64,000 nt of DNA. Origin: Synechococcus sp. WH 5701 (GTDB lineage: Bacteria; Cyanobacteriota; Cyanobacteriia; PCC-6307; Cyanobiaceae). This document shows positions 1-64,000 of the stretch, piece by piece. Every line of letters begins with the position of its first letter. Positions within the stretch are counted from its first letter, which is position 1. The notes under the pieces were generated by a model. The model was not told the origin of the DNA, searched no databases, and saw only the letters and a list, made by a program, of their open reading frames with translations. The position numbers and the translations under genes were made by a program. The stretch is taken from NCBI RefSeq assembly GCF_000153045.1, contig NZ_CH724159.1, positions 662,216-726,215 of the forward strand, given 5' to 3'.

Positions 1-848
1 GCTCCGGCATCTGGCTCGAAACCTGTCCAGTATCGATGCTCTGATCGCCTGCGGTGCAAGAGTTTTGGCGGCTGGTCGCCATTGGTATCGCAAGCTGTTG
101 GTGATCAGTGAGCTGGTGAGGCAGCAAAAGATCCTGTATCACTCAGACACCAGAAGTATTCAGGATCGAATCGTCAGTTTGACACAACCCCACATCAGGC
201 CAATCGTTCGTGGCAAGACTAGAAATAATGTTGAATTTGGTGCCAAGATCTCGATCTCGGTCAGTGGCGATGGATTTGCATTCCTGGATCGTCTCAGCTG
301 GGATCCCTACAACGAAGGAGAAGACCTAAAATCCCAGGTACGCACTTTTCACCGTCGCCATGGCTTTTATCCAAAGGTTGTCTGTGCTGATCAGATCTAT
401 CGCACACGATCCAACCGCGCCTTTTGCATGAGGCATGGAATTCGCTTGAGCGGGCCGCGTCTTGGCAGGCCAAAAAATGATCCTGATCTCGTCGCTGCAG
501 AGAAGAAGATCGCTCTAGATGATCAGAGGCGGCGCAACGGTGTAGAGGGGAAGTTCGGCCAAGGGAAGCGCCGTTTCGGGCTTGGGCTCGTTCGTGAGAA
601 GCTGGCCGAGACCTCAGGTTGCACCATCGCCATAAATCTGTTGGTCATGAACCTCGAGAAGCTCCTGGAGCTTCTTGTTGTATTGATTGCCATACTCCAA
701 GGCTTGCTAATGGCATGTATCGCCTCTGAGAGGCGTCCCACGCTGCTCATTTCATCGGGACTGAGTTTGGCTACATGCTGAGATGATCACGGCGCAGGCA
801 TCTCTGGATCAGAGGCTGGCCCGAGCAATAGCTTTTTCAGGAGGCCCC
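1..848 (+). mobile_element. Right part of an IS5-type insertion sequence (left end outside window)
   Basis: The transposase frame is open to the left edge, so only the 3' part of the element is present. The right end is inferred. Reading inward from 848 on the minus strand there is GGGGCCTCCTGAAAAAGC, which looks like an IS terminal inverted repeat. It lies just where the neighbouring minus-strand gene stops making sense. The left terminal repeat and the target duplication cannot be seen, so the exact end is uncertain. Confidence 0.5.
2..781 (+). CDS. IS5 family (IS1182-like) transposase, 3' part
   Basis: This DDE transposase moves the insertion sequence. The frame runs open from the left edge (LRHLARNLSS...), so the N-terminus and the first catalytic Asp lie outside the window; 259 residues are visible. 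The second catalytic Asp is in VVCADQIYRTRSN and the Glu is probably in NGVEGKFGQGKRRFGLG, both typical of the IS5/IS1182 C-terminal half. The linker YHSDTRSI also fits this family. Codon use is less GC-rich than in the flanking genes, consistent with a mobile element. The gene looks intact within the window, so the element may be functional. Confidence 0.85.
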   Translation, partial: LRHLARNLSSIDALIACGARVLAAGRHWYRKLLVISELVRQQKILYHSDTRSIQDRIVSLTQPHIRPIVRGKTRNNVEFGAKISISVSGDGFAFLDRLSWDPYNEGEDLKSQVRTFHRRHGFYPKVVCADQIYRTRSNRAFCMRHGIRLSGPRLGRPKNDPDLVAAEKKIALDDQRRRNGVEGKFGQGKRRFGLGLVREKLAETSGCTIAINLLVMNLEKLLELLVVLIAILQGLLMACIASERRPTLLISSGLSLATC

Positions 849-1483
849 ACATAGCGGCCGCTGATCTGCAGCGGTGGCCGGCCGATGCTCAGTCGGGTGG
901 AGCCATCCGCCCCCGGCTCCAGCTCCACCTCCTCCAACTGCACGATCAGATCGTCGTTTGGGCGTGCCCCCGCCAGCGATTGCAGCGGTCCCACCCGCAG
1001 GCGCCCATCCAGGCGCCGGGGCAGGAGGTTGCCCTGCCCCTCGATCTCCTGCGCCGCTGCAGCGAAGCGCACATCGGTGCTCACCCGCTCCACCAGCTCC
1101 CGCAGGGCCGGCCGCTGAGCCCACTCCAGGTGCAGCACCTGTCCCTCCAGCCCCTGGGCCGTGGGCGGAGCGTGCTCGATCTCGACCCAGACCCAGTCGC
1201 CGGGCTCCCGGCTGGTTTCAGTGACGCTGGGCAGGATCAGCCGGCCGATCCAGTCGGCGTGTGGCTGGTACAGGCGTGAATCGGGGCGCTGGCTGAGCGG
1301 GTAGTGGCTGGGCCGGTTGAAGGGCGCGGCCTGGGCCAGGGCGTAACTGCTGCCGGGGGCGGGTGCGCCGGCCAGCGCGGGAGCCAGCAGCAACGACACC
1401 GTCAGGGTCAGGAGCAGCAGGAAAGGGAGCAGCCGCCAGGAGCCTCGCCGCTGCCGTGGCCGCTGGGGGGAGGTGGATGTCAT
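809..1483 (-). CDS. Conserved cyanobacterial membrane-anchored protein, probably truncated by the IS
   Basis: I do not recognise a named function. The ATG at 1483 is chosen because it overlaps the TGA of the upstream gene (ATGA), implying translational coupling; 224 residues result. An N-terminal basic stretch and one hydrophobic segment (FLLLLTLTVSLLLAPALA) suggest a signal peptide or anchor. The rest is a soluble module with GDWVWVEIEHAP and RLRVGPLQSLAGARPNDD. From memory, related cyanobacterial proteins continue well beyond this point. Here the last dozen codons fall in the putative IS end at about 809-848, so the native C-terminus is probably lost and the stop codon supplied by the IS. 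Confidence 0.6.
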   Translation of the reverse strand: MTSTSPQRPRQRRGSWRLLPFLLLLTLTVSLLLAPALAGAPAPGSSYALAQAAPFNRPSHYPLSQRPDSRLYQPHADWIGRLILPSVTETSREPGDWVWVEIEHAPPTAQGLEGQVLHLEWAQRPALRELVERVSTDVRFAAAAQEIEGQGNLLPRRLDGRLRVGPLQSLAGARPNDDLIVQLEEVELEPGADGSTRLSIGRPPLQISGRYVGPPEKAIARASL

Positions 1484-2799
1484 GGCGGGGAGGGTGCCAC
1501 CTCCAGCTGGGCGGCGCCGCAGCGGCTGCAATAGGGAAGGTGCCGGTGGGTGGGCTCGTGGCAGTGGACGCACTCGCGGAACTGGGCATAGCCGCAATGC
1601 GGGCAGTGGCGGCCACCGCTGGGGAGCTTGCGGGCGCAGTGCAGACAGCGGCCGCGCTGCACCCGCTCCGCCGCCTGCAGCCTCGGGTTGAACACCAGGG
1701 CCTGCAGCAGCTTGATCAGGGCGAAGCCCACCAGTGGCACCGCCAGCAGGTAGAGGTAGCTCACCAGGAAGCGCAGATTGCCTGCGATGGCCCGCACCAC
1801 CGCCAGCAGCAGCTCGAAGATCAGCCCTATCTGGGCCGCTTCAGCCAGCTTCAGCAGCAGCGGGATCAGGGAAATCACCAGCAGGTGCCAGCTCACCAGC
1901 GCCAGCAGGCCGTGCCCCCTGCGCAGGGCGTGGCGATGGATCAGCAGGCTCAGCAGCACCAGCGGCATCAGGAAGAGGCCCTGCAGCAGCAGGCGCTGGC
2001 TGGGGGCCCAGAACTGGGCCCTCGCGAAGGCCCGCTCCATCGCCTCGTAGCCGCCGCTGCGGTTCAGGAACGTCAGGAAGGACTGGCTCTCGCTGGCCTC
2101 CAGCAGCTGCTGGCTGAGCGTCACCACCTCGGCCCGCAGGGCACCGATGCGGGCGTTGTTGGCTTCGATCCGCCGCCGGGCCTGCGAGGCCGGCACCTCC
2201 TGGATGGCCTTGGAGGCCGGCTGACCGGCGATCTGCTCCAGCAGGCTGGAGTCGTACTGGGAGCGGATCGCGGCGTTGCCCTGCTCCAGGGTGGTGATCT
2301 CGGTTTCGGCCACATCCAGCTCCCTCTGCCGCTGGCGCAGCTCCGGCTGGGCGGCGATGAGGTCCTGATGGCCGGCGAAGTCCAGACAGATGGGCGCAAC
2401 CCGGCCGAGGTGGTCACGGCTGGCCTCGAGGGCCCCGGCGCGGACGCCAGGTTCGGGGGCTGAAGCCTGCGGTTCCCCCGGTGCACGGCGCGGAATGGCC
2501 CGGCGCAGGATCGCCAGGTCCCGCTCCAGCCGGTCGTTGTTGCCCTCCCGGTAGAGGCTCCACTCGGCCTGACAGGGAAAGGCCTGCTGCGGGCTCAGGG
2601 GCCACTCGGCGATGGCGGCCATGCCGCTGAAGATGTTGACCAGCAACACCAGATCGACCAGCACGATCACCAGCAGGCTGGCCTTGTTCAGGGGCTGGCC
2701 GTTCAGGGTTCCCGAGCGCTGCAGCAGCCCCCTGATCTGGCGCCCCAGCCGGCGCCAGGCGTGGGACAGGGGGGCGGTGAACGGGAATCCTTGCGGCAT
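1480..2799 (-). CDS. Membrane protein with C-terminal double zinc ribbon
   Basis: Protein of 439 residues with no recognised function. An N-terminal membrane segment (LLVIVLVDLVLLVNIFSGMAA) is followed by a charged, helical, coiled-coil-like middle (about 75-225). Two or three further hydrophobic segments follow (LLLQGLFLMPLVLLSLLI; LLVISLIPLLLKLAEA). The last 60 residues carry four CxxC pairs (CLHCA, CPHCG, CVHCH, CSRCG), a classic double zinc ribbon that should face the cytoplasm. It lies 10 bp after the retropepsin gene stop and overlaps the next gene by ATGA, so it belongs to a five-gene operon. A role in a membrane complex is inference only. Confidence 0.8.
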   Translation of the reverse strand: MPQGFPFTAPLSHAWRRLGRQIRGLLQRSGTLNGQPLNKASLLVIVLVDLVLLVNIFSGMAAIAEWPLSPQQAFPCQAEWSLYREGNNDRLERDLAILRRAIPRRAPGEPQASAPEPGVRAGALEASRDHLGRVAPICLDFAGHQDLIAAQPELRQRQRELDVAETEITTLEQGNAAIRSQYDSSLLEQIAGQPASKAIQEVPASQARRRIEANNARIGALRAEVVTLSQQLLEASESQSFLTFLNRSGGYEAMERAFARAQFWAPSQRLLLQGLFLMPLVLLSLLIHRHALRRGHGLLALVSWHLLVISLIPLLLKLAEAAQIGLIFELLLAVVRAIAGNLRFLVSYLYLLAVPLVGFALIKLLQALVFNPRLQAAERVQRGRCLHCARKLPSGGRHCPHCGYAQFRECVHCHEPTHRHLPYCSRCGAAQLEVAPSPP

Positions 2800-2809
2800 C
2801 GGCGCTGCC

Positions 2810-3811
2810 CTAGGGCCAGAGGCTCAGCGTCGCAGGCACCGCGTCCAGTCGCCAGAGCTGGGCCCGACGGCGCAACAGCTCCTGCCCCACGATCGCCTCC
2901 ACCCGCAGGCTCGCGAAGATTGGGTTGGCGGTCACGATGGCCTCGACAGGCTGGCCTGGATCGCCTCCTGGCAGCGCCAGGCCCGAGAGGGGCTGGCGGC
3001 GGGCCCTCTGCTCGCCGCAGAACCCCGCGAGCCGCAGAGCCCTGGCTGCTGCCAGCGGCTGCAGCCGAGCCGCCAGGGCCGTCGTGATGAACAGCCCTTC
3101 GGCGCCAGTGTCGGCCAGGGCGAGGGCCGAGCCCGCCGGTGTGCCCAGGGGCAGCAGCGGCACCCCTTGGCGCCAGACCAGCGGCAGGGTGGTGACGTCC
3201 CCGGCATGGTCTCCCCGTCGAAATCGCTCGGCATCGGCGAGGGCCAGCGGTCCCAGGCTCAGGCGCTGGCCGTGGGGGTCGATCCAGAGCGGCTGCTGGC
3301 GCAGCTGCGGGGCCCCCAGAACACCGTCGACCCCCGGGGGCAATCCAGCCACCGGCAGCACCAGCGCCTCCATGCCGCTGAGCTGGAGCCGTTCACCATC
3401 AGAGGCGATCACCAGTTCGGGCAGTTTCACCCGCTGGGGCTTGAGGTCTGGACAGGCCTCACCGGCACCGGCGAGCGCGAAGGTCTTCGGATCCACGAGC
3501 TGGCTCTCGAGGTTCAACCGGCGCACCAGCTCGGGGCTCACCAGGGTGGTGGAGGCCCCGGTGTCGAGCATCAACCGCACCATGCCGCCGCCGCTCTGGA
3601 GGCTGAGCACGGGGGTGTCACCGCCGCTGGCCCGTTCGAGGGGGATGTTCACCTGGCCGCTGCTGCGCCCAGACGCCAGGGGCGGTCCCCCAAGCTGAAT
3701 CAGGGCCGCTGTTGTGGTGGTCTCTATGGAGCCTGGGGAGGCCCCTGCGGGCTGCACGCCAACGAGCCCCAGAGCAAGCCCCAGCCCCAGCGCCGCAGCC
3801 CTGCTGATCAT
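2810..3811 (-). CDS. Secreted retropepsin-like aspartic protease
   Basis: The ATG at 3811 overlaps the TGA of the upstream META gene (ATGA) and begins a clear signal peptide (ISRAAALGLGLALGLVGVQPAGA), giving 333 residues. The sequence has two aspartyl-protease half motifs, LMLDTGASTTLV and ALADTGAEGLFI, as in single-chain, two-lobed retropepsin-like proteins of bacteria. Both catalytic Asp residues are present, so activity is plausible. The substrate is unknown; export suggests the periplasm. It sits in the middle of a tight operon with a META-domain protein and a zinc-ribbon membrane protein. Confidence 0.82.
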   Translation of the reverse strand: MISRAAALGLGLALGLVGVQPAGASPGSIETTTTAALIQLGGPPLASGRSSGQVNIPLERASGGDTPVLSLQSGGGMVRLMLDTGASTTLVSPELVRRLNLESQLVDPKTFALAGAGEACPDLKPQRVKLPELVIASDGERLQLSGMEALVLPVAGLPPGVDGVLGAPQLRQQPLWIDPHGQRLSLGPLALADAERFRRGDHAGDVTTLPLVWRQGVPLLPLGTPAGSALALADTGAEGLFITTALAARLQPLAAARALRLAGFCGEQRARRQPLSGLALPGGDPGQPVEAIVTANPIFASLRVEAIVGQELLRRRAQLWRLDAVPATLSLWP

Positions 3812-4635
3812 CTGCCGTCGGCGCGGCGAAGGATGACCGCCAGGGCCCCATCGGGCCGCCGCAGCTCCAGACGATTCGCCTCGATCTGCCATGTGCTGGC
3901 AGATTCAAGGGCGCTCAGAAACTGGATCTCCTGCTCCATCACTCCCCGGGGCCGCACGCAGATCCTGCGGGTTGCCGCCGGCGGCCCCACCTGGATCGTT
4001 CCCTGGCCGAGCACCGCCGTTGCGGTGTAGCGGTTGCATCCAGCCGTTCCCGCCAGACGCCCGCGCGCGCTGAGCTCCAGGCTGAGGGTGGTCCCCGTCA
4101 GGGTGCTCACCACCGCCTGCTTGCCGTTGTTGAGCCCGGTGACGATCCAGAGGGCGCCGGCGATCTCCTGGGGCTGGGGCCGGAAGCGGACCACTGGAGT
4201 GCCATTGGCGGCCATCAGCTCCAGCTGGCCGTTTCGGAGGTTGTAGCCCCTGGCCGCCGTGAGGGCTGCCCTGAAGGCCTGGGCCTGACGCATCTGCTTT
4301 TCGGGGCAGGCCATCTGGGTGGAGGGGCCCTGTTCGCTCACCCGGAAGAGGGAGCCCCTTACCTGCACGGAAGCGGAATAGCGGTTGCAGCCGTCGCTGC
4401 CACTGATGCGGCCCTTCTCCAGGCGCAGGGTCGGAGCTGGGGTCACCAACGTTCTCTGTCCCGGGATCGACTCCAGCAGCCAGGCACTCCCCTCCAGGGG
4501 CGATGGTCGCGGCAGCTCGGAGGCTGGCTCACCCGCTTGCCTGGTCTCGGCCGGCAGCGGGCTGACCGTGATCGCCAGCAGGGCCCCCAGGGCAAGACCG
4601 AGTGAAGCCCCTGCCCCTGCGCTGCGTCTTGTCAC
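3808..4635 (-). CDS. Exported protein with two META (HslJ-like) domains
   Basis: I use the GTG at 4635, which follows the EamA stop by one base and starts a good signal peptide (TRRSAGAGASLGLALGALLA). A GTG at 4659 would overlap EamA by 23 bases. The product of 275 residues has two repeats of the META/HslJ fold: SGSDGCNRYSASV with a later QMACPE, and AGTAGCNRYTATA with a later RRICVRP. The GCNRY plus Cys pattern is diagnostic of the family, and HslJ-type proteins are cell-envelope proteins linked to stress tolerance. The biochemical role is unknown. It is co-transcribed with the retropepsin-like protease. Confidence 0.82.
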   Translation of the reverse strand: MTRRSAGAGASLGLALGALLAITVSPLPAETRQAGEPASELPRPSPLEGSAWLLESIPGQRTLVTPAPTLRLEKGRISGSDGCNRYSASVQVRGSLFRVSEQGPSTQMACPEKQMRQAQAFRAALTAARGYNLRNGQLELMAANGTPVVRFRPQPQEIAGALWIVTGLNNGKQAVVSTLTGTTLSLELSARGRLAGTAGCNRYTATAVLGQGTIQVGPPAATRRICVRPRGVMEQEIQFLSALESASTWQIEANRLELRRPDGALAVILRRADGR

Positions 4636-4636
4636 G

Positions 4637-5584
4637 TCAAGCCCTGTCAACCGTGGCACCCATCCTGGTGCCCAGCAGCACCAGCAGCAGCCCGATGACC
4701 GTGATGGGGTGGATGGCCTCCCCCAGCACCAGGGCTGCGCTGATCACGGCCACCACGATCGTCAGCGATCCCCACAACGACACCTGGGCCACACTCCAGT
4801 GGCGGTAGGCCTGGCGCAGGGCCAGTTCACTGCCCAGGGACAGCCCGAGTCCATAGATCACGATCACTCCCACCACCCACGCGGCGTTGAGCAGGTGGAA
4901 ATGGGAGGGTCCGAACAGGATCAGGGCCAGGGCGCCGAACACCAGGGCTGAGACCGTGGTGGTGAGCCCCACCGTGAGGGCCGCCGGCCAGCCGCGCTGG
5001 GCGATGGCACGGCCGCTCACCCCGGCCCCCGCGAAGGCGACCACCCCCACCAGCGCCCAGACCACCCCCAGCAGTTCATCCATCGGTCCGCCCATGCCGG
5101 CCATTGCCAGCTGGGGAAGCAGCAGCCCGAGCACGATCAGCCCGAAGCTCAGCCAGAACCCCCGCGGCAGCGTTTCCCCCAGCAGGCGCCTGGCCAGCAG
5201 TGCCGACAGCGGCAGCACCAAGGCGAACAGCAGGGTCTGGCTGATCACCGAAAGGGACTCCAGGGCAAAGTAGAAGGCCACGGGTCCCAGGAACAGCCCG
5301 AGCACCGTGTCCAGCGCCAGCAGACGGCGATCGCGCCCCTCCAGCTTGGCCAGTACCTGCGGCAGCTGGGCCCGTCCGGGCAGCAACACCGTGAGGCCCA
5401 CGATCAGCTGGGCCACGAAGAAGACGTTGCAGAAGCTGATCGGGTTCTCGCCGCCGATCGGGTGAGTCGCCCCGAAGGCCTGCAGCCCTTTCAAGGCGGT
5501 GGCGTTGAGCCCCTTGAGCACCACGTAAAGCAGCAGCGGTAACCAGGCCATGGTTGAGCGCTTCGCTTGGATCGGCTGGCGCAT
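4637..5584 (-). CDS. EamA/DMT-superfamily transporter
   Basis: Inner-membrane protein of 315 residues with about ten hydrophobic helices in two repeated EamA halves (for example VLGLFLGPVAFYFALESL and PITVIGLLLVLLGTRMG at the end). Such proteins export or import small metabolites; no substrate can be read from the sequence. It is the first gene of a five-gene minus-strand operon. An internal ATG at 5551 (MAWLPLLLYV) is an alternative start that lies nearer the first helix. Confidence 0.85.
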   Translation of the reverse strand: MRQPIQAKRSTMAWLPLLLYVVLKGLNATALKGLQAFGATHPIGGENPISFCNVFFVAQLIVGLTVLLPGRAQLPQVLAKLEGRDRRLLALDTVLGLFLGPVAFYFALESLSVISQTLLFALVLPLSALLARRLLGETLPRGFWLSFGLIVLGLLLPQLAMAGMGGPMDELLGVVWALVGVVAFAGAGVSGRAIAQRGWPAALTVGLTTTVSALVFGALALILFGPSHFHLLNAAWVVGVIVIYGLGLSLGSELALRQAYRHWSVAQVSLWGSLTIVVAVISAALVLGEAIHPITVIGLLLVLLGTRMGATVDRA

Positions 5585-5610
5585 GGCTGGAAGGCCTGCC
5601 TTGGCTCAAC

Positions 5611-6516
5611 TCAGAAAAAGAATTTCACCCCCATCTCCACTCCATTCTGGTTGATGTCATAGGCATTCTCCGGGGATTGATCGTTGGTGCCTCCCAGATG
5701 CAGGTAGCGCCAGGAGAGATTGAGCTGGGTGTTGTTGCCCACCGCATAACCAACCCCTACCTGGGCATTGGCTGAATAGTCGTCGGAGTTGTTGACGCCG
5801 AAGCCGCCGAGATCACCGCGGGCGAACAGGCGCAAGCGTGGCGAGAGAAACACGCTGGCCTGGGTTCCCAGCAATGGCTGGGTCACGGTGCCGCCGAAGC
5901 TCCTGGAGCGGGAGAGGCTCAGATTCGGTCCGTCGAACTGGGCACTCAGGTCGTAGCGCATGTCGACGAAACGCACGCCGGCATAGGGGATCACGCTGAA
6001 GCTGCCGCCCTTGGCGATGGCCTGTTCCCTGTCACCGAAGCGATAGCGAAGGGCCACGTCATAGATCCCCTGGATGTTGTTGAGCGTCGCGCTCAGTTTC
6101 CTCCTCCCTAAGGGGGATGTGGTGGCGTCCTCCCCGCGCACCGACACGTAACTCAGGTCGGTGAGCAGCCCCAGCCGCTTGTACTCGACGCTGCCGCGCA
6201 CATAGGCCGCCATGGTCAGCGGGCGCAGCACCTGCTCGAGATCGAGGTCCACATCGGCGGTCAGCCCCTTGACGGTGGTGCTGCCGGTGGTGCGAAGAGG
6301 GAAAAAACCGTAGATCTCCGCTGTGGCGCTCCAGGGAGAGGGGGCCTCGGCGGTCTCTTTCCCTTCTGTGCTGGAAGGCCCCTCTTCCGCGTTGCCGGTG
6401 GTCTCCTCCTCGGCAAGGGCGATTCCAGGGCCGATCAGGGGCTGGATCAGGGCGATTCCAAGCAGGAGCAAGGCCTGATGCCGCAACGACACCCAACCGC
6501 GATCAGGGCGAAACAT
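5611..6516 (-). CDS. Outer-membrane beta-barrel protein
   Basis: Protein of 301 residues. An N-terminal signal peptide (LLLLGIALIQPLIGPGIALA) is followed by an acidic, low-complexity linker (about 36-60). A long run of alternating polar and aromatic strands then ends in GVEMGVKFFF. The C-terminal Phe and the strand pattern (TQLNLSWRYLHLGG, VGVGYAVGNN) fit an OmpA/OprD-like eight-stranded barrel inserted by BamA. Function is not identifiable; pore or structural roles are possible. It lies 26 bp from the EamA operon start and may be expressed separately or with it. Confidence 0.75.
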   Translation of the reverse strand: MFRPDRGWVSLRHQALLLLGIALIQPLIGPGIALAEEETTGNAEEGPSSTEGKETAEAPSPWSATAEIYGFFPLRTTGSTTVKGLTADVDLDLEQVLRPLTMAAYVRGSVEYKRLGLLTDLSYVSVRGEDATTSPLGRRKLSATLNNIQGIYDVALRYRFGDREQAIAKGGSFSVIPYAGVRFVDMRYDLSAQFDGPNLSLSRSRSFGGTVTQPLLGTQASVFLSPRLRLFARGDLGGFGVNNSDDYSANAQVGVGYAVGNNTQLNLSWRYLHLGGTNDQSPENAYDINQNGVEMGVKFFF

Positions 6517-6572
6517 GGGCTTCTGTCTTGAACATCACTTGGGGGAGGGTAGTGGGAAGGTTGACGGTCGGC

Positions 6573-7235
6573 TCAGGCCGATTGTCGTCCCATGATCTCC
6601 AGATAGCGATCCTCGAGTTCCCTCACCAGCAGCTGCTCGAGGCCAGCCTGACGCAGTTGCTCCTCCACCTCCGGGGCCGTGAAGGCGGCCTGCAGGGACT
6701 GGCGGTAGTCGTGCTGGAGCACGGCTGGGGCCCCGGCCGCATGGGTGGTCACCAGTCGCTCAAGGGCGGTCTGATTGGCGGGACGACGCAGATCCTTGAT
6801 GTAGATCGCGGCCCCGGGGGCCGCCAGCTGGTGCACCGTGCTCCAGAGAGCCTGGGGATCGTGGAGATGATGCAAAAGGCTGTTGCTCACCACGGCGTCA
6901 TAGCCCCCCTGCAGCCGAGATGAGGGGAGCAGGGCCTGCTCGAAGCTCACGGATCCGCAGGGCAGGGAACCCTGCTGTGGCTGATGCTGGCGTTTCTGAT
7001 CCAGGCGGGCGATGGCGATGGCCAGCATCGCGCCGGAGCCATCCACCCCCACCACCTGGCTGGAGGGGTAGCGGCTCGCCAGGCGAAAGGTGATGTTGCC
7101 GGGGCCGCAGCCCAGATCGACGATCCGCTCCCCCAGCTGAGAGCCGAAACAGACGGCGATGCGCTCCACCATGGCCTGGTCGGTGGCACTGAAATCGGCC
7201 TCGGCGTAGGCCCGGGCCTGCTCGACCCCATCCAT
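6573..7235 (-). CDS. Class I SAM-dependent methyltransferase
   Basis: Protein of 220 residues with a Rossmann methyltransferase core. Motif I is VDLGCGPGNITFRLA, followed by the acidic strand VVGVDGSGAML, then YDAVVSNSLLHHLHD and GAAIYIKDLRRP. This pattern matches the Methyltransf_11/25 group. The acceptor substrate cannot be predicted. It lies between the outer-membrane barrel and the RodZ-like gene on the same strand. Confidence 0.85.
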   Translation of the reverse strand: MDGVEQARAYAEADFSATDQAMVERIAVCFGSQLGERIVDLGCGPGNITFRLASRYPSSQVVGVDGSGAMLAIAIARLDQKRQHQPQQGSLPCGSVSFEQALLPSSRLQGGYDAVVSNSLLHHLHDPQALWSTVHQLAAPGAAIYIKDLRRPANQTALERLVTTHAAGAPAVLQHDYRQSLQAAFTAPEVEEQLRQAGLEQLLVRELEDRYLEIMGRQSA

Positions 7236-7305
7236 CAGTTCGGGTTCGCAGACGCGCTCGATCGGGATGCTCCTGGAGGTGTTGACCAGTCTGCCTCTGG
7301 TCGCT

Positions 7306-8208
7306 TCAGCGGCTGGAGCTGCTCGTGGGAGGTTGGCGCTCTCCGCTGCTGGAGAACCGCTGCCAGCTGATCTGCTCGATCGTGCCCAGGGTCTGGGACT
7401 CGCCTGAGGCTGTGGTCACTGTGATCAGATCCGGGCGGCCCGCCATCACCTCAAGCCCTGCCCCCAGGGAAAAGTTGCCGGTGCCGGTGAACAGGCCCCG
7501 GAACAGTTCCTTGCCCTCGCCATTGCGCACTTCCAGCCAACTGGGTTCCCGGCTGCTGAGCTGAAGGCTCCCCTGACTGGGCTTGCCGGTATTGGCTGGC
7601 TCGCTTGTTTGGCTGGCAGGGCTGATGGCTTCGCTGGCCTCGGCGCCCACGGGTGGGCTCGTCAGGTTGCTGGCGGCGGGTTGGCTGGGCTTCCAGCCGA
7701 AGGCCAGGCCGGCCACCAGGGCCAGCACACCGGCACCGCCTGCCAGCAGCCAGGTCATCCCGACCTGTCGGCGCTTTCGGGTTGGCTGAAGCTGGGCGGC
7801 GCTGCTGGGGTCCCGGGGGGCCATGGCAGGAGCCGCCAGGCTCACCCTGGCCACGGGAGCCGCGGTGGGTGCGGCTGTGCGTTTCACTCCAGGCAGGTGG
7901 ATGTCCAGCAGGGGCTCGGTCAGCTGGTCGGCGTCAAGGCCGAGGCTGGTGGCCACCCGTCTGGCCTGGGCGATCAGGTAGATCCGCTCGGGCAGCCGCG
8001 TGTGGTCGCCTGATTCCAGGGCTTCGAGCCGGTCAGCGGAGAGATAGTTCTGCTCCGCCAGCACGGCCAGCGGGATGCCCTGGGCCTCACGGGCTTCAGC
8101 GAGCGCCCGGCCCAGGCTCACCAGGATGGGTAGCCGCTCACAGGCGGAGGAGTCGGCTTTGGCTGCCGAGTCTCCGGGCTCCGCTGGGTGGGACGCGCGC
8201 TCGCTCAC
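7306..8208 (-). CDS. RodZ-like helix-turn-helix membrane protein
   Basis: Protein of 300 residues with a GTG start. Residues about 30-100 form an HTH_25/XRE-like domain (GRALAEAREAQGIPLAVLAEQNYLS). A Pro/Ala-rich linker follows, then a transmembrane helix at about 150-170 (WLLAGGAGVLALVAGLAFGW), and a C-terminal DUF4115-type domain (SWLEVRNGEGKELFRG, LITVTTASG). This order is that of RodZ, which links MreB to the elongation machinery. Cyanobacterial members are diverged and some are annotated only as HTH proteins. Nearby murI and amiC support a cell-wall context. Confidence 0.8.
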   Translation of the reverse strand: MSERASHPAEPGDSAAKADSSACERLPILVSLGRALAEAREAQGIPLAVLAEQNYLSADRLEALESGDHTRLPERIYLIAQARRVATSLGLDADQLTEPLLDIHLPGVKRTAAPTAAPVARVSLAAPAMAPRDPSSAAQLQPTRKRRQVGMTWLLAGGAGVLALVAGLAFGWKPSQPAASNLTSPPVGAEASEAISPASQTSEPANTGKPSQGSLQLSSREPSWLEVRNGEGKELFRGLFTGTGNFSLGAGLEVMAGRPDLITVTTASGESQTLGTIEQISWQRFSSSGERQPPTSSSSR

Positions 8209-8320
8209 GCTGGGGTTGCGGTCGATGGATCACTCCATCATGAAGGGAAGCTCCGATGGCGTCGGATGCCTCTGCTGCATCATTTTCCCTGCCCAGTCAG
8301 GTTGTGCTCGCAGGAGGAGC

Positions 8321-8686
8321 TCAACGGGCTGGGGGAACGACCACACAGGTCAGCGGTTGCTCCGCTTGTGCGGGGGTGCGGATCCAGCTGGCTTCCCGGC
8401 CCTTCACCCAGAACTCCTGGCCCAGGGAGCTGTAGCGGGCGCCACTGGCGGAGCGGGCCTGGGGCAAGCGCACCGCTTGGCCCTCCACGATCAGCACCAC
8501 CTGCCGTGGGTCTTCGGGGAAGAACAGGGCCGTGGCCTGCAGCGTTTCTCCAGAGCCGCTGCAGAGATACTCCGCCCGGATCGCTGGTTCGGCGCTGGAA
8601 GCCTGAGCGAGCAGCAAAACGGTGCCCAGGCCAGCGGCCAGGGGCGACAGGACCATCGCGGGACGCAGCAACGAAAGGCCGACCAT
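8321..8686 (-). CDS. Secreted MliC-like (lysozyme inhibitor fold) protein
   Basis: The ATG at 8686 gives 121 residues with a signal peptide ending near AQASSA. The mature part has the MliC/PliC pattern: YLCSGSGETLQATALFF, VVLIVEGQAVRLPQARSASG, ARYSSLGQEFWVKG and a C-terminal Cys pairing with the first (PLTCVVV). The family includes periplasmic or lipoprotein inhibitors of C-type lysozyme, but many distant members have no tested function. The SASGARY stretch resembles the inhibitory loop. Assignment is by motif only. Confidence 0.65.
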   Translation of the reverse strand: MVGLSLLRPAMVLSPLAAGLGTVLLLAQASSAEPAIRAEYLCSGSGETLQATALFFPEDPRQVVLIVEGQAVRLPQARSASGARYSSLGQEFWVKGREASWIRTPAQAEQPLTCVVVPPAR

Positions 8687-8772
8687 GGCGTGGATCCTGC
8701 CGTGCCCTTGCACTGTGCCATCACGAGACCCAATCTGGTCCCAGCAGACTGCAGGCCGATGCACCATTCACG

Positions 8773-9201
8773 ATGAGGAGCTCCAGGCCCCCGCTGCGCC
8801 TCTCCCGCTCTGGGCAACGCCCCCGGGCCACCCCCTGGATCGAGGGGTTGGCCCGGGTTCTGCTCGCCCTGGTGTTCGTGCATGCCCTGGTGGGAAAACT
8901 CACGAACTTTGCCGCGGTGGCCGACAAGATCGCCGCCAAAGGTCTTCCCCTGGCCCCTCTGCTGTTGGTGCTGGCCATGGCCCTGCTGGCGTTGGGATCG
9001 GCCCTGCTGATCCTGGGTTGGCGTCAGCGCCTGGGCGCGGTGCTGCTGCTGGTCTTCCTCGTGCCCACCAGCCTGATCTTCCACAACGAGCTGGGCGACA
9101 CCGCCGAGCGCATCCAGCTGCTGAAGAACCTGGCGATCATCGCGGGTCTGCTGCTGGTGGCCAATCAGCCGGGCGAGCGGCGGCCGAGGCTTCGTCGTTA
9201 A
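8773..9201 (+). CDS. DoxX family membrane protein
   Basis: Protein of 142 residues with four hydrophobic helices (ARVLLALVFVHALVGKLTNF; LPLAPLLLVLAMALLALGSA; LGAVLLLVFLVPTSLIFH; IQLLKNLAIIAGLLLVAN). The order and the FVHALVGKLTNF start are typical of the DoxX/DoxD family, whose bacterial members are loosely linked to quinone redox or oxidative-stress systems. The ATG at 8773 is used; longer open sequence upstream is antisense to the MliC-like gene. Its stop overlaps the stop of the convergent sds gene. Confidence 0.82.
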   Translation: MRSSRPPLRLSRSGQRPRATPWIEGLARVLLALVFVHALVGKLTNFAAVADKIAAKGLPLAPLLLVLAMALLALGSALLILGWRQRLGAVLLLVFLVPTSLIFHNELGDTAERIQLLKNLAIIAGLLLVANQPGERRPRLRR

Positions 9202-10169
9202 TAGAGCCGGCTGAGCACGAACTCGGGCAGGCCGAGCAGGGCAGTGCGCGAGTCGGAGGGACTGAGCCACTGCAGGGCCTCACCGGCCTCGCGGGCAAAC
9301 CCTTCGGCCAGGGCCCTCGAGCGGGGGATCGCCTCGCAGCCCCGCACCAAGGCCAGGGCCTGGGCGAGATCGTCGGGCTCACAGAGTTCACGCTCAATCA
9401 ACCCCGCCAGGGCAGGACGTTCCTCCAGGGCATAGAGCACCGGAGCCGTGAGGTAGCCGGTGGCCAGATCGCTGGCGGCGGGCTTGCCCAGCTGTTGGTC
9501 GCTGCCGGTGAAGTCGAGAATGTCATCGACCACCTGGAAGGCAAGGCCGAGCTGGCGCCCAAAGCGGTAGAGGTCTTCGAGGCGGTCGTCAGCGAGGCCG
9601 CTGAGCACGCCGGACGCCTTGGCGCTGTTGGCGATCAGAGAGGCCGTCTTGCAGTAGCTCTTGTCGAGGTAGGTCTCGAAGCTCTGGCCGGTGTCATAGC
9701 GGTAGAGGCCCTGCCGCACCTCGCCATCGGCCAGGTCCATGATCACGCGTGAGAGCAGCTTGACGACCGCGAGGTCGTCGAGGTTGGCCAGGTGCCAGCT
9801 GGCCTGGGCAAAGAGGAAATCGCCGGCGAGCACCGCCAGTCGGTTGTTGAAGCGGCTGTGCACCGTGTCCACTCCGCGGCGGGTGGAGGCCTCATCCACC
9901 ACGTCATCGTGAACGAGCGAGGCGGTATGGATCATCTCGGTGATCTCCGCCAGGCGCCTGTGGCGGCTGGAGAGTTCACCGTCGGGGGAGAGGGCGCGGG
10001 AGAGCAGCAGCACGATGCCGGGGCGAATCCGTTTGCCTCCAGCGCTGAACAGGTGCTCGGCTGCTGCCTGAAGAATGGGGTGCCCTGCTCCGATCAGACT
10101 GCGCAGATCGCTCAGCAGGGTTTCCAGGTCGTTCTCGACCGGCTGGAGCAGCTCTGCAACGGTGGCCAT
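9198..10169 (-). CDS. sds: Solanesyl (long-chain polyprenyl) diphosphate synthase
   Basis: Trans-prenyltransferase of 323 residues that extends allylic diphosphates with IPP. The two Asp-rich motifs are HDDVVDEAS (Asp88, Asp89, Asp92) and VVDDILDF (Asp215, Asp216, Asp219). GGKRIRPG and the KT motif YCKTASLI are also present. The small side chains before the first motif (HTASLVHDD) are those of long-chain enzymes, and the cyanobacterial homologue makes the C45 tail of plastoquinone-9. A separate short-chain enzyme (crtE) lies at 43 kb, supporting this split. Start at the ATG at 10169. Confidence 0.92.
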   Translation of the reverse strand: MATVAELLQPVENDLETLLSDLRSLIGAGHPILQAAAEHLFSAGGKRIRPGIVLLLSRALSPDGELSSRHRRLAEITEMIHTASLVHDDVVDEASTRRGVDTVHSRFNNRLAVLAGDFLFAQASWHLANLDDLAVVKLLSRVIMDLADGEVRQGLYRYDTGQSFETYLDKSYCKTASLIANSAKASGVLSGLADDRLEDLYRFGRQLGLAFQVVDDILDFTGSDQQLGKPAASDLATGYLTAPVLYALEERPALAGLIERELCEPDDLAQALALVRGCEAIPRSRALAEGFAREAGEALQWLSPSDSRTALLGLPEFVLSRLY

Positions 10170-10192
10170 GTCTCCCGCCCGGTGAGCAGATC

Positions 10193-11023
10193 CTAGAAGG
10201 CTCCCACCGACGAACGCAGGCAGACCTGCTCCACCAGGGGTTGCCAGCCCAGCCAGGGGGCTGCGGCCAGCGCAAAGGCCTCGGCATCGCCCGTGACGCA
10301 GAATCGCCCACGCTCCACAGGCACCTCCCGGGGATGAAGACCGCAGCAGGGGGCCTGGTAGACGGGTGACTTGCCCAGCCGGTGGCCCAGCTGAGCCACC
10401 GCGGCCTGAGCTGGATCCACCAGCACCACCTCAGGAGGAAGCAGCTCACGCAGCAGCTCCTCCAACAGGGGGTAATGGGTGCAGCCCAGCACGATCGCCT
10501 CCACCCGCTCCGCCAGCAGCGGCTCCAGGTAAGCGATCGCCGCGGCACGCAGGCGTGGATCGGCGAAATTGCCGTCTTCGATCAGGGGCACGAAAGCCGG
10601 ACAGCCGATCTCGATCACATGGCAGGAGGGATCGGCCTGGCGAAGGGCCCGTCCATAGGCCCCACTGCTGGCCGTGGCGGGAGTGGCGAGCACCCCCACC
10701 CGCTGGCACTGCAGTTGGCTGGCCACGCAGTCGATCAGCCCGAACACAGGCACGCCTTCACCGGCTTCGGCCTCGGCGATGTCGAAGGCCAGGGCATTGG
10801 TGGTGTTGCAGGCCATCAGCACCGCATCCACCTGCTGCTCCCGCAACCAGCCCACCACCTCTGCGGCGATCCGGCGGATCTCGTTGGGGGAGCGATGGCC
10901 GTAGGGCACACGGGCGGTGTCTCCCAGGTACACGAAGGGGAGGTCGGGATGATGCTCAAGCATCCGCCGCAACACCGTCAGCCCGCCCAATCCGCTGTCC
11001 AGCAGGCCGATACGCTGCTCCAT
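10193..11023 (-). CDS. murI: Glutamate racemase
   Basis: Converts L- to D-glutamate for peptidoglycan. The 276-residue protein has both catalytic cysteines, Cys72 in LMACNTTNA and Cys181 in VLGCTHYPLL, and the N-terminal LDSGLGGLTVLR motif. Length is normal for the family. Its ATG shares one base with the stop of amiC (TGATG), so the two wall genes are translationally coupled. Confidence 0.95.
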   Translation of the reverse strand: MEQRIGLLDSGLGGLTVLRRMLEHHPDLPFVYLGDTARVPYGHRSPNEIRRIAAEVVGWLREQQVDAVLMACNTTNALAFDIAEAEAGEGVPVFGLIDCVASQLQCQRVGVLATPATASSGAYGRALRQADPSCHVIEIGCPAFVPLIEDGNFADPRLRAAAIAYLEPLLAERVEAIVLGCTHYPLLEELLRELLPPEVVLVDPAQAAVAQLGHRLGKSPVYQAPCCGLHPREVPVERGRFCVTGDAEAFALAAAPWLGWQPLVEQVCLRSSVGAF

Positions 11024-12072
11024 CAGCCCCCTGCCAGATAACGGAGAATACCGCTGCTGATCGCCTGGGCCAGCCGCTGACGGTGGGAGGCGGTGGCCAG
11101 GCGGGGGGAGTCGATGTCGCCGGTGACGAACCCGGTTTCCACCAGGGCGGCGGGCATCACCGTGCGGCGGATCACGAAGAACCGTCCCGTACGGACCCCC
11201 CGATCAGGACTCCCCGGTGACACCGCGAGCACTTCCGACTGGATGGCGGCCGCCAGAGCTCTGGAGAGTGAACTCTGGAAGTAGAAGGTTTCGATCCCGT
11301 TGACATCCGGCCGGGCCATGCTGAGGGCGTTGGCGTGGATGCTCACGAAGGCATTCGCCCTGCTGCTGTTGGCCAGGGACACCCGCGGCGGCAGGTCCAC
11401 GTCGATTTCCGAGGTGCGGGTGAGCAACACCTGGACCCCCTTGGCCTGGAGCAGCCGCGCCACCTGCAGGCTGATGTCGAGCACCACATCGGTTTCGCGC
11501 AACCCACCGATGCCCACCGCCCCGGGGTCGGGGCCCCCGTGGCCCGGATCGATCACCACCCGGTAACGTCCGCGGGGCACATCGGGAAGTCCGGCTGAGG
11601 AGAGGGGTGTCCTGCGGTAGCCGGGGGTGAAGCCCGGATTCGACCGCCACGGCACGGAGACGGCGTTCACATCCCCCTCACCCATGGTGCGCAGGCTTCG
11701 ATTGGGAAGACCCTCGAATTCGAGCTTCCAGCGGTCCCTGGCCGTGCCCACCAACCTCAATCGTCTGGGATCGAGCTGGGTGCCCGGCTGGAACTCGAGC
11801 ACCAGCCGGGTGGTGCTGGGATCCGGCTTGCCGATGCGGACCTCCCGCAGGACGCCGTTGCCGCGGATGCTGCGGGTGCGGCTGGGGGCTCCCGGCAGAT
11901 CCACCCACACCCTGGGCCCGGTGTTGCCCCGGCCGGCCTCGAAGAAGGCCTGCAGGGAAATCGACGGGGAGGTGCGCAGCTCCAGCACCCCATCACTGTT
12001 GATGCGCCAGGCCGCCAGGGCACTGGCCGCCCGTGCCGGCAAAGCGGCCAGTAGCAGGGCGGCCTGAAGCAC
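11023..12072 (-). CDS. amiC: N-acetylmuramoyl-L-alanine amidase with AMIN domain
   Basis: Zinc amidase that cleaves peptidoglycan during cell separation. An N-terminal AMIN domain (about 20-130) precedes an Amidase_3 domain with zinc ligands in VIDPGHGGPDPG, the Glu of GLRETDVVLD, and SIHANA, plus the catalytic LVETGFVTG. The GTG at 12072 gives only a short signal peptide. The frame is open further upstream and encodes a basic n-region (KPRLPRLGP) before the hydrophobic stretch, but with no ATG/GTG/TTG there, so the true start is uncertain. It is coupled to murI and follows a nitrilase gene. Confidence 0.9.
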   Translation of the reverse strand: MLQAALLLAALPARAASALAAWRINSDGVLELRTSPSISLQAFFEAGRGNTGPRVWVDLPGAPSRTRSIRGNGVLREVRIGKPDPSTTRLVLEFQPGTQLDPRRLRLVGTARDRWKLEFEGLPNRSLRTMGEGDVNAVSVPWRSNPGFTPGYRRTPLSSAGLPDVPRGRYRVVIDPGHGGPDPGAVGIGGLRETDVVLDISLQVARLLQAKGVQVLLTRTSEIDVDLPPRVSLANSSRANAFVSIHANALSMARPDVNGIETFYFQSSLSRALAAAIQSEVLAVSPGSPDRGVRTGRFFVIRRTVMPAALVETGFVTGDIDSPRLATASHRQRLAQAISSGILRYLAGG

Positions 12073-12131
12073 TCCACCGAGGAGAACGGTGCTCAGCGGG
12101 CCGAGACGGGGTAGGCGTGGCTTGCTCAGGA

Positions 12132-12950
12132 TCAGAACAGCGAAGGACGACGGTGGTTGAGGCTCGGCATCTGGGCACGGACCCGCTGGCCATGGTCAGG
12201 GTCGACGGGGGCCACCGCAAGCCCGACACCAATGCCGGCATCGGCCAGGACCGTGCCCCAGGGATCGATCACCAGAGCGTGGCCGTGGCTCTGGCGGCGT
12301 CCGTAGTGCAGGCCCGTCTGGGCCGGAGCCAGGACGTAGGCGGTGTTCTCGATTGCCCGAGCCTGCAGCAGCACCTGCCAGTGGTCCTTGCCGGTGAAGG
12401 CGGTGAAGGCAGCCGGAATCATGATCAACTCAGCGCCGGCACCGGCCAGGTGGCGGTAGAGCTCAGGGAAGCGAACGTCGTAACAGATCGAGAGGCCGAT
12501 CCGGCAGAGGCCGGGGGCATCGACCACGGGCGGCAGGGCGGTGCCGGATCGCACGGTTTCCGATTCCCTGTAGGTGTTGCCGTCGGGCAGATCCACATCG
12601 AAGAGATGGATCTTGTCGTAGCGGGCGAGCAGCTGGCCGTCGCGGCCCACCAGTTCCGCCCGGTTGTAGGTGACCCGCTCGCCGGCGGGCACGGGAAAAC
12701 CACCGCCGAGGAGGGTCACCTGGTAACGCCGCGCCATGGTGACGAGGAAGCGGCTGCAGCGGTCCGCCAGGCTGGGGGCCAGCTCCAGGCGGCGGTTGTC
12801 GTCGCCCATGAAGGCGAAGTTCTCCGGAAGGCCCACCAGCTCGGCGCCGCGCCGGGTGGCGAGCTCGATCTGCTCTTCGGCTGCGGCGAAGTTGGCGTCC
12901 GGATCGGGCGTGCTGGTGAGTTGCACTGCGGCAGCCAGAAAGCTCGTCAC
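12132..12950 (-). CDS. Carbon-nitrogen hydrolase (Nit1/Nit2-type, deaminated glutathione amidase)
   Basis: Nitrilase-superfamily amidase of 272 residues. The catalytic triad is Glu43 (LPENFAF), Lys113 (RYDKIHLFDVDLP) and Cys156 (SICYDVRFPELYR). The KIHLFDVDLP and CYDVRFPEL sequences are those of the Nit1/Nit2 branch, whose known activity is hydrolysis of deaminated glutathione, a repair reaction. The exact substrate is inferred from this resemblance. Confidence 0.88.
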   Translation of the reverse strand: MTSFLAAAVQLTSTPDPDANFAAAEEQIELATRRGAELVGLPENFAFMGDDNRRLELAPSLADRCSRFLVTMARRYQVTLLGGGFPVPAGERVTYNRAELVGRDGQLLARYDKIHLFDVDLPDGNTYRESETVRSGTALPPVVDAPGLCRIGLSICYDVRFPELYRHLAGAGAELIMIPAAFTAFTGKDHWQVLLQARAIENTAYVLAPAQTGLHYGRRQSHGHALVIDPWGTVLADAGIGVGLAVAPVDPDHGQRVRAQMPSLNHRRPSLF

Positions 12951-13032
12951 CGGAGGGAAGTGCCAGGTCGGCGGAACTTTAGGGGGAGGTCCGGCAGGGT
13001 TCCGGCCTGCACGGCCCCCTCACGGGCTGGTC

Positions 13033-13788
13033 TCAGCTGGCCTTGAGCACCCCGGGTTCGGCTTGCATGGGCACGATCGTGAGGGTGTCGAGCGCGGCAC
13101 AGCACTGGAAATCGGCGTCGTGGTTGCCGAGCCTCTCCAGCCGTTGGCCGTGGCTGGCGGTGCGCAGGCAGCCCTCGGGGTCGTGCCGCCACTGCTGCCA
13201 GAGGGCCAGGGCCGCCACCATCTCGTCGTTGCCCGCCGTCACGTTGATCCCCGCGGCAGGGGCCAGCTCGAACAACGCGGCGCCCACGGCACCCGCCGCC
13301 AGACTGTCCTCCAGCGAATAGGCACCCTCCCAGCCGCTGCCCACGATCCAGACGTTCTCGACACCCCGCTCGATCAGCCGCTTGGCCACCGCAGTGCGGT
13401 TCGGCAGGCAGGCGGTGAGGAGCAAGGGCAGATCCCGCACCCGATCGAGGGAGCGGGTGCCGTTGGTGGTGCTCATGAAGATGCGCTTGCCTGCCACCAG
13501 CTCCGGGGTCACGCCCAGGGGCGAGTTGCCCAGATCGAAGCCCTCCACCCTGGCCCCACCGCGCTCACCGGCGGTGAGACGGCGCTCGGAGGGCCAGGCC
13601 GCGGCGCTGGTCTTGAGGGCCTCGAGGTCGGCGAAGGCCTGGATCGCCTCGGCGCCGTTCTCCAGGGCCCAGGCCATGGTGGTGGTGGCCCGCAGCACAT
13701 CGATCACCACCGCTGCATCGGGGCTGCCGCCTTCGGCACCTCCCGCTTCCGGCACGCATTCGGAGGTGTGGAAGGTATGGATCAGCAC
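13033..13788 (-). CDS. comB: 2-phosphosulfolactate phosphatase family protein
   Basis: Protein of 251 residues matching the ComB family: [16 protein letters not shown] near the N-terminus, [26 protein letters not shown], and the C-terminal [13 protein letters not shown]. ComB hydrolyses 2-phosphosulfolactate in methanogen coenzyme M synthesis. Cyanobacteria lack that pathway, so the role here (sulfolactate production or another phosphatase reaction) is unclear. The ubiD gene starts 53 bp away on the other strand. Confidence 0.9.
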
Positions 13789-13841
13789 GGCACGGCAGGC
13801 GGGGAGGGTGCGCCACAGTAGGCAGCAACGGATCTGAACCG

Positions 13842-15407
13842 ATGCAGGCAGTGTTGCCGCGGAGCACCACCCGAGACCTGCGCGGTTTTCTGGCGCTGCT
13901 GGAACAGCGCGGCCAGCTGCGGCGAATCACTGCGCCGGTGGATCCCGACCTGGAGCTGGCGGCCATCGCCGACCGGGTGCTGGCCCGCGGTGGACCCGGC
14001 CTGCTGTTCGAGAACGTGATCGGCAGTTCGATGCCGGTGGCGGTCAACCTGCTGGGCACGGTGGAGCGGGTGGTCTGGAGCATGGGCCTGGAGCGGGCCG
14101 AGCAGCTGGAAGACCTGGGGGAGCGCCTGGCCCTGCTGCAGCAACCCCGCCCCCCCAAGGGCCTGCGCGAGGCGGTCCGTTTCGGCGGGGTGCTCTGGGA
14201 TGTCGTCAAGGCCCGCCCCGACCTCGACCTGCTTCCCCCCTGCCACCAGCAGGTGTTCAAGGGCGAGCAGGTGAATCTCGATGCCCTGCCGCTGCTGCGC
14301 CCCTGGCCTGGTGATGCCGGCGGCGTGGTCACCCTTGGCCTGGTGATCACCAAGGACCCGGAAACGGGGGTGCCCAACGTGGGCGTGTACCGCCTGCAGC
14401 GCCAGTCGGTGAACACGATGACTGTGCACTGGCTGAGCGTGCGCGGCGGCGCCCGCCACCTGCGCAAAGCCGCGGCCCTGGGCAAGCCCCTGGAGGTGGC
14501 GGTGGCGATCGGCGTGCACCCCCTGCTGGTGATGGCCGCCGCCACCCCGATTCCCGTGCAGCTGAGCGAGTGGCTGTTCGCCGGCATCTATGCCGGAGAG
14601 GGGGTGCGCCTGGCGAAGTGCAAGACGCTCAACCTGGAGGTGCCCAGCCACAGCGAGGTGGTGCTGGAGGGCACGATCGCGCCGGGCGAGGTGCTCCCCG
14701 ATGGCCCCTTCGGCGATCACATGGGCTTCTATGGCGGCCTGGAGGATTCCCCCCTGGTGCGCTTCCACTGCGTCACCCAGCGGCGTGACCCGGTCTTTCT
14801 CACCACCTTCAGCGGCCGCCCGCCCAAGGAGGAGGCGATGCTGGCGATCGCCCTCAACCGGATCTATACGCCGATCCTGCGCCAGCAGGTGCCGGAGATC
14901 GTCGATTTCTTCCTGCCGATGGAGGGCCTCAGTTACAAGCTGGCGGTGATTGCCATCGACAAGGCCTACCCCGGCCAGGCCAAGCGGGCGGCGATGGCCT
15001 TCTGGAGTGCCCTGCCCCAGTTCACCTACACCAAGTTCGTGGTGGTGGTCGACAAGACGATCAACATCCGCGATCCGCGCCAGGTGATCTGGGCGATCAG
15101 CGCCCAGGTGGATCCCCAGCGGGATCTGTTCGTGCTCGAGGACACCCCCTTCGACACCCTGGATTTCGCCAGCGAGCGGCTCGGGCTCGGTGGCCGTCTG
15201 GCGATCGATGCCACCACCAAGATCGGCCCCGAGAAGCGCCACGACTGGGGCGAACCATTGCGGCGCACGGCTGAGCAGGAGGCCCGGGTCGACCGGCGCT
15301 GGGCCGAGCTGGGTCTCGCCGACATCGATGCCCGTGATCCCGATCCGGTGCTGTTCGGTTACACCCTTGAACACGTGCTCGAGCGGCTGGCCGTCCCCGG
15401 CGCCTAG
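13842..15407 (+). CDS. ubiD: UbiD family decarboxylase
   Basis: Prenylated-FMN-dependent decarboxylase of 521 residues. Family features are [16 protein letters not shown] at the start, the Glu-rich core motifs [30 protein letters not shown], and the C-terminal WALSAQVDP-like segment (here [12 protein letters not shown]). In cyanobacteria it is the candidate for decarboxylating the 4-hydroxybenzoate-derived intermediate in plastoquinone synthesis; the window also holds sds, which makes the tail. A flavin prenyltransferase (ubiX) is not in the window. Confidence 0.92.
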
Positions 15408-15431
15408 GCCGATGCTCCCTCCCAGGCCGTG

Positions 15432-15872
15432 ATGCTCAAGCGCCGGGGCCTGCAGGCGATCCAGGCGTTACTGGAACTGGCGCTGGAGCCCGAGAGCTGG
15501 CGCTCGGGGCCCGACCTGGCCGCCAGCCTGGCGATCCCCGAGCCGATGCTCGAGCAGGTGCTGCTGCAGCTGCGCCGCGCTAAGCTGGTGGAGGCCCGCC
15601 GGGGTCGCCATGGCGGCTACAGGCTTCAGCGCACCGCCGCCGCCATCCCCCTGTTGGAGGTGCTTCAGGCGGTGGAGGCAGACCCCTCCCAGCCTCCAGC
15701 CGTGACGGCGCCATCGGAGCAGGCGGGGGAGCAGGTGGCCCTGGCCCTGGAGCGGCGGCTGCAGCTGGCCCTGGAGCGGGAGCTGGCCAGGCTCACCCTC
15801 GAGGAGCTGCTTTACGACCTGCGCAGCACCCAGGAGTGCCTGCGCCAGGAGGGGGGATTGATGCTGGGCTGA
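15432..15872 (+). CDS. Rrf2 family transcriptional regulator
   Basis: Protein of 146 residues with an N-terminal winged helix: LKRRGLQAIQALLELAL, LAASLAIPEPMLEQVLLQL, then the Rrf2 wing LVEARRGRHGGYRLQR. Only one Cys is present, near the C-terminus, so the three-Cys Fe-S site of IscR/NsrR is absent. It would sense something else or act with a partner, as in CymR-like members. It follows ubiD by 24 bp and may be co-transcribed. Confidence 0.85.
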   Translation: MLKRRGLQAIQALLELALEPESWRSGPDLAASLAIPEPMLEQVLLQLRRAKLVEARRGRHGGYRLQRTAAAIPLLEVLQAVEADPSQPPAVTAPSEQAGEQVALALERRLQLALERELARLTLEELLYDLRSTQECLRQEGGLMLG

Positions 15873-15881
15873 GAGCGCCGC

Positions 15882-17010
15882 TCAAGGGGCTGCCGGCAGC
15901 AGCAGAGCCCCGATCGCGAAGCTGGCATACAGGAGCAGAAGCTGCAGCCCTTCGTACCAGCTGAGCTGGCGGTCCTTGCTGATCCAGTCGACCATCAGCA
16001 CCGTGCAGCCCAGGCAGGCCAGGGCCACCGGAGGGAACGCCAGATGCAGGTAGCGCTCCATCACCATCCCCGAGAGGACCAGTACCGGCAGCACGAACAG
16101 CAGCAGCTGCAGGCTGGATTCCACCGTGCTGCTCATGGCCAGATCCATGGTGCCGTTGCGGCCCGCCTGGACGGCTACCACGGCTTCCGCGAAGCTGCCG
16201 AACAGGGGCAGCAGCACCAGTCCCACGAACAGGGGATTCAGATCGAGCTGGGCCACCAGTTGCTCCAGGGAGCTCACAAGGGCCTCCGATACCCCCACCA
16301 GCAGCAGGCTGACCAGGGCGATCAGCACCAGGATCGTGGCCAGCGAGGCTCGTTGCCGGCCATGCGCGCTGACCATCTGGATTCCACCGCTCGCCTCGAC
16401 TCCGGCAAACAACCGACGGTGGGTGCCGAGCTGATAGACGAAGGAGAGCAGGTAGTACCCCAGCACCAGGGCCGCCACCAGGGCTGAATAGAGGGCGAAG
16501 CCTTCGAAGCGGTCCGAGCCCGCGGAGATTCCCTCTCCCTGATGAAGCAGGAAGATCGAAGGCACCGAAAGCAGAATGGTGCTGATCAGCAGCTGCTGGG
16601 TCTGCAGCTGGGTGCTGTGAGCGTGGATCGGCACCGCGATCACCCGGCGGCTGGCCACCAGGGTGCTGAGCCCGAGCACCAGCAGGCAGTTGGTGATCAC
16701 CGCTCCCGCCAGGCTGGTGACCACCAGGGGGTAGAGGCCGCTGTTCAGGGCGGTGAACGAGACCACCAGCTCCACCAGGTTGCCCAGAGCCACCCCCACC
16801 AGACCCCCGAGCCGGTTTCCCAGCCGCTGGGCCAGGGCGTCCACCAGCACGGCGATCATTCGCCCCAGGGGCACCAGCCCAAGCCCGTGGAGCCCGAAGC
16901 TCAGCAGCACCGGGATCCGCTCCTGGGCGGGAAAGGCAACGGAGAGCAGCGTCAGCAGGGTGAAGGGCAGCAGCAGGCTCCAGCGGCTGATCAGCAGCCG
17001 CCGGATCAGA

Positions 17011-17018
<8 letters not shown>
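15882..17018 (-). CDS. cax: Ca2+/H+ antiporter (CAX family)
   Basis: Inner-membrane cation exchanger, 378 residues from the ATG at 17018. It has about eleven helices and the two alpha repeats typical of CAX: GNLVELVVSFTALNSG-like in the first half and PLFGSFAEAVVAVQAGRNG in the second. The acidic stretch between halves is short. CAX proteins expel Ca2+ using the proton gradient. The start lies within the last codons of livF (8-base overlap), so it is coupled to the amino-acid transporter operon. Confidence 0.85.
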
Positions 17019-17753
<735 letters not shown>

Positions 17754-17757
<4 letters not shown>

Positions 17758-18551
17758 GGGCTCACCCCCAGATAGGCCTCGATCACCGCCGGGTCATGGC
17801 GCACGCTCTCAGGCGTGCCCAGGGCGATCCGCCGGCCGAAATTCAGCACCGCCAGCCGGTCGCAGAGGCGCATCATCAGCGGCACATGGTGCTCAATCAC
17901 CAGCACGCTGAGATCGAAGCGGAAGCGCAGGCTCCGGATCAGGGCCGAGAGCTCCTCCTTCTCGATCGGGTTCATGCCGGCGGCTGGTTCATCCAGCAGC
18001 AGCAGGCGCGGGGCAGTGGCCAGGGCGCGGGCGATCTCCAGCCGCCGCTGCGACCCATAGGCCAGGCTGCCGGCCGGCAGCCTGGCCGCAGAAGTCAGAT
18101 CCACCAGCTCCAGCAGCTCCAGTGCCTGCTGGCGCAACTCCCCCTGGCGCTGACGAAACGATCGTCCCCCCAGCAGGGCCGCGTGCAGTGGGGAGCGCGC
18201 GCTGTGGTGCAGGCCGATCAGCACATTCTCCAGGCAGCTCAGCCGCTGGAACAGGCGCAGGTTCTGGAAGGTGCGGCCGATCCCCAGCCGGTTGATCTGG
18301 TCGGGGGGCAGTCCGTCGATCGCTCCCTCACCCCAGCGGATCGACCCCGCCGTGGGCCTGCCCACACCGGAGATCAGGTTGAACAGGGTGGTCTTGCCGG
18401 CTCCGTTGGGGCCGATCAGACCGAAGATCTCGCCCGGCTGCACCTGAAGGGACACCCGATCAAGGGCGAGCAGGCCGCCGAAGCGGCAGCTCACCTCCTC
18501 CAGGACCAGCAGGGGAGCTGCAGCCGTTCCTTGGGCTGAGGCGGCCGGCAT
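17754..18551 (-). CDS. livG: Amino acid ABC transporter ATPase LivG (NatA-like)
   Basis: ATPase of 265 residues. Walker A GPNGAGKTTLFN, Q-loop region FQNLRLFQRLSCLENVLIG, atypical but family-normal signature LAYGSQRRLEIARAL, Walker B LLLLDEPAAGMNP, and IEHHVPLMM after the H-loop. The AGMNP sequence is a LivG hallmark. It shares one base with the stop of livM and four with livF. Confidence 0.9.
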
Positions 18552-19432
18552 CAGGGTCGTCGCAGCGCGTCCCGGAGCCTGGCGAAGCGCTCCGGGGTGA
18601 CCAGGCCCTGGGGAAAGAGGATCGGCCCCACCAGGATCACGAGGCCGAAGAGGATCAGGCGCAGATCCCCCACCGGCCGCAGCAGTTCTGGCAAGGCCGT
18701 GATCACCAGGCCCCCCAGCACAGGCCCCAGCCAGATCCGGGAGCCCCCGAAGACTACGAACGCCAGGGTGGTGACGCTGGCATCGAAGCTGCCCTGACGG
18801 GCGTTCCAGGTGTTGAGGAAGTGGGCGGCCAGCACACCGGTGAGGGCGGCGATCACGGCGCTGAGCACGAAGGCGGTGAGTTTCACATCGGCGGTGGGAA
18901 TGCCCATGCAGCGGGCTGCCAGTTCGTCATCGCGGATGGCCGCCATCGCCCGTCCCAGCCGCATGGCCTCCAGCCGGGCACAGAGCCAGCAGACCAGCGC
19001 CAGCAGGACCCCGGTGGCCAGGGCATAGCCCCCTGGGCCGGCGAAGGGCTGGGGAATGCCGAAGATGCCCACGGCTCCGCCACTCCACTCCAGGTTCAGG
19101 TTCAGCACCCGCAGGATCTCCACCAGGGCGATGGTGGCGATGGCCAGGTAAATGCCGCGCAGCTGCAGCACGGGTCGCCCGAGCACCAGGGCCACAGCCG
19201 CTGCCACCAGGGCCGCCAGCAGCAGCTCCAGGGCCAGGGAGGTCAGGGGGTAGCCGGCCCCATCGCCCCAGAGGGCGGGCCAGCGGGTGGAGAGCAGGGC
19301 GGCCACATAACCGCCGATGACATAGAAGCCCGGTGTGGCGAGTGAGAGCTGACCGCAGCGCAGCGGCAGGTAGACCGAGAGGGCCAGCAGGGCGCCGAAG
19401 CCCATCTGCACCAGAAGGGAGAGATCGCTCAC
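18551..19432 (-). CDS. livM: Amino acid ABC transporter permease LivM (NatC/D-like)
   Basis: Permease of 293 residues with about nine helices. LivM features are YLPLRCGQLSLATPGFYVIGGY at the start, the EAA-like cytoplasmic loop (RAMAAIRDDELAARCMGI) and VFGGSRIWLGPVLGG near the end. ATGA overlap with livH indicates coupled translation. Confidence 0.9.
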   Translation of the reverse strand: MSDLSLLVQMGFGALLALSVYLPLRCGQLSLATPGFYVIGGYVAALLSTRWPALWGDGAGYPLTSLALELLLAALVAAAVALVLGRPVLQLRGIYLAIATIALVEILRVLNLNLEWSGGAVGIFGIPQPFAGPGGYALATGVLLALVCWLCARLEAMRLGRAMAAIRDDELAARCMGIPTADVKLTAFVLSAVIAALTGVLAAHFLNTWNARQGSFDASVTTLAFVVFGGSRIWLGPVLGGLVITALPELLRPVGDLRLILFGLVILVGPILFPQGLVTPERFARLRDALRRP

Positions 19433-20361
19433 ACCTTGCTCGCCAGGGGTTTGCCGAGCAATCCCTGGGGCCGGAGCAGCAGCACCAGAAACAGGATCGC
19501 AAAGGCCACACCGTCCTTGTAGCCGGAGAGCTCCGAGGGCACCAGCGCTTCAGCCAGCCCCACGATCAGGCCGCCGAGCACCGCCCCCGGCACGCTGCCC
19601 AGCCCGCCCAGCACCAGCACCCCCAGACCCTTGAGCCCGTAGCCGATGCCGAAGTAAGGCCCGGCGATGCTCACGCTCAGTCCCACCAGCCCGCCGGCCA
19701 CGCCAGCCAGGAACCCGCTCAGTGCGAAGGCCAGGCGGATCATGGCGCCGGAATCGATCCCGAGCAGGCGGGCGGTGGTGGGATCCTCCGCCACCGCCTG
19801 CAGGGCCTTGCCGTTGCGGCTGCCCTCCAGCCAGAGAGTGAGCAGGACCAGCAACAGGGCGGCAACCAGCAGCAGAAGCAATTGCACGGTGCGGATCTGG
19901 GCGCCGCCCAGGCTCAGCGCCGGCGGCAGGGCCGCCAGGGTGGAGGCAGGAATCGAGTAGCTCTCAGCTCCCATCAGCAGCTGCACGAGGTTCACCAGCA
20001 CCACCCCAGCACCCAGGCTGGAGATCAGGTAGAGCAACGGTTCGGCGTTGCGCTGGCGCAGGGGGCGGAAGGCCACCGCCTCCACCCCCAGGCCCACCAG
20101 GGCGGAGCCGGCTCCGGCCAGGGCCAGGGCCAGCCAGAACGGCAGGGCAATGGGCAGTTGCCAGCCCGCCAGCAGCCCATTGGCCCCCACCGCGCCACCG
20201 ATCAGCAGGTAAGTGAGGTAACCCCCGATCGTGAACATCGCCCCATGGGCGAAGTTGATCACCCCAAGCACCGAGAACACCAGGGTGTAGCCGAGGGCGA
20301 AGAGGGCATAGACCGCCCCCGAGGCCAGTCCGTTGATCAGAATCTGCAGGAGATGAACCAC
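19429..20361 (-). CDS. livH: Amino acid ABC transporter permease LivH
   Basis: Permease of 310 residues. LivH features include LINGLASGAVYALFALGYTL, GVINFAHGAMFTIGGYLTY, the cytoplasmic loop KALQAVAEDPTTARLLGID and LGGLGSVPGAVLGGLIVG. It begins seven bases after the livK stop. Confidence 0.92.
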   Translation of the reverse strand: MVHLLQILINGLASGAVYALFALGYTLVFSVLGVINFAHGAMFTIGGYLTYLLIGGAVGANGLLAGWQLPIALPFWLALALAGAGSALVGLGVEAVAFRPLRQRNAEPLLYLISSLGAGVVLVNLVQLLMGAESYSIPASTLAALPPALSLGGAQIRTVQLLLLLVAALLLVLLTLWLEGSRNGKALQAVAEDPTTARLLGIDSGAMIRLAFALSGFLAGVAGGLVGLSVSIAGPYFGIGYGLKGLGVLVLGGLGSVPGAVLGGLIVGLAEALVPSELSGYKDGVAFAILFLVLLLRPQGLLGKPLASKV

Positions 20362-20368
20362 GCTGGGT

Positions 20369-21586
20369 TCAGGGCAGCAGTGCGAAACGGCCGTTGCGGC
20401 CGCCGGGCTGCATTCTCACCTGGGCCACGTGGAAGCTTTGCTGCACCACCTCACCATCGGGGCTGAAGCTAATCTCGCCCAGGGGGGTGTCGTAGCGGCC
20501 AGAGAGCAGTTCGGCCATCAGAGCCTTGCGTGCCTCCCCCAGGGGAACCTTGTCCAGCGGCTGGCGTTGGTTCAGCCGCTGCAACGCTTCGGCCACCACC
20601 TGATAGGCCGTGAAGGCCTGGGCCGTGAGTTGGGGGGGGATCGCTCCGCCTTTGGCCTTTTGATACAAGGCCACAAAATCGCGGTTCACGGGCGTGTCGA
20701 GCTCGGGGCTGTAGGCCTGGGCGATCAGGATTCCCTCGCAGTAGGCCTGGCAGATCGGATAGATGTTCGGAGTGTTCATGCCATTGCCCACCACGATCGC
20801 GCCCCTGTAGCCCAGCTCCCGCAGCTGACGGATCAGGTTGCCCCCATCCACCGCCTGGGCCGAGATCACGATCAGATCGGGCGTCTCGCGCAGGGTGGCT
20901 GTGATCTGGTTCTGAAAATCCTGGTCATTGAGCTGGGTGCGCTGCACCGTCACGGGTTTGAGCCCCTTGTCGGTGAGGGCCTTCTGGAAGATGGCGGTCT
21001 CGGAGGTGCTGTAGGCGTCGTCCTGGGCGTAGAACACCGCCGCCCGCCGGATCGAAGGGGTCAGCTGCAGGGCCTTGGCGATTGAAAGGGGAGCAATCTC
21101 GGTGCTGGGGGCCGACACCCGGCTGATGAAGCTGCCGATCTGGGGAATGCCAGTGGCGGTGTTGGAGGGGGCCACCACCGGCACGCCGCGCCGCTGGGCG
21201 ATCGGGTCGGCCGCGAAGGCCTGCTGGGAGAGGGTCGGACCGATCAGGGCCACCATCCCGGCATCGATCAGCAGGTTGAAGGCCTGGCTGGCGGTGGCCT
21301 CATCGCCGCCGCCGTCCTCGAGGCGCAGGTTCAGCTCCAGGCCACCCTGAGGGTTGGTGCTCTGGCGTTGCTGGAACCAGGTCTGAGCGAGCTTCAGGCC
21401 GATCTGCTGATCCTGCCCGTAGGCATTGGCATTGCTGGTGAGCGAGAGCACCGCCCCGACGGGGACACCACCCTTGAGCTGCAGCAGCTGGTCTTCGGCG
21501 CGGGGGCCGCAGGCCACCAGAGCGGACCCCACGGCCAGAGCGGCCCCCAGGGCGGCCGCGATCCGGAAGCGCTGGCCTGCCTGCAT
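20369..21586 (-). CDS. livK: Amino acid ABC transporter substrate-binding lipoprotein (LivK/NatB-like)
   Basis: Protein of 405 residues with a lipoprotein signal (VGSALVAC, Cys26) followed by a type I periplasmic-binding fold. GAVLSLTSNANAYGQDQQIG, IGPTLSQQAFAADPIA and VVAPSNTATGIPQ mark the ligand-binding half, and LTAQAFTAYQVVAEALQ lies near the end. Its substrate range cannot be read from the sequence; Nat homologues bind neutral and hydrophobic amino acids. Its ATG shares one base with the stop of hemL. Confidence 0.88.
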   Translation of the reverse strand: MQAGQRFRIAAALGAALAVGSALVACGPRAEDQLLQLKGGVPVGAVLSLTSNANAYGQDQQIGLKLAQTWFQQRQSTNPQGGLELNLRLEDGGGDEATASQAFNLLIDAGMVALIGPTLSQQAFAADPIAQRRGVPVVAPSNTATGIPQIGSFISRVSAPSTEIAPLSIAKALQLTPSIRRAAVFYAQDDAYSTSETAIFQKALTDKGLKPVTVQRTQLNDQDFQNQITATLRETPDLIVISAQAVDGGNLIRQLRELGYRGAIVVGNGMNTPNIYPICQAYCEGILIAQAYSPELDTPVNRDFVALYQKAKGGAIPPQLTAQAFTAYQVVAEALQRLNQRQPLDKVPLGEARKALMAELLSGRYDTPLGEISFSPDGEVVQQSFHVAQVRMQPGGRNGRFALLP

Positions 21587-22902
21587 CAGGCGATGGCGGC
21601 GAAGCAGTCGCGGAAGGCCCTGAGGGTGGCTTCGATGTCGGCGTCGCTGTGGGCCAGGGAGGTGAACCCCGCCTCGAAGGCACTGGGGGCCAGGTAGACA
21701 CCGCGCTCGAGCATGGCCCGGTGCAGCCGGCCGAAACGCTGGCTGTCGGTGGCCTTGGCTTCTTCGAAGTTGCGCACCGGCCCCTCACAGAGGAAGAAGC
21801 CGAACATGGCGCTGATGGAGCCGCCGCAGATCGGCAGGCCGGCCTCGCGACCTGCCGCCAGGATGCCATCGCTGAGGCGCTTGGTGATCGCCTCCAGCCG
21901 TTCGTAGGTGCCGGGCTGCTTCAGCAGCTCCAGAGTCTTGATGCCCGCGGTCATCGCCAGAGGATTGCCGCTGAGGGTGCCGGCCTGGTACATCGGCCCG
22001 GCCGGTGCCACCATCGCCATGATCTCGGCCCTGCCGCCATAGGCGCCCACCGGCAGGCCGCCGCCGATCACCTTCCCCAGGGTTGTGAGATCGGGGGTGA
22101 TGCCGAAGCGGGCCTGGGCGCCGCCATAGCTGATGCGGAAGCCCGTCATCACCTCATCGAAGGTGAGCAGGGCGCCGTGCTCGGTGGTCAGTTCGCGCAG
22201 GCCCTCGAGGAATCCCGGCTCGGGTGTGATGAAGCCGGCGTTGCCCACCACGGGCTCAAGGATCACCCCGGCGATTTCGCCGGGGTTGTCGGCGAAGAGC
22301 TGCTTCACCGCCTCCAGGTCGTTGTAAGGGGCGGTCAGAGTGTTGGTGGTGGTGCTGCGCGGCACCCCTGGGGAATCCGGCAGTCCGAGCGTGGCCACGC
22401 CCGAGCCTGCCTTCACCAGGAACATGTCGGCGTGGCCGTGGTAGCAGCCCTCGAACTTGATCAGCTTGTCGCGGCCGGTGAAGGCCCGCATCAGCCGCAG
22501 CACCGACATGCAGGCTTCGGTGCCGGAATTCACGAAGCGCACCATCTCCACGCTGGGGACCGCCTCGATCACCATCTCCGCCAGGGTGTTCTCCAGGGCG
22601 CAGGGGGCACCGAAGCTGGTGCCCTTGTCGAGGGCCTCATGCAGGGCGGCGATCACCTCGGGGCGGGCGTGACCACAGATCGCCGGCCCCCAGCTGCCGA
22701 TGTAATCGATGTAGCGGTTGCCATCCACGTCCCAGGCGTAGGCGCCCTTGACCCTGTCGAAGACGATCGGGTCACCGCCCACCGAGCGAAACGCCCGCAC
22801 CGGTGAACTGACCCCACCGGGCATCAGGGTCTGTGCGGCACTGAAGAGGTCCTGGGAACGGGATGTGTTCAGGGCAGGAACCGAAACAGGGGCCGAAGTC
22901 AA
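21586..22902 (-). CDS. hemL: Glutamate-1-semialdehyde 2,1-aminomutase
   Basis: PLP enzyme forming 5-aminolevulinate from glutamate-1-semialdehyde, feeding chlorophyll, haem, bilins and cobamides. From the TTG at 22902 it has 438 residues, close to the usual 427-433. Key motifs are [21 protein letters not shown] and the PLP lysine Lys277 in [18 protein letters not shown]. The open frame extends about 75 codons further upstream but that part looks non-coding. It is the first gene of the cluster that continues into the liv transporter (TGATG junction). Confidence 0.93.
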
Positions 22903-23160
22903 GGCGTGATCCGCGAACGTTGAAGGGGGTGAGGAGCTGGGGCCGACCCTGAGGACTGCCGTGGCACCACCCGACCATGGTGCATCCTCGCCCAACGGAC
23001 TGCCGTTCGCGTCAGCAGAAGCACCGGCAATGCCAGCGGAACACGCCTTCAGACTCCAACGGACCTCCCGGTTGCGCAAGACTTCGCAACGAGTTTTCCC
23101 GGCCCAGGGCTCCTGGAGGGTGCCCACCCGCCTAGCTCGCTATCGTCAAGGTGCTGCCCG
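22903..23160. promoter_or_regulatory. Divergent hemL/glcD intergenic region
   Basis: A 258-base non-coding stretch between divergently transcribed hemL and glcD must hold both promoters. It contains the dyad TTGCG-N8-CGCAA at 23072-23089, a possible regulator site. I see no clear -10/-35 pair and no small gene. Confidence 0.35.
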
Positions 23161-24705
23161 TTGTTGTTGGCTGACCCCTTGGCCGAGCCGCCTGCCCTGA
23201 CCCTGCCCTGGGGGCGGATCGAGCGGCGACTGCGTCAGTTGCTGCCCGCCAGGGCGGTGGTGGCCCGTCGCCCGGAGCTGCTCACTTATGACAGCGATGG
23301 CCTGACCCTGCAGCGGCATGAGCCACCCCTGGTGGTGTTGCCCGAAACCACGGAACAGGTGGCAGCGGTGTTGCGTCTCTGCCAGGAGGAGGGGGTGCCC
23401 TTCGTGGCCCGGGGCAGCGGCACCGGCCTTTCCGGGGGTGCCGTAGCCGAACAGGAGTCGCTGCTGGTGGTGACCAGCCGCATGCGCTCGGTGCTGGCTC
23501 TTGATCTCGAGAACCAGCGCATCACCGTGCAGCCGGGAGTGATCAACAGCTGGGTCACCCGCGCCGTGGCCGGCGATGGCTTTTACTACGCCCCCGATCC
23601 CTCCAGCCAGGTGGTCTGCAGCATCGGCGGCAACGTGGCCGAGAACGCCGGTGGGGTGCACTGCCTCAAGTACGGCGTCACCAGCAATCACGTGCTGGAG
23701 CTGGAGGTGGTGCTCCCCGATGGCCGGGTCACCCGCCTGGGGGGCAGCCTGGCGGAAATGCCCGGCCTGGATCTGCGCGGAGTCTTCATCGGCAGCGAGG
23801 GCACCCTCGGCATCGCCACCGCCATTACCCTGCGGCTGCTGCCTCAGCCCCAGACGGTGCAGGTGCTGCTGGCTGATTTCCCCTCAATGGAAGCGGCCGG
23901 TGAGGCCGTGCGCCGTGTCACCGAAGCGGGGGTGCTGCCGGCGGGGATGGAGATCATGGACAACTTCACGATCAACGCCGTTGACGACCTCTTCGGCTGC
24001 GATGAGTACCCCCGCGATGCGGCGGCGGTGCTGCTGATCGAGCTCGATGGCCGCCTGGAGGAAGTGAGCGCCGCGGCGGAGCGGGCGATGGAGCTCTGCT
24101 GCCAGGCCGGCGCCCGTTCCCTGCGCCAGGCCGAATCCGAGGCCGATCGAGCCCTGCTCTGGAAGGGCCGCAAGTCGGCCTTCGCGGCCGTGGGCCGGAT
24201 CACCCCCACGTATTACGTCCAGGACGGGGTCGTTCCCCGCAGTGCCCTGCCGCAGGTGCTGGCGGCGATTGAGGAGCTCAGCCGCCGCTACTCCCTGCCG
24301 GTGGCGAACGTCTTCCATGCCGGCGACGGCAATCTGCACCCGCTGATCCTCTACGACGTCAGCCAGATCGACGTGCAGGAGCGGGTTCAGGCCCTCGGCG
24401 CCGACATCCTGCGACTCTGCATCGACGCCGGCGGCAGCATCACCGGCGAGCATGGGGTGGGCGCCGACAAGCGCTGCTACATGGATTGGATGTTCTCCCC
24501 CGACGACCTGGGCACGATGCAGCTGGTGCGCAACGCCTTCGATCCCGAGGGCCGAGCCAACCCCGGCAAGCTCTTCCCCACTCCTCGCAGCTGCGGTGAG
24601 TCGGCTCGCCGTGCCCGCAGCGTGCGCGTACAGGTGGCCTCCGGTGAGGAATCCTGCAGTGAGGCTTCCGATCACTCCCTGGCGGCACCGATCGAGGTGT
24701 TCTGA
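23161..24705 (+). CDS. glcD: FAD-linked oxidase, glycolate dehydrogenase subunit GlcD
   Basis: Protein of about 514 residues. The N-terminal FAD_binding_4 (PCMH) domain has VPFVARGSGTGLSGGAV and CSIGGNVAENAGGVHCLKYG. The C-terminal FAD-oxidase domain has FHAGDGNLHPLILYD and SITGEHGVGADKR. This matches GlcD, which oxidises photorespiratory glycolate to glyoxylate in cyanobacteria; D-lactate dehydrogenase is the main alternative. Three TTG codons in a row start at 23161, and any may be the initiator; no ATG/GTG is near. Confidence 0.9.
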   Translation: MLLADPLAEPPALTLPWGRIERRLRQLLPARAVVARRPELLTYDSDGLTLQRHEPPLVVLPETTEQVAAVLRLCQEEGVPFVARGSGTGLSGGAVAEQESLLVVTSRMRSVLALDLENQRITVQPGVINSWVTRAVAGDGFYYAPDPSSQVVCSIGGNVAENAGGVHCLKYGVTSNHVLELEVVLPDGRVTRLGGSLAEMPGLDLRGVFIGSEGTLGIATAITLRLLPQPQTVQVLLADFPSMEAAGEAVRRVTEAGVLPAGMEIMDNFTINAVDDLFGCDEYPRDAAAVLLIELDGRLEEVSAAAERAMELCCQAGARSLRQAESEADRALLWKGRKSAFAAVGRITPTYYVQDGVVPRSALPQVLAAIEELSRRYSLPVANVFHAGDGNLHPLILYDVSQIDVQERVQALGADILRLCIDAGGSITGEHGVGADKRCYMDWMFSPDDLGTMQLVRNAFDPEGRANPGKLFPTPRSCGESARRARSVRVQVASGEESCSEASDHSLAAPIEVF

Positions 24706-24743
24706 GCGCGCAGTGTTGAGCCCCTGGCTGGCCCACAGCGGGC

Positions 24744-25484
24744 TCAGGCGGCCACTGGCACCTGGTAGCGGGCGATTCGCGCGAAACCGGTGGGATCCAG
24801 TGAGGCTCCTCCCACCAGCACCCCGTCGATGTCGGGCTGGGCCATCAGCAGGTCGATGTTCTCCGCCTTGACCGAGCCGCCGTACTGGATCACCACATCC
24901 TCGTAGCCCACCCAGCCACGGATCAGGGCGCAGAGGCGGTTGGCCTCTTCGGCGCCGCAGGTTTTGCCGGTGCCGATCGCCCAGATCGGTTCGTAAGCCA
25001 CCACCAACTGGGTGGGATCGAGGCCTTCGAGGCCCTGGTCCACCTGGCGGCGGATCACCCGCTCGGCCTCGCCTGCCTCCCGCTGGGAATCGCTCTCGCC
25101 CACGCACAGAATCGGGATCATTCCCGACTTCTGGGCCGTGCGCGCCCTCAGATTGATCTGCTCGTCGGTTTCGCTGTAGTACTTGCGCGGCTCGCTGTGG
25201 CCCACGATCGCGTGGCTGACGCCATGCTCCAGCAGCATCGGCGCCGAGATCATGCCGGTGTAGGCCCCCACGTCGTCCCAGTGCACGTTCTGCGAGGCGA
25301 TCTTCACAGCACTGCCCTCGAGGGCCTCACTCAGGGCGGCGATGGCGGTGAACGGTGGGGCCAGCACCACCTCCCGATCACTGGGCAGGTTTCCCAGAAG
25401 AGGCAGGAAGGCGGAGGCATAGGCCCGGGCCTCGGCGCAGGTCATGTGCATCTTCCAGTTCCCTGCAATCACCGCCTTACGCAC
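24744..25484 (-). CDS. tpiA: Triosephosphate isomerase
   Basis: Interconverts glyceraldehyde-3-phosphate and dihydroxyacetone phosphate in the Calvin cycle and glycolysis. The GTG at 25484 starts [15 protein letters not shown], giving the normal 246 residues. The catalytic Lys is in GNWKMH, the His in [12 protein letters not shown], the Glu in [15 protein letters not shown], and the phosphate loop is [10 protein letters not shown]. Confidence 0.96.
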
Positions 25485-25516
25485 AGGATCGTCCTCGCCC
25501 GGAACTGCCTGACAAC

Positions 25517-25702
25517 CTAGGTCTCGGCGGGGACCACCAGTTTCATTCGCGCGAGCTCCACCGTGTCTCCGGGCAGCAGCTGACGGCCGCGGCGACACTC
25601 CACCGCTCCGTTGACCCTGACTTCTCCGCCCTGCACCCGCACCTTGGCTTCACCGCCGGTTGCCACCAGGCCCTGGAACTTGAGGAATTGATCAAGCCGC
25701 AA
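25517..25702 (-). CDS. Small S4-domain RNA-binding protein (YbcJ-like)
   Basis: A single S4 domain: [18 protein letters not shown], then [18 protein letters not shown] and LPGDTV. This is the YbcJ/YaaA-like family of about 70 residues that binds structured RNA. The TTG at 25702 gives 61 residues and begins at the conserved RLDQFLK. ATG 25756 or GTG 25750 would overlap the divergent ABC transporter gene. It follows tpiA on the same strand, upstream by 32 bp. Confidence 0.75.
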
Positions 25703-25740
25703 CAGACGAAGGGCCGAATCGGCGCTGATAGGGTTCGCCG

Positions 25741-27480
25741 ATGCTCGCACCCCCATCGGCCGGCTTTCGTGGGCTGCTGCCGCTGCTGAAGCCTCACAGC
25801 CGCCGGCTGGTGGCCGGCGGCCTGTGCATGCTCGTGTTCGTGGCCTGCTGGCCCCTGCTCGCCGCCCTGGCTGGCCAGCTGATTCCGGCCATCGGTGCGG
25901 GCGATTTCCCTCGGGTGCTACGGGCGATCTCCCTGGCCCTGGCGGTGTTTCTGGTGCAGAAGCTGGCCCAGTTCGGCCAGGACACCCTGCTGGCCTCGCC
26001 AGCGCTGCAGGTGAGTCAGGCCCTGCGCAGTCAGCTGTTTGCCCGCCTGCAACGGCTGGAGTTCTCGGCCCTGGAGAAGCTCTCGGCCGGTGATCTCACC
26101 TATCGCCTCACCGAAGACGCCGACCGGGTTGGTGAGGTGATCTACAAGACAATTCAGGACACCACCCCGAGCCTGCTGCAGCTGGTGGTGGTGTTCGGCT
26201 ACATGGTCTTCCTGGACTGGAAGCTCTCCCTCGCCACCCTGCTCCTGGCCCCTTTGGTGGCGGTGATGGTCAGCGGGTTCGGCGCCCGGGTGATGGGAGC
26301 GGCTGAGCGCAGCCAGAAGCAGGTGAGCGAGCTGGCGGGGTTGCTGGCCGAAGCCATCGGTGGTCTGCCCCTGGTGCGGGCCTTCGCGGCCGAGGCCTGG
26401 CTGCAGAACCGCTTCGAGCAGGAAATCGATCTGCACCGTCGCGCCCGTTATCGCACCCTGCGGCTGCTGGCCCTGCAGCATCCGGTGGTGGGCTTCATCG
26501 AAGCAGCCGGCATCCTCTCGGTACTTCTGATCGGGGCGGCACGCATCCAGGCCGGTGGGCTCGACAGTCAGGGCTTCAGCTCCTATGTGGCTGCCCTGCT
26601 GATGCTGATCGATCCGATCTCGCACCTCACCACCAATTACAACGAGTTCCAGCAGGGGCAGGCGTCCCTCAACCGCCTGCGAGAGATCGAGCGCGAGCCG
26701 ATGGAGATCCCCGACAGCCCCGGGGCCCAGCCCCTGGGGCCGGTGCGCGGGGCCCTTCGGCTGGAGCATGTCTGGTTTGGTTACGACCCGGAACAGCCTG
26801 TGCTCCGCGATCTCGATCTGTGCGCGGAGCCCGGACAGTTGGTGGCCCTGGTGGGCCCCTCGGGTGCTGGCAAGAGCACCCTGTTTTCGTTGCTGTTGCG
26901 CTTCAACACTGCGCAGAGTGGGCGTGTGCTGCTCGATGGCCAGGACCTCGCGGGCCTGCGGGCCGCCGACCTGCGCCGGGCCGTGGCCCTGGTGCCCCAG
27001 CAGAGCCGGGTGTTCTCCGGCAGTGTTGCCGAGGCGATCCGCTTCGGCCGTCCCGCCAGCGACGAGCATGTGCGTCAGGCGGCGCGCTTGGCCAATGCGG
27101 CCGACTTCATCGAGGCCCTCCCCGAGGGTTATCACTCCCGAATCGAGGAGCGGGGCAGTAATTTTTCCGGCGGCCAGCTCCAGCGCATCGCCATCGCCCG
27201 GGCAGTGCTCGGTGATCCCGCGGTGCTGCTGCTGGATGAGGCCACCAGCGCCCTCGACGCCGAGGCGGAAGAGGCGGTGCAGCAGGGCCTGAAGCAGGCG
27301 ATGGCCGGCCGCACCGTGCTGGTGATCGCCCACCGGCTCTCCACAGTGCAGGGGGCCGACCAGATCCTGGTGCTCGAAGGTGGCGGCATCATCGAGCGCG
27401 GCAGCCATGATCAGCTCATGGCGCGTCCCGGCCGCTACCGCGAGCTGTGCGACCGTCAGTTGATCCGGGTGGCAGCCTGA
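25741..27480 (+). CDS. MsbA-like ABC exporter (permease fused to ATPase)
   Basis: Half-transporter of 579 residues. Six transmembrane helices occupy about 1-310 (YKTIQDTTPSLLQL, FGYMVFLDWKLSLATLLLAP). The ATPase domain has Walker A VGPSGAGKSTLFSLLL, signature NFSGGQLQRIAIARA, Walker B VLLLDEATSALDAE and H-loop VIAHRLSTV. It works as a dimer and probably flips a lipid or drug-like substrate, but the substrate is not identifiable. Confidence 0.9.
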   Translation: MLAPPSAGFRGLLPLLKPHSRRLVAGGLCMLVFVACWPLLAALAGQLIPAIGAGDFPRVLRAISLALAVFLVQKLAQFGQDTLLASPALQVSQALRSQLFARLQRLEFSALEKLSAGDLTYRLTEDADRVGEVIYKTIQDTTPSLLQLVVVFGYMVFLDWKLSLATLLLAPLVAVMVSGFGARVMGAAERSQKQVSELAGLLAEAIGGLPLVRAFAAEAWLQNRFEQEIDLHRRARYRTLRLLALQHPVVGFIEAAGILSVLLIGAARIQAGGLDSQGFSSYVAALLMLIDPISHLTTNYNEFQQGQASLNRLREIEREPMEIPDSPGAQPLGPVRGALRLEHVWFGYDPEQPVLRDLDLCAEPGQLVALVGPSGAGKSTLFSLLLRFNTAQSGRVLLDGQDLAGLRAADLRRAVALVPQQSRVFSGSVAEAIRFGRPASDEHVRQAARLANAADFIEALPEGYHSRIEERGSNFSGGQLQRIAIARAVLGDPAVLLLDEATSALDAEAEEAVQQGLKQAMAGRTVLVIAHRLSTVQGADQILVLEGGGIIERGSHDQLMARPGRYRELCDRQLIRVAA

Positions 27481-27539
27481 GCTGTCAGCGTTGATGCCAC
27501 GCTCCAGTTTCCGCCGTTCAGTTCCACGCTCGAGCGACC

Positions 27540-27908
27540 ATGGCTGAAATGCCCCAGTGGGAGTACCGGGTGATCCACATCAACGTGGAGAACACCTCCC
27601 CGCCCCAACCGCCTGATCCCCAGGCCGCCAGCCAGAAGCTGCAGGGGATCCTCAGTCCGGAATTCATCGCCCGGGAGTTTCCCGAGTTCTACGGCGCCTC
27701 CCAGACCCCCCGTCACCCGGCAGAGCAACTGCAGTTCTTCATGAACCTGCTCGGCAAGGAGGGTTGGGAAATGGTGGAGGCGGCCCAGGTGGGCCCGCTG
27801 CTGATGTTCTTCTTCAAGCGGATTCGCCGCCCAGCCCCGGCCAAGCTGCCGCCAGCCGGCACGTCGCTGGCCGCCCCGGGCGCCGAGAGCCCGCCGGGGG
27901 CGGCCTAA
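27540..27908 (+). CDS. Conserved small cyanobacterial protein of unknown function
   Basis: Protein of 122 residues starting MAEMPQWEYRVIHINVEN. The WEYRVIHI start and GWEMVEAAQVG resemble DUF4177-like small proteins, in which a WEY strand and a GWE strand pair. A Pro/Ala-rich tail follows KRIRRP. No function is known. It precedes a second small gene by 19 bp. Confidence 0.7.
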   Translation: MAEMPQWEYRVIHINVENTSPPQPPDPQAASQKLQGILSPEFIAREFPEFYGASQTPRHPAEQLQFFMNLLGKEGWEMVEAAQVGPLLMFFFKRIRRPAPAKLPPAGTSLAAPGAESPPGAA

Positions 27909-27927
27909 CCTGCCCCCCGACGACACA

Positions 27928-28167
27928 GTGTTGACCTTGACGGCCTCTCCCAACCAACCCCCCGTTCTCACCTTCGAGGGCAAGCGCTACGAACTCAATG
28001 CTCTTCCCGACGACGTCAAGGAACTGGTGCGGGGCATGCAAGTGGCCGATGCCCAGCTGCGCCTCTACGAAGACACCCTCAAGGTGCTGGCCGTGGGCCG
28101 CCAGTCGATGGCGTTCCAGCTGAACGAACGGCTCAAGAGCATCCCCGCCCTGCCGGACGGGGTCTGA
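27928..28167 (+). CDS. Small conserved protein (DUF6447-like)
   Basis: Protein of 79 residues with ITFEGKRYELNALPDDVKEL-like sequence (here LTFEGKRYELNALP), followed by a helix (MQVADAQLRLYEDTLKVLA) and a second helix. This matches a small bacterial family of unknown role with a GK-x-Y start motif. GTG 27928 or TTG 27931 may start it. Confidence 0.72.
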   Translation: MLTLTASPNQPPVLTFEGKRYELNALPDDVKELVRGMQVADAQLRLYEDTLKVLAVGRQSMAFQLNERLKSIPALPDGV

Positions 28168-28179
28168 GCGAAGCCCGTG

Positions 28180-28905
28180 TCAGTCCCCGGAGGTCTGTGG
28201 CAGCGGCTCGAGGGCCTCGAAGCGGAAGGTCTGCACACTGCTCCCCCCCGGCGCTTCGGGATCCTCGCTGCTGATCACCCGCTCACTCAGCACCCAGGGG
28301 CCCTCACCGGCCAGAGGCACAAAGGTGTCGGTGAAGGAGCTCTTTCCACCGCGGGCCTCGCCCGTGGCCGGATCGCTGTACTGGCTGCTGTAGGTGTGGC
28401 TGAGGTAGCCGGCACCGGTGTCGGTGGTACTGCCGGTGAAGATCGTCACCACAGTGCCGTGGATCTGGCGGTGCACCATCGTGACCACCGAATCCTTGAT
28501 GCGGTAGCGGTCGCCGGCGTTCTTGCCGCCCACGATCACCTCGAGGCCCACGGCGTCGGTGTCGCCGGCGCTGAAGGTGTTGGCGCCGTGGGTCTGCTCG
28601 AAGCTGCGGCGCACCCGGTGGATGCACACTTCCCAGAGCTGAGAGCCGATCGCCTTGGTGATCTCCTCGTCCTCGATGCCCTCCACGCTGGCCTTGAGAT
28701 CGGCGCCCACGCGGAACTGACCTTCCACCCGCTGATCTCCCTGCTCCCAGACGCAGCGGCCCTGGTAGCCACCGAAGCCCGGCTCCCAGGTGTAGCGGTT
28801 CTCGTAGGAGGCGCGGAACAGCTCGCGGATGTCGCTGCCCGGGGCGATCGAGGCGTTGGCGGCCGGGTTGACGCTGGCGCTGATGGGGGTGGCGGTGCCG
28901 GTCAA
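28180..28905 (-). CDS. DUF3386 family protein
   Basis: Cyanobacterial protein of 241 residues from the TTG at 28905 (an upstream TTG at 28932 is also possible). It has the family core RELFRASYENRYTWEPGFGGYQG, quoted here in parts: LFRASYENRYTW and GFGGYQGRCVW. HRVRRSFEQTHGANTF and DSVVTMVHRQIHG follow. The fold is lipocalin-like in appearance but no function is known. It begins 29 bp after carB on the same strand. Confidence 0.8.
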   Translation of the reverse strand: MTGTATPISASVNPAANASIAPGSDIRELFRASYENRYTWEPGFGGYQGRCVWEQGDQRVEGQFRVGADLKASVEGIEDEEITKAIGSQLWEVCIHRVRRSFEQTHGANTFSAGDTDAVGLEVIVGGKNAGDRYRIKDSVVTMVHRQIHGTVVTIFTGSTTDTGAGYLSHTYSSQYSDPATGEARGGKSSFTDTFVPLAGEGPWVLSERVISSEDPEAPGGSSVQTFRFEALEPLPQTSGD

Positions 28906-28934
28906 GGATCCGAGGGCGAAGGAGGCCCTCAACC

Positions 28935-32240
<3,306 letters not shown>

Positions 32241-32357
32241 GGGCGGCGATTGAACTGCCAAACGAGGCCAGCCTCTCACGGCCCCACCACTGACCCGGGC
32301 GGTGGAGGGCTGTGTTCTCGCTAACGTGAGGATCTTGTGATCAGCGATCGTGGCTCC

Positions 32358-32993
32358 ATGAGCGAACTCCAGCGCCTGAAGGGGCTCCTCCCTCCGGAGA
32401 TGCAGAGCTGGGTGTTTGTCGAAGCGGCCGCCTCCGCCGATCCCCCGCTGATCACGATCGAGGAGATCGGCCGTGATGAGGTGGAGGTCCAGGTGGACCT
32501 GCTCAAATGGGAGCCCTTCGCCCTCGACCACCGCAACCTGCTCTTCTGGCATGAGGTGGGTCGCATCCAGAACGATGCCGTTCCCCGCGACGGTTGGGAG
32601 ATGGCGGCCCTGGCCATCGGCCTCGGAGGCGCCATCGGCGAGCTCTGGGTGCAGGACGGGCTGCTGCTGATGATGGCCCTGGGGCTCTCCGGCTTCGCCG
32701 GCTACCGCCTCTATCTCAAGAACAACAACGAGAAGCGCCTGCAGGACGCCATCGCTGCCGACGAGCGAGCCATTTCTCTGGCCTGCCGCTTTGGCTACAC
32801 CCTCCCCAACGCTTACAAGAGCCTGGGCGGCGCCCTCAAGGAACTGCTTGAGCAGACTCGTAAGAAGCGTCGTCGCTCCTTTTACGACGACCGCCTCGAG
32901 GCTCTGCGCAAGAGTGCCGGCCGTGCCAGAGCTGAAATGGCTCAGCAGCAGGGAAGCCGCCAATCTGTGACCAGTGAGAACGTCTATGGCTGA
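32358..32993 (+). CDS. DUF3318 family membrane protein
   Basis: Cyanobacteria-specific protein of 211 residues from the ATG at 32358. It has [20 protein letters not shown], the central [20 protein letters not shown] and one hydrophobic segment around [22 protein letters not shown] basic C-terminus ([20 protein letters not shown]) follows. Function unknown. Its last codons overlap the start of rsfS, so the two are coupled. Confidence 0.82.
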
Positions 32994-33393
32994 GTCAGCC
33001 CCCAGCCCAGCCTTGGTCTCCTCCACTGACAGCCGGGCCCTGGCCCTGCTGGCCGCCGAGGCCTGTGACGACCGCAAAGCCGTGGAGATCTGCCTGATCC
33101 GGGTTGAGGAGGTCTCGTCCCTGGCCGACTGGTTTGTGATCTGCTCCGGCCTCTCCGATGTTCAGGTGCGGGCCATCGCCCGCTCGGTGGAGGACCGGCT
33201 TGAGCTGGAGGCCGATCGCCTGCCCCTGCGCAAGGAGGGCCAGAGCGAAGGCCGCTGGGTGCTGCTCGACTACGGCGAGCTGATCGTGCATGTGCTCACA
33301 CCGGCTGAGCGCCGCTACTACGACCTGGAGTCCTTCTGGGGGCACGGTGAACATGAGCCATTCCTAAGCTCGGAGCCGGCACTTCCCCAATGA
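32986..33393 (+). CDS. rsfS: Ribosome silencing factor RsfS
   Basis: Binds ribosomal protein uL14 and blocks subunit joining under starvation. The product has 135 residues with the family sequence [25 protein letters not shown], quoted here as parts: [30 protein letters not shown], and the C-terminal [19 protein letters not shown] followed by YYDLESFWG. The start ATG at 32986 overlaps the DUF3318 stop by eight bases. Confidence 0.93.
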
Positions 33394-33457
33394 GTTGTCC
33401 CTCTGGGACAGTTCCGCACCAGCCCAGCGACCGCCCGGTGACTTTCCTGTGACTGCC

Positions 33458-33961
33458 ATGGATCAGGCCTGTTCGGAGAGTCCATGCCCGGTCCCGCCCG
33501 AGCAGCGTCCCCTCGAGGAATACCGGCAGCTGTGCGCTTCATGGTTCTTCGCCTGGCCGGCGCTCACCAATGCGGGCCTGAGGCGGCCCCTGCTGATCAG
33601 CTGGCTTCTGGCCTTGCCACTCACCGTCTTGATCAGCTCCGGCAGCTGGCCCCTGCGCCACGACCCTCTGCGCCTGGCCGCCACGGCCGCGGTGGCGGCC
33701 GTGCTGCCGTCCCTGCTGTTGCTGACGCGTCAGTGGTTGGGCTGGACCTACGTCAACCGTCGCCTGATCTCCGAGCGGGTGGAGTACGAGGAATCCGGGT
33801 GGTACGACGGCCAGGTGTGGGAGAAGCCCCTGGCCTGGCGTCAGCAGGATCTGCTGGTGGCCCGCCATCAGGTGCGGCCGGTGCTGGTGAGGCTGCGGCA
33901 GGCCCTCAGCCTCGCCCTGCTGTTGCTTCTGGGGGGTGCTGGCCTCTGCCAGGCTCTTTGA
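33458..33961 (+). CDS. CGLD27 family protein (DUF1230)
   Basis: Protein of 167 residues from the ATG at 33458. It contains VPPEQRPLEEYRQLCASWFF, two close hydrophobic segments (LLISWLLALPLTVLISSG; VAAVLPSLLLLTRQWLG) and the family signature RRLISERVEYEESGWYDGQV, quoted as ERVEYEESGWYDGQVWEKP. A hydrophobic C-terminus follows. CGLD27 proteins occur in cyanobacteria, algae and plants; the plant member is linked to iron homeostasis in the literature, but the molecular role is unclear. It sits between rsfS and the asparaginase on the same strand. Confidence 0.88.
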   Translation: MDQACSESPCPVPPEQRPLEEYRQLCASWFFAWPALTNAGLRRPLLISWLLALPLTVLISSGSWPLRHDPLRLAATAAVAAVLPSLLLLTRQWLGWTYVNRRLISERVEYEESGWYDGQVWEKPLAWRQQDLLVARHQVRPVLVRLRQALSLALLLLLGGAGLCQAL

Positions 33962-33992
33962 GCGCTCCACCCGCGGTCCCTTCCCCTCCCCG

Positions 33993-34976
33993 ATGACCCT
34001 GTCCTCCAGCTTTGGCAGCCCACAGCGCCCCGGGGTTCCTCCCCTGGAGGTGCGCCTGCTGCGCAACGGCATCGCGGAGTCGCTCCATCGCGTCCATGCG
34101 GCGGTCTGCGACAAGCGCGGCCGGGTGCTGATGCGCGCCGGCGACCCTCAGCAGCTCAGCTTCGTGCGCTCGGCGCTGAAGCCTTTCCAGGCCATGGTTT
34201 TTGTGAGCAGCGGCGCCGCTGATCAGACTGGCAGTGGTGACCGCGGACTGGCCATCGCCTGCGCCTCCCACACCGGCACCGCCGCCCACGCCCGCGAGGC
34301 CTTCAAGCTGCTCTGGAGCGCCGACATCGAAGCCGAGCAGCTGCAATGCCCCACCCCGGCAGGGGCCGACAGTCCTCTTCAGCACAACTGTTCCGGAAAG
34401 CACGCGGCTTTTCTCACCACTTGCCGGCGTCTGCACTGGCCTCTGGAGAGCTATCTCCACGTGGACCATCCCCTGCAGCAGCAGATGCTGCGCCGGGTCG
34501 GGGAGCTGCTGGGGCTGCCGGGGGCTGAGCTGGTCACCGCCCGCGACGACTGCGGTGCGCCCACCCTGCAGCTGCCCCTGGCCCAGATGGCCCTGCTCTT
34601 CGCCCACCTCGGCTCCTCCGAGCATGCGGATCTGGAGCGGCTCAGCCGGGCGATGCTCGCCCACCCGGAGCTGGTGGCCGGCGAAGGCCGCTTCGACACC
34701 GAGCTGATGGCCCGGGGTCACGGCATGGTGATCAGCAAGGGCGGCGCCGAGGGCATCCAGTGCATCAGCCGCATGGGCGAGGGGCTGGGACTGGCGATCA
34801 AAGTGGAGGACGGCGCCAGCCGGGCCAAGCACGCGGTGGCTCTCCACCTGCTCGAGCAGCTCGACTGGCTCACCCCGATCACCCTTGAAGACCTCAAGCG
34901 GCAGTTCCTGGTGCCCGGGGAGGGACTCGAGCTGGCGGTGAGTGGCGAGTTGCGCTTCGATGCCGCCACAGCCTGA
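33993..34976 (+). CDS. Asparaginase (asparaginase II family, rhizobial type)
   Basis: Protein of 327 residues from the ATG at 33993. It matches the PF06089 family: PLEVRLLRNGIAESLHRVHAAV, RSALKPFQA, ACASHTGT, HNCSGKHAAFLTTCR, and MARGHGMVISKGGAEG. These enzymes hydrolyse asparagine and are unrelated in fold to E. coli AnsA/B. Activity is inferred from the family. It lies just upstream of the initiator tRNA gene. Confidence 0.85.
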   Translation: MTLSSSFGSPQRPGVPPLEVRLLRNGIAESLHRVHAAVCDKRGRVLMRAGDPQQLSFVRSALKPFQAMVFVSSGAADQTGSGDRGLAIACASHTGTAAHAREAFKLLWSADIEAEQLQCPTPAGADSPLQHNCSGKHAAFLTTCRRLHWPLESYLHVDHPLQQQMLRRVGELLGLPGAELVTARDDCGAPTLQLPLAQMALLFAHLGSSEHADLERLSRAMLAHPELVAGEGRFDTELMARGHGMVISKGGAEGIQCISRMGEGLGLAIKVEDGASRAKHAVALHLLEQLDWLTPITLEDLKRQFLVPGEGLELAVSGELRFDAATA

Positions 34977-34986
34977 GGGCTGCGGT

Positions 34987-35016
34987 TTGCTGGCAGGCAC
35001 CTCGGGCTGGTACTCT
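34987..35016 (+). promoter_or_regulatory. Putative sigma70-type promoter of tRNA-fMet
   Basis: A -35 box TTGCTG (34987-34992) and a -10 box TACTCT (35011-35016) are separated by 18 bases, placing the start site about 5-8 bases before the mature tRNA. Position and spacing fit, but the boxes are not perfect. Confidence 0.5.
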
Positions 35017-35027
35017 CCATTGGGCGC

Positions 35028-35104
<77 letters not shown>

Positions 35105-35114
35105 AATCACAGAG

Positions 35115-35144
35115 CCCGATCATCTTTTGATGGTCGGGTTTTTT
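35115..35144 (+). terminator. Rho-independent terminator of tRNA-fMet
   Basis: Stem CCCGATCATC (35115-35124), loop TTTT, stem GATGGTCGGG (35129-35138), pairing ten positions with G-T pairs, then a run of six T. It lies ten bases after the tRNA. Confidence 0.88.
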
Positions 35145-35210
35145 GATGGCCGCCCTCCCCTGAAGCCCTGCCCTAGCCTCGCCCTCTGCTGCCGGCTGGG
35201 AAGCCCACGG

Positions 35211-36890
35211 ATGTCGTCTGGCCTCGCCGCGTCCCCCCGCTTCGATCCCTCGATCACCTACGACGCGGTGGTGGTGGGCTCAGGAGCCACGGGCGGAGTG
35301 GCCGCCATGGTGCTGGCGAAGGCGGGCCTGCGGGTGCTGGTGCTGGAGGCGGGCCCCGATCTGAGCCCGGCGAAAGCCTTCGGCCGGGAGCCAGGCAATA
35401 GCCTGCGCCGGCTGGCCAACCTCAGCAGCGGTCGCCAGAAGCTGCAGAGCCAGCACCCGGGGTACTGGAAGGCCAACCCCGATCTCTACGTCGATGAGAT
35501 CAAGAATCCGTACACCACTCCAGAGCAGCGGCCTTTCCTGTGGAGCCGAGGCCGGCAGGTGGGCGGCAAGAGTCTCACCTGGGGCGGCATCACCCTGCGC
35601 CTCTCGGACCACGAGTTCAAGGCGGCCGAGCGGGATGGCCATGGCCTGCCCTGGCCGATCGCCGGGGAGGATCTCGCCCCCTACTACGACCGCCTCGAGC
35701 GCATGCTCAGGGTGCATGGCCAGCGCGACGGCCTGCCCCAGCTTCCTGACGGCCAGTACCTGCCTCCCCTGCCGTTCACTCCCGCCGAGGAGCATCTGGG
35801 TGGCGCGATCGCCCGCGAGCTGGGTCTGCCCCTGATCCACTCGCGCGGCTTCCGGCTGCAGCGGCGCACGGCCAGCAGCCCCTGGCCCCGCTCCTGCTCC
35901 CAGGGCGCTGCCCTGGCCCATGCTCTCGAAAGCGGCAGGGTGAGCCTGCGCAGCGATGCGGTGGTGAGCCATGTGGAGATCGGCGGGGGCGGCCTCGCTG
36001 ATGGGGTCGTCTTCCTCGATCGTCTCAGCGGCGTTCGCCACCGCGCCCGGGCCCGGCTGGTGGTGCTCTGCGCCTCCACCCTCGAGAGCGTGCGGATCCT
36101 GCTTCACTCCGGCGACTCGCATCAGAGCCGGGGCCTGCCTGATGGCTCGGGCTGCCTGGGGCGCTACCTGATGGATCACATCTCCAGCAGCCGCTTCTTC
36201 GCCCTGCCCGATCAGCCGCCACCGGCTGAGGCGGCGGAGCTCTCCGGGGCTGGCAGTGCCTTCATCCCCAACACGGTGAACCTCGAGGGCCGCGGTGATC
36301 TGCCCTTCCTGCGTGGCTATGGCCTCTGGGTGGGGGTGCAGCGCTTCGATCCGCCCGAACCCCTCAAGCGCCACCGCCGCGAGGCGGTGGGGTTCCTGAT
36401 CGGTCACGGTGAGGTGCTGCCCCGGGCCGGGAACCGGCTCACGCTCAGTTCCTCCATCAGCGATGCCTGGGGGCTGCCGGCCGCCCACATTGACTGCCAC
36501 TGGGGCGAGAACGAGTTGCAGATGATCGCCCACATGCAGGATCGGATGGAGCAGGTGGTGGCTGCTGGCGGAGGGGAGATCCACCCCCTCCAGGACCTGT
36601 TCCTGTTCCCCCTGGCTGAACCACTGGTTCGCCGCGGCGTGGCGCTCGCCCCCACGGCAGCCCCGCCCGGTTATTACATCCACGAGCTGGGCGGCGCTCG
36701 CATGGCTTCAAGCCCGGAGAACGGGGTGCTTGATTCCTGGAACCGCCACTGGCAGGCGCCGAACCTGCTGGTGACCGACGGATCCTGCTGGCCCAGTGCC
36801 GGCTGGCAGAGCCCGACCCTGACCGAAATGGCGATCACCTGGCGGGCCTGCGAGCGAGCGGCGGCGGAGCTGCACCGCTCGGGCATGTGA
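35211..36890 (+). CDS. GMC family FAD-dependent oxidoreductase
   Basis: Flavoprotein of 559 residues from the ATG at 35211. The N-terminal dinucleotide fold is VVVGSGATGGVAAMVL and VLEAGPDLSPAKAFG. FLWSRGRQVGGKSLTWGGI gives the GMC signature region, and the C-terminal domain has HELGGARMAS and VTDGSCWPSAGWQSPTLT. The arrangement is closest to bacterial sugar or alcohol dehydrogenases of the GMC_oxred_C group (gluconate/glucose dehydrogenase-like). The substrate cannot be assigned. No signal peptide is evident. Confidence 0.87.
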   Translation: MSSGLAASPRFDPSITYDAVVVGSGATGGVAAMVLAKAGLRVLVLEAGPDLSPAKAFGREPGNSLRRLANLSSGRQKLQSQHPGYWKANPDLYVDEIKNPYTTPEQRPFLWSRGRQVGGKSLTWGGITLRLSDHEFKAAERDGHGLPWPIAGEDLAPYYDRLERMLRVHGQRDGLPQLPDGQYLPPLPFTPAEEHLGGAIARELGLPLIHSRGFRLQRRTASSPWPRSCSQGAALAHALESGRVSLRSDAVVSHVEIGGGGLADGVVFLDRLSGVRHRARARLVVLCASTLESVRILLHSGDSHQSRGLPDGSGCLGRYLMDHISSSRFFALPDQPPPAEAAELSGAGSAFIPNTVNLEGRGDLPFLRGYGLWVGVQRFDPPEPLKRHRREAVGFLIGHGEVLPRAGNRLTLSSSISDAWGLPAAHIDCHWGENELQMIAHMQDRMEQVVAAGGGEIHPLQDLFLFPLAEPLVRRGVALAPTAAPPGYYIHELGGARMASSPENGVLDSWNRHWQAPNLLVTDGSCWPSAGWQSPTLTEMAITWRACERAAAELHRSGM

Positions 36891-37003
36891 GCGGCTGCAC
36901 ACCAGCGGGGGCAACTGGTGTCGACGACCACAACCTGGCTGGATCACAGGCCGCACAATCTGCAGGCGACCTTTCAACGGGTCGGGCAAGGGAGAAACGG
37001 CGG

Positions 37004-37027
37004 GAGCGGCAGCTTCCGCTTTTTTTT
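37004..37027 (+). terminator. Probable terminator of the GMC oxidoreductase gene
   Basis: Short stem AGCGG (37005-37009) / CCGCT (37016-37020), six-base loop, followed by a run of eight T. A second T run follows at 37034-37039. The stem is short, so efficiency is uncertain. Confidence 0.55.
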
Positions 37028-37055
37028 GCGCTCTTTTTTGCGCCGCTGCCGGCGC

Positions 37056-37289
37056 TCAGCTGGAGCCGGCCTTCATGAACAAGCCATCGAGGTAGTGCTG
37101 GGTCACGCAGCGGTCGCTGCAGCCGTTCTGGAACAGGAAGCCGGCCAGGGCGGAGGTGATCAGGCGGTACTGATCCCAGTGAGGGTGGCTGCGCATGAAC
37201 TCGTGCATGCCGTTGAAGAGGTCTTCGGGGATCTCCGCTTCCAGGCTGATGTCAGCGCTGCCCCGGGGCTCTTGGCCATCGTGATGCAT
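37056..37289 (-). CDS. DUF2811 family small protein
   Basis: Protein of 77 residues from the ATG at 37289. The family core is ISLEAEIPEDLFNGMHEFM, HPHWDQYRLITSALAGFLFQ and YLDGLF near the end. This small cyanobacterial family has no known function; the amphipathic helical pattern suggests a nucleic-acid or protein-binding adaptor, which is inference. A long non-coding leader precedes it (37290-37605). Confidence 0.78.
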   Translation of the reverse strand: MHHDGQEPRGSADISLEAEIPEDLFNGMHEFMRSHPHWDQYRLITSALAGFLFQNGCSDRCVTQHYLDGLFMKAGSS

Positions 37290-37530
37290 GGGCGTGGATC
37301 CTCTTGGGTGGAACCAGAAAGCCACGAAGAGGGGGGTGCCGTCAAAACGGTCAGGCGGCGTCGAATCCACCCGGCCCAAGGCTGAGACAGCCAGCCCTTG
37401 AGCGGTCTGGCACCCCTTGGCGAGGACCCGGGCAGGGGGCGCAAAGGGCTGGCGGCGGGCTGTCAAGTTCTGGCCCTGGGGAAGGGCGGAATCCCCAGGG
37501 CCAACGCCGTGGCGGCCTGTTAGGCCCCTA

Positions 37531-37590
37531 AACCTGTGGAAAAACCCCTCTCGACCTGGGGAAAACCCCATCGACCTGGGGAAATCGTTG
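37531..37590 (+). repeat. Three imperfect 20-base tandem repeats
   Basis: Units at 37531-37550, 37551-37570 and 37571-37590. TCGACCTGGGGAAA is exactly repeated at 37551 and 37571, and the first unit (AACCTGTGGAAAAACCCC) is diverged. Confidence 0.75.
37541..37584 (-). terminator. Possible tandem terminators of cbiX
   Basis: Read on the minus strand, the repeats form CCCCAGGTCGATGGGG-TTTT and then CCCCAGGTCGAGAGGGG-TTTTT: two four-pair hairpins each followed by T. They lie 20-65 bases after the cbiX stop. Stems are short; the doubled arrangement is suggestive only. Confidence 0.4.
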
Positions 37591-37605
37591 ATGCATCAGC
37601 AGGGC

Positions 37606-38751
37606 TTATGCCTGGCGTGTCTCCTGCGACTCGGCTGGGATCGAGACAGGTGAGCCTGCCGAGCCGAGGCTGCGGGGGCCGAGGGGATGGTCCGCCTGGG
37701 GATAGGGCGCGTGGGTGTGCGCGTGGCCTGGACCGTGGCTGTGGGAGTGGTCGTCATGCCCGTGGCTGTGGCCCATGGGAATCGGTACCCCGTCGGGCTG
37801 GCAGGCGCCGGTGCACTCCCGTTCGCAGAGGGTGCAGCTCTCCACCAGACCCTCCACGTGGTGGTGGTGGCTGCGCTGGGGAGCCCCCACCTCGCTCTCG
37901 AAGCCCAGCACCTGGTCCCGGTATTTGCACAGGGAGCAGTTCATCTGCGTGTCCCCCCGGACCACCTCCTCCACCCGCTCGCGGAAGGTGTCAAGCACCA
38001 GGGGGTGATCCCCCAGGTAGCTGGCCGAGAGGAACTCGATCTCGGGGTGATCGGCCGCCACCCGCTGGCTGTGCTGCTGGATCCGGCTCACCAGCACTCC
38101 CGAGAACAGGAAATAGGGGAAGACGACGATGCGGCGGAAGCCCAGCTTGATGGCATGGCGCAGGCCAGGCTCCACCAGTGGGAAGGTGACGCCTGAATAC
38201 AGGGTCTCCCCCCAGCCGAAGCCCATGCCCTCCACCAGCATCCGCGTCACCTTGCTGACGTTGGAGTTGGCATCGGGATCAGATGAGCCTCGTCCCACCA
38301 CCACCAGCAGGGTGTCGTGCAGCGGGACGGAGGGGGCGGCCTGCTCCAGGCAGGCGCTGATCCGGGCGGCGGCGGCCTGGATCATCTTGCGGTCGATCCC
38401 CAGCTCCCGGCCGTAGTCGATGCGCAGGCCGGTTTCGGCCGCGTAGGTGTTGAGCACCGAGGGGATGTCGTTCTTGGCATGACCGGCCGCGAACAGCATT
38501 CCCGGTACCGCCAGCACATGCTCCACCCCCTGGGCCCGCAGATTGTCCAGGCCATCCCGCAGGATCGGGCGGGCAAATTCCAGGTAGCCGTAGTCGACGG
38601 GCACCCCCGGCAGACGGGTGCGCAGCCCCTCGGCCAGCTGGGCGAACTCGCCAACAGCCAGGCGGTTGCGGCTGCCATGACCGCAGACCATCACGCCGAG
38701 TTTGCCGTGGGGGCCAAGGGCCGCCAGGGGTTGTGCTGGAGAAGAAACCAT
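37606..38751 (-). CDS. cbiX: Sirohydrochlorin cobaltochelatase, long CbiX with MxCxxC and His-rich tail
   Basis: Inserts Co2+ into sirohydrochlorin for cobamide synthesis. From the ATG at 38751 it has 381 residues. Two chelatase halves are visible: LGVMVCGHGSRNRLAVGEF (catalytic His25) with HVLAVPGMLFAAGHAKNDIP, and LLVVVGRGSSDPDANSNV with VVFPYFLFSGVL. The C-terminal quarter adds MNCSLC at 270-275, further Cys (ESCTLCERECTGAC) and a His-rich segment (MGHSHGHDDHSHSHG, then HAHTHAPYP). Bacillus megaterium long CbiX has the same MxCxxC [4Fe-4S] site and His-rich stretch, so Fe-S binding and metal storage are plausible here. A ferrochelatase role for siroheme cannot be excluded. Confidence 0.9.
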   Translation of the reverse strand: MVSSPAQPLAALGPHGKLGVMVCGHGSRNRLAVGEFAQLAEGLRTRLPGVPVDYGYLEFARPILRDGLDNLRAQGVEHVLAVPGMLFAAGHAKNDIPSVLNTYAAETGLRIDYGRELGIDRKMIQAAAARISACLEQAAPSVPLHDTLLVVVGRGSSDPDANSNVSKVTRMLVEGMGFGWGETLYSGVTFPLVEPGLRHAIKLGFRRIVVFPYFLFSGVLVSRIQQHSQRVAADHPEIEFLSASYLGDHPLVLDTFRERVEEVVRGDTQMNCSLCKYRDQVLGFESEVGAPQRSHHHHVEGLVESCTLCERECTGACQPDGVPIPMGHSHGHDDHSHSHGPGHAHTHAPYPQADHPLGPRSLGSAGSPVSIPAESQETRQA

Positions 38752-38954
38752 GGGCCGTCCTGCCTTGAGGGACCCTATCGCTCTCCCCTGGTGCGCTTCT
38801 GGCGCTTCAGGGCCCATGACCACCAGCTCACCCTCCACTTCCGGCTGGGCACCCTGCTGTCCCAGGGCTGAAGCAAGCCGTCAACAGCTCGGTTGCCCAC
38901 CAGGGCTTCACGCTGGGGAGACGCTTACAGGCTGGGCCCGCCAGCTCTTCTGCC

Positions 38955-39932
38955 ATGGAACGACCACTGGCCTTGATCGATCCCCTCATCCGCAGCGCGG
39001 TGCGCAGCGAGCCGCCGGCCTGGGGGGAGGGAGTGCGGCTGGGCCTCTGGCAGGGGGCAGGGTCGGCCGGCACCCCCGAGGCAGTGATCGAGAACCTGGA
39101 ACGACTTGAAGCCGTTACCGCCCTGGCCGCCAGCAATCAGGTGCAGTTGCTGGCCTTCCCGGAGCTGTATCTCTCCGGCTATGCACTCAGCCACGAAGCA
39201 GCCTGGCGCCTGGCTGAGCCCCATGACGGCCCCAGCCTCAGGCGGGTGGCGGCTGCGGCCCGCCGCCACGGTGTGGCGATTGCCTGCCCCTATCCCGAGC
39301 GGGCCGTGGTGGCGGGCTGTGAGTGTCTCTACGACGCCATCGCCCTGTTCGATCAGGACGGCACCCTGCTGCGGAACTACCGCAAGACGCACCTCTGGGG
39401 ACCCGACGAGGCACTGCTCTGGACGGCCGGCTACAGGGAGCCGGAGGAGGGTCCTGCTTACACGGTGCAGCGGGTGAACGGCCTGCCCCTGGGCCTGCTC
39501 AACTGCTACGAGGGTGAATTTCCTGAGCTCACACGGCTGCTGGTGCTGGCCGGTGCCCGGCTGGTGCTGATCCCCACCGCCGCTGACACCTGGATGCTGC
39601 TCTCCGACGGGCGGCGCACCGACCGCCCCTATCCGGATGTGTCGCGCACCCTGCTGCCGGCCCATGCCTTCTCGAGCCAGTGCTTCGTGGCCTATGCCAA
39701 CCGCTGCGGCGAGGAGAGCGTTGGCGAGCAGGTCAGGGGGGCCTACCTGGGTAACAGTGTGGTGGCGGCGCCTGATGGCTCGCTGCTGCTGGCGGCCAGC
39801 GATGAGCCCACCCTGCTGATCGCCGACTGCCGGCCGGGGGACTACGGGCCCAGCCACCCAGAGGGCACCACCTACCTCTCTGACCGGCGCACCGACCTCT
39901 ACGGGCCCCTGGCGCAGCCTCAGGCGCTGTAG
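38955..39932 (+). CDS. Carbon-nitrogen hydrolase (nitrilase superfamily)
   Basis: Amidase of 325 residues. The catalytic Glu is in LLAFPELYLSGYAL, the Lys in LRNYRKTHLWGPDE, and the Cys in GLLNCYEGEFPELTRLL, followed by AYANRCGEE. It is a different branch from the Nit1/Nit2-type gene at 12 kb, resembling R-amidase/carbamoylase-like or D-stereospecific amidases. The substrate is unknown. The last bases are convergent with and overlap the 7TM-HD gene by 13 bases. Confidence 0.85.
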   Translation: MERPLALIDPLIRSAVRSEPPAWGEGVRLGLWQGAGSAGTPEAVIENLERLEAVTALAASNQVQLLAFPELYLSGYALSHEAAWRLAEPHDGPSLRRVAAAARRHGVAIACPYPERAVVAGCECLYDAIALFDQDGTLLRNYRKTHLWGPDEALLWTAGYREPEEGPAYTVQRVNGLPLGLLNCYEGEFPELTRLLVLAGARLVLIPTAADTWMLLSDGRRTDRPYPDVSRTLLPAHAFSSQCFVAYANRCGEESVGEQVRGAYLGNSVVAAPDGSLLLAASDEPTLLIADCRPGDYGPSHPEGTTYLSDRRTDLYGPLAQPQAL

Positions 39933-42010
39933 GCCTTGCGGGCCGGAATCGGGTAAGGAATGCGGCGGTGGCGCATGCGCCGCCACACCTTCACGAAGGA
40001 GCGGATCACCAGCTCCAGTTCGCCGCGGCTGATGCCGCTGTCGCGCAGCTGGCCATCAAGGCGCCGGGCATCGATCAGGCGTCGGACCATCGCCGCGGCC
40101 TCCTGCTCCGAGGTGCCTGGAGGTAGCGAGCGCAGGGCCGCTTCGCAGCCATCGGCAAGCATCAGGATCGCTGTTTCCCGACTCTGGGGAGTGGGGCCGC
40201 GGTAGCGAAAGGCGGCTTCCGGAGTGGATGGGTCGCGTTCGCGTGCCTGGTGGAAGAAGTAGCCCATCCGCAAGGTTCCCTGGTGCTCGGGAATGAAGTC
40301 TTCGAGGGGGCGGGGCAGGCGGTATTTCCGGGCCAGTTTGAGCCCCTCATCCACATGCGCCTGCAGAACCTTGGCGCTGCCGAAGGGATCGTCGAGCTCG
40401 TCGTGGGGGTTGGGTCCCTCGGACTGGTTTTCGATGAACCACTGGGGCGCATGCAGTTTGCCCACATCGTGGTAGAGCGAGCCCGTGCGGATCAGGTCCA
40501 CGTCGGCGCCGATCGCCCGGGCGCCCTCCTCAGCAAGACCGCAGATCATCAGGGTGTGCTCGAAGGTGCCCGGGGCCTCTGTGGACAAGCGGCGCAACAG
40601 GGGCCTCTCCAGATCGGCCATCTCCAGCAGGCGAGCGCGCGTCAGCAGCCCGAAGAAGCTCTCCACCAGCGGGCCGAGCAGCAGGCCCCCCATCAACAGG
40701 CCCCCCATCAGCAGGGCCTCAGCGGCCAGTTCGGTGCCGCTCGGGGGCACCCGGGTGCGCCCATGCCAGAGGGCCACGCTCTGCAGTACCAGCCACTGCA
40801 GCACCAGGGCGCCGATCGGCAGCAGGATCGCTAGCTGCACCAGCTGGGCCCGGCTGCGCTGGCGGCCGGCCAGCACCGCCGCCGCCACCGCCACCAGGGC
40901 CGCCACCAGCAGACGCACTTCGCTGAAATCATCCAGCGGCTGGGGCCAGAGCAGGCTGGCCACCGCCAGCCAGCCCAGGCCGGCCGGCGTTCCCAGGGCC
41001 TGGGCCAGCAGCAGCGTCGGGGGCACCAGCAAGGCCAGGGGGCTGGCTGCGTTGCCGAGCCAGAGTTTGAAGCCCTGCACCACCGCCAGCATCGCCAGGG
41101 CGAGCAGGGCATGACGGGGCTCCAGGCTGCAGCGCCAGCGCCTCAGGATCAGCACCATCACCAGGCAGCCGGCCAGGGCTTCGATGAAGTACCCCATCCA
41201 GGCCCACAGCAGTGGTCGGCGGTTCACCAGCCCGAAGTAATCGAGCACGTCGTAGGCCTGAGGGCTGATCGGTTCCCCCTGGCGGGCGATCAGATCCCCT
41301 TTCTTGACCACGATGCGGGGAATACCCTGCTGGTTGAGCAGCTCCTCGATCAGTTGCTGGCTCATCAGCGGGTCGGTGCGCAGGTTGGTGCGCCCCTGGA
41401 GGTTGGTGGCCAGCAGGCGGGCCCCCAGGCTCAGTCCAGGCTCCTCCATCGGCGAGAGCTGGAGGCGGGCCGCCTGCTCCAGCTGGCGCTTGGCAAGGTT
41501 GCCCACGATTCCCTGGCTGAGCATGCGCTGCTGGGCCTTGCGCAGGGCCAGCTTCCAGCTGTTGAGATCCTTGGCCTCTCGCCCCACCAGCCAGGCTTGC
41601 TCCTGGGGGCTGAGGTTGAGCGGCCCAACCCGGGTCTGACTGCTACGCGACACCTGATCCAGTTCTTGCAGCTGCCGCTCCAGCCGCTCCTGCAGCATCT
41701 GGTTGGCCTCAAGATCCACCACCTGCACATGGGTGCGTGTCCCCAGCTGGGAGCGACGCTGCTCCAGGGCTTCGCTGTTGATGACGGTGGCGTCCTCAGG
41801 GGCGCTGACGCTGATCGGTGCTGCAATGCCCGGCCGCAGGCTCGGCTCCACCAGCCAGGGCCAGCTGGAGATCACGGCCACCAAGGCACAGGCCAGCAGG
41901 ATCGCCGCCCAGTCCAGCCGGCCCCATGAGCAGAGGGCCTGGCATGGGCGTTCCTGCCGCAGCAGCCGCCTCCAGATGTTCTTGAGGCGACCCCGTCGCA
42001 GCACCTTCAT
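39920..42010 (-). CDS. 7TM-HD phosphohydrolase (PgpH/YqfF-like, putative c-di-AMP phosphodiesterase)
   Basis: Protein of 696 residues from the ATG at 42010. One N-terminal helix (DWAAILLACALVAVISSWPW) precedes a periplasmic 7TMR-HDED domain (about 80-300). Seven helices follow (RRWRCSLEPRHALLALAM region to GLLMGGLLMGGLLLGP), then a cytoplasmic HD domain with FEHTLMICGLAEE and LYHDVGKLHAP (His514, Asp515). This is the PgpH architecture, which hydrolyses c-di-AMP. Activity is inferred. The tandem GGLLM units come from a short in-frame DNA repeat near 40677-40712. Confidence 0.9.
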   Translation of the reverse strand: MKVLRRGRLKNIWRRLLRQERPCQALCSWGRLDWAAILLACALVAVISSWPWLVEPSLRPGIAAPISVSAPEDATVINSEALEQRRSQLGTRTHVQVVDLEANQMLQERLERQLQELDQVSRSSQTRVGPLNLSPQEQAWLVGREAKDLNSWKLALRKAQQRMLSQGIVGNLAKRQLEQAARLQLSPMEEPGLSLGARLLATNLQGRTNLRTDPLMSQQLIEELLNQQGIPRIVVKKGDLIARQGEPISPQAYDVLDYFGLVNRRPLLWAWMGYFIEALAGCLVMVLILRRWRCSLEPRHALLALAMLAVVQGFKLWLGNAASPLALLVPPTLLLAQALGTPAGLGWLAVASLLWPQPLDDFSEVRLLVAALVAVAAAVLAGRQRSRAQLVQLAILLPIGALVLQWLVLQSVALWHGRTRVPPSGTELAAEALLMGGLLMGGLLLGPLVESFFGLLTRARLLEMADLERPLLRRLSTEAPGTFEHTLMICGLAEEGARAIGADVDLIRTGSLYHDVGKLHAPQWFIENQSEGPNPHDELDDPFGSAKVLQAHVDEGLKLARKYRLPRPLEDFIPEHQGTLRMGYFFHQARERDPSTPEAAFRYRGPTPQSRETAILMLADGCEAALRSLPPGTSEQEAAAMVRRLIDARRLDGQLRDSGISRGELELVIRSFVKVWRRMRHRRIPYPIPARKAYSA

Positions 42011-42089
42011 CGTCGCTTGAAGCACAACGCTAGCCAGGGCGCCTGCGCGCGCTCCGCTGCATGCTGGGGTTGACCGCAAACATCAACCG

Positions 42090-42992
42090 ATGGCCCTTCG
42101 CCTCGACGGCCGCCAACTCGCGGCGGAGCTGGAGAATCGCCTGCGCGGCGTCATCAGCGGGCGGCTTGAGCGGGCAGGCCGCCCGCCCGGCCTGGCGGTG
42201 CTTCGAGTGGGTGACGATCCCGCCAGTGGCGTCTACGTGGCCAACAAGGCCAAGGCCTGCGCCCGGGTGGGCATCCACAGCCTGGTGAAGCACCTTGGCG
42301 CCGACATCGCACCGGCGGAGCTGCTGGCCGCGATCACGGAGCTCAACAATGACCCGGCGGTGGATGGAATCCTGCTGCAATTGCCCTTGCCAGCCGGGCT
42401 CAAGGAAGCTCCGCTGCTGGCGGCGATCGATCCGGCCAAGGACGCCGATGGGCTGCACACCCTCAACCTCGGCCGGCTGCTCAAGGGCGAGCCGGGGCCG
42501 CGCAGCTGCACACCGGCCGGGGTGATGGCCCTGCTGGCCCGCCATGGGATCGATCCCGCCGGCCGCCGGGCCGTGGTGGTGGGCCGCAGCATTCTCGTGG
42601 GCCAGCCGATGGCCCTGATGCTGCAGGCCGCCGATGCCACTGTGAGCGTGGCCCATTCCCGCACCCGTGAGCTGGCTGCCCTCACCCGCCAGGCGGAGAT
42701 CCTGGTGGTGGCTGCCGGACGGCCGCGCCTGGTGGGCGCCGAGCATGTGAGCCCTGGAGCGGTGGTGGTGGACGTGGGCATCCACCGCCTGGACGGGGGC
42801 CTCTGCGGTGATGTGCGTTTCGAGGAAGTGGAGCCGCTGGCCAGCGCCATCACGCCGGTGCCCGGTGGTGTGGGGCCGATGACGGTGACGATGCTGCTGG
42901 TGAACACCGTGGTGAGCTGGTGGACGCATACGGAGGGGGGTGATCCAGGCCCAGGCTCTGTTGACAATCCATTGGCGGATCTGCTGCCCTGA
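42090..42992 (+). CDS. folD: Methylenetetrahydrofolate dehydrogenase/cyclohydrolase
   Basis: Bifunctional one-carbon enzyme of 300 residues. [38 protein letters not shown], and the nucleotide-binding [16 protein letters not shown] are diagnostic. The catalytic Lys is in the YVANKAKAC motif. The C-terminus [16 protein letters not shown] is complete. Confidence 0.96.
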
Positions 42993-43044
42993 GCCACCTC
43001 TGGACCGATGGCCTGAGAGAATCCCCGCCAGCGCGCTGGTAACC

Positions 43045-43947
43045 ATGGCCGTGGCGGTGAGCACGGAGTTTGATTTCGCCGCCTACCTGGAGTCGGCTCG
43101 GGGGCAGGTTGAGCTGGCGCTCGAGGCGGCCCTCGGACCTGAGCGACCCGAGTCGCTGCGGGAGGCCATGCGCTACTCGCTGCTGGCCGGTGGCAAGCGC
43201 CTGCGCCCGATCCTCTGCCTGGCGGCCTGTGAACTGGCCGGCGGAGAGGTGGCTCTGGCCCTGCCCACGGCCGTCGCGCTGGAGATGATCCACACGATGT
43301 CGTTGATCCACGACGATCTCCCCGCCATGGACAACGACGACCTGCGCCGGGGGCGTCCCACCAACCACAAGGTCTACGGCGATGCCCAGGCGATCCTTGC
43401 CGGCGACGCCCTGCTGACCCGGGCCTTCGAGATGGTGGCCCTGCGCAGTCCAGGCGTGCCGGCCGAGCGCCTGCTGCAGGTGGTGGGTGAGCTGTCCCTC
43501 GCCGCCGGAGCCCCTGGGCTCGTGGGAGGACAGGTGGTCGACCTCGAGTCAGAAGGTAAGGATGTGGACCTCGCCACCCTGGAGTACATCCATCTGCACA
43601 AGACCGGTGCCCTGCTGCAGGCCTGCGTCCTCACCGGGGCCATGATCGCCGGAGCCCCGGAGCCCCTGCTGCAGGGCCTGCGCACCTATTCCCGGGGCAT
43701 CGGCCTGGCCTTTCAGATCATTGACGACATTCTGGATGTGACCGCCAGCAGCGAGGTGCTGGGCAAGACCGCAGGCAAGGACCTCACCGCTGACAAAACC
43801 ACCTACCCGAAGCTGCTGGGCCTGGAGGAATCAAGGCAACGGGCCGACGCTCTGGTGGCGGAGGCCAAGGCCGCCCTCCAGCCCTGGCAGGCCAGTGCCC
43901 AGCCTCTGCTGGCCCTGGCCGACTACATCACCAGCCGCGACCGATGA
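43045..43947 (+). CDS. crtE: Geranylgeranyl diphosphate synthase
   Basis: Short-chain trans-prenyltransferase of 300 residues supplying GGPP for carotenoids and chlorophyll phytyl tails. The first Asp motif is [19 protein letters not shown] and the second is [23 protein letters not shown] and [10 protein letters not shown] are also present. The insertion of two residues in the first motif (DDxxxxD) is the bacterial GGPP/FPP type. It is followed by an ATGA overlap with the DUF212 gene. Confidence 0.94.
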
Positions 43948-44459
43948 TCGGTTCTCCCCTCACGGATGGCCCCCTGATTCAGTTGCTCGACAACGGCGTG
44001 CTGGCCTGGGCTCTGATTGCCTGCGGTCTGGCCCAGCTCGGCAAGTTGCTGGTGGAGCTGGTGGAGCATGGCCGCTGGCGGCCGGCTGTGCTGTTCGAAA
44101 CCGGGGGCATGCCCTCCAGCCACTCGGCCCTGGTCACCGGGGCCTGCGCCGGCATCGGCTGGGAGCTGGGTTTTGCCGATCCCCTCTTTGCTTTCTCCTG
44201 CACCATCGCTTTCATCGTGATGTATGACGCGAGCGGGGTGCGCCGGGCAGCGGGCCTCCAGGCCGCCCGCCTCAACGCCCTGCCCGGCTCCCTCTGGACC
44301 CCCGAGCCGCTTGCTCAGCTCAAGGAGAGCCTCGGCCACACCCGCTCGGAGGTGCTGGCCGGCAGCCTGATCGGCCCGGCGATCGCCCTGACAGGGCTGG
44401 CCCTGGCCGGATCACCGCTGCACATTGCCCAGGGGTGGGGTTGGCTGCCCCTGGCCTGA
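43944..44459 (+). CDS. Divergent PAP2 family membrane protein (DUF212)
   Basis: Membrane protein of 171 residues. The PAP2-like motifs are [19 protein letters not shown] and, later, [18 protein letters not shown] and [19 protein letters not shown]212 members are diverged phosphatidic-acid-phosphatase-like proteins found in plants and cyanobacteria. The PSSH and TRSEV elements are kept, but catalysis is unproven. Coupling with crtE suggests a lipid or isoprenoid phosphate role (inference). Confidence 0.85.
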
Positions 44460-45970
44460 GCGACAGCGCGCCCGCTGGCCCGCCTCAGCTCACCACCTCC
44501 CAGCAGCGTGCCGTTGACTCCTTCACGGAATGGCTGGCGCGACCCGCCCGGGATCAGCCTTTCGTGCTCAGCGGCTATGCCGGCACCGGCAAGACCTTCC
44601 TGTCGATGGTCTTTCTCGCCGCGGCCGAAGCCAGGGGCCTCTGCTGGACCGCGGTGGCCCCGACCCACAAGGCCGTGGGGGTGCTGCGGGGGTATCTGGA
44701 GTTGGCGGGTCTGCGGCCCACCTGGCACCCCTCCACCCTGCACCGGCTGCTGCGCCTGAAATTACGCCGCCAGGGGGGGCGCGAGGTCTGCGAGGAGACC
44801 GATCAGACCGCCCTGGCCCTGGAGCACCTCGGGCTGGTGCTGATCGATGAGGCCTCGATGGTGGATGGCAGCCTGCTGCGCTTCAGCCTGCAGGGGGCCC
44901 ATCCCTACGGCACCAGGCTGGTGTTCGTGGGTGATCCGGGCCAGTTGCCGCCGGTGGGGGAAGCGAGCAGCCCGGTGTTTGCACTGCAGCGGGCCTGCCG
45001 CGCCGATCTCACTGAGGTGGTTCGCCACCAGGGCCCGGTCCTGCGCCTGGCCACCGCCCTGCGTCAGGAGCAGCTTCCCTGCCGTCTGCCTCCGGTGGGG
45101 CCCCAGCGGCAGACGGCCCAGGGGGATGTGGCTGTGTTGGAGCGCGGCGCCTGGCTGGCGGCCGCCCAGGCGGCCCTGCGCCGAGCCGCCGCCAGCGACG
45201 ATCCCGACCAGGCCCGCATCCTCTGCTACACCAACCGTTCGCTGGAGCGGCTGGTGCCCCTGGCCCGCCGCGCCATCCACGGCGCCATGGCCGACCAGTT
45301 GCCGGTGCTGCCTGGCGAGGTCCTGCTCAGCCGCATGGCGGTGATGGCGCCGGCCTGCTGCCAGGGGGCCGATGGGGGCGAGGAACCGGACATGGTGCTG
45401 GCCTCGAACCGGGAGGTGCTGGTGCGGGATGTGACCCCGGAACGCTGCGATCTGGCCGAGTTCGGCGTGGCGGAGGCCCCGGTGATCGACACCCAGCTGG
45501 TGGAGGTGGCCTTCGGTGAGACCCCCCTGAGCTTGCGGCTGCTGCCGCCGGTGGGAACCACTGCCCGGGAGCAGCTGGAGGCCGTGCTCGCCACCTTGCG
45601 GCGTCAGGCCCGGGAGGCGGGTCAGGACAAGGGCCGCTCCCTCTGGCGCCGCTACTTCCTGGTGCGTGATGCCTTCGCTTCCCTGGGCCCTGCCGCGGTG
45701 CTCACCGTGCATCGCTCCCAGGGGAGTGGGTTCGGGGAGGTGTTCATCGATGCCGATGTCTTCTGGCCGTCCGATCTGCGCCTGCGCCGCCAGCTGGTCT
45801 ACGTGGCCGTCACCCGCGCGCGGCGCGGGGTGTGGCTGGCTGGCGGGTCCGGCAATGTGGCAGATCGCCGCTGCTGGCAGGAGGCCCTTGCCGAGGACCC
45901 CAGCTCCCCTCAGCCAGCTGAAGCCCCTCGATGCCCTGCCAGGCCAGATAGGCCGCCAGGGCCAGGCTGA
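44435..45970 (+). CDS. RecD-like superfamily I DNA helicase
   Basis: Protein of 511 residues. Walker A is LSGYAGTGKTFLSMV (about 45-58), Walker B is LVLIDEASMVDG, motif III is VFVGDPGQLPPVGE. The C-terminal UvrD_C_2 domain has AAVLTVHRSQGSGFGEVFID and LVYVAVTRARRGVWLAGG. It is a single-subunit RecD2-like ATPase lacking RecBC partners here, likely acting in DNA repair. The GTG at 44435 overlaps DUF212 by 25 bases; TTG 44441 is an alternative. The last 30 residues look like read-through into the convergent GAP gene. Confidence 0.85.
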   Translation: MGLAAPGLSDSAPAGPPQLTTSQQRAVDSFTEWLARPARDQPFVLSGYAGTGKTFLSMVFLAAAEARGLCWTAVAPTHKAVGVLRGYLELAGLRPTWHPSTLHRLLRLKLRRQGGREVCEETDQTALALEHLGLVLIDEASMVDGSLLRFSLQGAHPYGTRLVFVGDPGQLPPVGEASSPVFALQRACRADLTEVVRHQGPVLRLATALRQEQLPCRLPPVGPQRQTAQGDVAVLERGAWLAAAQAALRRAAASDDPDQARILCYTNRSLERLVPLARRAIHGAMADQLPVLPGEVLLSRMAVMAPACCQGADGGEEPDMVLASNREVLVRDVTPERCDLAEFGVAEAPVIDTQLVEVAFGETPLSLRLLPPVGTTAREQLEAVLATLRRQAREAGQDKGRSLWRRYFLVRDAFASLGPAAVLTVHRSQGSGFGEVFIDADVFWPSDLRLRRQLVYVAVTRARRGVWLAGGSGNVADRRCWQEALAEDPSSPQPAEAPRCPARPDRPPGPG

Positions 45971-46594
45971 TCGTGCCATCACCAGCTCGCCATTGGCGTA
46001 GAGGCTCTGCTTGCCCCGTTGCAGCAGCGGCAGCACCCTCTGCCGGCCCAGGGCCACCCCCAGGACCGGCAGCAGCAGCAGCAGGCTGGCCGCCAGGGTG
46101 AAGAAGCCAGCCAACAGCAGCTCCTGGCCGCGGCCCAGGCCAGCGGCCAGCAGGGCGGAAGCGCCTTTGGCCATCAGCACCACGTCGTCGGGGCTGATCA
46201 ACTCGATCGCCACACTCACGCCGATCAGCAGCGGCAGAGGCAGGGCGCAGAAGCGATCCAACTGGCGAATCCAGCCGGCGGGTTCTTCCCCGCCAGCCTT
46301 GGTGGGCAGCAGATCCCTAATCCCCAGCGCCAGCAGAGCCCCGGCGCCGATCAGATCCAGGCCGGTGCGGTGGTCGCTGCCCTTCTCCATGGTCAGCAGC
46401 AGGCCGTGGCCCACGGTCAGCATCAGGGCGATCATCGTGGCGATGGTGAGGATCCAGCTCAACAGGAACAGCCCCCCCCGGCGCAGGGGATCGGGCCCGA
46501 GCAGCAACAGCAGCAGCAGTCCGATGTGGATCGGGCTGAGGCTGATGCCGCTGCCGTAGGCGAACAGCTCAGCCCAGAGCGTGGCATCGGTCAT
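45810..46594 (-). CDS. GAP family membrane protein with apparent frameshift near the C-terminus
   Basis: From the ATG at 46594 (TDATLWAELFAYGSGISLSP) the frame reads a GAP-family protein with six helices (HIGLLLLLLLGPDPLRRGGL, LLPVLGVALG) up to GKQSLYANGELVM. There, at about 45975-45979, it leaves the family sequence and runs open antisense to the helicase. One added base restores TISLALAAYLAWQGIEGLQ, the expected last helix, ending at a stop at 45810. So either one base is missing or the gene is decaying. Function of GAP proteins is unclear (lipid or peptide transport is suggested for relatives). Confidence 0.7.
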
Positions 46595-46754
46595 GGGGCT
46601 GGCGTGCGGCAGGGGACGTTCCAGCGCAGGATGACGGGTTGCTCCCATTCCCGGCCGTGCCAGGTGGAGCCATGACGGATCAACCACGGCTCAGGGCTGG
46701 CTGGAGCATTCGGAGCGGCAGCTGGGCTCACGGAGGTTGGTGGGTCATCGCGGC

Positions 46755-47024
46755 TCAGCGGCGTACCTCAAACCAGTCGTGACCCCCGAGTGGAATCACG
46801 CTCTCGCTGACGCTGCTCACCTGGGCGGCGGCAGGTCCCGATTCACACCAGATCCTGAGCTGCTCCAGCTTCTGGCTGCATCCCTCCGCCTCCAGCTCCA
46901 CCCGGCCGTCGGAGCGGTTCCTCACCCAGCCCCCCAGGCCAAGGGCCTGGGCCCGCTGGCAGCAGGCCTGCCGGTAGCCCACCCCCTGCACCCGGCCATT
47001 CACGATGAGGCGCCAACGCTCCAC
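46755..47024 (-). CDS. acyP: Acylphosphatase
   Basis: Small enzyme of 89 residues hydrolysing acyl phosphates. The active-site Arg is in GRVQGVGYRQACC, and the Asn is in GWVRNRSDGRVELEAEG. The GTG at 47024 starts ERWRLIVNGRVQ and overlaps the cobB stop by 25 bases. The length is normal for the family. Confidence 0.92.
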   Translation of the reverse strand: MERWRLIVNGRVQGVGYRQACCQRAQALGLGGWVRNRSDGRVELEAEGCSQKLEQLRIWCESGPAAAQVSSVSESVIPLGGHDWFEVRR

Positions 47025-48484
47025 GGAGGCGCCGCCACCGCTGTGTCCGCGGGGGTCTCCGCAGTTTCGGCGAAGGGAGTCGCCAGGGCGGCCGCGTCGC
47101 GCAGGCGCCGGCAGATCGCCGAACATCCAGCCCAGTGGAGGTGCAGCCAGCTTGCGTGCAGTGTCGGTGTCGTCCATCCTTCCAGCCTCGGTGCCCAACC
47201 CCAGCCTTCAAGCTGCCACAGCCGTTCGCTGCCGTCCACGACTGTGTCGTTCAGTTCCCAGCGGTGAAATTCATGGCCGACGAGCGCCTCACCCCGGCGG
47301 GTCACGAGACCGTCGGCGAAGGGGGTGGCCTGGCGATAGCCCAGTTGCAATGAGCCGCGCCGGGCGCTGAACGGCAACAGGCCGGCCATGGCATGGGCCT
47401 CACCCAGGGGATCCTCCAGCTGCTGGCCAAGCAGCAGCAGGCCGCCGCACTCGGCGTAGATCGGCAGGGCGGCGGCGGCGGCGCGCCTCAGGTCGCTCTG
47501 GCTGCGCTGGCTGGCGGCCAGCTCGGCGGCGTGCAGCTCGGGGTAGCCCCCCGGCAGAATCACCGCCCGACAATCCCGGGGCAGGGGTTGATCGGCCAGG
47601 GGCTGCCAGGGCAGGGGGGTCAGCCCAAGAGCCGTGAGCAGCTCCGTGGCCTCCGGGTAGCGGAAGTGGAAGGCGGCGTCGCCGGCGATCGCGACCGGCA
47701 GGTCCCCTCTGCTGCCGCCGCACTCCAGGTCTGCTGGGGTCTGGGCGGAGCGCTCCAGGCACCAGCGGATCGGATCGCGGGTCCTCCCCTCGCAGATCGT
47801 CAGGGGCGGCGGTGGCGCCAGCAGGGGGAGCAGGCGCTCCAGATCCAGGTTGCGCTCTGCCAGGGCGGCCCACTCCTCGCTTCTGGCCTGGAAACCCTGC
47901 AATTCATCGGGAGGCAGCAGTCCGAGGTGACGGGAGGGCAGGCTCAGGTCGGGGTGGCGTGGCAACACCCCGAGCAGGGGCATAGCGATCGAGGCGAGGG
48001 CCTCGCTCAGCAGAGCCCGGTGGCGCTCGGTGCTGACGCCGTTGAGCACCACCCCGGCCAGCTCCAGCCCCGGCTGGTGATCGCGGAAACCCCGCACCAG
48101 GGCCGCCAGCGAGCCCGCCTGCCGGCTGGCCTCCACCACCAGCACCACCGGCAGCCCGAGCAGGGTGGCCACCTCCGCGGAGCTGCCGTCGGCGCTCGGC
48201 CCCCGGCCATCGAAGAGGCCCATCACCCCCTCCACCAGGCAGTGGTCAGCCTGGCCGCCCCACCAGTGGAACGCCCGCTGCAGCCACTCCTCGCCGCAGA
48301 GCAGGCGGTCGAGGTTGCGGCAGGGCCGCCCGCTCACCCGCCCGAGCAGCTGGGGGTCGAGGTAATCCGGACCGACCTTGAAGACCTGAACGCTGGCCCC
48401 GCTGCGGCGCAGCAGAGAGCTGATGGCGAGGCTGAGCAGGGTCTTGCCACTGCCGCTGCAGGGGGCGGCGATCAGGCAGGCCAT
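47000..48484 (-). CDS. cobB: Cobyrinate a,c-diamide synthase (CobB/CbiA)
   Basis: ATP- and glutamine-dependent amidation of the a and c side chains of (hydrogeno)cobyrinate. From the ATG at 48484 it has 494 residues: P-loop LIAAPCSGSGKTLLSLAI, GVMGLFDGRGPS, and a C-terminal glutaminase with the catalytic Cys in LPIYAECGGLLLLGQ and a final His in GHEFHRWEL. Neighbouring opcA and zwf are unrelated in pathway; cbiX is 9 kb away. Confidence 0.93.
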   Translation of the reverse strand: MACLIAAPCSGSGKTLLSLAISSLLRRSGASVQVFKVGPDYLDPQLLGRVSGRPCRNLDRLLCGEEWLQRAFHWWGGQADHCLVEGVMGLFDGRGPSADGSSAEVATLLGLPVVLVVEASRQAGSLAALVRGFRDHQPGLELAGVVLNGVSTERHRALLSEALASIAMPLLGVLPRHPDLSLPSRHLGLLPPDELQGFQARSEEWAALAERNLDLERLLPLLAPPPPLTICEGRTRDPIRWCLERSAQTPADLECGGSRGDLPVAIAGDAAFHFRYPEATELLTALGLTPLPWQPLADQPLPRDCRAVILPGGYPELHAAELAASQRSQSDLRRAAAAALPIYAECGGLLLLGQQLEDPLGEAHAMAGLLPFSARRGSLQLGYRQATPFADGLVTRRGEALVGHEFHRWELNDTVVDGSERLWQLEGWGWAPRLEGWTTPTLHASWLHLHWAGCSAICRRLRDAAALATPFAETAETPADTAVAAPPWSVGASS

Positions 48485-48504
48485 GGCATCGTGCCCCCAG
48501 GCCG

Positions 48505-49791
48505 TCAGGCGTCGGGCAGCAGTTTGGCAGCCAGGGGGGCCGCGGCGGCCAGCAGGGGATTGGTGGAGTCGTGGCCTCCCCCGAGGAGCCGGGCCATCTC
48601 CCATTCATCGGTGGCGTGGCCCATGGGAACCACTTCTTCGGCCAGCTCCATCCGGGCCATGCCCCCGGCTTCGAGGCGCATGCAGCCTCCGGATTCCGAG
48701 CAGAGGATCACGCAGAGGGCCTGGCGGCCGGGTGGTTCGCAGATCAGGCGCAGACCCACCACGCTGCCTGGGTGGCTGCTGGGCACACCCACGGGGACGG
48801 GGGTGAGATGGAACTGGACGGTGACCCCATCGTTGCGCTCGAATTCGGCGCGGATCTCCTCGTCGGCGGCGGCGCGGCTCTCCACCCAGTGCCAGCCCAG
48901 GCGATCGGCAAGCCAGGCGGCCAGCAGCAACCCCTGCACCGGATGGGTTCCTTCCACATCGATGTCGAGCTGCACCACGTGATTGAGAGCATCGCGACGG
49001 CCGGGGGGATCGAAGACCATGGCCAGCGATTCCCGCCAGGCGCGCTGCCGCAGCCAGTTGAGGTCGTTCACGGGCTGACCGCTGCCCACGCGGCTCTCCA
49101 GCAGGTCCAGGCAACGGCGCGGGGTGCCGAGGGCCGTGTCGATCACCAGGCGACGGCCCGGTGCGCCGAGGGCCTCCAGCAGTTCTGGAGCCTCGTCCAG
49201 GGAGCCGTTCCACCACACCCAGCAGGGCAGATCATTGGGTACGAGCGGCTTCAGTAGCTGCAGACCCTGCTGCAGCGCACCGAAATCTCCCCTCAGCACC
49301 ACCACGTCGCCGCAGGCGGCAGTGGTGCCTTCCCCTGGCAGGGGGCAGTAGGCCGCCACCAGGGTTTCCAGGGGTTGACCGTGGTCGAGGGTGGGAGCCA
49401 GGGTGATCAGACGGCGTGGCTGGTAGGCGCTGATCGCCGCATCGATGTACTGCCCGCGCAGATCTTCGATGGCATGGTCGCCGCTCTGCTGACCCAGGGC
49501 CCAGGCGAGCTTGGGTGAGAGGGGGGAGATGCTCAGGGGCAGGTCACAGGCGGGCACGGCCTCCCGTGCGGCCTCCAGCAGTTCGCTGCGCACCACTCCG
49601 GTGACCGGGCCGTCGAGGCGGCCGGTGCGTACCAGATGCTGCTCCACCCAGGCCGGTTGCCACACCAGCAGGGTGAACGTGGAAGCCCCGCTGGAGGATT
49701 CGAGGTCCTGGCTCCAGAGCTTCTCGAGGTAGTCGGTGAGCTCAGGCGGTGGCAGGGCTACGGGGGCCTGAAGTGTGAGCTGAGGGGACAT
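48505..49791 (-). CDS. opcA: Glucose-6-phosphate dehydrogenase assembly protein OpcA
   Basis: Allosteric activator of Zwf that allows redox-controlled oxidative pentose phosphate flux in cyanobacteria. The protein has 428 residues with the family core DLPLSISPLSPKLAWALG, LITLAPTLDHG, and LNWLRQRAWRESLAMVFDPP. It follows zwf by 59 bp on the same strand, the standard cyanobacterial arrangement, and cobB follows by 20 bp. Confidence 0.93.
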   Translation of the reverse strand: MSPQLTLQAPVALPPPELTDYLEKLWSQDLESSSGASTFTLLVWQPAWVEQHLVRTGRLDGPVTGVVRSELLEAAREAVPACDLPLSISPLSPKLAWALGQQSGDHAIEDLRGQYIDAAISAYQPRRLITLAPTLDHGQPLETLVAAYCPLPGEGTTAACGDVVVLRGDFGALQQGLQLLKPLVPNDLPCWVWWNGSLDEAPELLEALGAPGRRLVIDTALGTPRRCLDLLESRVGSGQPVNDLNWLRQRAWRESLAMVFDPPGRRDALNHVVQLDIDVEGTHPVQGLLLAAWLADRLGWHWVESRAAADEEIRAEFERNDGVTVQFHLTPVPVGVPSSHPGSVVGLRLICEPPGRQALCVILCSESGGCMRLEAGGMARMELAEEVVPMGHATDEWEMARLLGGGHDSTNPLLAAAAPLAAKLLPDA

Positions 49792-49850
49792 GGGGTTGGA
49801 GCGTCAGGGGAGGGGCGATGCCCGGGGCGGAGATCGGAGTGGTGGTCGCT

Positions 49851-51374
49851 TCAGGGACGGCGCCACATCAGGCCATCGCGGCCCAGGAGGTTGTCGGCGG
49901 CGGCGGGGCCCCAGGTGCGGGCTTCGTAGGGGTGGACGGGCAGCTGCCAGGGGCTGTCCTCGATCAGCTCCAGCAACGGGGTGTACAGCCGCCAGGCGGC
50001 CTCCACCTCATCTCCGCGGGTGAAGAGAGTGGGATCCCCCAGCATGGCGTCGGCGAGCAGGCGCACGTAGCCCTCGTCGGACGGTTCCCCGAAGGATTCG
50101 TCGTAGGAGAAGTGCATGTCGACCGGACGGCTGCGCATCCCCGACCCCGGGGACTTCACTTCGAAGCGGAAACCGGCCCCTTCATCGGGCTGGATGCGCA
50201 GGATCAGCTGGTTGGCGGTGGGACTGCCGCCGGCGGCGTCGAACAGGTGCACCGGGGCCTCGCGGAAGGTGAGCACCACCTCGCTCATGCGCTTGGGCAG
50301 GCGTTTGCCGGTACGCAGATAGAAGGGCACGCCCTGCCAGCGCCAGTTGTCGATGAACAGCTTCATGGCTACATAGGTTTCCGTGGTGCTGTTGGGATTC
50401 ACACCGGGTTCCTGGCGGTAACCGGCCAGGGGGCTGCTGGCGGTGCCACCGGGGCCGTACTGGCCGCGGACACAGCAGTTCCAGGGTTCCAGCTCATCGG
50501 CCAGCCGCGCCGATTGCAGCACCTTGGCCTTCTCATTGCGGATCGCCTCCGGATCGAAGTGCCCCGGGGCTTCCATCGTGGTGAGGGCCAGCATCTGGGT
50601 GAGGTGGTTCTGCACCATGTCCCGCAGGGCGCCGGAGCTTTCGTAGTAACCCGCCCGCTCCTCCACACCCACGGTTTCTGCCGCGGTGATCTCGACGCTG
50701 GCGATGTAGTTCCGGTTCCAGATCGGTTCGAAAATCGTGTTGGCGAAGCGGAGAACGAGGATGTTCTGAACCGTTTCCTTGCCGAGGTAGTGATCGATGC
50801 GGAAGACCTGGCTCTCCTTGGCGCTGGCCTGCACGATCCGGTTGAGCTCCTGGGCACTGCCGTAGTCTCGGCCGAAGGGCTTTTCGATCACCACCCGGCT
50901 GCGCTCGGGGTCGTTCAGCAGCCCGGCCGCGGCAAGGGCGCTGCAGCCACTGCCGTAGAACTTGGGCGACACCGAGAGGTAGAAGGTGCGGTTGCTGCGC
51001 GTGGCCCGCTGGCAGTCGATCACCTCGAGCCGCTGGGCCAGTCGCACCAGGTGCTCGGGTTGCTGCAGATCCACCGGCTCGTAGAACAGGCTGGAGGCGA
51101 ATTGCTCCCAGGCCCCACGGTGCTCATTGACCAGGTCGCCGAGGCCTTCAGCCATGTGGCCCCGGAAGTCCTCATCGCTCCACGGGCGCCGGGCACAGCC
51201 CAGCACGGCGAACTCGGTGGGGAGCCGCCGTTGACGGAAGAGCTCGAAGAGTGCAGGCACCAGCTTGCGGTGGGTGAGATCTCCGCTTGCTCCGAAAATC
51301 ACCAGGCACTGGGGCGAAACCACGCGCTCCTGGCGCAGTCCGACCCTCAGAGGATTGGTGAGCGTGACGGTCAT
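49851..51374 (-). CDS. zwf: Glucose-6-phosphate dehydrogenase
   Basis: First enzyme of the oxidative pentose phosphate pathway, 507 residues. The NADP fold is LVIFGASGDLTHRKLVPALF, the active-site motif is RIDHYLGKETVQN (catalytic His), and EKPFGRDYGSAQELN binds nearby. In cyanobacteria Zwf is inactivated by thioredoxin in the light. It lies upstream of opcA. Confidence 0.97.
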   Translation of the reverse strand: MTVTLTNPLRVGLRQERVVSPQCLVIFGASGDLTHRKLVPALFELFRQRRLPTEFAVLGCARRPWSDEDFRGHMAEGLGDLVNEHRGAWEQFASSLFYEPVDLQQPEHLVRLAQRLEVIDCQRATRSNRTFYLSVSPKFYGSGCSALAAAGLLNDPERSRVVIEKPFGRDYGSAQELNRIVQASAKESQVFRIDHYLGKETVQNILVLRFANTIFEPIWNRNYIASVEITAAETVGVEERAGYYESSGALRDMVQNHLTQMLALTTMEAPGHFDPEAIRNEKAKVLQSARLADELEPWNCCVRGQYGPGGTASSPLAGYRQEPGVNPNSTTETYVAMKLFIDNWRWQGVPFYLRTGKRLPKRMSEVVLTFREAPVHLFDAAGGSPTANQLILRIQPDEGAGFRFEVKSPGSGMRSRPVDMHFSYDESFGEPSDEGYVRLLADAMLGDPTLFTRGDEVEAAWRLYTPLLELIEDSPWQLPVHPYEARTWGPAAADNLLGRDGLMWRRP

Positions 51375-51464
51375 GGAGTTGCGGCTGATGACACTGGTTT
51401 ACCCACGAAAGCGGGGAACACCCAGCAAAGGGCATGGGAGGGTCCCCTCTGTGCTGATTTCGGC

Positions 51465-51492
51465 AAAAAAAAGCCCGCCATGGAGGCGGGCT
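51465..51492 (-). terminator. Rho-independent terminator of petH
   Basis: On the minus strand the sequence reads AGCCCGCC-TCCAT-GGCGGGCT followed by a run of about eight T: an eight-pair stem with a five-base loop. It lies 39 bases after the petH stop. Confidence 0.92.
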
Positions 51493-51530
51493 GAAGCGGA
51501 ATGGAACAGGCCCAGGCCTGGGACCTCTGC

Positions 51531-52694
<1,164 letters not shown>

Positions 52695-52848
52695 TCAAAC
52701 TCCGGAAAACCGGGCCGATCATAGGCAATGTCTACGCTCTGCCCTCCCATGACCGTGGGCCTTTCCGCACCGGCAACCGATTGTTGCGGTTAGGTTTGGT
52801 CGCAGCTGGTTTGATCCGGCTTGCCACGAATCCGGCGTTTCCCCTCAC

Positions 52849-53409
52849 TTGGCGCAACTTTCGGTTCTGACGACCCCTTCCATCCAGGGCCTGCTCAGCA
52901 GCCAGGACGCCTGTTCACTGGACACGATCCAGCAGGACATGGAGCGACTGCCTCAGGGAGCGCGCCGCCTGGCAGTTCAGCTGCGTCTCGAGCTTCCCCC
53001 CCAGCAGATCTGGGCCGTGCTCACCGATTACGAGAACCTCAGCCGCTTCATCCCCAACCTCTCCATCTCCCGCCTGCTCTGGCGCCGGGGGAGCACCGTG
53101 GGCCTCGAGCAGGTGGGCTGTCAGCAGTTCTGCGGCCTGCGCTTCAGTGCCCGCGTCGAGCTGGAGCTGCGGGAGCATCACGACGACGGCCTGCTCAGCT
53201 TCAGCATGCGCCAGGGAGATTTCCGTCGTTTTGAGGGGGCCTGGCAGGTCAGCGGCGAACCCGGTGGGTCCCGGCTGCTCTACGAGCTCACCGTGCAGGG
53301 GCGCCAGGGTATGCCGATCGGGCTGATTGAGCAGCGGCTGCGCGAAGACCTGGCCGCCAACCTGCGCGCCGTGCAACGGGAAGCTCTGCGCCGCGCCAGC
53401 CAGGCCTGA
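52849..53409 (+). CDS. SRPBCC (START-like, cyclase/dehydrase) family protein
   Basis: Protein of 186 residues with a TTG start at 52849. It has the polyketide-cyclase-like fold LPPQQIWAVLTDYENLSRFIP, quoted in full at 20 or fewer as PPQQIWAVLTDYENLSRFIP; then LRFSARVELELREHHDD and a C-terminal helix LREDLAANLRAVQREALRR. Homologues in cyanobacteria are lipid- or ligand-binding proteins of unknown role. No catalytic residues can be named. Confidence 0.78.
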   Translation: MAQLSVLTTPSIQGLLSSQDACSLDTIQQDMERLPQGARRLAVQLRLELPPQQIWAVLTDYENLSRFIPNLSISRLLWRRGSTVGLEQVGCQQFCGLRFSARVELELREHHDDGLLSFSMRQGDFRRFEGAWQVSGEPGGSRLLYELTVQGRQGMPIGLIEQRLREDLAANLRAVQREALRRASQA

Positions 53410-53747
53410 GCGCAGAAGGCCAGGGTTCATTCACTGGATCCTCTGCAGGCACTCAAAGGCCGGGTCGATCGCCCCATTCAGCCGATACTTGATCCCTGTC
53501 ATGCCTCTAGGGTGAGGGCCTAATCAAAATAAATATGCAATTAATTTCAAAATTACCGTTTTGAATAAATTATTGTGAGAATCATTTACTCGATATTGAT
53601 TTTGCAACTATTTGATATTGTGATTTTAAAGAGAGGCTATCAGGATCAGGCAATCCCGGAAAATCTGGCTAGTTAGGTCTGGCTGTACGGGTATGACTTG
53701 CTCAAGCTTTAAGTGGCGAAACTTGGCGTTCTTGTGGTTGGTCGTGA
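53410..53747. other. Non-coding gap with AT-rich patch (53520-53640)
   Basis: 338 bases between the SRPBCC gene and tRNA-Glu. Bases about 53520-53640 are strikingly AT-rich compared with the whole window, with near repeats GATATTGATTTT and GATATTGTGATTTT. GTGAGAATCATTT at about 53574 has a loose resemblance to a Fur site. No ORF or tRNA is present there. It may be a remnant of foreign DNA at the tRNA gene or a non-coding RNA/promoter; I cannot decide. Confidence 0.6.
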
Positions 53748-53820
53748 TACCCCCAAGGGGATTCGAACCCCTGTCGCCTCCGTGAAAGGGAGGTGTCCTA
53801 GGCCTCTAGACGATGGGGGC
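53748..53820 (-). tRNA. trnE: tRNA-Glu (TTC)
   Basis: A 73-base cloverleaf on the minus strand: acceptor GCCCCCA/TGGGGGT, D stem GTCT/GGAC, anticodon stem CCTCC/GGAGG with loop CTTTCAC (anticodon TTC at 53784-53786), T stem AGGGG/CCCCT with TTCGAAT. The CCA end is not encoded. This tRNA also feeds tetrapyrrole synthesis through glutamyl-tRNA reductase. Confidence 0.97.
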
Positions 53821-53893
53821 GAGGCCACGGAATAGGAACGTTTTCAGGCGCCGCTTCCGATCCTTGGACGCTACGGGTCGGAGTGTCCCTTCG

Positions 53894-55084
53894 TCAAGGC
53901 GAAGCCTGGCTTGGGGAGTTCTGCCCAGACCACACCGGAACGGTGAAGTGGAAGCAGGCTCCTTCACCGGGCTCGGAGACCACCCAGATTCGTCCACCAT
54001 GCACTTCAACGATGCGGCGACAGACGGAGAGGCCCACCCCAAAGCCAGAGGTGGTTCCCGAGGTCTGAGGAAGCCGTACCCGCTCCAGGAAGATCCGCTC
54101 CTGCTCGCCGCGGGGAATTCCCGGACCTGTATCGCAGACACTCACCTGCACCCATTGGCTGGTGCGGTGCAACAGCGAGAGGGTCACCTCGCCACTATCC
54201 GGGGTGTATTTCAACGCGTTCTCCAGCAGGTTCAGAAGCACCTGGCGCATGCGCCGCTGATCGGCGAACACATCCGGCAGGTCGGCGGGGATGTCGGTGA
54301 TCAGGCGCAGCGTCCGCCCCACCCACAATTTCTCCAGCTCCAGGATCGCCTCCGCGGCCACCGGCGCCAGGTCCAGCCGCTGGGGGTTGAAGAGCGCTTC
54401 CCAACGGGTGGTGCCCACCTCCAGCAGATCTTTGGAGAGATGCTCGATGTCGTCGAGGCGGCGGTCGAGCACATCCCGGCAGCGGGTGTTGTTGATGTGC
54501 CCGAGCTGCAGGCTCTGCAAGGCCAGCTTGGCGGCGGTGAGGGGGGTGCGCAGTTCATGGGCCACCATGCGCAGCAGCCGCTCCTGCACCCTCAGGCGCT
54601 CGATCAGGGTTTCGTTCTCCTGACGCAGCACCAGCACCTGATCTTCCAGCTGCAGTTCCCGTTGGGAGCGGCTGCCATCCATTTCGGCGGGCCGCAGGCT
54701 CATGCCCAGATCGCTGACCATCTCCAGCTGCTGCCAGCGCGGAAGCCAGCCCTTCAGCTGATCCAGCACCGCATTCCCCGCCAGCACCTGGCGAGGGGGT
54801 GGCTCCAGTTTCACCAGGGCCGGGGTGGCCACCAGCCGGTGAAGCTCCAGCAGCTCAGGGCGCAGGGCCGGATTCGCCAGCTCCAGGGCCACATCGAAAC
54901 CGCAGTCACAGGTTTCGAGGTAGTTGAGCACCCCACCCAGATCTGCGGAAGCGAGATGGTGCGGGGCCGCCACCAGCAGCAGCTTGAGCGCCCGTCTCCT
55001 GGCCGGTAGGGGCCCGGGAGCAGTCGTGCCGGGGTCGGTTTTCCCCGCTTCAGGCACCTTGGCGGCAGGCGAGATCGTGGGCAT
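53894..55084 (-). CDS. sasA: Circadian sensor histidine kinase SasA
   Basis: Relays clock output from KaiC to RpaA. The 396-residue protein has an N-terminal KaiB-like thioredoxin-fold domain (about 33-120; [20 protein letters not shown]), a coiled linker, the HisKA domain with phospho-His176 in [20 protein letters not shown], and the HATPase domain ([45 protein letters not shown]). The ATG at 55084 is used. kai genes and rpaA are not in the window. Confidence 0.93.
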
Positions 55085-55165
55085 CACCCTATGGCGTCGA
55101 ACGCTGGGCCGAGAGCTGGCTATGACGTGACTGTGAACCGTCCCACTGAAAGCCTCCCTCCCCCC

Positions 55166-55747
55166 ATGACCCCATCCACGGAACGGGTGCCGCTGGATCC
55201 GTCAGGGCCGTCGCAGCGGGACCCCCAGGGAAGCCGCATCCAGCTGGACAGCAACCTGCGCCGCTGGTTCTCGCGCAACCTCGGCCTCTGGCGCTCACGA
55301 CGCCTCTATTTTTTCCGTGGCGAGGATGAGCCTTTGCGCCTCGACCTCCTGCTGCGGATCGAAACGTACGAGCAGCCGGTGGAGGGAGAGGCGGCCTACC
55401 GCTTCAGCTGGACGCCCGAGCAGGATTTCGGCTTCTATGCCCGCAAGCCCCAGTACCAGCGTGAGGGCAGCCTTGAGGCCTACCTCTGCGGTCACCAGCT
55501 GCGGCGCAGCCGTGGGTCTCTCGCGGACCATCCGATGCGCTCACAGATCCGCCAGGTGGATGAGCACCAACTGATCTTCGAGTCGCAGCACCAGGACTGG
55601 GACATCGAGCAGCACATCCGCCTGATCGATCGGGACCGCCTCAGGGCCTGTTCGATTTTCTCCTGGCGGGACGGCGAGCTTGGTGTCACTGAGACGCATC
55701 ATGAGATCCGTCTGGAGGGCCCCGGGGATCCGCTCCCTGCGGATTGA
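55166..55747 (+). CDS. Putative CpcS/CpeS-like phycobiliprotein lyase family protein
   Basis: From the ATG at 55166 there are 193 residues; GTG 55130 and ATG 55091 are alternatives, but the latter is only seven bases from sas[21 protein letters not shown] and a set of alternating strands ([45 protein letters not shown]) suggest the lipocalin fold of CpcS-type bilin lyases. The chromophore-binding residues cannot be confirmed, so the assignment is tentative. Confidence 0.55.
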
Positions 55748-55780
55748 AGTTCGAGCCCCTGTGCATCAGCATGGGGCCTG

Positions 55781-56197
55781 ATGAACACGCTCTCCTTGCG
55801 CCTCACGCACTGCCTCCACCGACTCCTGTTGCTGGCTGCCGCACTGATCATTCCCGCCGTTGCAGGCGCCGCCCCCGCTCAGGCGGCACCCGCGAGCGAA
55901 AGCGAGATGTCGCTCTACACCAGAATTGCTTCTGTCAATGTCTGCATTGCCCGTGGCGCCGGAGTCGAGTTCGACAAGGCCGCGAGCATTGCCGGTGAAA
56001 CGATCGCCCAGCTGATCAAGGGCCAGCACGACGGTCAGATCAAGCAGGTGGGAACCAAAGCCCTCACCATCGAGGAGCTGCGACGCGGTTCGGTGAACTC
56101 CGCGGTGATCGGTGCCGTTGAGCTCTGTCCCAAGGAGGTGCCGCCGGATGTGGTCAAGAAGGTGAATGACGCCCTCAAGCAACAGGGCGGTAAGTAA
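55781..56197 (+). CDS. Small secreted protein, conserved in marine/freshwater Synechococcus
   Basis: Protein of 138 residues with a signal peptide ending near QAAPA (LLLLAAALIIPAVAGAAPAQ). The mature domain has two Cys (VNVCIARG and VELCPKEVP) that could form a disulfide, and a helical pattern (IAGETIAQLIKGQHDGQI). Homologues are sometimes labelled cAMP phosphodiesterase, but I see no catalytic motif to support that. Function unknown. Confidence 0.72.
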   Translation: MNTLSLRLTHCLHRLLLLAAALIIPAVAGAAPAQAAPASESEMSLYTRIASVNVCIARGAGVEFDKAASIAGETIAQLIKGQHDGQIKQVGTKALTIEELRRGSVNSAVIGAVELCPKEVPPDVVKKVNDALKQQGGK

Positions 56198-56203
56198 CCC
56201 CAG

Positions 56204-56222
56204 AGGCCAGCACCGCTGGCCT
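56204..56222 (+). terminator. Hairpin after the secreted-protein gene
   Basis: Perfect eight-pair stem AGGCCAGC/GCTGGCCT with loop ACC, seven bases after the stop codon. There is no T run, so it may be an RNA-stabilising hairpin rather than a true terminator. Confidence 0.5.
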
Positions 56223-56331
56223 GCAGCGGACGCATCCGGACACATCCGGCCCCACCTGCAGTTGCAGTTCAGGCGGCCCTGGTGGCTTTGCTGATGGCAT
56301 CCCTTCGGGGCTGTCCTCCAGCTTGATCACC

Positions 56332-56784
56332 ATGACCGTCTTCATCCGCCGGCTTCCCCTGCTGCTCGCCGCCGGGGCCTGTGGCCTTGCCGCCTTGCTG
56401 CCCGCCGCCGCCTCCGCCCAGGAGGCGTACCGGGGCTATCAGGGCTACCGGCTGCCAACGGATCGCTACCCGGTGTCAAGAAACGCCGGTTATGCCGTGA
56501 CTCCGGCCCGCAACTGGCCGCCTGCTCCCTATCAGGACTACAGCAGCCAGGTTCCCAGCGGCAGCAGCCCTTACGGCCAGCCGGCGCCCACCACCTGGGA
56601 GGAAGCCCAGGCCCTGCAGCAGCGCTGCTCGATCGGTCGGCTGGTGGGCGGAGTCATCGGCGGTGGCCTCGGCTATGCCGCCTCGCGCGATGACGGCCGC
56701 ACCTGGGCGGTGCCCCTGGGGGCCCTGCTCGGATCCCAGGTGGGCTGCAACGCCGGCCAGGGCCGTGGACCCCTGCCCTGGTGA
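56332..56784 (+). CDS. Secreted protein with glycine-zipper-like C-terminus
   Basis: From the ATG at 56332, 150 residues with a signal peptide (LPLLLAAGACGLAALLPAAASA). A Tyr/Pro-rich region follows (EAYRGYQGYRLPTDRYPV), then CSIGRLVGGVIGGGLGYAAS and WAVPLGALLGSQVGCNAG. The Gly-zipper spacing resembles glycine-zipper 2TM envelope proteins. Two Cys flank the zipper. Function unknown. Confidence 0.72.
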   Translation: MTVFIRRLPLLLAAGACGLAALLPAAASAQEAYRGYQGYRLPTDRYPVSRNAGYAVTPARNWPPAPYQDYSSQVPSGSSPYGQPAPTTWEEAQALQQRCSIGRLVGGVIGGGLGYAASRDDGRTWAVPLGALLGSQVGCNAGQGRGPLPW

Positions 56785-56824
56785 GCGGGGCGCCAGGATC
56801 AGGGGGCCTTCTCCCCCTGGCCTG

Positions 56825-59545
56825 ATGAGCGTCGTGCGGCTGGCCGACTACCGGCCCTTCCCCTACCGGCTTGAGCGCACTGACCTGACGGTGCGCCTTC
56901 TCGGTGAAGAGGCCCTGGTGGAGTCCACCCTGCTGTTTGTGCCCCTTGCCGCAGACGGCGATGGCAGCGAACCGCTGGTGCTGCGTGGTGAAGGTTTGGA
57001 GCTGCTTTCCCTCAGCCTCGATGGCCGGCCCCTGGCGCTCGACGAGATCCGGCGCGACGGCGATGCCTACATCCTCACGAGCACGCCCGCGCAGCCGTTT
57101 CGCCTGACGAGCGAAGTGCGCCTGCACCCCCGTGCCAACACCAGCCTCGAGGGTCTCTATGCCAGCGGCGGCATGGTGACCACCCAGTGTGAAGCGGAGG
57201 GGTTCCGCCGCATCACCCTCCATCCCGATCGCCCCGACGTGCTCAGCCTGTTCCGGGTGCGTATCGAGGCTGAGCGAGGCCCCTACCCCGTTCTTCTCTC
57301 CAACGGCAACTGCATCGAGCAGGGCTTGCTGCCAGCCCTGGCCGGTGAGGAGGAGCGTCACTTTGTGGTCTGGGACGATCCCTTCCCCAAGCCCTCCTAC
57401 CTGTTCGCCCTGGTGGCCGGGGTGCTCGAGGAGGTCCGCGACACGTTCACCACGGCCAGTGGCCGCATGGTGCAGCTGCGCCTGCATGTGGAGCCTGGCG
57501 ATGCGCCGTACACGGCCCATGCCATGCGCTCACTGCAGCGCTCGATGGCCTGGGATGAGAGCGTCTATGGGCTGGAGTACGACCTCGATGAGTACAACAT
57601 CGTGGCCGTGCGCCATTTCAACATGGGCGCGATGGAGAACAAGAGCCTCAACATCTTCAATTCCAAGTTGGTGCTCGCCGATGCCGCCACGGCCACCGAT
57701 GCCGAACTGGAGCGGATCGAGAGCGTGATCGCCCATGAGTATTTCCATAACTGGACGGGCAACCGCATCACCTGCCGCGACTGGTTCCAGCTTTCCCTCA
57801 AGGAGGGGCTCACCGTGTTCAGGGATCAGAGCTTCACGGCGGATCTGCATGCACCGGCGCTGAAGCGGATCGAGGATGTGGCGATGCTGCGCAACACCCA
57901 GTTCCGCGAAGATGCCGGCCCTACCGCCCACCCGGTGCAGCCGGATCACTACCAGGCGATTGACAACTTCTATACCACCACGATTTATGAGAAGGGTGCC
58001 GAGGTGATTCGTATGCTGCACACCCTTCTCGGCCCGCACACCTTCATGCGTGGCATGGCCATCTACGTGCAGCGCCATGACGGCACTGCCGCCACCTGTG
58101 ATGACTTTGTGCAGGCGATGCAGGATGCCGCCGCGACGGCCAGTGATGCCGGTAAGGCTGGAGTCAGCGACTTCAGTTTCGAGCAGTTCCGCCGCTGGTA
58201 TCACCAGGCGGGAACGCCACGGCTGAACCTGCAGCGCCACTGGGCTGAGGATCAGGGCCGCCTGTCGCTGACCATCCGCCAGCACACCCCGGCCACCCCT
58301 GGCCAGGCTGACAAGCAGCCGTTGGTGATCCCCCTGGCACTTGGCGCGGTGGACCAGGCTGGTGAGCCCCTGCTGCTGCAACGCTCAGGTGAAACCAGCT
58401 CCACCGCCGAGGCCGCCAGCCTCGAGCACACCTGGGGACCGCTCACGCGGCTGCTGGTGATCGATCAAGCCGAGCAGACCGTGGTGTTCGAGGGCTTCGA
58501 GCCCCACAGTCACCCGCCGGCCCTGTCCTTGCTGCGCCGCTTCTCTGCTCCTGTGCAGCTGGAGTTCGAGCGCACGCACGCCGAACTGCTGCATCTGCTC
58601 AGCAGCGATGGCGAGCCGGTGGCCCGTTGGGATGCCGGCCAGGAGCTGCTTCGGCAGGTTGTGCTCCGCCGCGCCGGAGGAGTTGCGGATGAGGCCCTCG
58701 AGGATGGGCTGGTGGCCGCCTTCGAGCGGATCCTGCTGGAGGGAACCCTCAGCGACGGCAACCGCTGCGCCCTGTTGACTCTGCCGGGGCTGGCCGAACT
58801 CGAAGCGGCCAGCGCTCAGCCGGATCCCCCGGCGCTGTACGTGGCGAACAGGGCCCTGCAGACCCGCTTCGGCGAAGCCCTGGCTGAACCCCTGGCTGAT
58901 TGCCTCGAGCGCTGCCGTCCCCAGTGGGGCCTGCCGTGGCCCGAGGGGGTCGGCGATCGCCAGCTCACAGGACTGGTCTGGGCCTGGCGCGCCGCTGCTG
59001 GCGATGGGGCAGTGATGGCTGAAGCAGCCGCCGCGGTGGACGGACCCTCGATGACCCTGGCGCGGGCCGGGTTGCGGGCGTTGCAGCCTCTTGCGGGCAG
59101 CGAGCGGGAGCGGGCGATGGCTTCCTTCTACGAGCGCTGGCAGGAGAAGCCGGTGATCCTCGATGCCTGGTTCAGCCTGGAGGCCTCCGCCCCCTTCCCC
59201 GATGGGCTCGAGCGGGTGGAGGCACTGCTGGCTCATCCCCGCTACGACCCGGCGGCTCCGAACTCTGTGCGGGCGGTACTTGGTGGCCTGGTGGCCAACA
59301 CACCGGTGTTTCATGCCGCTGATGGCAGCGGCTACCGCTTCATGGCCGATCAGATCGCCCGGCTCGACCAGCGCAATCCGATCACCGCCTCACGGATGGC
59401 CAAGGTGTTCAGCCGCTGGCAGAGCTATGCCCCCGAGCGGGGCGAGCGGATGCGGGAGGCGATGGAGCAGCTCTCGGCCACCGGGCTCTCGGCCAACACC
59501 CGGGAGGTGCTGGATCAGAGCCTGGGGCGGGAGCTGCGGGGATAG
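56825..59545 (+). CDS. pepN: Aminopeptidase N (M1 family)
   Basis: Zinc exopeptidase of 906 residues from the ATG at 56825. The substrate-binding GAMEN motif is at 268-272 (NMGAMENKSLNIF). The zinc site is HEYFH (304-308) with the third ligand Glu327 in LSLKEGLTVFRDQSF. The order and C-terminal DUF3458-type domain match E. coli PepN. Its end is convergent with and overlaps the next gene by 31 bases. Confidence 0.94.
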   Translation: MSVVRLADYRPFPYRLERTDLTVRLLGEEALVESTLLFVPLAADGDGSEPLVLRGEGLELLSLSLDGRPLALDEIRRDGDAYILTSTPAQPFRLTSEVRLHPRANTSLEGLYASGGMVTTQCEAEGFRRITLHPDRPDVLSLFRVRIEAERGPYPVLLSNGNCIEQGLLPALAGEEERHFVVWDDPFPKPSYLFALVAGVLEEVRDTFTTASGRMVQLRLHVEPGDAPYTAHAMRSLQRSMAWDESVYGLEYDLDEYNIVAVRHFNMGAMENKSLNIFNSKLVLADAATATDAELERIESVIAHEYFHNWTGNRITCRDWFQLSLKEGLTVFRDQSFTADLHAPALKRIEDVAMLRNTQFREDAGPTAHPVQPDHYQAIDNFYTTTIYEKGAEVIRMLHTLLGPHTFMRGMAIYVQRHDGTAATCDDFVQAMQDAAATASDAGKAGVSDFSFEQFRRWYHQAGTPRLNLQRHWAEDQGRLSLTIRQHTPATPGQADKQPLVIPLALGAVDQAGEPLLLQRSGETSSTAEAASLEHTWGPLTRLLVIDQAEQTVVFEGFEPHSHPPALSLLRRFSAPVQLEFERTHAELLHLLSSDGEPVARWDAGQELLRQVVLRRAGGVADEALEDGLVAAFERILLEGTLSDGNRCALLTLPGLAELEAASAQPDPPALYVANRALQTRFGEALAEPLADCLERCRPQWGLPWPEGVGDRQLTGLVWAWRAAAGDGAVMAEAAAAVDGPSMTLARAGLRALQPLAGSERERAMASFYERWQEKPVILDAWFSLEASAPFPDGLERVEALLAHPRYDPAAPNSVRAVLGGLVANTPVFHAADGSGYRFMADQIARLDQRNPITASRMAKVFSRWQSYAPERGERMREAMEQLSATGLSANTREVLDQSLGRELRG

Positions 59546-60762
59546 GGATCCGGGTAGAGGGCCCCGTGCAGGCGCTGGAAGGAGGAGCGGCGCTCCCTCG
59601 CTCCTTCAGGCCCCCCATAGGCGCCCCAGAGCCCTTCCCAATAGAAATAGATCACCCCGAGGCCACGCTTGGCCACCTGATCCACCTTTTTCCCCAGTAC
59701 CGCTGAGGAGGTGGTGCGGCCCCCGAAGCCCGCCAGCACTCCGATCTGTACAGGCATGCCCCAGCGCCGGGCCTTCACCAGCGCCGCCTGGTCGAGGTCC
59801 TTGGTGAACCCGGCCACGGAGTAGGCGTAGTTCTGCACCACCAGTTCGTCCACCAGCTGGCCCAGGGCCCAGATCTCCCAGTCCTGCAGCCAGTGGTTGT
59901 AGGCGAAACGGAACGGCCCGGGGGAGTGGCTGATCACCGCGCCGCTGCGCTCCTTCTGCATCGTGGCTCTCAGGTCCCGCAGCAAACCAGTGAGCTTCTG
60001 GCGCCGCCAGGTCATCCACTCCCGGTTGTTGTAGTCGCGGGGGGGCTCACGGCCCTTCTCCCCGCGGAACAGGGTGCGGGTGTAGGCGTCATAGCCCAGC
60101 TCCACGGGCCAGGCGAAGTGATCATCGAGCTGGATCCCGTCAACCCCGCAGCGCTGCACGATTTCACCGATCAGCCCGATCACCCGCTCACGCACGCCGG
60201 GATGGGCCGGATTGAGCCAGACCCGCAGATCCTTGAGGGGGGAGGTCTTGAGGTTGGCCCCATGCATGGCGTAGAGGGTGGAGCCGTCGCTGCGCTGCAG
60301 CACCCATTCGGGATGGCGGCGCACCACTTCGGCATCGGCCGGCTCCATCAGGCCGTACTCGAACCAGGGGATCACCTTCATGCCCCGCCGCTGGCCGGCC
60401 TTGGTGATGCGGCAGATGGGATCGAGGGAGGCATTCACCTGCTTCAGCTTCGGCTCGATCGGCGCGTAACGGCTGCGATGGAACGTGTAACCACGGCTCC
60501 AGACGTTGGGATAGAGGGTGTTGAAGCCAGCGGCGTCGAGTTCGGCGACGGCCTTCTCGATCAGGTTGGCGTCGTAATAGAGGGGGCTGGGGCTGTTGGT
60601 GAGCCAGACCCCGACCCGCTGGCTGGCAGCGAGGGCCGGCAAGGCTCCCAGAACCTGCAGGGAGGAGGTGAGCAGCACGGTGGCCAGGGCCGGCAGGGCC
60701 CTTTTCAGTCGGACCCGGCGGGGCAGTGGCCCGCTCAGGCCAGGGGGAGTGGGGCGCGGCAA
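59515..60762 (-). CDS. Secreted family-10-like glycosylhydrolase (GHL10/DUF187)
   Basis: Protein of 415 residues with a signal peptide (ALATVLLTSSLQVLGALPAL). The TIM-barrel-like domain has VGVWLTNSPSPLYYD, AGFNTLYPNVWSRGYTFHRS, MKVIPWFEYGLM, GVDGIQLDDHFAWP and IYFYWEGLWGAYGG. The GHL10 family is found in cyanobacteria and probably acts on envelope or exported glycans; Asp/Asp/Glu in IQLDDHF and FEYG are candidate catalytic residues. The substrate is unknown. Confidence 0.83.
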   Translation of the reverse strand: MPRPTPPGLSGPLPRRVRLKRALPALATVLLTSSLQVLGALPALAASQRVGVWLTNSPSPLYYDANLIEKAVAELDAAGFNTLYPNVWSRGYTFHRSRYAPIEPKLKQVNASLDPICRITKAGQRRGMKVIPWFEYGLMEPADAEVVRRHPEWVLQRSDGSTLYAMHGANLKTSPLKDLRVWLNPAHPGVRERVIGLIGEIVQRCGVDGIQLDDHFAWPVELGYDAYTRTLFRGEKGREPPRDYNNREWMTWRRQKLTGLLRDLRATMQKERSGAVISHSPGPFRFAYNHWLQDWEIWALGQLVDELVVQNYAYSVAGFTKDLDQAALVKARRWGMPVQIGVLAGFGGRTTSSAVLGKKVDQVAKRGLGVIYFYWEGLWGAYGGPEGARERRSSFQRLHGALYPDPYPRSSRPRL

Positions 60763-60819
60763 CAGGTGTCGGAACAGGATGGGGGGCGTCGGCGAGGGGA
60801 CAGGAGCTGGCGGTATGGC

Positions 60820-61815
60820 TCAGCGGAACATCGAGCTCACGGAGCTTTCTTCGTGGATGCGCCAGATGGCTTCGCCGAGCATTTTGGCCACGGACAGCAC
60901 TTTCAGCTGGGGGAAGCTGCGTTCGTCGCTGATCGGGATGCTGTTGGTGACCAGCACTTCCTCCAGCAGTCCCGGCTCCGAGAGGCGCTCGATGGCAGGG
61001 GGGGAAAAGACCGCATGGGTGGCACAGGCCAGCACCCGGCGGGCCCCCTCGCGCCGCAGCAGGCGCGCCCCCTGACAGATCGTGCCGCCGGTATCGATCA
61101 TGTCGTCAATCAGGACCGCCGTCTTGCCGGCCACATCGCCGATCACCGTGAGACTTTCGGCCACGTTGTGATCTGAGCGCCGCTTGTCGATGATCGCCAG
61201 GGGGGCATCGTGCATGCGTTTGGCGAAGGCCCGCGCCCGGGCCACACCGCCCACATCGGGGGAGACCACCACCATTTCGCCCAGGTCGCGGGCGGAGAGG
61301 TAGTCGACCAGAACCGGAGAGCCGTAGATGTGGTCGCAGGGAATGTCGAAATATCCCTGGATCTGCGACGAGTGCAGGTCCATCGCCAGCACCCGGTCGA
61401 CACCCGACTGGGCCAGCAGGTTGGCCACCAGCTTGGCGGTGATCGATTCCCGTCCGGCGGTCTTGCGGTCGGCCCGGGCGTAGCCGTAGTAGGGGATCAC
61501 GGCGGTGATCTGGCGGGCGGAGGCCCGGCGGCAGGCGTCCACCATGATCAGCAGCTCCATCAGGTGATCGTTCACCGGAGCGCAGGTGGGCTGGATCAGG
61601 AAGACGTCGCAGCCGCGGATCGATTCCTGGATCTGAATGTAGAGCTCGCCGTCGGCGAAGCGCTTGATCACCCGCGGACCATCCGGCACGCCCAGGTAGC
61701 TGGCGATCTCGTGGGCCAGGGCGGGGTTGGAGGTGCCGCTGAACAGCCGCAGACGGCGGGTGTCATGGGGCTTGCTGTCCTGCTCCACCCGTTCAGCAGT
61801 CAAGAAACTGGTCAC
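60820..61815 (-). CDS. prs: Ribose-phosphate pyrophosphokinase
   Basis: Makes PRPP from ribose-5-phosphate and ATP. The GTG at 61815 gives 331 residues (TSFLTAERVEQDSKPHDTRR), typical length for cyanobacteria. LRLFSGTSNPALAHEIA, YYGYARADRKTAGRESITA (flexible loop region), VVVSPDVGGVARARAFAK and the PRPP loop VLIDDMIDTGGTI are complete. Confidence 0.96.
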   Translation of the reverse strand: MTSFLTAERVEQDSKPHDTRRLRLFSGTSNPALAHEIASYLGVPDGPRVIKRFADGELYIQIQESIRGCDVFLIQPTCAPVNDHLMELLIMVDACRRASARQITAVIPYYGYARADRKTAGRESITAKLVANLLAQSGVDRVLAMDLHSSQIQGYFDIPCDHIYGSPVLVDYLSARDLGEMVVVSPDVGGVARARAFAKRMHDAPLAIIDKRRSDHNVAESLTVIGDVAGKTAVLIDDMIDTGGTICQGARLLRREGARRVLACATHAVFSPPAIERLSEPGLLEEVLVTNSIPISDERSFPQLKVLSVAKMLGEAIWRIHEESSVSSMFR

Positions 61816-61881
61816 GGCGGGCGTGAGCAAGCAGGGCTGGAGCCTGATCGTAGAAGCCTCCCGGCCCGGTGAGGGCAAACA

Positions 61882-62454
61882 ATGATGAAGGCAGCGGGTT
61901 CAACCCCCAACCCCACGGCTTCAATCCCGCCGCTGCGCCTGGTGCTGGTGGGTGCCGCCGCGGCCGATGCCGCTGCTGGCGTGGAGGACGCCGCCAGCAG
62001 GCTGGCGGCCTTGATCGGGGTGAGCGCCCTGCCTCCGTTGGTGGCGGTCAGCACGGATGGTTCGGACGTGGCGGTGGATCTGTTGATGGCTGAGCTGAGC
62101 GGCCGCGGCGGCTCCTGGTTGGTGCCGTTGCCCCAGGATCCCGGGCGCCTTCAGCCCTGGGGTGGGCGCTGGTCGGAGCTACTGGGGGCCTGGCGCCAGC
62201 CGACCGTCCTGCTGATCGAGGCTCCCCAGGCGGATGCAGGCCTGCCCGCGGCCTGCACGGCCCTGCTCCAGTGCTGCGGGGTGCCCCTGCTGGGTCTGAT
62301 CCAGTGGGGTGGACTCTTCGATCGGGAGGCCCGCCGCCGTGATGGACTCCCCTGGCTGGGGGTGCTGGCTCAGGGCGATTCTGCTGACGCTGACGCGGAT
62401 CTCGCGTTGTGCCTGAGGCGGCGCTGGAGCCAGATCGCCGCCGAGGCGAACTAG
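61882..62454 (+). CDS. Hypothetical protein
   Basis: Protein of 190 residues from the ATG at 61882, not recognised. It is predicted soluble with a Rossmann-like alternation (LRLVLVGAAAADAAAGVEDA; PTVLLIEAPQADAGL; GVPLLGLIQWGGLFDREARR). The P-loop is absent. Codon use and position between prs and the LCP gene support it being real. Confidence 0.55.
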   Translation: MMKAAGSTPNPTASIPPLRLVLVGAAAADAAAGVEDAASRLAALIGVSALPPLVAVSTDGSDVAVDLLMAELSGRGGSWLVPLPQDPGRLQPWGGRWSELLGAWRQPTVLLIEAPQADAGLPAACTALLQCCGVPLLGLIQWGGLFDREARRRDGLPWLGVLAQGDSADADADLALCLRRRWSQIAAEAN

Positions 62455-62458
62455 CTGC

Positions 62459-63520
62459 TCAAGGCTTTGCCGGCCACAGGGGAGTGGGGGCCTTGGCGCT
62501 GATCTGGCGCAGGGTCTGATCCGGCTTGGCCGGTGGTTCCAGCGGAATCTGGCTGTAGCGCACCGGCTTCTCCTGGCGCAGGCCGGCCGTGACCAGGCTC
62601 AGGGCCTCCCCCTGGCTGAGGTTGGTGTCGAGCTGGGAGGTGAGCCGCTGCCAGCGCTCCGGCAACTGGGCCCATTGGTCCGGACGGATGAGTTCGCTCA
62701 CCAGCAGAGCGATCACCTTCTGTTGCCGCTCCCGGCGGCCGGCCTCCCCCTGCTCCTTGTTTCGGTATCGCACCAGTTGCTCCACCTGGGCACCCTTGAG
62801 CCGCTGCAGACCCCCCTGGAGATCGATGCTGTACGCCTGGCTCTTGTCCCTGTAGCTCAGGGGCTGATCCAGGTTCACCTCCAGCCCACCCAGGCCATCC
62901 ACCAGCTCCCTCAGGGCCGAGCGCGGCAGCACCACGTAGCGCTCGGGCTGGCCGGGATCGAGTCCCACCAGCTCCGCCACGGCGCCTGCACTCAGGGCAG
63001 CCCCCCCCTGTTTGTAGAGGGATCCCAGCGGCTGCACAGTCTTTTGTCCGGGCAGTTTCACCGCCAGTTCGGTGGGGATGGCGAGGATTTGCAGGGGGCC
63101 GGCGGGGTCCACGCGCAGCAGCATCAGGGTGTCGCTGTTGGCGGCACCGGCCGGAGCCGCGCCATTGCTGGCGGCGGCCAGGCGATCGGCGTCGCTGCCG
63201 ATCAGCAGCACCGTGATCGGCCTCGAAGGGGGACTGGCCAGGGGGGCGGCTTCGCCGTTCTGCTCCTCGTTGCTCAACCCCTGATCCTGCGGCGGCCAGA
63301 GCCGGTCGATCAGGCCCACCGAGGCCACCAGCCCCAGGGCACCCAGGCCCAACCCCGCCAGCAGCGTCCATGGCCCATTTCGCCGTGGCCGGGCTGGGGA
63401 TGCTGACGGGGACCGGGGTGGCTCCTGCCGGTTCGTGTCTGCCCTGGGCTTGCCTGCCACGACTGGATTGGCCTGTGGAATCGCCTCACTTTGACGCAGC
63501 TTCTTCAGGGCCGGTGCCAT
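62459..63520 (-). CDS. LytR-CpsA-Psr (LCP) family protein
   Basis: Membrane-anchored phosphotransferase of 353 residues. A cytoplasmic Pro-rich N-terminus precedes a transmembrane helix at about 50-70 (WTLLAGLGLGALGLVASVG). The LCP domain has ITVLLIGSDADRLA, SDTLMLLRVDPAGPLQILAI, VDGLGGLEVNLDQPLSYRD, LKGAQVEQLVRYRNKEQGE and RRERQQKVI. In cyanobacteria LCP proteins attach glycans to the envelope or heterocyst wall. The acceptor here is unknown. Confidence 0.88.
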   Translation of the reverse strand: MAPALKKLRQSEAIPQANPVVAGKPRADTNRQEPPRSPSASPARPRRNGPWTLLAGLGLGALGLVASVGLIDRLWPPQDQGLSNEEQNGEAAPLASPPSRPITVLLIGSDADRLAAASNGAAPAGAANSDTLMLLRVDPAGPLQILAIPTELAVKLPGQKTVQPLGSLYKQGGAALSAGAVAELVGLDPGQPERYVVLPRSALRELVDGLGGLEVNLDQPLSYRDKSQAYSIDLQGGLQRLKGAQVEQLVRYRNKEQGEAGRRERQQKVIALLVSELIRPDQWAQLPERWQRLTSQLDTNLSQGEALSLVTAGLRQEKPVRYSQIPLEPPAKPDQTLRQISAKAPTPLWPAKP

Positions 63521-63562
63521 GGCCGATAAGTTGAAGGCTCCACTCCCCGTCGGGATTCAGCA

Positions 63563-64000
63563 TTGAGCGCCGCTTCCCGTTCAGGCCCCGCCCCGGCCGC
63601 TGCCTCCGGTGCAGGCCAGCCGTTGGCTCCCCATGAGAGGGCCCGGCCCCTGGCCAAGGGCAGCGTCAAGCCGGCCCGGGATCTCTGCAGTGAGTGCGGG
63701 CTGTGCGACACGGGCTGGGTGGCCTATGTGCGCGACGCCTGCGCCTTCCTCACCCAGGGCTTCGATCGAATGGAAGAGCTGGCCCACGGTCGCCGCCGCG
63801 ATCTGGCCAACGACGACGAGCTCTATTTCGGAGTGTATGAGCGCATGCTCACCGCCCGCCTGCAGCCTCCGATCGAGGGGGCCCAGTGGACCGGCATCGT
63901 CAGCCGGATCGGCGTGCGCGCCCTCGAGAGCGGCCTGGTGGATGCGGTGCTGTGCGTGCAGCAGAGCCCGGACGACCGCTTCACCCCGGTGCCGGTGCTG
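63563..64000 (+). CDS. bciB: 3,8-divinyl chlorophyllide a 8-vinyl reductase BciB, N-terminal part
   Basis: Ferredoxin-dependent enzyme that reduces the C8 vinyl group in chlorophyll synthesis. The frame from a TTG at 63563 runs off the right edge (146 codons seen). An Ala/Pro-rich start is followed by the Fe-S Cys cluster CSECGLCDTGW (Cys42, 45, 48) and ACAFLTQGFDRMEEL, HGRRRDLANDDELYFGVYE, and EGAQWTGIVSRIG. This is the F420-hydrogenase beta-like BciB, as in Synechocystis slr1923. It shows the organism makes monovinyl chlorophyll a. Confidence 0.9.
   Translation, partial: MSAASRSGPAPAAASGAGQPLAPHERARPLAKGSVKPARDLCSECGLCDTGWVAYVRDACAFLTQGFDRMEELAHGRRRDLANDDELYFGVYERMLTARLQPPIEGAQWTGIVSRIGVRALESGLVDAVLCVQQSPDDRFTPVPVL

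Follow-up and report, generated by a model that had tools for sequence, protein, structure and literature searches.

The window analysed here, a stretch of 64,000 nucleotides from Synechococcus sp. WH 5701 (C9:662216-726215, contig NZ_CH724159.1, in a 3.28-Mb genome), has near its start a run of genes on the minus strand. A sequence-only reading had described this end as a tight five-gene envelope operon, and the positions of its five open reading frames (ORFs) and the lengths of their junctions were confirmed. Along the minus strand the order is EamA, META, PRO, ZNR and a last ORF: the GTG start of META lies 1 bp past the EamA stop, META and PRO overlap by 4 nt in an ATGA, PRO and ZNR are separated by 10 bp, and ZNR overlaps the last ORF through another 4-nt ATGA. 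The family calls made for EamA, the double META protein, the two-stretch Asp_protease_2 and the double zinc ribbon (DZR) were likewise supported by Pfam, DZR just under its cut-off. The extent given for the operon did not stand, as the same-strand run is longer than five genes and also takes in the OMP, MT and RodZ-like genes upstream. The features of the locus are the following:

1..845, plus strand: part of an IS5-family element (transposase ORF 65-781), which interrupts the CPBP gene and extends to the left of the window
809..1483, minus strand: CPBP 5′ fragment, with the N-terminal hydrophobic/signal segment and the first extracytoplasmic part only
1480..2799, minus strand: ZNR, predicted membrane protein with a C-terminal 8-Cys double zinc ribbon (DZR, E 2.7e-5, below cut-off)
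2810..3811, minus strand: PRO, predicted exported bilobal aspartic peptidase (Asp_protease_2, two stretches, E 3.2e-13)
3808..4635, minus strand: META, exported, with two META (HslJ-like) domains (PF03724, 2 stretches, E 3e-48)
4637..5584, minus strand: EamA, DMT-type transporter (PF00892, two stretches, E 3.7e-15)
5611..6516, minus strand: OMP, predicted outer-membrane beta-barrel (OMP_b-brl, E 1.1e-4, below cut-off)
6573..7235, minus strand: MT, class I SAM methyltransferase (PF08242, E 3.1e-18)
7306..8208, minus strand: RodZ-like HTH membrane protein (HTH_25, E 9.3e-13; RodZ_C, 20.9 bits, cut-off 23.9)

The start of EamA is more likely at 5551, because the part upstream of it is not open in the congener G004 and in G008 the later ATG is the sole one present. 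A promoter and terminator scan of the locus detected neither a sigma-70-like promoter nor a terminator above chance, and was uninformative.

The last ORF of the array, previously taken for an anchored soluble protein, turned out to be the 5′ fragment of a long gene for a CPBP membrane protease that has been split by the IS5-family element. It holds about 213 codons of a gene of ~820 aa, followed by 12 IS-derived codons at its end, and matched no Pfam family; the CPBP domain is absent from the ORF and sits beyond the element. Its homologues lie in open frames of 853-1070 aa in the congeners and mostly of 820-1280 aa in almost all other genomes that have a match, and the gene is uninterrupted in all eight other congeners. 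The homology ends at residue ~213, exactly where the element starts. This element (L002:9143-10845, ~1.7 kb) covers window positions 1-845 and beyond, matches the NCBIfam profile transpos_IS5_1 (E 8.6e-50) and DDE_Tnp_1_2 (E 4.6e-28), and is bordered at both junctions with CPBP by the 8-bp direct repeat TATGTGGG. Behind it, outside the window, the other 600 CPBP codons continue free of stops at L002:7340-9142 (C9:659555-661357); they are 89% identical to those of G004 and contain an Rce1-like (PF02517) match of 43.3 bits (cut-off 22.4). A run of 47 N within the IS copy, just to the left of the window, makes the join between CPBP and the element dependent on the assembly, and the join is supported by the matching direct repeats and by the open frames on either side. 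The anatomy of the array and the break in the CPBP gene are as good as certain. Because 11 near-identical copies of the element are present in the genome (on C9 and C8), the insertion is probably recent. With its CPBP gene split, the pair formed by PRO and CPBP is probably inactive in this strain; the frames of PRO, META, EamA and ZNR are still open. The possibility that the ORF encodes a genuine short secreted protein was considered and rejected, given the length of the homologues and the presence of the rest of the gene.

Intact homologues of CPBP end in an Rce1-like domain (E 4e-10 to 2e-11), with PF02517 scores of 40.4 and 44.4 bits against a gathering cut-off of 22.4, and the match was found in all 50 family members aligned. 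The catalytic motifs of CPBP proteases (EExxxR, FxxxH, H) are kept, with E719, R723 and H802 in 50/50 members and H754 in 48/50; in the extracytoplasmic part, H372, H393 and C505 are invariant (50/50). A model of the full protein from a congener (L086, pLDDT 85.5) displays a signal/anchor helix, a beta-rich region (78-340), a mixed region (363-628) and a membrane domain (664-817). Comparison of the model with solved Rce1 structures did not recover the CPBP domain, and a profile search of PDB sequences with the family gave no match. On these sequence grounds, CPBP is predicted to be an integral membrane protein whose large extracytoplasmic part precedes an intramembrane glutamic protease domain of the Rce1 type at the C-terminus. 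It shares the C-terminal membrane domain and the EExxFR, FxxYH and H motifs with the known CPBP proteases, which include a cyanobacterial/plastid clade (PMC7542359), and differs from them in that the domain follows ~640 extracytoplasmic residues that carry the invariant His, His and Cys and that Pfam does not cover.

PRO contains the motifs D83-T-G and D234-T-G, both of which are present in full-length homologues, and the two aspartates are invariant in the alignment. Its model (pLDDT 82) adopts a pepsin-like two-lobed fold whose best structural match is 9iy9, a putative endopeptidase of Bacteroides fragilis (Z 20.3, 258 aa, rmsd 3.4), followed by fungal pepsins with Z about 15 across both lobes. 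The model thus portrays PRO as a predicted exported, single-chain, bilobal aspartic endopeptidase. The likeness to 9iy9 extends to the two lobes, the two DTG aspartates and export; the two proteins share 13-14% identity, and the PRO gene lies in a cyanobacterial operon together with a CPBP protease. In the rlo operon of Pseudomonas aeruginosa, the secreted retropepsin-like protein RloA is encoded with the membrane protein RloB and with RloC (PMC12239564), so that in both cases a secreted aspartic protease accompanies a membrane protein of the envelope. However, RloA is homologous to RimB, and RloB is an inactive transglutaminase, whereas PRO is bilobal and its partner is a CPBP protease. PRO matches Asp_protease_2, its neighbours are EamA, META, ZNR and CPBP, and no ATP-grasp gene was seen at the locus. 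The rlo operon, in which the secreted enzyme works together with proteins from its own operon, serves as a functional analogy for how the PRO pair could act and not as a family match.

Of the other products, META shares the META domain with HslJ/META proteins (PF03724), has two copies of it, and scored 32.9 bits with the HslJ equivalog, below the cut-off of 168. ZNR reached 24.7 bits with DZR (PF12773), for which the cut-off is 27.3, and the domain was matched by 16/16 members of the ZNR family. Like DZR membrane proteins, ZNR has a C-terminal eight-cysteine ribbon, and it differs from them in its score below the cut-off and in a remainder that no Pfam family model describes. Its alignment includes invariant cysteines in the presumed outer part, with the eight-cysteine ribbon at the C-terminus, and a coiled-coil-like extracytoplasmic region is predicted from a topology drawn by eye from charge and hydrophobicity. 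Profile searches of PDB sequences with ZNR returned only weak coiled-coil or ribbon matches. As an observation in its own right, ZNR defines an unannotated family of cyanobacterial membrane proteins of about 420 aa with a conserved QYDSTLLE region and the eight-Cys ribbon.

The packing of the array is conserved within the genus, for which the named congeners are Synechococcus/Cyanobium strains J7-Johnson, 1G10, RedBA-s, BSA11S, Cruz-7E5, CS-1329 and CZS48M. The 4-nt overlap between META and PRO was found in 9/9 genomes, and the 10-bp gap between PRO and ZNR and the 4-nt overlap between ZNR and CPBP in all seven that have ZNR. The +1 spacing between EamA and META, with an ATG or GTG start, was kept in five. 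Because the same spacings recur across congeners, these junctions are not due to chance. MT occupies the same place in 9/9 genomes. For those pairs of congeners that were compared, dN/dS was about 0.1-0.55, which indicates purifying selection on the genes. Five of the nine genomes have the complete set, EamA included; this strain is one of them, with its fifth gene broken, and a sixth genome has a decayed EamA. OMP and EamA are present or absent together, and both are lacking at the locus in G001-G003. In G005 (L040), OMP and EamA are decaying, with a split OMP and a 172-aa EamA remnant, next to intact META, PRO, ZNR and CPBP. In G001 and G003 ZNR is missing, and the first ZNR codons are fused to the N-terminus of CPBP after PRO. 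This junction is better read as a deletion scar, an insertion in the opposite direction being a possible alternative, because ZNR is found in 7/9 congeners and, in a tree of the five flanking proteins, G002, which has ZNR, sits next to G001, which does not. The pattern of loss would need recombination or two losses, and the same position of G002 beside G001 points to recombination, or to repeated loss, in the history of the locus.

Outside the genus the picture is different, and only PRO and CPBP are found linked. Neither EamA nor META nor ZNR is linked to PRO there, with two exceptions for EamA: a homologue lies 0.4 kb from a truncated PRO in G031, and another 2.8 kb away on the opposite strand in G032. 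In nearly all these cases META and EamA homologues occur elsewhere in the genome. ZNR was not found in any other genus of the family tested, by profile search included; in the genomes of twelve distant cyanobacteria (L022-L033) it stands by itself, and no conserved neighbourhood was found there. By contrast, PRO and CPBP lie side by side in G055/L093, G058/L112, L107 and L116 and 1.5 kb apart in L092, so that linkage concerns a minority, 5 of about 50, of the CPBP loci outside the genus; in G055 and G058, which belong to other genera, they overlap by 4 nt with ZNR absent, and in L107 a rhomboid gene, PRO and CPBP are joined by 4-nt overlaps at both junctions. In Synechococcus sp. SynAce01 (L116:9420-9884), the PRO upstream of CPBP is reduced to a fragment of the second lobe. 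Both genes are present and unlinked in G031, G061, G086 and G076. The association between their presence and absence (Fisher p 4e-4) is confounded by small marine genomes that lack everything and was not relied on. At 15 other loci of Cyanobium type CPBP directly follows a rhomboid gene; these loci come largely from one clade with wide shared synteny, so that the linkage may reflect ancestry. A literature search on rhomboid-CPBP operons found nothing relevant in the collection of papers covered.

When all these loci are compared, the array very probably represents an interval of variable gene content, bounded by conserved anchors on both sides: the RodZ-like gene upstream, and CPBP, a small gene and a prohibitin (SPFH, Band_7) gene downstream. 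In this genus the interval would have turned into an operon of overlapping genes that all point the same way. Between the RodZ-like gene and CPBP there may be nothing (L095), a small ORF and PRO (L093), or, in increasing order, MT-META-PRO, MT-META-PRO-ZNR or MT-OMP-EamA-META-PRO-ZNR. The RodZ-like gene is linked to PRO or CPBP in L092, L093, L095 and L097. In 12 of the loci examined the SPFH gene lies downstream of CPBP, and in most of the 15 mentioned above it lies upstream of the rhomboid gene.

The explanation that best accounts for the locus as a whole, to which we give a probability of roughly one half, is a variable locus with an older protease core formed by PRO and CPBP, later additions and a CPBP gene split by an IS element in this strain. 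According to this proposal, PRO would act outside the membrane, cutting or trimming exported or membrane proteins, and CPBP would then cut inside it, the two acting in succession in the turnover of envelope proteins. ZNR, META, EamA and OMP would be lineage-specific additions, passengers or accessories that share the transcript, and the recent insertion would have broken the pair in this strain. The repeated linkage of PRO and CPBP, the conserved catalytic residues and the exported or membrane-bound appearance of both proteins are consistent with such a pair. That the two proteases do work jointly in envelope proteolysis is a tentative suggestion, held with less confidence than the reading of the locus as a whole. 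Against it stand the small share of CPBP loci outside the genus in which the two genes are linked and the several genomes that carry both of them apart. Within the genus, META might not be a mere passenger, given its overlap with PRO in every genome. A bolder version, in which PRO, CPBP and the rhomboid of some relatives constitute a so far undescribed pathway for proteolysis at the envelope of freshwater picocyanobacteria, with a CPBP protein of two active sites (an extracytoplasmic Cys/His hydrolase and an intramembrane glutamic protease) that works together with an exported pepsin-like enzyme, is unlikely on present evidence.

Other explanations have to be weighed against this one. The genes could be transcribed together without working together. 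In that case the stretch from the RodZ-like gene to CPBP would simply tolerate insertions, with genes coming and going and ending up in positions where their translation is coupled, and PRO and CPBP would have unrelated jobs. The variable contents of the interval within one genus and in related genera and the solitary occurrence of ZNR elsewhere agree with this possibility, as does the RodZ-like gene, which is 98% identical between this strain (G000) and G007 (L042) whereas its neighbours are 78-85% identical, a difference that suggests recent homologous recombination. However, PRO and CPBP overlap in several genera, in one case with a rhomboid gene joined by overlaps as well, and the overlap of META and PRO is kept throughout the genus. 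This explanation is considered less likely than the one preferred here. A dedicated five-gene module for envelope quality control, as the sequence-only reading had proposed, is very improbable: the tight junctions conserved within the genus speak for it, but ZNR, EamA and META are unlinked or absent elsewhere, ZNR is missing in two congeners and EamA-OMP in three (and decayed in one), and the fifth gene is broken in this very strain. Gene order thus largely refutes the module, while the conserved packing is real within one genus; what survives of the proposal, in altered form, is the idea of envelope proteolysis, in which PRO neighbours a membrane protease, the product of the misread fifth gene, and often has a rhomboid or prohibitin gene close by.

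A third possibility is a role in peptidoglycan or cell shape, in which the middle domain of CPBP would be a permuted NlpC/P60-like hydrolase and the locus would serve wall growth, under proteolytic control by PRO and the CPBP domain. Residues 363-628 of the model matched TseH (6v98), an NlpC/P60 peptidase (PMC12663445), weakly (VIA Z 5.3, 149 residues aligned), and the invariant H372, H393 and C505, the RodZ-like gene and MurI-like and Sds-like ORFs upstream (the latter two named by eye only) point in the same direction. Nevertheless, a Z of 5.3 is a value that unrelated folds can also reach, Foldseek returned nothing at E<=0.001 with the whole CPBP model, and Pfam NlpC/P60 gave no match among the 50 members even at E 10. 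A wall role is improbable, and the resemblance of the extracytoplasmic part to NlpC/P60, weakly indicated by the model, is to be taken as a lead and not as an assignment.

Returning to the protease pair in a variable locus, which would be the durable finding, the analysis corrects a tempting call of a new module: of its parts, one is a gene disrupted by a mobile element, and two or three more are recent, dispensable neighbours. The natural gains and losses and the IS knock-out in near relatives provide ready-made comparisons. What remains is a CPBP protein that is widespread in cyanobacteria, has an extracytoplasmic domain lacking annotation and is encoded time and again next to other proteases and an SPFH protein. 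A second group of proteins with the CPBP N-terminal domain was seen in distant cyanobacteria (G083, G095, G098, G109 and G117), in frames of about 1,220-1,300 aa and sometimes several per genome. Finally, in the genus and its neighbours, this strain included, CPBP is followed by the SPFH gene and by the small gene that lies between the two, which encodes a conserved protein of 131 aa with no Pfam family (L086:12424-12819; L002:6979-7350).
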